Source of the DNA: a virus
DNA: 21,958 bases
Strand: one strand, 5' to 3'
Virus record (IMG/VR): IMGVR_UViG_3300009507_000149
Coordinates: 1 to 21,958 of that record
The position numbers and the translations under genes are program-made. How positions within the stretch are numbered: the first letter of the stretch is position 1; the number at the start of each line of letters is the position of its first letter. The notes under the pieces are model-generated. The model was not told the origin of the DNA. It ran no database searches and saw nothing but the letters and a program-made list of their open reading frames with translations. This document shows positions 1 through 21,958 of the stretch, one piece after another.

Positions 1-132
1 ATAAGTTGCAGTAGAAGCCCTTGTAAAGTCAAATGGAAGCGGTTTAAAGTTGTTGTTCTCGTCATTGTAAGCAAGTACAGAATCTTCTTTTGTTGCCCAG
101 TTTCCGTTTCCGAATTTTAATGTATTTGCCAT
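1..132 (-). CDS. Tail fibre/adhesin-like protein, N-terminal part (runs off window)
   Basis: An open frame begins at the ATG at 132 and stays open for 44 codons to the window edge. It starts MANTLKFGNGNWATKED and reaches a FDFTRASTAT motif near residues 35-43. A close variant of that motif (FTFDRNSTATRV) sits inside the 561-aa protein just upstream, so the two proteins share a module. The ATG lies 2 bases after the upstream stop, consistent with translation from the same transcript. I recognise the motif from Bacteroidetes phage tail fibre or LamG-type proteins; the role in receptor binding is inferred. Only the N-terminus is visible, so domain content cannot be judged. Confidence 0.75.
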   Translation of the reverse strand, partial: MANTLKFGNGNWATKEDSVLAYNDENNNFKPLPFDFTRASTATY

Positions 133-134
133 AA

Positions 135-1820
135 TTATCTTATTGAATAAAGTTGTCCTGTTGCCATATCACTAAATGAATCCCAAGATGTTAATGCTTC
201 TAGTTCGCTGTCGGTAAGTGCGGTGTTGTAAACTCTTAAATCTTTGCATTTTCCGTTGAAGTTATTAGTTTCTGTTACACTTGAGAAATTAAGTTTTGCT
301 AATCCAGTAGGAGTACTTGCTATTGCTTGGGTGTAAACCTCTGAACCGTTTTGATATAAACTGTAATTACCATTACCCCATCTTACCGCTATTTTAGAAT
401 TAACACTTAAACTTGAAACCGTTACTGCTTGAGTTACTAATTGTGTTCCTCCAGCATTAAAACGTAAACTTAATAGTGTGTCTGAACTTGGAGTAATCAT
501 AACTCTATTGTTACCACTATTAGTAGCAGAAGAAATGGATATTTGACTATGAGCACTTATATCTGGATTAGTTGCAATTCCTTCAAAATACAAAACACCC
601 TCTGTTGAATTTATTACTTGCTCATTACCAGCACCTGTACAAGCATCCGCAACCCTCGTTACAGCACTACCACTTGTAGGTATGTAGGATGTTGGGTATG
701 TTAAGGCTTCACTTTGAGCACCCCAAATTATAATTTCAGTTAAAGTAGAAACTTTTCTAAAATCTGCTGCATAGAAAAAGTCTAAACCATCTTGTTGAGC
801 GTCAAAACGCTGCCATTCTTCCGTTATTGTAAAATAAGTACTTACATTATTAAATAACAAAATAGTGCCAGTCCCACTTGTGGTTTTAGCGTATATTGAT
901 TTTGTTGCAGTGTTACCTCCAGATGATGTATCTACTAAATGAGCATTTGAACCCGTTTTAGTAATTTTATACGCACTATTTGTTCCGTCTGGCGCAAGAT
1001 AACCAGATTCAATTGACACATCATTTATATTCCAAGAACTTTGACTAAAATCTTGGCTATAACGAACTACATTAGTAGAACTCGGCTCTAATAAAAGAGA
1101 AGGTTCGCTTTGTACTACTCCATCAATAAAAGGATAGTCTAGTCTTGGGGTGTCTATTGCTACTGTTTCAATTAATCCTTCTTTGTTTACTCTTGTAGCT
1201 GTGCTGTTTCTATCAAATGTGAAGTCTGCATTTCTTACTTCTTTTACTGATACGTTGTCTATTGAGCCAACAAAACTAGACGACTTTATCTCTACTCCTC
1301 CAGTATTATACCAAGTTGTATATGTTACTGAATAATTGCCAAGACCGCTCACAAATTCAGCACCCCCATAACCTGTAGAGCCTATTCGAATAGAACCAGA
1401 TGTATAATTAGTTATTTCTAGAGTAACTGTAACCTTCGTGTTTGCAGGAATGCCTGCAGTTTGGTAAACGTAATTGTTACCAGAACTACAAGTAGCGACA
1501 CCGTTTGCAATAGCCCATCCAGATTGGACAGTCCAACCACTATCCGTATCAAAACCTCCATTAGTAACAAATTCAGTAGGCAATACTTCATAAGGTGGCA
1601 AAATACTATTCATACTACCAACATTATAAGCAGTAGGTGTCATAAGTACACTCTGCGTGTCTGGTTTACTAGCTAATGCTTTATCAGTACCTTCTACGTT
1701 TTCGTAATTATCCGAACGTGTATAAAGTCGATTCGTTGCTGAAGGGTTAAAATAAACATCACCCCAACCGTCTTTTTCAGGATTTCCCCAATTACTTTTA
1801 TGATATATCTCGTTAGCCAT
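135..1820 (-). CDS. Tail fibre/receptor-binding protein with CBM-like and LamG-like domains (561 aa)
   Basis: A large late gene for a probable extracellular tail adhesin. Residues about 84-195 look like a carbohydrate-binding beta-sandwich of the CBM4/9 type (start FVTNGGFDTDSGW, end DNVSVKEV). Residues about 200-250 hold the STATRVNKEGLIE and LLLEPSSTN motifs common in Bacteroidetes phage tail proteins. The C-terminus (about 400-545) resembles a LamG/concanavalin-A-like fold, ending in the typical LRVYNTALTDSELEAL helix. There is no signal peptide or membrane segment, as expected for a virion protein. It sits between another LamG protein and a third adhesin-like gene, suggesting a receptor-recognition cassette. 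The domain fold calls are from pattern recognition; binding to host glycans is inference. Confidence 0.8.
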   Translation of the reverse strand: MANEIYHKSNWGNPEKDGWGDVYFNPSATNRLYTRSDNYENVEGTDKALASKPDTQSVLMTPTAYNVGSMNSILPPYEVLPTEFVTNGGFDTDSGWTVQSGWAIANGVATCSSGNNYVYQTAGIPANTKVTVTLEITNYTSGSIRIGSTGYGGAEFVSGLGNYSVTYTTWYNTGGVEIKSSSFVGSIDNVSVKEVRNADFTFDRNSTATRVNKEGLIETVAIDTPRLDYPFIDGVVQSEPSLLLEPSSTNVVRYSQDFSQSSWNINDVSIESGYLAPDGTNSAYKITKTGSNAHLVDTSSGGNTATKSIYAKTTSGTGTILLFNNVSTYFTITEEWQRFDAQQDGLDFFYAADFRKVSTLTEIIIWGAQSEALTYPTSYIPTSGSAVTRVADACTGAGNEQVINSTEGVLYFEGIATNPDISAHSQISISSATNSGNNRVMITPSSDTLLSLRFNAGGTQLVTQAVTVSSLSVNSKIAVRWGNGNYSLYQNGSEVYTQAIASTPTGLAKLNFSSVTETNNFNGKCKDLRVYNTALTDSELEALTSWDSFSDMATGQLYSIR

Positions 1821-1851
1821 TATTTGTCTTTTATTTTTTTATTTGTAGCAT

Positions 1852-2583
1852 CTATTCCTGATACAGGGTGTCAATTTCTGTATTCGTTAAGGCTCTATTA
1901 AAAAGCCTGTAGTGGTCTAAATTAAAATCCTCACCATAATATAAAGCTCCGTTTGAATAAAGCCTACCTACGAACATATCTGTATTGTCAATACTATAAA
2001 AAGAATTATCCATTGTTCCTGAAGCAAGATTATCAGTTAGTTGAGTTTCATTGCCACCGTTTACACTAAAAAAATGGCTACTACTGTTAGTTCTTAATGT
2101 CATAAAAAACCAATCAGTAGAATTTACAGAGATTCCTACACTTGCAGTTGCATATTTATATTGAGCACTACCCTGTCTCCATTGCATATAAATTTTTAAT
2201 ACTCCCGAAATGTTATAAAGTGCAGCGTACCACCAACTATTATAATCACTTCCTGTCGTAAAAAGCCTTACAGATTCATTATTAGCTAATACAGGTTTTT
2301 TTATCCAAAAAGTGTGAGTCTCATTAGGAATTGGAGTAATTGGAAAGGTCATTATGCTATTAGCATTAACACTTGGGACATAGGCATAACCATCATATGG
2401 AGCAGTTGTATTATTATAAAAAACTATATTACTTCCGCTGCTTCCATTTAAATTGTTACCCGAATAGTCATCTACATTTGAATCTAACTTATAAAAGGCT
2501 CTACAAGAACCGTCTCCAAAGGGGTCAGCCGCAGAGTCTGCACCTGTTTCAGATGAAAGTATTAATTTTCTATTTAACCCCAT
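1852..2583 (-). CDS. LamG/concanavalin A-like domain tail protein (243 aa)
   Basis: Almost the whole protein after residue 24 looks like one LamG-type beta-sandwich. It opens with GSCRAFYKLDSNVDDYSGNN and closes with DHYRLFNRALTNTEIDTLYQE. That layout (a Leu/Asp/Gly-rich opening strand and a final R-x-F-N-R-A-L-T helix) is typical of LamG_3-like domains in phage tail and adhesin proteins. The start is 1 base from the upstream 157-aa gene. It probably acts on the outside of the virion as a carbohydrate or glycoprotein binder. No catalytic residues were recognised, so I do not call it a glycosidase. Confidence 0.75.
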   Translation of the reverse strand: MGLNRKLILSSETGADSAADPFGDGSCRAFYKLDSNVDDYSGNNLNGSSGSNIVFYNNTTAPYDGYAYVPSVNANSIMTFPITPIPNETHTFWIKKPVLANNESVRLFTTGSDYNSWWYAALYNISGVLKIYMQWRQGSAQYKYATASVGISVNSTDWFFMTLRTNSSSHFFSVNGGNETQLTDNLASGTMDNSFYSIDNTDMFVGRLYSNGALYYGEDFNLDHYRLFNRALTNTEIDTLYQE

Positions 2584-2584
2584 A

Positions 2585-3058
2585 TTATAAATTTATATTG
2601 TACTTCAATACAGAAGCCTTAGTAGTAAGTGCATTTATTTCGCCCTCTTTAGTTGATACATTTGTTCTTATTGCATCTCTTTCGGTTTGTATATCTGAAG
2701 GAATATCAATACCCTTCTCAGCCTTTCTAATAGCATACCAATCCGTTCTGGATAGTTTATTGTAAGCCATATCTTTTAATTCCTTAATCTTAATTTCTTT
2801 AAGTTCCGCTAGAGTTTCAGATATAACTATATTTCTAACGTCATAAACAAATGCGTTTGCATCACTATCAAAATGTAAGTTATGTTTTTCCTTAATTACA
2901 TCGTCATAATCAGGTGTAATAACATCAAAGAAACCTTCTGCTTCCAGTTCTTCGGTTGTTGCATTATGGAATCCACCTATATAATGCTTTGTTCCTTTCC
3001 ATTCGCTAGGTATTCTTGAATACTTAACTACTTTACCGCTTTCTAATCTTGCTTTCAT
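2585..3058 (-). CDS. Putative tail fibre assembly/chaperone-like protein (157 aa)
   Basis: The C-terminal half (residues about 85-157) is a charged helical region containing LSRTDWYAIRKAEKGIDIP followed by a run of helical residues. A K-L-x-x-T-D-W-Y...R...P motif with helices on both sides is the usual C-terminus of phage tail fibre assembly proteins and related caudoviral fibre proteins. The N-terminal half contains a YIGGFHNATTEELEAEGFFDV segment, resembling the small N-terminal domain often joined to it. Its place directly before the adhesin genes supports a role in fibre folding or attachment. Whether it is a free chaperone or part of the virion cannot be told from sequence. Confidence 0.6.
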   Translation of the reverse strand: MKARLESGKVVKYSRIPSEWKGTKHYIGGFHNATTEELEAEGFFDVITPDYDDVIKEKHNLHFDSDANAFVYDVRNIVISETLAELKEIKIKELKDMAYNKLSRTDWYAIRKAEKGIDIPSDIQTERDAIRTNVSTKEGEINALTTKASVLKYNINL

Positions 3059-3059
3059 A

Positions 3060-3605
3060 TTATGATGCTATTTGTGAAATTTGATACCAAGCAACATTTG
3101 TTGCAGTCCACTTAATCTGTATTAGTTGTTTTGCAGCGGCATCTGAATACGTACCACCTATTTTGTTAAAGGTACAAGCAGAACCGTTTACAGTTCCAAA
3201 TGCACTTGTATAACTTCCACCGCTACCAGTAATCTCTAATGTTTTTACGTCTCCTATTACTACATTTGTAAAGTTAAACGTATGCGAGTGTGCTGAGGTC
3301 ATTGTAAATACATCCCCTAAGGAAGTATCTACTGCTACCGCTGAACCAGAAGTTAATGCAACTGATGAAGTATATTCAGCTCCTAGCTTTGCATTAGTTA
3401 CTGAGTCATCTGTTAAGAACTTATTTGCTGAACCTTGAGTTATAACATCCGTAGTAAATGTTGTCGTAGCCATTACCCCTTGCTCAGAGTATGTCTCTCC
3501 GTACATATCCGCAAACATTTTCTTTACCTTTATGAAGGCTAACCTCAGCGTATCTCCATCATTGGAGTTAGATGAAGTTCCTACTACTAAATTTTGTGAT
3601 GCCAT
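3060..3605 (-). CDS. Putative tail fibre/virion surface protein (181 aa)
   Basis: The N-terminal DGDTLRLAFIKVKKMFADMY segment (residues about 17-36) resembles the short helical head found at the start of many phage tail fibre or neck proteins. The rest is rich in Ser, Thr, Gly and Val with alternating beta character, as in fibre shafts or small beta-sandwich domains. There are no Cys-based motifs except one residue near 144, no membrane segment and no signal peptide. It lies between the head-tail connector region and the fibre assembly protein, 1 base upstream of the latter. Function is inferred from composition and position only. Confidence 0.55.
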   Translation of the reverse strand: MASQNLVVGTSSNSNDGDTLRLAFIKVKKMFADMYGETYSEQGVMATTTFTTDVITQGSANKFLTDDSVTNAKLGAEYTSSVALTSGSAVAVDTSLGDVFTMTSAHSHTFNFTNVVIGDVKTLEITGSGGSYTSAFGTVNGSACTFNKIGGTYSDAAAKQLIQIKWTATNVAWYQISQIAS

Positions 3606-3608
3606 AAT

Positions 3609-3749
3609 CTACTTGTTAATTATTTGTTCTATTTGTATGTTTTTTCCCAGCTCATTATTTCTCTTTTTAATATAACTAGAAAGCCTTATTTCGTTCTTTT
3701 CTTTGATCTTATATTGACCAACTTTTTTACGCTGATTTATATTACCCAT
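3609..3749 (-). CDS. Small basic protein, 46 aa
   Basis: The ORF starts at the ATG at 3749, overlapping the last 13 bases of the connector gene in another frame, and ends with TAG at 3609. It encodes a lysine-rich, mostly helical peptide beginning MGNINQRKKVGQYKIKEKNE. It fills what would otherwise be a 131-base gap in a tightly packed operon, and its stop is 4 bases from the next gene. I do not recognise the family. The short overlap with the upstream gene suggests coupled translation. Confidence rests on packing and codon-like composition. Confidence 0.55.
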   Translation of the reverse strand: MGNINQRKKVGQYKIKEKNEIRLSSYIKKRNNELGKNIQIEQIINK

Positions 3750-4240
3750 GATGTATATAATGTGTCCTTATCTGGATAAATATCATCATTATTATTTGTA
3801 AAATACTCAGGAAATTTACCTGAAGCATTATAATTCATATATTCTACAAATCTATTGGCATAATACTCAGCATAATCTTTTTCTTTAGCAACTAGGAAAT
3901 CTACCTCAGACTTCTGCGCATTCTCACTATTTTCGCTATTATGTTTATGGACTCCGCTATTTGATACAGTATATGCAGCATAAGGCAAGTACTCAGCCAT
4001 AGCAAAATGAATTAACATAGGCACAATATAATCATTCTTTAGTTCCAAGTAGTCTCCAGTTAAATTACTTGCAACTATGTCAGAACTAATCTTATCGTAC
4101 AAATCTGTTCCAAGATAATTTCTAACATGAATCTCTTGTGCCAATTTAATGAATTGTATAAATTTATCAGTATCAACACTACCACTCATAGCAGTGTTTT
4201 TAACTAAGTCTTTCCTTGTTATAAATAGTGCTGTTGCCAT
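3737..4240 (-). CDS. Head-tail connector/adaptor-like protein (167 aa)
   Basis: It follows the portal gene with a 1-base stop/start overlap, the usual place for the head completion (gp6-like) adaptor. The sequence is mostly helical: ALFITRKDLVKNTAMSGSVD near the start, then FIQFIKLAQEIHVRNYLGTDLYDKI and a LIHFAMAEYLPYAAYTVSNSGVH segment. This set of motifs (a LGT-x-LY turn, a helix with a Tyr-rich face, then VSNSGVH) is one I know from Bacteroidetes phage proteins placed next to portals (DUF6712-like). The role in closing the portal and binding the tail is inferred from family and context. Confidence 0.7.
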   Translation of the reverse strand: MATALFITRKDLVKNTAMSGSVDTDKFIQFIKLAQEIHVRNYLGTDLYDKISSDIVASNLTGDYLELKNDYIVPMLIHFAMAEYLPYAAYTVSNSGVHKHNSENSENAQKSEVDFLVAKEKDYAEYYANRFVEYMNYNASGKFPEYFTNNNDDIYPDKDTLYTSWVI

Positions 4241-5469
4241 TATTCTTCTATTTGTTCTTCTACTTCTTCCTCTACAGTGTCTCCTATAGCCTTTTTAACG
4301 CCTGTCTCCTTCTCTATCTCTTGCTCATTGATAGCATTAGTCAAATCAGTAAATTCAAGCGGCTGTAGAGTCTTGAAATAGATATCTAATTCTATGCTAT
4401 TATACTCTAATATCTTTTCTAGTTCATCTATAATAGTAACCTGCATAGGTCTGATGACTGTATTGTCCATAAGTAAAGATGCTGTTTGCAATTCATCAGC
4501 ATTATTACCTAAACCAGAATTATCCTTAATTCCCACTAACATTGGAGAAACTATTCTATGGGATACCATTACTTTCTTCATACTCTCATCGGATAAGAAT
4601 TGGTATTGTTGATGGGCATCGTTTAGTATTACTGGTTCTATAGTTGCAGAAAGCTCTTTGCTATCGTTAAAAGCTAAGATAAATTTTCCCGCGTTTGAAC
4701 TGCCACTAAACTTTTCATATATAGCTCTTTCAATCTCATCACGCTGTTCCTTGTCAGGTGTGCCATTATTAAAGTTAATAAGCATACTCGGTTGTAAGCC
4801 GTTCTGAATGTTGTTAATATGATAGTTTGCAATTTCTTCTTCTAATTCGGAGTATTGTAGTCCTCCTTGATAATCTACAGGAGAGTAATAATAAAATCCT
4901 GCTCTATATGGTCTAATGTAGAGAAGCTCTATTGAATCTTTACTTGTTCCGAACGCTGCAATTCTTTTAGGAGTCTCGCTTCGCTTCATTTCACTCCAGT
5001 CTGGGTGGTAGTAGTACCCTTTTATCTCTCCGTCTTTAGACTTCTCAGCTCTTAGTGTTTCGATTGGCATATGTTCTACTTGAACTACCTTAGAACGATC
5101 TTTACTATATATGACTTGTATAGCAGCTTGACCCATCATCTTATAGTCGTAGCAAACCTTTTTTATACAGTCCTTCTTAAATATACTCTTCATCTCAGCA
5201 TATTCAGTAGGCTTAGATTCACTATCTGTGGCATCCAAACCTCTTCCGTATATCATCTCAGCAATACCATTTATAGCTGCGTTGTTAGTTGGAGAGCCAT
5301 TATACCTATCAATAAGATACTGAAAGTAATCATTGTCATCTCCATAAGCAACCCAATTGTTTCTAGTGTCTTCAACCACTTGAGGGGATGAGTACGAACT
5401 AAGGTTAAGAACGTGGATACTGTCCTTTACCTTTTTTACTTCTCTCTTATTCGGTATTCTTCTAGCCAT
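4240..5469 (-). CDS. Portal protein (409 aa)
   Basis: The protein has the size and layout of a dodecameric portal, the DNA entry and exit ring at one capsid vertex. Features seen: an early YGDDNDYFQYLIDRYNGSPT segment and AAINGIAEMIYGRGL (clip/wing-like); a central helical part with QVEHMPIETLRAEK and YIRPYRAGFYYYSPVDY; then MKKVMVSHRIVSPMLVGI. The GLGNNADELQTASLLMDNTV stretch near residues 316-336 leads into the long stem-type helix that is characteristic of portals. The C-terminal 30 residues are very acidic (EEEVEEQIEE). It is joined by 1-base overlaps to both neighbours. An alternative structural role is unlikely. Confidence 0.85.
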   Translation of the reverse strand: MARRIPNKREVKKVKDSIHVLNLSSYSSPQVVEDTRNNWVAYGDDNDYFQYLIDRYNGSPTNNAAINGIAEMIYGRGLDATDSESKPTEYAEMKSIFKKDCIKKVCYDYKMMGQAAIQVIYSKDRSKVVQVEHMPIETLRAEKSKDGEIKGYYYHPDWSEMKRSETPKRIAAFGTSKDSIELLYIRPYRAGFYYYSPVDYQGGLQYSELEEEIANYHINNIQNGLQPSMLINFNNGTPDKEQRDEIERAIYEKFSGSSNAGKFILAFNDSKELSATIEPVILNDAHQQYQFLSDESMKKVMVSHRIVSPMLVGIKDNSGLGNNADELQTASLLMDNTVIRPMQVTIIDELEKILEYNSIELDIYFKTLQPLEFTDLTNAINEQEIEKETGVKKAIGDTVEEEVEEQIEE

Positions 5470-5804
5470 TATGCAAAAATATAATCATTATCGTAAGTAT
5501 CATCTGAGACGTATTCGTCTTTATTGACAAAGTACTTATCTAAATCTGTTTGATCGGTACAGAATATTAAACCTCTATAGATGACTTCTAAGCCATCTTT
5601 TACCTTGAAGCTATAGGATACCCCCTCAGTAAGGGAGAAAGTGCCTGTAAGCTTCATATATTCGCCTTCTACGGTCTTAGTTACGCTAACCGTTGACGTA
5701 GTTCTCTTTGATTTGTCAGTTAATTCTAATGTTGGAGAGGAAGATGCTTTTCTTGGCACTATCCTCAAACTCTGACTTCCTGTAGATGTAGTTAATACTT
5801 CCAT
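5469..5804 (-). CDS. Small structural protein of unknown role (111 aa)
   Basis: A beta-rich protein whose middle (SYSFKVKDGLEVIYRGLIFCTDQTDLDKYFVNKDEY, residues about 64-99) matches a pattern I have seen in small Bacteroidetes phage proteins next to capsid or portal genes. It ends in an acidic Tyr/Asp-rich tail and overlaps the portal start by 1 base. It is the first gene after the hairpin terminator at 5850-5881 and the candidate promoter at 5840-5869. It may be a head, decoration or connector component; the sequence does not decide between these. Confidence 0.65.
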   Translation of the reverse strand: MEVLTTSTGSQSLRIVPRKASSSPTLELTDKSKRTTSTVSVTKTVEGEYMKLTGTFSLTEGVSYSFKVKDGLEVIYRGLIFCTDQTDLDKYFVNKDEYVSDDTYDNDYIFA

Positions 5805-5839
5805 ATAAAAGTAACAAATACCTAAGTAATTGTTTTAGA

Positions 5840-5869
5840 CAAATATAACAAAAAAAGGGCAACTACGAA
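5840..5869 (-). promoter_or_regulatory. Candidate Bacteroidota-type promoter overlapping a terminator
   Basis: On the minus strand, 5847-5840 reads TATATTTG, a perfect match to the Bacteroidota -7 consensus TAnnTTTG. Nineteen bases upstream (5869-5867) is TTC, two of three bases of the -33 TTG. The start would fall near 5833, about 30 bases before the ATG of the 111-aa gene. The -33 element lies inside the loop of the terminator hairpin, so the site would restart transcription for the portal genes. No experiment backs this. Confidence 0.5.
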
Positions 5870-5881
5870 TAGTCACCCTTT
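5850..5881 (-). terminator. Intrinsic terminator after the tail tube gene
   Basis: On the minus strand an 11-bp stem (5881-5871 with 5864-5854, including two G:U pairs) closes a 6-base loop and is followed by a run of Ts. It begins 20 bases after the stop of the 188-aa tail tube gene. Confidence 0.8.
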
Positions 5882-5901
5882 AATAATAGTAAAGCAATTG
5901 A

Positions 5902-6468
5902 TTATACTTGAACTAAAGTAGGAGTAGTTATTGTTCCTGTTAGTCCTGCAAATTCACTTACTGGGAATGTAGGCTGAGTAGCATCTGTTGTGCAGAAATT
6001 AGCAGGAGAAACTTCCATAGCAGTAAACGTTAGGTTATATCCGTTGAAATCTCCTAAAGCATTACCAGTACTTACAGTACCTGTTGTTACATCAGCACCA
6101 TTGTCTTTACCCATAAGCATAACATTATCGTTATGATCTACAATAAAGATATGAGGTCTACCTGAAGCTAGTAATTTTAACTCCTTATTATCTTCCTTAG
6201 TTAACTTCTTAAAAGTTATATTTAATACTTGCTCATAGAAAACAGTTCCATTCTCTCTAGAAGCATTGATTGTTTGTTCAAAAGAATTATTTCCTTTGAG
6301 TTCGTATTCGAAAAGACCGAAGTCAGTAGCACTTGTGCAGTTAGTAACCTCATCATCTGTTAATGTATAAGTTCCTAACACACCATAGTCCACTAAGTAA
6401 ATACTCTTAATACCTGCTACAGAGTCTTTACAAGCTTCAGCTCTTGAACGTGTTAAATTACAAGCCAT
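5902..6468 (-). CDS. Major tail tube protein-like (188 aa)
   Basis: The sequence follows a pattern I know from Bacteroidetes phage tail proteins. It begins with RAEACKDSVAGIKSIYLVDY; then comes a YELKGNNSFEQTINASRENGTVFYEQVL segment at about 54-81 and a LKLLASGRPHIFIVDHNDN segment at about 97-115. TGNALGDFNGYNLTFTAME-x-x-PANF lies near 133-158. The alternating strands with a single helix-like LTKEDNKELKLL fit the tail tube beta-sandwich. It lies between terminators on both sides, which suits a protein made in many copies. Its separation from the other tail genes by the head module is unusual. The tail tube assignment is a family-pattern inference. Confidence 0.65.
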   Translation of the reverse strand: MACNLTRSRAEACKDSVAGIKSIYLVDYGVLGTYTLTDDEVTNCTSATDFGLFEYELKGNNSFEQTINASRENGTVFYEQVLNITFKKLTKEDNKELKLLASGRPHIFIVDHNDNVMLMGKDNGADVTTGTVSTGNALGDFNGYNLTFTAMEVSPANFCTTDATQPTFPVSEFAGLTGTITTPTLVQV

Positions 6469-6485
6469 AGTTTTATTTTTTTATT

Positions 6486-6516
6486 AAAAAAGGGTAGGCA
6501 GATTAACCACCTACCC
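6486..6516 (-). terminator. Intrinsic terminator after the major capsid gene
   Basis: On the minus strand, GGGTAGG (6516-6510) pairs with CCTACCC (6498-6492), leaving an 11-base loop, and six Ts follow (6491-6486). It lies 28 bases after the capsid stop. Only about 18 bases separate it from the next ATG, with no promoter visible there, so partial read-through is expected. Confidence 0.8.
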
Positions 6517-6543
6517 CTCTTTGATTATTATAATTACTAACTC

Positions 6544-7527
6544 TTAGTTAGCTGTGTTTGAGATTCCGTATGTAGTTATGTCTGAAATCTGAGCGTACTG
6601 TACTCCTGCTGAGAATCTCATTACAAGACGAGCGTTTTGAGAGCCATCTAAGTCAGCCATATCTAACAACTTAACCTCGTTGTGGTCAGATAAAAGACCA
6701 GTTCCAAAGAACAAATTGCTCTTTTCAGCAGCAACTGCCTTATTGTCTCCAAGTCCATTAGCAACAAAGATTTTTACACCATCTATAGAAAGACCGCCTC
6801 CTTGATACCACATTGTTCCGTTTGAACCAACACCGTTAGCTCCTATAGAGCCTACGTTGTCACTTCCTGCTGCGTTCTGTACAGCAGCAAAGCCTCCTAA
6901 TGCACGAACATAAGCACGAGCAATATTTTGAGAAACATATAAGAATAAATCATCACTTCCGTATAGTGAAGCAGGAATAGCATCTACTAATTTTCCTAAT
7001 TCAGCGATTACGTTAGAAGAGGTGATTGTTGCTCCTGCAACCTCTTGTGCAGAAGGTAATCCTGCATCAGTAGAGATTTTAGTAGTTAAACCATCAAATT
7101 GTCCATTTGTAGCGGTAGAACCTTCCCAAATAGATTTCTCAGTTCTCTCAGCTACTTTAGCAGCAACGTGACCGATAATGAAGTCAGCGAAAGATGGAGG
7201 TAATGAATCGAAAGAAGAGTAACCCATTTGTACAGCTTCCCAGTCAGACTGAAAGTCTTTCTTACAAAGTTGTAGGTTTACTTGTTGCTCTTCTGGCTGA
7301 AGGATTGCTTCAGTTAGAGTAACTGTAGAAGTTGGGTCAAAGTCACAAGTCGCATCTTTAACGATATCGTCAACTGATACTTTCTTGATCACTTCTTTAA
7401 ACTTCACGTTTGGTTTTACGGTAATACCACCCTGTGAGATAGTATTAGCTTCTAGTAAAGCAGCAGCGATATATTCACCTGCAAACTCTCCCGCGTAAGT
7501 TGTTGTAATTGATGTAGTTGTAGCCAT
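6544..7527 (-). CDS. Major capsid protein, HK97-fold type (327 aa)
   Basis: Size, position and sequence fit the main shell protein. It follows protease and scaffold-like genes and precedes a terminator. The N-terminus (TTYAGEFAGEYIAAALLEANTI), a central QLCKKDFQSDWEAVQMG segment, a helix with HVAAKVAERTEKSIWEGS near 134-151, and a C-terminal ARLVMRFSAGVQYAQISDI strand match the arrangement of Bacteroidetes phage capsid proteins. The Gly/Ala-rich SIGANGVGSNG loop near 226-236 could be the variable surface loop. No separate N-terminal delta domain is seen, in keeping with a scaffold encoded by the gene just upstream. Confidence 0.85.
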   Translation of the reverse strand: MATTTSITTTYAGEFAGEYIAAALLEANTISQGGITVKPNVKFKEVIKKVSVDDIVKDATCDFDPTSTVTLTEAILQPEEQQVNLQLCKKDFQSDWEAVQMGYSSFDSLPPSFADFIIGHVAAKVAERTEKSIWEGSTATNGQFDGLTTKISTDAGLPSAQEVAGATITSSNVIAELGKLVDAIPASLYGSDDLFLYVSQNIARAYVRALGGFAAVQNAAGSDNVGSIGANGVGSNGTMWYQGGGLSIDGVKIFVANGLGDNKAVAAEKSNLFFGTGLLSDHNEVKLLDMADLDGSQNARLVMRFSAGVQYAQISDITTYGISNTAN

Positions 7528-7529
7528 TT

Positions 7530-8048
7530 TTATTTATTGTTTAGTCGATTAAATACTCTGTCTAATGTGCTAGAGGGTCTATTTTTACCATAGCTAAATA
7601 TTTTCTTTTCTGTCTCACCTGATTCTGGACTATGTTTGATTGGTTCAGCAGCAGGTTCTGAAGCTAACTCAGCAGATAACTTTTCGATTTGTGCAGACAT
7701 CTCAGCTTTCTCTTTGATGTAAGAACCCATCTCCTTGTCAATCATTCCTGCCATTTCAGCTAACTTAGCATCCATTTCAGCTAACCTAGAAGCAAACGCT
7801 TCTTCTGTTACATAACCTTCCATTAATAAGGTTTCTTCTTCTACCGTCTCTTCAACGGACTCTTCTGTTGCTTCAGCTAACTCTTCGTTAACATCAGCGT
7901 TTTCTACCTCAGTAGTAGCTTCTACTTCCTCAGATAAAACAACATCCTCTTGAATCTCTTCAGATTCTGCAGACTGTTCCTTTTGAGTAAGCAAAGACAC
8001 CTTCTGGAGGATTTCACTAAGTAGTGATGTTGCTTTTGGATTTTGCAT
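7530..8048 (-). CDS. Scaffold-like capsid assembly protein (172 aa)
   Basis: The protein is strongly acidic between residues about 24 and 75 (many Glu), followed by heptad-like coiled coil around 80-130 (SRLAEMDAKLAEMAGMIDKE and on) and a basic C-terminus (FSYGKNRPSSTLDRVFNRLNNK). An acidic, helical protein with a basic tail, encoded 2 bases before the capsid gene and after the protease, is the standard signature of a phage scaffold. The basic end is the likely capsid-contact helix. Internal cleavage by the upstream protease is expected but not shown. Confidence 0.7.
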   Translation of the reverse strand: MQNPKATSLLSEILQKVSLLTQKEQSAESEEIQEDVVLSEEVEATTEVENADVNEELAEATEESVEETVEEETLLMEGYVTEEAFASRLAEMDAKLAEMAGMIDKEMGSYIKEKAEMSAQIEKLSAELASEPAAEPIKHSPESGETEKKIFSYGKNRPSSTLDRVFNRLNNK

Positions 8049-8103
8049 AATTTTAATAAATATTTATAATAAAGTAACTAGGTTCTAATTAAGTGTTCGA
8101 TTT

Positions 8104-8484
8104 TTAATTTGCAGCAATACACGCATCACAATCTACATAGACTGTTTCTGACTCTATATGGTGTTCTCCGCTTGATACCGAATGTAAAACAGTATAGCAA
8201 TTTGAATGTCCTGTATTCTCAAAATTTAAGTAGTAAACATTACCCGCAGTAAGTGTTCTATCGTGTAAGTGTATTTCTTTATGCATACTATGCCCACATC
8301 TTTGTACCTTATAGTAATTGACTACGCCTGTATGAACTTCTCCTGTTATATTTCCAATGCCTTGTGCCTGTAAGCTTCCATCACAGCATTTACTGGAGTA
8401 TGTTTTGCCATCAGCACATAAGCACCCTCTTTTACCTCCTTTTGGACTGCTTTTACTATAAGTATATTTTCTTCTTTTATCCAT
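8104..8484 (-). CDS. Cys/His-rich conserved phage protein (126 aa)
   Basis: The protein has eight cysteines (C21, C23, C33, C34, C63, C96, C119, C122) and many histidines (including H65, H68, H72, H74, H93, H101, H108, H109). The N-terminus is basic, then GKRGCLCADGKTYSSKCCDG, a motif I recall from other Bacteroidetes phages. The second half is beta-rich, with a Y-x-V-x-R-C-G-H start and a DCDAC end. Metal binding is likely but not proven. It lies 1 base after the protease gene and before the scaffold, so a head or decoration role is possible. No function is assigned. Confidence 0.65.
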   Translation of the reverse strand: MDKRRKYTYSKSSPKGGKRGCLCADGKTYSSKCCDGSLQAQGIGNITGEVHTGVVNYYKVQRCGHSMHKEIHLHDRTLTAGNVYYLNFENTGHSNCYTVLHSVSSGEHHIESETVYVDCDACIAAN

Positions 8485-8485
8485 A

Positions 8486-9403
8486 CTAATCGTTTTCTAA
8501 TTGCTTTAATTTAGACTCTGCCCATCTAAGACCCGCTTTACCTCCCCAAGCATCATACATTAGTTTGCCACAACCATCAGAATAAGATTTAGATGATTTT
8601 AGGTCTCCTGCATGACGCGCTAAGAAACTTCTCATTCTCTTAATCGTAGATACTGTTATTGCAGATTTTGATGCTAATTGATTTGCTCTACGTTTCCCTA
8701 CCGAAGTTCCACAGCTACCCCAACCATTCTCTTCTGCCCATTTTAAGGCATTCTTAGCGTTGTTCGATACTGCATCAGGGTAATCACTAAAGGATTTTAG
8801 ATTCATCGTGTGAGCCTCTAATTCATCGGCAATCTCTTCCAGTAAGGAAATAGAGTCTAGACTGTTTAGTAAATCATCCTCGCTCATTTCTATTTTATCA
8901 GTAAAGTAGCCTTCTATAGAAAATCCACTTACTTTTCCAGTCTTAACGTAGTTCTCCCATACGTCATCATTATTAACCTTCATTGAAACCATCCAAGTTC
9001 CTACAGGTAAGTCCATTCCAAATTTACGAGACTTATCGTGAACATCATCTTCAATTATCCAAGACTCAACAACAGAAAGCCCATTGAGTTTAGCTTCATG
9101 CTCTAATGTTGATTCGTTCTGATTACCTCTCATTAGGAATAATTCAGATGCTTGTCTAACCGTATCATCTGAAAAGTATATATAATACTCTTCTTCTTCG
9201 CTTTGGCGATAGATGTTTTTGTTTGGTATCAATGCAGCTCCCATAAGGATTCTTTTCTCATTGTCAACCTCAGCTAATTGTACTTTATGCTCCTTTGATA
9301 GTGCAATAAAGTTTTCCTCTATAGCAGGTCTATCTACAATACTAATTGCTTCAATGCCTGAAAAAAGAGCTTCTTCGTCTATTAATAATTCTACTATTCT
9401 CAT
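8486..9403 (-). CDS. Prohead protease, XkdF-like (Peptidase_S78_2), with a C-terminal extra domain (305 aa)
   Basis: Residues 1-170 resemble XkdF-type phage serine proteases that mature the capsid. Features are an early AISIVDRPAIEENF motif, MGAALIPNKNIYR near 54-66, STLEHEAK with H102 as the candidate catalytic His, and KVSGFSIEGYF with S159 or S162 as the candidate nucleophile. Residues about 205-305 form a second domain with NAKNALKWAEENGWGSCG, VGKRRANQLA, a MRSFLARHAGD helix and AWGGKAGLRWAESKL. I know this domain as a frequent partner of phage proteases, but its function is unknown to me. Position before scaffold and capsid fits. The catalytic residue choice is inference. Confidence 0.75.
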   Translation of the reverse strand: MRIVELLIDEEALFSGIEAISIVDRPAIEENFIALSKEHKVQLAEVDNEKRILMGAALIPNKNIYRQSEEEEYYIYFSDDTVRQASELFLMRGNQNESTLEHEAKLNGLSVVESWIIEDDVHDKSRKFGMDLPVGTWMVSMKVNNDDVWENYVKTGKVSGFSIEGYFTDKIEMSEDDLLNSLDSISLLEEIADELEAHTMNLKSFSDYPDAVSNNAKNALKWAEENGWGSCGTSVGKRRANQLASKSAITVSTIKRMRSFLARHAGDLKSSKSYSDGCGKLMYDAWGGKAGLRWAESKLKQLEND

Positions 9404-9414
9404 AATTTTGGTTT

Positions 9415-11148
9415 TTATCCGATTCCTGCTGTATCTACTATTCTTCTATCTAATTCTTGTTGATTCGTTACATCACTTCCTACTACGAAAGCTCTAATTG
9501 GTTGATTCACTTGCCCTCCCACTGCTTGAGCTAACTGGTTAGTTCCTGAAGCACCAACTACATTAAAGTCTGGTGCTTGAACTGTAGCACCACCTCCTGC
9601 ACTTCCTGAACTAATTGGAGTATTAGTGTTTAATGATTTTAATGCACTAACTGTGGATGCAACTATAGCTAATTGAGTAGCTATTGCACCTGCAACCTTT
9701 ATCGGAGCAGGTGTAAATGTTGGGTCTTTTACTAGCCAAGCCTCCCAAACTCCAACACTTGCAGCAGCAGCAGATGCTATTATAGACGCTCTAGCTAAGT
9801 CTTTATTTCCGTCCGCAATATCAGCAGCAGATTTAAGGAAATCAGATAAGCCACCGAGCATTGACTGAAGGTGTTTTACCTTAGCTTTTCTCTCTGCTAA
9901 ATCATACTTATCGTTTACAGCTTGAACAGCATCTCTATATGCTATAGTTTCAAATATAGCTTCTTCCCCAAATTTCTCTGTATCTTCTTTTAACTTTTTT
10001 AGCTCAGCTTCTCTAGTCTTAGGGCTTAACTTAAATATCTTAGATAGCAAAGACTGTTTCCCTTTGTTTAATGCGTAGGTACCTGAAACTTCATCTACAT
10101 CATCTATAAATTCAATAGTCTCTTTTAATACTAGCTCTTTAGTTTCTTTCCATTCCCCTTCATCAAACTTAATCATTAAGTTAGGTTCAAATAAAGGCTC
10201 TTCATTTAACGCCTCAAATTGAGGTCTAAGCTCCATAACTAAATCAATCTGGTCTCTTAGTTCTTTCTTTAATCTTTCTAATTGTTTTAATCTTTTGAGA
10301 CCTGCACGTCTTTCACTAGGATCTTGTTCTTGAATAGTTTTTAACTCTTGCTCTATCTTTATAAGCTCCTTCTGCTGCCTCTGATAATTAAAGTAATCAT
10401 CAATCAATAAACCTAATGACACTCTATTTATTTTAGAACTTTCATCTAATTTATCATAGCCATTTTTAAAATCATCAAACCTATCTTTAAGTCTCTCTAC
10501 GTTTTTAATAATATCATCATCTGGTGCGAAAAAATCAAAAGCAGAGCCATTAGCACCTGCTAGATTTTGTGCTACTCTAATCTGCTCTTCCATTGCTTTA
10601 GTAGCTTCTTCTATAGATTTCTTAGCTTTTTCTGCACCTTCATCAATTCCTAAAAAGAAGTTGTATATTTGGTCTCCATAAGCAATTAACAATTGGATTC
10701 CAATAAGAATACCTCCAGTTCCCATAAGAGATCTACCTAAATTTTTTAACGAAGTACCTACGCTATCACTTGTTTGAATTAAATTACCAAATAATGACGC
10801 TAATTGACCAACGTTATTTGCTACACCATTAAATCCAAAACGTGCATCAGATGCAGCTCTACCTGCTTCAGTAAGTATAGCGTTATTAAGACCTACTTGA
10901 GTCTTTGCTCTTTTAGTGCTATTCCCTAGATTTTCAGCACTCGCAGCAGCTAGATTATTAGCGTCTCTATGTTGCTTTATTTTAACATTAAGCTTCGCTA
11001 ATTCTTTAGCTTCTTGACTTTGTTCGTAAGCTAGTTTTTTTTCTGCTGCTGCTAACTTATTGACTCCTTTTTCAACATCTTCAACATCTTTCTTGGCTTT
11101 TTTACTAGATACGTCAATCTTTATAAATATATTCTTATTTGCTGCCAT
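9415..11148 (-). CDS. Tail tape measure protein (577 aa)
   Basis: The N-terminus is a long charged coiled coil (KKAKKDVEDVEKGVNKLAAA and on), followed by a hydrophobic segment at about 142-165 (TGGILIGIQLLIAYGDQ). A middle helical region is rich in Lys, Glu and Leu. An Ala-rich hydrophobic stretch lies at about 455-505, with a Gly/Ser linker and a C-terminal IRAFVVGSDVTNQQELDRR motif. That order is typical of short tape measure proteins in Bacteroidetes siphophages, which set tail length and may help DNA entry. At 577 residues it predicts a short tail. Its start overlaps the 49-aa gene by 14 bases. Confidence 0.8.
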   Translation of the reverse strand: MAANKNIFIKIDVSSKKAKKDVEDVEKGVNKLAAAEKKLAYEQSQEAKELAKLNVKIKQHRDANNLAAASAENLGNSTKRAKTQVGLNNAILTEAGRAASDARFGFNGVANNVGQLASLFGNLIQTSDSVGTSLKNLGRSLMGTGGILIGIQLLIAYGDQIYNFFLGIDEGAEKAKKSIEEATKAMEEQIRVAQNLAGANGSAFDFFAPDDDIIKNVERLKDRFDDFKNGYDKLDESSKINRVSLGLLIDDYFNYQRQQKELIKIEQELKTIQEQDPSERRAGLKRLKQLERLKKELRDQIDLVMELRPQFEALNEEPLFEPNLMIKFDEGEWKETKELVLKETIEFIDDVDEVSGTYALNKGKQSLLSKIFKLSPKTREAELKKLKEDTEKFGEEAIFETIAYRDAVQAVNDKYDLAERKAKVKHLQSMLGGLSDFLKSAADIADGNKDLARASIIASAAAASVGVWEAWLVKDPTFTPAPIKVAGAIATQLAIVASTVSALKSLNTNTPISSGSAGGGATVQAPDFNVVGASGTNQLAQAVGGQVNQPIRAFVVGSDVTNQQELDRRIVDTAGIG

Positions 11149-11284
11149 AGTAGAATCTTTTTGCTTTTTTCTTCATTTCACTCATTGTTCCTATAGCTTT
11201 ATACTTACCTTTAGCAATGTCAATTTCCTCTGATATTCCGTACCAGTCATCTATTTTTAATAAGTCTAATATTTGTTTTATCAT
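11135..11284 (-). CDS. Small conserved-looking protein before the tape measure (49 aa)
   Basis: The ATG at 11284 shares its A with the TAA of the 774-aa gene (TAATG), and the stop overlaps the first 14 bases of the tape measure gene. The peptide begins MIKQILDLLKIDDWYGISEE and ends with a basic AKRFYYGSK. It looks like a helix-turn-helix-sized all-helical protein, but no DNA-binding motif is clear. Both overlaps and the position between tail genes suggest a translationally coupled tail accessory protein. Function unknown. Confidence 0.7.
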   Translation of the reverse strand: MIKQILDLLKIDDWYGISEEIDIAKGKYKAIGTMSEMKKKAKRFYYGSK

Positions 11285-13608
11285 TATACTATTTCTTCTG
11301 GATTAAGGTTAATCAATTCTAACTCTGTTTTACCTGTAGTTAGATTAGTACTTATAGAATTAATACGGAACACCTTGTCTTGTACCTTTAGTTGGTCATT
11401 TAATCTGTAATGAATTAAGAAGCTAGGAGGCATATAAGCAGAGTACTTAAATACTCTTTTTTCTATATCAAATACACTTGTTATATACCTCTTATAGAAC
11501 ACCTCAAACAAAGAATTAATCGACTCTGTTAAAGACCATTCATCAACCTCCGAATCAAAGTTAATAGAATAAGCAGCAGAATCTTGAAATACTCCATCTC
11601 CATCTGGAACTACAGTCTCATTTGTATTGGAAGGTCTCCAGTAGCTAGTTAATCTATTTGAAGATGTGTCCCCTACACTACTGAAATTTATTGGAGTAGA
11701 TATATTGGTTTCTTTTATACCATAGAACAACAAAGGCTTTATGTCTTCTGGTTTATAATTAGCTTTTGGAGGTGTTGTATCTTCTGAGTCAAAATCTCCA
11801 CCTGCTGCATAACCCCAGACTATCTCTGTAGATGTTCCATTTATTCTTTCGTACTTCAATTTAGAGAATGGCAATTCAACCTCATACTTTTCGCCATAAA
11901 ATAAATCTAAGCTTTTATAGGTTTCTCTAAGGTTTATAGTCGAGTTGCCATAAATATACCCTGTTAATTCTTTATGGTTTGCCATTAAAATTGTGTCTGA
12001 TTCCTCAAACTTAAAATCAATCTCAGAAAAGGGTAGCGATGTATTTACAGCGCTTTTAGATACATCTATATACTTAGTTACATCAATAGTTCCTTTTGAT
12101 TGATTGTTAACTGCATCTGCATAGTAGTTATCTAATGTAACTACCTTAACTACGGGAGTAGTTTCACTGTATTGAGAATCTGATTCATCATCAATGTAGT
12201 ATGCTGTAAGATTAAACATCTTAAATAACCCACTTATGAAATCCATTATTTCTATATCTGGGAAATGGTTAGATGGTTTAAATTTAGTTGTATCCGTAGC
12301 CAAAACAGATCCTGAAGTGAATACTTCATATCTACTTGAACCACCAAATAATGCGGCTTGTTTTTTTACAACAAGTATTTCAGTATCAGCCATAGCTCCC
12401 TCAGAAGCAAACTCAACTTTATATTTATCAATATAAGTTATATCACTGAAAGAGGGATTAACAGGCATCAATATTCTTGCCCTAACACTATTAAGTCCCT
12501 CAGTAGTGCCTACTACCCTACCTGTTTCAGTATTAATCAGCTTAACCCTCCATTTAACACTTTCATACCCAGAAGCAGGATTAACTTGTACATAGAAGTA
12601 GGTTTTACCTAGAGGATTATCTCTTTCAATTTTTTCCCAATCAGTAAGAACTATTTGATTTCCTTCTGTTGCAAAATCATCAAAATCATAGTTTGAGTCT
12701 ACTGAAGACAGACTCCATGAGGAAACCTCATTAACATACAGGTAATTATCATCTGCTAAATTTCCTGTTATATTACCAGAATTATTACTCATCCATAAAT
12801 ACAGATTAGTAAATGCTTCATTATATATAGAAAAGAAGTCTTTTGTGCCAGAAGTATCATTAGGTATAAAATTTATATTATATTTCTCCTGTATGGCTCT
12901 TATTATATGGTAAACTTTTATAGCGGGTTTTAAATCTTCTTCTTTTACTCCTCTTGTTGTAAATTGACTTGGATTAGATGATATGTCAGCAGGTCTATAT
13001 AGATTACCATCAAAATTAGTTGGGTCTGAACCTGAAATAGTATCGTTATAGAATAATCTCTTCTTAGAGGTTATAAGTGGAACTATCATTCCTGATGCAT
13101 CCCCTTGAAACGCCTGACCGTTATCTAGTAATGTTTCCATAGCTGAACTAGAATAGTTAAATTCTAATCCATTAAGCTTATAAACAGCATCCGTTCCGTC
13201 AATACCTTTCTTGTAATCTGATAAAGTTTCTATCTTATCATCTTTAAACAAGTCTTTTAGAGATACTGTATTGCCAAAAAAAGTGATATTATATGAACTC
13301 GCTTTACCATCTTTCACATTAACACCATTCAAAAATACCTTACCTTTCTTGAACAGTAAATGATTGATAAATATTTTAGCTTCATGTCTTACCCTACCGT
13401 CAAAAGCATTGCCAGTGATAGAGGTATTATAGAAGTGCCTAAAAACTTTGTTATTCGTATCAGATGCAGGAAGCATAAACGGTTGAGAGTAGTCTGTAAA
13501 AACCTTAGATATATCTTTGGCATCCTGAATACTAGATTTCATTGTTACGTTCTCATCTCCGAACACATCAACTCTTTGTCCTTTTATGTATATCTGTATT
13601 TCTCTCAT
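11284..13608 (-). CDS. Large tail tip/baseplate-like protein (774 aa)
   Basis: The N-terminus has the pattern VDVFGDENVTMKSSIQDAKD followed by FTDYSQPFMLPASDTNNKVFRHFYN. I know this from large Bacteroidetes phage tail proteins, and it probably marks a tail-tip attachment domain. Next come ITFFGNTVSLKDLFKDDKI, long beta-rich regions, and a C-terminus with VFRINSISTNLTTGKTELEL typical of tail-tip proteins. It abuts the 388-aa gene with no gap. It probably forms part of the tail tip complex contacting the host. No peptidase or glycosidase site was recognised, so I do not call it a lysin. Confidence 0.7.
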   Translation of the reverse strand: MREIQIYIKGQRVDVFGDENVTMKSSIQDAKDISKVFTDYSQPFMLPASDTNNKVFRHFYNTSITGNAFDGRVRHEAKIFINHLLFKKGKVFLNGVNVKDGKASSYNITFFGNTVSLKDLFKDDKIETLSDYKKGIDGTDAVYKLNGLEFNYSSSAMETLLDNGQAFQGDASGMIVPLITSKKRLFYNDTISGSDPTNFDGNLYRPADISSNPSQFTTRGVKEEDLKPAIKVYHIIRAIQEKYNINFIPNDTSGTKDFFSIYNEAFTNLYLWMSNNSGNITGNLADDNYLYVNEVSSWSLSSVDSNYDFDDFATEGNQIVLTDWEKIERDNPLGKTYFYVQVNPASGYESVKWRVKLINTETGRVVGTTEGLNSVRARILMPVNPSFSDITYIDKYKVEFASEGAMADTEILVVKKQAALFGGSSRYEVFTSGSVLATDTTKFKPSNHFPDIEIMDFISGLFKMFNLTAYYIDDESDSQYSETTPVVKVVTLDNYYADAVNNQSKGTIDVTKYIDVSKSAVNTSLPFSEIDFKFEESDTILMANHKELTGYIYGNSTINLRETYKSLDLFYGEKYEVELPFSKLKYERINGTSTEIVWGYAAGGDFDSEDTTPPKANYKPEDIKPLLFYGIKETNISTPINFSSVGDTSSNRLTSYWRPSNTNETVVPDGDGVFQDSAAYSINFDSEVDEWSLTESINSLFEVFYKRYITSVFDIEKRVFKYSAYMPPSFLIHYRLNDQLKVQDKVFRINSISTNLTTGKTELELINLNPEEIV

Positions 13609-14775
13609 TTATCTAACACTCTGTATAAAGTCCGAATCCGCTTCAAATTCTAATGTGTACTCAATTAGCTTATCATTTAATCTAGTCTTTATATCTACAT
13701 TTGAACTAGCTATAGAAACTGGCACCGCTAGATTGCTATACCCTCCACTAGGGCTAAATCTATTTACATCATACATATAAACATACTCAGATACCAAAAG
13801 CTCTTTTACAACCTCTCCATAACTCTCGTGGATAAATCCAGTATTCATAGTAAAACGCTCCTTACCTTGATTCTCTAAGTATGAGTTTTCGTGGTTTGAA
13901 ACCTTATAGGAGGCTATATTAGATATATCTAGCTTAGTAGATCTATAGGATTCTCTTTGACTAGACATACTATCTGTTCTTTTAGCAAAGAACCACATAT
14001 CCTGCATTACTCCAAACTTATTTATAAATGACACCTTCTGAGCATCATACTTACAATCATCTATACATTTTATATCTATTGACCTAGACACACCACTGGA
14101 GTCTGTATATGTTATTCTATTAGCATCAACAGGTATTTCCTCTGTACTTATAGAGTCATCTGGACTTGTGGTTACAGAAAATGTTTTATCTATAGTTATC
14201 ACATCATCTACAGCCGAATCGATTTTAACTTCTTGAGCAATAGTAAACTGAGAAATATTGCCAACAGGAGGATTTAAATCTAGTTGTGTTTGATTTTGAA
14301 AGTAATCAACTCTAGCTACTCCGTCTTCACTGGTAGTATAAAATGGAGCTGTAATAAATGACCCACACTTATTATTTATAACAGTATTGGAGATCATTAA
14401 GTCTTTAGATAGCTCTGGGTTTATTCCTTCGGCAATATTACCATATCCTCTAAAAGCTATTCCGTACTTAACTGTAGTGTCACTTGTCTCTGTGCCATCT
14501 GCCTCTACATACGTTCTCCTTACTGCCGTTCTAACCCACTTAGTTTGAACTAAGGCGTTATAATTACCATCAAATTCAATCGTAACATAATCTTTAATCA
14601 GTTCTGATATTTCAAACACAATTACACTCTTAGGTATATCAGGGTTTGCTAAACGATTAGCTACTTCTATAGAAGGAACTACCTTAGTTAGAAGGTAGTT
14701 TGGGTTATTTGGGTGGTTCAATATATCTCCACCATACACCCATAATTGAAGTTCCGCTTGCTTTAATGCTTTCAT
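13609..14775 (-). CDS. Conserved tail protein of Bacteroidetes phages (388 aa)
   Basis: The most telling segment is residues about 240-280. CIDDCKYDAQKVSFINKFGV leads into QDMWFFAKR, and further on come NQGKERFTMNTGFIHE and a RLNDKLIEYTLEFE C-terminus. I recognise this set of motifs from tail proteins encoded near the tape measure in Bacteroidetes phages. The N-terminal half is beta-rich (SVIVFEISELIKDYV near 50-65). It is followed at once by the 774-aa gene. A distal-tail or baseplate role is inferred from the neighbours, not from a known structure. Confidence 0.65.
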   Translation of the reverse strand: MKALKQAELQLWVYGGDILNHPNNPNYLLTKVVPSIEVANRLANPDIPKSVIVFEISELIKDYVTIEFDGNYNALVQTKWVRTAVRRTYVEADGTETSDTTVKYGIAFRGYGNIAEGINPELSKDLMISNTVINNKCGSFITAPFYTTSEDGVARVDYFQNQTQLDLNPPVGNISQFTIAQEVKIDSAVDDVITIDKTFSVTTSPDDSISTEEIPVDANRITYTDSSGVSRSIDIKCIDDCKYDAQKVSFINKFGVMQDMWFFAKRTDSMSSQRESYRSTKLDISNIASYKVSNHENSYLENQGKERFTMNTGFIHESYGEVVKELLVSEYVYMYDVNRFSPSGGYSNLAVPVSIASSNVDIKTRLNDKLIEYTLEFEADSDFIQSVR

Positions 14776-14787
14776 TATGTTATGTTA

Positions 14788-16008
14788 TTAAATTCCAAAG
14801 TATCTTGCGTTTGAGAAGTTGAATTGCACTCCCTCTTGAGGATCGTTGAAGAACTCTCCTGATACATACTTAGGACTATTAAATATATTAGAACTAATTG
14901 TAGGAAGCGCTTCATTTAAATCACTTAAATATATATTGTTTCTATTGAACAATTGGCCGTTACTATAATCAGTTCCAAATGTGTGGTTCAATGTCATCTG
15001 AACACCAGTTACAGTTTCTGAATTGTTATGGGTTAATATCTTATTTACACCTCCTGACTCTGACGTTGGATGAGAAGCTATAAGTAGTTTATATTGAGCT
15101 TGATGGTCTGCTTGTGTTCTTACTTCAAGTTTATTTAGGCTAGATGTTAAGGCTGACTCGTTAACATAAACAGTTGTCATCTGACCATTGTTTCCAGATG
15201 CTGAGTAAGTCCAATTCGCCCACACAGGAAGATTGCTAGCGTTTATTTTATTTCCAATGTATGGTAATGTGGTAGGGTCTACTATCCAATCTGGAGTAAC
15301 ATCAGAGCAAATTATTCTAATACCTCCATTAATCTTAGCTGAAGGTAAGGTTATATTTACGTCATTCAGCTTTATTGTTACAGCACTTGTGCCTGAAGCC
15401 TGTTGTGGTAAGCCTGAAACCCATTTAGTAAGGTTAGCAGTATTATACAAAGTGATAACTGTAACATAACCCGAAGTAGACGGAGGCGGTGCAACAACCT
15501 CACTAGCACAAGAAGTAATCTCAACTACAGTCCCGCTAATAGGCATAGGCGCCAATATCTCTAATATAAGGTTCTCTCCATTGTTATTGCCAGAGTTAGT
15601 AGTATGGGTTAAACTAGCTGATATGGGAGTTGTACCTGCTGTACCACTTAACACTTCTCCAGTATTCTCAAGCCACTCATCTGCATATTGACTAAGCCCT
15701 TTAGTAGTATAAGATCCTGTTGCAGTTCCTTCATTATATACCCTATATTTTATAGGAATAGTAATATTACTAAACGTAACCGTATAGTCTCCGTATTGTC
15801 TATTAGCAGTACTAATTCTAATTTTCTTAACCCCTACAGCAGCAGCATAGTTAATAGAATTTCCACAGGCTAAATCAGTAGTACTTACAACTGGCTCTGT
15901 TGGCGGCTCTGGATCTGGTGGGATAGGTACATCTGGTTCAAACTCATCCTCTACTGTTATGTAGTAAGGACTTCTTACGTTTATTTTTCTTATATCATCT
16001 ATTGCCAT
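14788..16008 (-). CDS. Tail protein with proline-rich linker and beta-rich domains (406 aa)
   Basis: The first 22 residues (MAIDDIRKINVRSPYYITVE) form a short conserved head seen at the start of some Bacteroidetes phage tail proteins. A Pro-rich linker (residues 27-40) follows. The rest has two beta-rich regions: about 45-170, an Ig/CBM-like sandwich with a Cys pair, and about 180-330. The C-terminus is a NNIYLSDLNEALPTISSNIF segment near 353. The linker suggests flexible domains displayed from the virion. It could be a major or minor tail component or an adhesin; position between the gp10-like and the 388-aa gene supports the tail. Confidence 0.55.
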   Translation of the reverse strand: MAIDDIRKINVRSPYYITVEDEFEPDVPIPPDPEPPTEPVVSTTDLACGNSINYAAAVGVKKIRISTANRQYGDYTVTFSNITIPIKYRVYNEGTATGSYTTKGLSQYADEWLENTGEVLSGTAGTTPISASLTHTTNSGNNNGENLILEILAPMPISGTVVEITSCASEVVAPPPSTSGYVTVITLYNTANLTKWVSGLPQQASGTSAVTIKLNDVNITLPSAKINGGIRIICSDVTPDWIVDPTTLPYIGNKINASNLPVWANWTYSASGNNGQMTTVYVNESALTSSLNKLEVRTQADHQAQYKLLIASHPTSESGGVNKILTHNNSETVTGVQMTLNHTFGTDYSNGQLFNRNNIYLSDLNEALPTISSNIFNSPKYVSGEFFNDPQEGVQFNFSNARYFGI

Positions 16009-16583
16009 TACTCAAGTATAAAGTTGTTACCTTTTTTAGCATATCCTGCTCCAATTAATATTTCTTCTATGTTTAATTCAATATCTTTAACTATTGAATC
16101 GTCTATAGCATTTAGCTTATCCATTGCATTCTCTATAGCTGAATCTATAAAACCTGTTGGCTTTATGCCTATACTTTGAATACTCCTAGCTATATTGTTT
16201 GCAGCACCTAGTGTTGCCTTATCTCCCATCGAACTACTCGCTGTCCTGCCAGAATTTAAGGTTACTGGCTTAGCTCCCATCCAAGACACTATACCTCTAA
16301 CTAAATCAGGTAATGTACCGTCAGGAATTCCACCATCATTTACTAGCTGACCATAAGCGTTCCCCATAACATCAAAAGAGAATCCATCTTCTTCCTTATT
16401 AAACTTCTTACTCAAACTCTGTGCTAAATTCCCAGATGAATTTATAGGAGCGTTTATTGACTTGCCAGAGCGATAACTCCTTTGTCTCTCTCTTGTAATT
16501 TCATGTTTAAGCAATTTGATTAGCTTATCAGAAAAACTAGCCATAAAGGCTTTTGTATTTGAGAATTTATTTATCATTGACAA
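16008..16583 (-). CDS. HK97 gp10-like tail completion/neck protein (191 aa)
   Basis: A basic N-terminal helix region is followed by SSGNLAQSLSKKF and VMGNAYGQLVNDGG, close to the SG-x-L-x-x-S-L ... G-x-Y-x-x-x-V-x-x-G pattern of HK97 gp10-like neck and tail completion proteins. It overlaps the 164-aa gene by 10 bases and shares a 1-base stop/start with the next gene. Such proteins join the head connector to the tail or cap the tail. The call is from the motif plus location; the exact role within the neck is uncertain. Confidence 0.65.
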   Translation of the reverse strand: MSMINKFSNTKAFMASFSDKLIKLLKHEITRERQRSYRSGKSINAPINSSGNLAQSLSKKFNKEEDGFSFDVMGNAYGQLVNDGGIPDGTLPDLVRGIVSWMGAKPVTLNSGRTASSSMGDKATLGAANNIARSIQSIGIKPTGFIDSAIENAMDKLNAIDDSIVKDIELNIEEILIGAGYAKKGNNFILE

Positions 16584-17068
16584 TTAGTACTTCCATCTGA
16601 GTTAATAAGACCCATATCACTATTTGGCATATTTATCGCTAAGTCCATAGACCAACCAGTTAACAAGTTCTCAAACCTATCTTCAAATAAACTGGCACTT
16701 GCAGGACTATCTATCTCTACATTTGCATCATGCAGCCCACCTCTTCTAAGGGAGCTTTGCAATCCGTTAACCACTGTAAGCATCGTATTCAAAATATCTT
16801 GTTTGTTGTCTAGTCCTAGATGAGGTTTTGCCAATGATAATTTATCTTCTTTAGATTCATCAACAATATCCATCGCCATAACAGTTATATTAAAAGTAAC
16901 TATATACTCATCGAATGTTACTGACCCTACGTTTATATGGGCAAGAGGAAATATAGTTTGTTTTGTTAAATCAACATCCATAACGTCACCAATAGTAACT
17001 GTATTGATAGACTGGTTGCCATTTAAGTAGTTGTAGATGTAGTCGATTAAATCGTAGTATGTTTTCAT
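16574..17068 (-). CDS. Tail terminator-like protein (164 aa)
   Basis: The small mixed alpha/beta protein starts with a helix (MKTYYDLIDYIYNYLNG), then strands with VDLTKQTIFPLAHINVGSV and a FNITVMAMDIVDES strand. It ends with a GWSMDLAINMPNSD strand. This fold pattern is that of the siphophage tail terminator, a hexamer ring that caps the tail tube. The start ATG (17068) overlaps the TGA of the -1 frame extension of the tail chaperone (ATGA), which ties it to that gene. The role is inferred from the fold pattern and neighbours. Confidence 0.55.
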   Translation of the reverse strand: MKTYYDLIDYIYNYLNGNQSINTVTIGDVMDVDLTKQTIFPLAHINVGSVTFDEYIVTFNITVMAMDIVDESKEDKLSLAKPHLGLDNKQDILNTMLTVVNGLQSSLRRGGLHDANVEIDSPASASLFEDRFENLLTGWSMDLAINMPNSDMGLINSDGSTNCQ

Positions 17069-17325
17069 TTGTAACTATTTTTTATCATTTGTTTTTCTAT
17101 CTCGTTCTTTTCTTTTTCAAATACTAAATATGTTAAACATTTGTGGAGCGATAACTCGGTAACTTCATCAAATTTAAGTATATTTCCTTTAGCGAGTCCA
17201 TAAATTGATTGATACCAACCCCACTTTTTTCCAAATGTGTCCGTAACTCCAAGTTTTCCTCTTTGATCAGTACTGCCTCTGTATATCTCAGGGTAACTTT
17301 CGACAACTGAATCCCTAAACGATAA
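17065..17325 (-). CDS. -1 frame extension of tail assembly chaperone (86 codons, via programmed frameshift)
   Basis: In the -1 frame relative to the 226-aa gene, 86 codons stay open from the T9 run to a TGA at 17067-17065. That frame has no ATG, GTG or TTG before its last few codons, and a TAG lies only 6 codons upstream of the run, so an independent start is unlikely. The product contains DTFGKKWGWYQSIYGLAKGN and HKCLTYLVFEKEKNEIEK, which resembles the second half of Bacteroidetes phage tail chaperones. Its TGA overlaps the ATG of the next gene as ATGA. A fusion of residues 1-163 plus 86 would be 249 aa. Confidence 0.75.
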   Translation of the reverse strand, partial: LSFRDSVVESYPEIYRGSTDQRGKLGVTDTFGKKWGWYQSIYGLAKGNILKFDEVTELSLHKCLTYLVFEKEKNEIEKQMIKNSYK

Positions 17326-17813
17326 AAAAAAACCATAGCACTTATCGCTGCACTAAGCGGCATATCCTTCATTATCTCCTCGACCTCCTCATTCGGATTA
17401 TACGGGGCTATAGTATACGCATCTCCTTTCTTGAAGTTAACAGGTCTATATAGAACTGCCATCGCCTTGTGCATAGTTTGCCAATCCAAAATAGTATTCT
17501 CAAGGTCGATGTACTCTCCAAGAGATATACTGTCTAATTTCGGTATAAAACCAAATTCAACATCTCTTAATGTAAAATGCTTTACTAAATCTCTATCTTC
17601 ACTAAAAGCCTTTTCAAGCACTCCTAAGACCTTTTCTACCTCTAAGACGGGTATAGAGTCCACATCATCCATAGAAACCCCACAGAACAGCTCTATGAGC
17701 TTCTTATTGACGTATTGCACATCATCATTATCCACTACTTCCAAATACTCTTGATATTGCCACAGTTGAATGTCATCTAAAGAAGTGGGTACGGAAAGGT
17801 TTATTATTGCCAT
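17133..17813 (-). CDS. Tail assembly chaperone, zero-frame product (226 aa)
   Basis: The first gene of the structural operon, starting at ATG 17813. Residues 5-25 (NLSVPTSLDDIQLWQYQEY) and LYRPVNF near 121-127 resemble a family of Bacteroidetes phage tail assembly proteins. Codons 161-163 (GTT TTT TTT) lie in the T9 run that can shift ribosomes to the -1 frame. Past it, the zero frame continues for 63 codons (to LMKLPSYRSTNV) and ends at TAA 17133. It would bind the tape measure during tail assembly, as lambda gpG does; that role is inferred. Confidence 0.8.
   Translation of the reverse strand: MAIINLSVPTSLDDIQLWQYQEYLEVVDNDDVQYVNKKLIELFCGVSMDDVDSIPVLEVEKVLGVLEKAFSEDRDLVKHFTLRDVEFGFIPKLDSISLGEYIDLENTILDWQTMHKAMAVLYRPVNFKKGDAYTIAPYNPNEEVEEIMKDMPLSAAISAMVFFYRLGIQLSKVTLRYTEAVLIKEENLELRTHLEKSGVGINQFMDSLKEIYLNLMKLPSYRSTNV
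17322..17333 (-). promoter_or_regulatory. Slippery T9 site for -1 frameshifting
   Basis: Nine consecutive Ts lie in phase as T TTT TTT after the second base of codon 161, which matches the X XXY YYZ heptamer rule with all Ts. The A and P sites could re-pair fully after a 1-base slip. A weak hairpin (AGGG at 17316-17313 with CCCT at 17293-17290) lies downstream. RNA polymerase slippage on T9 is an alternative route to the same product. Confidence 0.7.
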
Positions 17814-18017
17814 ATTATAGTAATTATTTTATTATCGTTTGTACCTCTTGTACGTTTTGGCACATATACTATTAATAGTACTATATACAAATAGTTCTAT
17901 ATAGTACTACTATAGGGTACTATTCATGAATAGTTCTATATAGTTCTACTAATAGTACTATATGAATAGTACTATATATAATAAATAACTATTTATATAT
18001 ATTGTGCCACATAGGCA
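17814..18017. promoter_or_regulatory. Upstream control region of the structural operon
   Basis: A 204-base gene-free stretch between the 87-aa gene and the tail chaperone. It is extremely AT-rich and contains the repeat cluster at 17874-17978. No good match to the TTG/TAnnTTTG promoter is seen, so late transcription may need a phage activator. Confidence 0.5.
17874..17978. repeat. Five AATAGTNCTATAT repeats
   Basis: The 14-bp units lie at 17874-17887, 17890-17903, 17929-17942, 17951-17964 and 17965-17978. Three read AATAGTACTATAT and two AATAGTTCTATAT; the last base is A in four and G in one. The core AGTACT is palindromic. Extra degenerate copies lie between units. Such clusters are usual for repressor or activator sites. 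Confidence 0.8.
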
Positions 18018-18018
18018 C
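18004..18018. repeat. Inverted repeat GTGCC-N5-GGCAC
   Basis: Five-base arms (18004-18008 and 18014-18018) flank ACATA, overlapping the stop codon of the 87-aa gene. It could be an operator or a small RNA hairpin. GGCAC half-sites recur at 17859-17863 and 18315-18319. Confidence 0.45.
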
Positions 18019-18026
18019 TAAGAGAT
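18014..18026. repeat. Direct repeat copy 1 (GGCACTARGAGAT)
   Basis: A 13-base sequence that recurs at 18315-18327 with one mismatch, at the A/G position. The two copies bracket the 87-aa gene, copy 1 covering its stop codon. Similarity extends weakly further upstream (a TTG..CACA segment). Confidence 0.5.
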
Positions 18027-18281
18027 ATTAGTATTATTGTAGTCGTAGAAGTGGCAATACAACTCATATATCTTGGTTGCTACGTCATCCTTAGTATATT
18101 TCTCTTCTGAGATGGTTTTTGTGCCATTATTCCAAATCTCTATGTAGCATTCTACAGCTTTATAGTTTGACGGTTTAGGATATATCTTTATACCTTTCCC
18201 CATACACCAATTCATCGCTACATTCTGGTCTTCTCTGAAGTAGTTTTTTATTCTATTTCGATCTACATAAGGTTTTTTCAT
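18018..18281 (-). CDS. Unknown small protein, 87 aa
   Basis: Not recognised. It opens with basic residues (MKKPYVDRNRIKNYFRED), has two Cys (C26 and C45, plus one near 75), and ends with YELYCHFYDYNNTNIS. It is a soluble-looking mixed alpha/beta protein. It stands alone between the microgene operon terminator and the structural operon, with about 280 gene-free bases upstream. The direct repeats around it could mark an inserted unit or shared operator sites. Confidence 0.6.
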   Translation of the reverse strand: MKKPYVDRNRIKNYFREDQNVAMNWCMGKGIKIYPKPSNYKAVECYIEIWNNGTKTISEEKYTKDDVATKIYELYCHFYDYNNTNIS

Positions 18282-18563
18282 TGTGCTAAGATATTGATTT
18301 AAGTTGACACAGTTGGCACTAGGAGATTAGGTTGTATTTAGAGTGTAGGGTAATAGCCATAGTCACTACTTCTTCCGTCAGAGTACCTCAAATAAGCGTA
18401 TTTAAGCGCCTTAAATCTCTCTACTGGTGTTTATGTACCAGAATGCGTTAAAAGTGCCTTAGAATTGATGCTAGGTAGCTTAAACTGGACACAAACGTAC
18501 CAAATCAACCCTTTTTTAATCCTATTCCCTTGAATATCAATAGGAATGCAAAAATAAGTATAT
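18282..18563. other. Intergenic region, no confident gene
   Basis: About 280 bases between the 87-aa gene and the terminator. It holds a possible -7 box TACGTTTG (minus strand, 18499-18492) without a clear -33 TTG. It also contains a hairpin (CTGGT/ACCAG, about 18424-18441) and a TTAAG-CGC-CTTAA hairpin near 18403-18415. Two short protein-like stretches, in different minus frames, lack ATG starts. I see no complete gene. Confidence 0.5.
18315..18327. repeat. Direct repeat copy 2 (GGCACTARGAGAT)
   Basis: The second copy of the 13-base repeat, 34 bases upstream of the 87-aa gene's start, matching copy 1 at 12 of 13 bases. Confidence 0.5.
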
Positions 18564-18590
18564 AAAAAAAGCCCCTAAAAAGAGGCTTTA
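18564..18590 (-). terminator. Intrinsic terminator of the microgene operon
   Basis: On the minus strand, AAAGCCTC (18589-18582) pairs with GGGGCTTT (18575-18568, one G:U pair) around a 6-base loop and ends in a seven-T run. It lies 25 bases after the zinc-ribbon gene. Confidence 0.85.
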
Positions 18591-18614
18591 TATTTAATTA
18601 AACTACATTTTAAT

Positions 18615-18758
18615 TTATTTTATTACGGGTAAGTTATTGGGTAAATATTCAATAACTAAATCTAAAGGCGCACCGCATTCATGATGCTCACAAATAAAAT
18701 TATCTTCAGGGTTTTCGTGTCCGCATATACTGCAAATGTTTTTTTGTTTGTTGTCCAT
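18615..18758 (-). CDS. Small zinc-ribbon protein (47 aa)
   Basis: The ATG is at 18758, 11 bases after the 79-aa gene's stop, and TAA ends at 18615. C9-x2-C12 and C23-x4-C28, with the ICGHENPEDNFIC spacing and a following GAPL, match the zinc-ribbon layout C-x2-C-G-x-x-N-P-x4-F-x-C-x4-C-G-A-P-L. One zinc ion bound by four Cys is likely. The rest is a short hydrophobic tail (IEYLPNNLPVIK). It is the last gene of its operon. The binding partner, protein or nucleic acid, cannot be inferred. Confidence 0.75.
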   Translation of the reverse strand: MDNKQKNICSICGHENPEDNFICEHHECGAPLDLVIEYLPNNLPVIK

Positions 18759-18769
18759 GTTATTTGGTT

Positions 18770-19009
18770 TTAGTTAGTTTCTTTTAGTATCTCGAATTCT
18801 ATAACCTCGTTAACGTTGCTTTCATTGTAGCCTCCAACGTTTATATAATAGCGTTTAATATGCCCTAAGATATAATCAAAATCCCACGTTTTAAAGCCGT
18901 TTTTAGCTACTTTCATAAGCCAGTCATCAATGGGCTTGCCCGTTTTGATTTGTTGCGTTATAAAGGTAAAAATTATCCGTTTTCTTTGTTGCAATGTATA
19001 TTTATTCAT
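18770..19009 (-). CDS. Unknown protein, 79 aa
   Basis: Unrecognised. It is basic at the N-terminus (MNKYTLQQRKRIIFTFITQQ) and acidic at the C-terminus (NEVIEFEILKETN), with a helix-loop-helix look. Its ATG overlaps the last 8 bases of the 45-aa gene, so it belongs to the same operon. No motif is visible. Confidence 0.65.
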   Translation of the reverse strand: MNKYTLQQRKRIIFTFITQQIKTGKPIDDWLMKVAKNGFKTWDFDYILGHIKRYYINVGGYNESNVNEVIEFEILKETN

Positions 19010-19139
19010 GATTCAATATATTTTGTAATTCATTAACTAAGCTTCCTATTCTTTTGCCTTGTATGGTTTTATTATACTCGAAATATTCTTCTAAGATATA
19101 AAATTCCTTTAAAACTTTGTTTATTGTTTCTTTTTTCAT
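19002..19139 (-). CDS. Unknown small protein, 45 aa
   Basis: Starts at ATG 19139 and ends with TAA at 19002, overlapping the next gene by 8 bases. The peptide begins MKKETINKVLKEFYILEEYF and ends with NELQNILNHE. It looks like an all-helical, partly acidic protein with heptad-like spacing of hydrophobics. Not recognised; real because of packing between two genes. Confidence 0.6.
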   Translation of the reverse strand: MKKETINKVLKEFYILEEYFEYNKTIQGKRIGSLVNELQNILNHE

Positions 19140-19145
19140 GTTGTT

Positions 19146-19292
19146 TTATCTTAAATTAAAATGTTGACCTATCTCTTTCAAATAGCTTTCTATCTCTTTT
19201 CGATGGGCTACTCTTTTTGGTTCGTTATATTGATCTATTCTTTTCTTATAACCATTTAACCATTCTTTCAAATCCTGTTCCTGTTTTGTCAT
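19146..19292 (-). CDS. Unknown small protein, 48 aa
   Basis: Starts at ATG 19292, which overlaps the TGA of the 43-aa gene as ATGA; ends at TAA 19146. It begins MTKQEQDLKEWLNGYKKRID and is helical and strongly charged, with no membrane segment. Function unknown. The stop/start overlap and consistent codon use make it a likely gene. Confidence 0.65.
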   Translation of the reverse strand: MTKQEQDLKEWLNGYKKRIDQYNEPKRVAHRKEIESYLKEIGQHFNLR

Positions 19293-19420
19293 ATCGTTTT
19301 TTTATAGGTTGGTATATTCAATTTATACGCTGTAATTCTAAGCTTATAGTTTTCATGCGTTATTCTTTTGGATTCTACCAATTTAAGTAGGTGCAACGGG
19401 TTATTTATTTCTTTTATCAT
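19289..19420 (-). CDS. Unknown small protein, 43 aa
   Basis: Starts at ATG 19420, 15 bases after the GP88-like gene, and ends with TGA overlapping the next ATG. The peptide begins MIKEINNPLHLLKLVESKRI and ends in basic YKLNIPTYKKTI. It is a basic helical peptide that might bind nucleic acid, although no motif proves it. Not recognised. Confidence 0.6.
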   Translation of the reverse strand: MIKEINNPLHLLKLVESKRITHENYKLRITAYKLNIPTYKKTI

Positions 19421-19435
19421 GTTATTTATTTTTAG

Positions 19436-20155
19436 TTAATATGCTGCATTAATTACGAAGCCGCTAGTGTCTTTTTTAGCGTCACCTTTTGCCTTAAGCC
19501 CTAAAACTACATTCTTATAGCTTAGCATCTCTAAATCTGTTTTGTCACCGTCTACAACCTGAAAGCCTTTGTAAGTTTTTGGTAAATTACCCGCAAAAAC
19601 TGCAGCTACATTTGCACCTAATTTTAAAGCTTTCATTGTGTCACTTTCATTGTCTTCCGCTCGTGAAAATGTAACGGTGTAGTTAGGATGATTTATGTAT
19701 TTAGTCGCTTTACCTAAAATTTTTGTATAATCGTAAAATTTAGCGATATCTTTTAAGGTTTCAATATCTAAAGCAGCGTATTTTTTAAGTAAGTATACGA
19801 AATCCAAGTCACTAGTCCCGTTTAATCGGAAGGCTATTTTTTTGCCTGTTTTTCGTGCGGTCTTTACTTTTTTTCTTATTTCAGTAGCCAATTGATTAAC
19901 AAATTTAACCTTATCGTTAATATAATAATTTGCTTTATTAATGCGGGAGCTTTGCACGTTCGAAAATTTACCCCTACCTGCACTATATAAGCAAGCCAAT
20001 GCGCATCCCTTAGACGCTTTTGGGCAAAGGTTAACGCCTTTATTATTCATTGTGTGAGGTGCAATATATAAGATAAAAGTTTTAATACTATTCTTTGCGG
20101 TTTTCGTATTGGTTGCTCCATTGCTAAAAAGCGTTTTTTGTGGTGTATAGTTCAT
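19436..20155 (-). CDS. GP88-like phage protein (239 aa)
   Basis: Residues 40-65 (a VNLCPKASKGCALACLYSAG segment followed by RGKF) match the C-x6-C-x3-C-L-x-x-A-G-R-G pattern of the phage GP88/DUF7227-type family, with C44, C51 and C55 as candidate metal or Fe-S ligands. A FRLNGTSDLDF segment near 109-119 and a VTFSRAEDN segment near 159-167 fit the family's alpha/beta core. The molecular function is not established as far as I know. It is the largest gene in a group of very small ones. The ATG at 20155 gives the full N-terminus. Confidence 0.65.
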   Translation of the reverse strand: MNYTPQKTLFSNGATNTKTAKNSIKTFILYIAPHTMNNKGVNLCPKASKGCALACLYSAGRGKFSNVQSSRINKANYYINDKVKFVNQLATEIRKKVKTARKTGKKIAFRLNGTSDLDFVYLLKKYAALDIETLKDIAKFYDYTKILGKATKYINHPNYTVTFSRAEDNESDTMKALKLGANVAAVFAGNLPKTYKGFQVVDGDKTDLEMLSYKNVVLGLKAKGDAKKDTSGFVINAAY

Positions 20156-20181
20156 GTTATTTTTTTTTATTGGTTAATTGA

Positions 20182-20271
20182 TTATTTTATAAAAGGATGA
20201 TATACAAAAAAGTAAGTAATAAATAAGGCTAAAAATATACATTGCGCCTTTTGTAGTGTTGTTTTTTTCAT
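20182..20271 (-). CDS. 29-aa single-pass membrane peptide
   Basis: Starts at ATG 20271 and ends at TAA 20182. It has a basic head (MKKTTLQK) and one long hydrophobic stretch (CIFLALFITYFFVYHPF), so it would insert in the inner membrane as a single segment. It is the first ORF after the promoter at 20302-20331. A holin-like, toxin-like or leader peptide role is possible but not shown. Confidence 0.5.
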   Translation of the reverse strand: MKKTTLQKAQCIFLALFITYFFVYHPFIK

Positions 20272-20301
20272 AGTGTAATTTTTTTGTTTGTTAATATGGT
20301 G

Positions 20302-20331
20302 CTAATCTATGGAATCTTTTTTTAATAGCAA
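20302..20331 (-). promoter_or_regulatory. Candidate promoter for the GP88 operon
   Basis: On the minus strand, TTG (20331-20329) and TAGATTAG (20309-20302) are 19 bases apart. That fits the Bacteroidota -33/-7 layout with one mismatch in the -7 box. The next ORF, the 29-aa peptide, starts about 30 bases downstream. Confidence 0.5.
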
Positions 20332-20447
20332 CTAATAAATTTCGGTTTATTTCCTTTTATTTCCTTATTTATAATGATTCTAAATAATTTCTTTATTCCT
20401 TAATATATATACACCGCAAAAAAAAACGCTATCCTAAAAGTAACCCA

Positions 20448-20596
20448 GTGAAAAAAACCCTGTACTAAATTTCACTAGCTGCAAAAAGTGAGGTACTAAA
20501 AATAGGTTAATTCAAAAAAGTGAGATACTAAAAATAGGTAGCTGCAAAAAGTGAGGTACTAAAAATAGGTGACTGCAAAAAACCCTTTACTAAAAT
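20448..20596. repeat. Iteron-like array, five TACTAAA units at 31-32 bp spacing
   Basis: TACTAAA starts at 20463, 20494, 20526, 20557 and 20588. The inner three carry a 20-bp unit, GTGAGRTACTAAAAATAGGT, at 20488, 20520 and 20551. The outer two keep the GCAAAAAACCC-type leader and TACTAAA but lose the right half. Spacing of about three helical turns would place bound proteins on one face of the DNA. Confidence 0.8.
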
Positions 20597-20630
20597 ACTT
20601 TTTTTTTCGGCAAATAAGCGTAAAATTTAC

Positions 20631-20642
20631 TATGCATGCATA
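20631..20642. repeat. Perfect 12-bp palindrome TATGCATGCATA
   Basis: Lies in AT-rich DNA between the two repeat arrays. It may be a dimer-binding site or part of an origin. Confidence 0.6.
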
Positions 20643-20686
20643 ACATATCTTATCTAGAATGAGTCTAAATAAGGGGAAAAAGGCAC

Positions 20687-20721
20687 AAAAAAATACCCTA
20701 TTGAATTCACAAAGGGGTATT
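20687..20721 (-). terminator. Candidate terminator after the five-gene operon
   Basis: On the minus strand, AATACCC (20721-20715) pairs perfectly with GGGTATT (20698-20692) around a 16-base loop, followed by more Ts. It lies about 30 bases after the zinc-finger gene. The long loop makes it weaker than the others. Confidence 0.5.
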
Positions 20722-20762
20722 GAATTGACAGGGGGGTATTGAATTGCGCCCCCTATTGAATT
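20699..20762. repeat. Four TATTGAATT direct repeats
   Basis: Copies start at 20699, 20718, 20737 and 20754 (spacing 19, 19 and 17). G or C runs lie between them; AGGGGG and CCCCCT around the third copy can form a hairpin. The fourth overlaps the end of the zinc-finger gene. They could be protein-binding sites or part of the origin. Confidence 0.75.
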
Positions 20763-20863
20763 GAAATCCTAGTTTTATTACAGTTCCCACATGATTCGTT
20801 TGAACCTGAGTTGTATGCTCCACATGATGTGCAGTTCCATATCTTATCTACTACATCACCCAT
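20753..20863 (-). CDS. RanBP2-type zinc finger microprotein (36 aa)
   Basis: Starts at ATG 20863, 1 base after the 83-aa gene's stop, and ends with TAG at 20753. The residues W9, C11, C14, N18, C25 and C28 fit the RanBP2-type spacing W-x-C-x2-C-x3-N-x6-C-x2-C exactly. In that family the four Cys bind one zinc ion and the Trp and Asn help contact single-stranded RNA or ubiquitin. The finger makes up most of the protein. Whether this phage protein binds RNA, DNA or a host protein is unknown. Confidence 0.7.
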   Translation of the reverse strand: MGDVVDKIWNCTSCGAYNSGSNESCGNCNKTRISIQ

Positions 20864-20864
20864 A

Positions 20865-21116
20865 CTATTTAAATTTATCAAACAGGTCATCTACGAAGAA
20901 TATCTCCTGAATATTATTCTCTTGATCCTTCCTAAGTTCTATTGATCTATCCGTAAGCATCTTCTGAATATACTCAGCTTCACTACTGTCTATCCTGTGC
21001 CAATAGTGACTTATCTTATTATCTATCTCGTGAGGTCTATCCTCTCTTGTTAGGTTCTCAGAGATTAGATCTCTTAACTGTTCTATCTTATCTACTATTA
21101 TATCTAATTGTTTCAT
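20865..21116 (-). CDS. Unknown acidic protein, 83 aa
   Basis: A charged helical protein beginning MKQLDIIVDKIEQLRDLISE, with SHYWHRIDSSEAEYIQKML near 36-54 and an acidic end (FFVDDLFDKFK). Its ATG overlaps the upstream stop as ATGA, and it ends 1 base before the zinc-finger gene. I do not recognise it. The spacing of hydrophobics suggests a small helical bundle. Confidence 0.65.
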   Translation of the reverse strand: MKQLDIIVDKIEQLRDLISENLTREDRPHEIDNKISHYWHRIDSSEAEYIQKMLTDRSIELRKDQENNIQEIFFVDDLFDKFK

Positions 21117-21274
21117 TGCGCTAATATGTCGTATGTTTTATGATATTTCTTACTCCTTTTTTCGTTGTAGGTCAACTGTCTTTTACTGTATGGAAATCCA
21201 GTTATTGGATTATACATATGATTCCAGAAGTCTACTGGCATCGGATCAAACTCACTCTCTACCCTATTCTTCAT
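21113..21274 (-). CDS. Unknown small protein, 53 aa
   Basis: Starts at ATG 21274, overlapping the end of the 56-aa gene by 11 bases, and its TGA at 21113 overlaps the next ATG. The peptide has an aromatic-rich centre (VDFWNHMYNPITGFPYSKRQ) and a basic end. No family is recognised. The double overlap makes it a likely translated gene. Confidence 0.6.
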   Translation of the reverse strand: MKNRVESEFDPMPVDFWNHMYNPITGFPYSKRQLTYNEKRSKKYHKTYDILAQ

Positions 21275-21434
21275 TCAATATATCGTTTACTTGATTGATT
21301 GCAACCTGCTCTCCTTTTGTATGGAGTTGATCTTCTTTTTTTATAATTATTACTTCTTCTCTTGGTTTTGTTACTACACGCCCTTCATCATTCCAGATGA
21401 ATGCTAGTTCTGATTTTACCACTCTCTTTCTCAT
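21264..21434 (-). CDS. Unknown small protein, 56 aa
   Basis: Starts at ATG 21434, 1 base after the 89-aa gene's stop. It begins MRKRVVKSELAFIWNDEGRV and has a beta-then-helix look, with an acidic end (NDILNEE). It overlaps the next gene by 11 bases. Not recognised. Confidence 0.6.
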   Translation of the reverse strand: MRKRVVKSELAFIWNDEGRVVTKPREEVIIIKKEDQLHTKGEQVAINQVNDILNEE

Positions 21435-21435
21435 A

Positions 21436-21705
21436 CTATACAATTTTAGTTTTAACTCCTTCGATCTGTATCCAGTTTAAACGGTCTGTCTTGATGGTTC
21501 TGTAGCCATTGGCATTCATATCCCATACGATGAGATTATGTGCCTTACGAGGGTCGTAGCTAAGCCCTTTGCCTTTTAGATCTTTCTGTACACCTACTCG
21601 GCATACCATTGTTCTTTCTTCTCCATTAGCCTTTGTAAAGTTGGCTGAGAATAATTTGCCTGACTTAGTCAGTTCTGCGATTGTGTTGTAGAGTAATTCT
21701 TTCAT
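21436..21705 (-). CDS. SH3-fold/DUF2693-like phage protein (89 aa)
   Basis: The pattern FTKANGEERTMVCRVGVQ, then LIVWDMNANGYRTIKTDR, and a closing LNWIQIEGV strand resembles small SH3-like beta-barrel phage proteins related to DUF2693. A short helix (LLYNTIAELTKSGKLF) precedes it. It is the first gene of the five-gene operon and lies downstream of a promoter candidate. Its role is unknown; such proteins are often in early or middle gene groups. The fold assignment is from motif shape only. Confidence 0.6.
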   Translation of the reverse strand: MKELLYNTIAELTKSGKLFSANFTKANGEERTMVCRVGVQKDLKGKGLSYDPRKAHNLIVWDMNANGYRTIKTDRLNWIQIEGVKTKIV

Positions 21706-21725
21706 ATTGTTTGTTTTTCTGAGTG

Positions 21726-21755
21726 CAATATATAAACCTTTTTTTTACTGTGCAA
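21726..21755 (-). promoter_or_regulatory. Candidate promoter for the five-gene operon
   Basis: On the minus strand, TTG (21755-21753) and TATATATTG (21734-21726) are separated by 18 bases, close to the Bacteroidota layout. The ATG lies about 20 bases downstream. Confidence 0.45.
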
Positions 21756-21787
21756 CATTATTAACAAAATAATTAACAGTATTATAT

Positions 21788-21821
21788 GAAAAAAGCCCTC
21801 AGAATCTAAACTGAAGGCTTT
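21788..21821 (-). terminator. Intrinsic terminator of the upstream gene
   Basis: On the minus strand, AAAGCCTTCAG (21821-21811) pairs with CTGAGGGCTTT (21802-21792, one mismatch or G:U) around an 8-base loop, followed by Ts. It lies about 60 bases after the upstream stop. Confidence 0.8.
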
Positions 21822-21881
21822 AATAATTAACTCAAACTAATAAAATGAAAGTATAAATGTAATAAACTTATTTGTATTATC

Positions 21882-21958
21882 CTAACGAATAACATACATT
21901 CCTTTAGGATTTGTTCTAACTAACAGATACTCAATAGCATACCTCATTGAATCTACAC
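21882..21958 (-). CDS. C-terminal end of an upstream gene, possibly terminase large subunit (partial)
   Basis: Only 24 codons are visible, ending at TAG 21882. The peptide VDSMRYAIEYLLVRTNPKGM has the D-x-x-R-Y-A helix often found at the C-terminus of large terminase subunits, which translocate DNA into the prohead. The rest lies outside the window. The call rests on this short motif and on the phage context, so it is tentative. Confidence 0.35.
   Translation of the reverse strand, partial: VDSMRYAIEYLLVRTNPKGMYVIR

Follow-up and report, generated by a model that had tools for sequence, protein, structure and literature searches.

The two reading frames of the locus

The window, a virus record of 21,958 bases, contains on the minus strand a gene in which a run of nine T's is followed by two long open frames. 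This locus raises the question whether the run allows one gene to encode two proteins and at which level the reading frame would be changed. A first-pass annotation had proposed a tail chaperone with a -1 frameshift of the lambda type. Its coordinates (the open reading frame, the T9 run, the -1 frame and the TGA/ATG overlap) were all correct, and upon re-reading the sequence we found the open reading frame of 226 aa, T_TTT_TTT in zero phase at codons 161-163 and 86 open codons in the -1 frame. The features of the locus and its surroundings are:

17133..17813 (-), zero-frame open reading frame of 226 aa (short product), consisting of the conserved N domain (codons 1-163) and a 63-codon zero-frame tail
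17324..17332 (-), T9 run (U9 in the mRNA), putative slippage site; a T-run of at least nine is present at the homologous site in 328 of 328 analysed loci
17325-17331 (-), T_TTT_TTT heptamer, comprising the last base of codon 161 plus codons 162-163
17065..17325 (-), -1-frame extension, C domain of the predicted 249-aa fusion, with the FGKKWGWYQSIY motif region; 86 codons and TGA, family conservation from the first residue
17136..17324 (-), stretch of 189 nt with both frames open, 63 zero-frame codons
17242..17316 (-), stretch with purifying selection on both frames according to rates and pN/pS, codons 4-28 after the slip
16574..17068 (-), downstream gene for a 164-aa protein of phrog_30964, with an ATG start that overlaps the TGA of the -1 frame (ATGA)
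16008..16583 (-), neck-like neighbour, weak matches only (HK97-gp10-like, E 0.11; phrog_29822, E 0.054)
9415..11148 (-), probable tape-measure gene encoding 577 aa (phrog_32985); tape-measure PHROGs are also matched by the family members from Inhavirus and L164

Open from 17352 onwards, the -1 frame ends in a stop codon (17067-17065) that overlaps the downstream ATG at 17068. Joining the 163 codons up to the run with the 86 codons of the extension would give a fusion of 249 aa. No -1-frame open reading frame of at least 60 aa with an ATG, GTG or TTG start is listed for this locus among the open reading frames of the window. The AT-rich intergenic region upstream of the gene (17867-17983) contains three imperfect direct repeats of 38 nt and many inverted repeats with TAGTACTATA-like units; these repeats are possibly regulatory.

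Conservation of the run and of the two-product layout

Searches with the N part and with the -1 part yielded an initial set of 160 IMG/VR loci. This set was enlarged by further searches, by the Nonlabens phages and by contigs of Bacteroidota genomes (identity down to 21%), so that the homologues come from IMG/VR viruses, the cultured Nonlabens phages P12024L and P12024S, and Bacteroidota prophages. The profile analysis comprised 331 loci; the C domain could be scored in 328, and there were 249 distinct sequences.

In these 328 loci the run has a length of nine (279 loci), ten (48 loci) or twelve (one locus) and is never shorter than nine. All 249 distinct homologues contain at least nine T's, as do 257 of 258 distinct sequences when the remote prophage copies are counted; of nine prophage copies that are more distant, eight have T9 itself. 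A run of eight was not seen in the family, though the heptamer requires only seven. The single exception is the remote relative L343, whose run close to the expected position is just T5; it keeps the -1 relation and an open zero frame of 70 codons. Additional copies from Bacteroidales and Flavobacteriales mostly follow the same rule as the family.

The C domain is situated in the -1 frame beginning at the run in all 249 distinct homologues. The homologues match the -1 product from the first residue past the run, which bears out the earlier description of this product as conserved. Those of the 160 initial loci in which both parts were matched agree in the T-run, in the frame relation and in where the homology past the run begins. 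Because the homology starts right after the run and all 328 loci carry at least nine T's, the layout is not a matter of chance. The zero frame stays open for 25-101 codons beyond the run. Stops in the -1 frame of homologues would have spoken against the first-pass annotation; this frame is open for 74-94 codons in almost all members, and in one virus contig (L005) it ends at 33 codons. In the family an ATG is absent from the -1 frame before residue 30 in 224 of 245 members, though some ATG, GTG or TTG is present in 111 of 245. In 186 of 245 members the -1 stop codon overlaps the start of the next gene as ATGA, and frameshifted ribosomes could re-initiate there. In 227 of 246 members the third frame runs into a stop codon two to three codons past the run, and consequently a one-base deletion in the mRNA would yield a truncated N domain. 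This early stop probably just reflects which codons the other two frames use. The comparison confirmed the predicted two-product gene as a conserved layout in Bacteroidota phages, far beyond the window.

Some relatives carry the two domains in frame. In the isolate genome of Dysgonomonas sp. 520 a T10 run (L170, 7515-8276) puts the N and C domains into one frame; the second copy in this genome (L168) has T9. Three remote relatives (L353, L354 and L355; weak homology, E 3e-5 to 7e-4) encode both domains in a single open reading frame upstream of a tape-measure gene. In L353 and L355 two or three genes lie between the fused reading frame and the large downstream gene, whose identity as a tape-measure gene was tested and supported. 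Owing to L170 and these three relatives the fusion is a plausible genuine product.

The Inhavirus genes gp40-gp41 and gp38-gp39 (Nonlabens phages P12024L and P12024S) share the N domain, the T9 run and the C domain in the -1 frame with the window, and in P12024L the phrog_30964 gene follows. They differ from the window in that the zero-frame tail has only 25 codons and the gene is located directly after the terminase gene. The annotation of P12024L (L162, NC_018272, 23946-24640) splits the frameshift gene into two hypothetical proteins treated as unrelated, gp40 and gp41, and that of P12024S does likewise; thus, the fusion was missed.

Flavobacterium phage 6H (L172, 10044-10927) encodes a structural neighbour of the N domain (found in BFVD) followed by an unannotated 105-codon open reading frame in another frame. 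It was considered as a T9 member and rejected, as there is no T9 at the corresponding place. It may be another frame-change gene.

Coding in both frames downstream of the run

About 190 bases had been suggested to code in both frames. Both frames are indeed open over 189 nt, which is long: in two collections of phage frameshift genes the slip site and the stop codon are on average 26 and 36 nt apart (PMC10885494). We shuffled the codons of the -1 frame synonymously and scored whether the zero frame was open as far as observed, or over 54 codons. It stayed open in about 5% of the shuffles per lineage. In the reverse experiment, shuffling zero-frame codons, the -1 frame remained open in ~0.4%.

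Substitution rates were determined from 50 disjoint pairs. Synonymous differences per site in the -1 frame amounted to 0.139 in codons 4-28 and 0.221 in the later overlap; past the stop of the zero frame they reached 0.301, and in the N domain of the same pairs 0.447. In codons 4-28 omega was 0.81 for the -1 frame and 0.67 (0.52-0.84) for the zero frame; in the later overlap constraint is seen on the -1 frame (0.36) and is not clear on the zero frame (0.99). The pN/pS ratio of the zero-frame tail is 0.68 (95% 0.55-0.82) in codons 4-28 and 1.48 beyond codon 28.

Purifying selection on both frames is therefore demonstrable for the first ~28 codons past the run, and functional dual coding extends demonstrably over 75-85 nt, not 190. 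Beyond ~28 codons clear constraint is limited to the -1 frame. The stretch directly after the run is a clear natural case of dual coding under selection.

Identity of the gene product

The N domain matches phrog_32199 (E 4e-19), which like phrog_30964 is without assigned function. The gene shares its tail module with a neck-like gene and a gene of a tape-measure family. The Inhavirus homologue of the neck-like neighbour matches phrog_29822 and 'tail completion or Neck1' (E 4e-4), and in L171 a tape-measure-like gene is situated directly upstream of the slip gene. AlphaFold predicted the N domain of the zero-frame product with confidence; a helix (residues 153-185) spans the slip site and the confidence falls after it. 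The -1 domain alone was predicted to be helical with modest confidence (pLDDT 73, pTM 0.52).

Several observations count against a role as tail-assembly chaperone. Neither by sequence nor by fold was a solved structure in the PDB matched, and for the -1 domain there was no functional match in Pfam, PHROGs or PDB. In BFVD one protein annotated as tail assembly chaperone was matched weakly (E 0.038). Unlike the lambda gpG/gpGT type, the gene resembled no known chaperone in profile or solved-structure comparisons, and in the window it lies several genes away from the tape-measure gene. Nevertheless, from synteny, the two-product layout and the in-frame relatives, tail-assembly chaperone is the best assignment and a probable one. 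Of the chaperone identity put forward earlier, the position in the tail module and the two-product layout stand; similarity to a solved structure does not add to them.

Polymerase or ribosome

Lambda-type tail chaperones are the textbook case of ribosomal frameshifting. As in lambda gpG/gpGT and many siphophages, an N domain would be made with and without a C domain that is reached by a -1 shift, and the gene lies in a tail module. The slip site differs from that of lambda in being a U9 run. The design appears to be that of lambda G/GT, combined with a putative slip site of the kind known from transcriptional slippage.

Nine A's or T's are the selection threshold for transcriptional slippage in many genomes, and mxiE (with a U-run) and dnaX make use of it (PMC1088944; PMC3711429). 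The locus resembles Shigella mxiE and Thermus dnaX in its homopolymeric run of U or A, on which RNA polymerase is known to slip in those genes (nine A's in dnaX). In mxiE the slip joins two open reading frames into a longer product (PMC1088944). Unlike these two, our candidate for slippage is a structural-assembly gene of a phage with conserved dual coding past the run. Searches of open-access papers turned up no tail-chaperone gene for which transcriptional slippage had been described.

We searched for RNA structures downstream of the run. The mean folding z-score was 0.00 in 104 diverse members, the region after the run gave 0 consensus pairs and the Rfam search produced no match. A downstream structure, which is common but not obligatory at programmed -1 ribosomal frameshift sites, is thus not seen, and the heptamer of the form X_XXY_YYZ is present in phase. 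The homopolymer of about nine or more A's or T's that is typical of programmed transcriptional slippage is conserved in 249 of 249 distinct homologues (remote exception L343).

The remaining genes of these viruses avoid long stretches of T. Runs of at least eight T's were observed 4 times against about 36 expected (T8, 3 against 23.8; T9, 0 against 7.0). T7 shows a similar deficit in all three phases (0.53, 0.67 and 0.58), as expected for polymerase slippage. Among the runs of at least eight, 0 of ~23 expected contained the heptamer in phase and 4 of ~14 out of phase. As to the register, xTT TTT TTT Txx is found in 204 and xxT TTT TTT TTx in nine of the 249 distinct sequences, besides longer forms; the latter register also occurs in L338-L342, L344 and L348. 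In the tree the register switches several times, and xxT TTT TTT TTx represents at least one lineage, two by parsimony. This argument for polymerase slippage is suggestive, not conclusive.

Alternative explanations

Homopolymers are error-prone, and a T8 or T10 could have been misread as T9 or misassembled. This explanation is refuted by the 249 distinct sequences with at least nine T's, which come from cultured phages and from many assemblies made separately, and we attach practically no probability to it. Just as little can be granted to two overlapping genes that are translated separately without a fusion, although P12024L is annotated in this way: a conserved -1 start codon is missing (no ATG before residue 30 in 224 of 245 members), the homology starts at the run, and in-frame fusions occur (L170, L353-L355). 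A zero-frame tail that is open but passive, with the fusion alone or the -1 domain alone being of importance, would agree with the variable length of this tail (25-101 codons) and with its pN/pS of 1.48 past codon 28. We consider this improbable in view of pN/pS and omega over codons 4-28 (0.68 and 0.67), a -1 synonymous rate in these codons of less than half that past the zero-frame stop, and a zero frame that is open in successive lineages at a chance of about 5% each.

The more serious alternative is programmed -1 ribosomal frameshifting on T_TTT_TTT in the style of lambda G/GT, without a stimulatory structure and with the extra T's maintained by protein constraint on codons 161 and 164. 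T_TTT_TTT fully qualifies as a ribosomal heptamer for a -1 shift, and it has the right phase throughout the family. Other genes have no run of at least eight T's carrying the heptamer in phase, so in-phase runs are avoided more strongly than out-of-phase runs. The known phage tail frameshifts are ribosomal, and some can be weak and work without stimulatory signals (PMC5009743). L343 retains the frame relation with only T5, which counts against the polymerase as well, and constraint on the protein, with V/L/I at codon 161 and Y/W/L at codon 164, can partly account for the T's outside the heptamer. Ribosomal frameshifting by itself leaves unexplained why runs of seven or eight are absent and why members without the middle T in the 5' codon carry two T's 3' of it, and the avoidance of T7 in other genes is independent of phase. 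We regard it as a possible explanation with rather less than an even chance. RNA-polymerase slippage on T9 is modestly favoured over it, because a length of nine is conserved independently of the register, RNA structure is absent and long T-runs are avoided elsewhere. Of the lambda-like -1 frameshift suggested earlier, the two-product layout with a -1 product remains; the ribosomal level is not established, and the evidence leans towards transcriptional slippage.

Proposed mechanism and significance

The explanation that combines these observations best, and which we hold to be slightly the likelier one, is a two-product tail-assembly gene whose frame is changed mostly by polymerase slippage at U9. 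Faithful decoding would yield the short form of 226 aa, the N domain with a helical zero-frame tail. In a fraction of expression events a -1 move at U9 would give the long form of 249 aa, in which the N domain is followed by the conserved C domain of 86 aa. The shift would mostly arise when RNA polymerase slips on T9 and inserts an extra U (U9 to U10), and ribosomes may contribute by -1 slippage on U_UUU_UUU at this site. The first 25-30 codons past the run would serve both frames. If the analogy with lambda gpG/gpGT holds, coating of the tape-measure protein would fall to the short form and recruitment of the tail-tube subunit to the long form. The sequences show the open reading frames, a conserved run, conservation in both frames, the lack of a conserved RNA structure and the tail module; we infer the production of both proteins, the level of slippage and the chaperone role.

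A run of nine T's should let the cell make two proteins, with the next stretch coding for both. There is about an even chance that this broad family of Bacteroidota phages sets the ratio of two tail-assembly proteins by polymerase slippage on U9 instead of ribosomal frameshifting, while keeping a short dual-coding stretch. As T9 is present in cultured phages, slippage is directly testable. If the two-product design is reached here by polymerase slippage, selection would keep the ratio of the products and not the way of making it.
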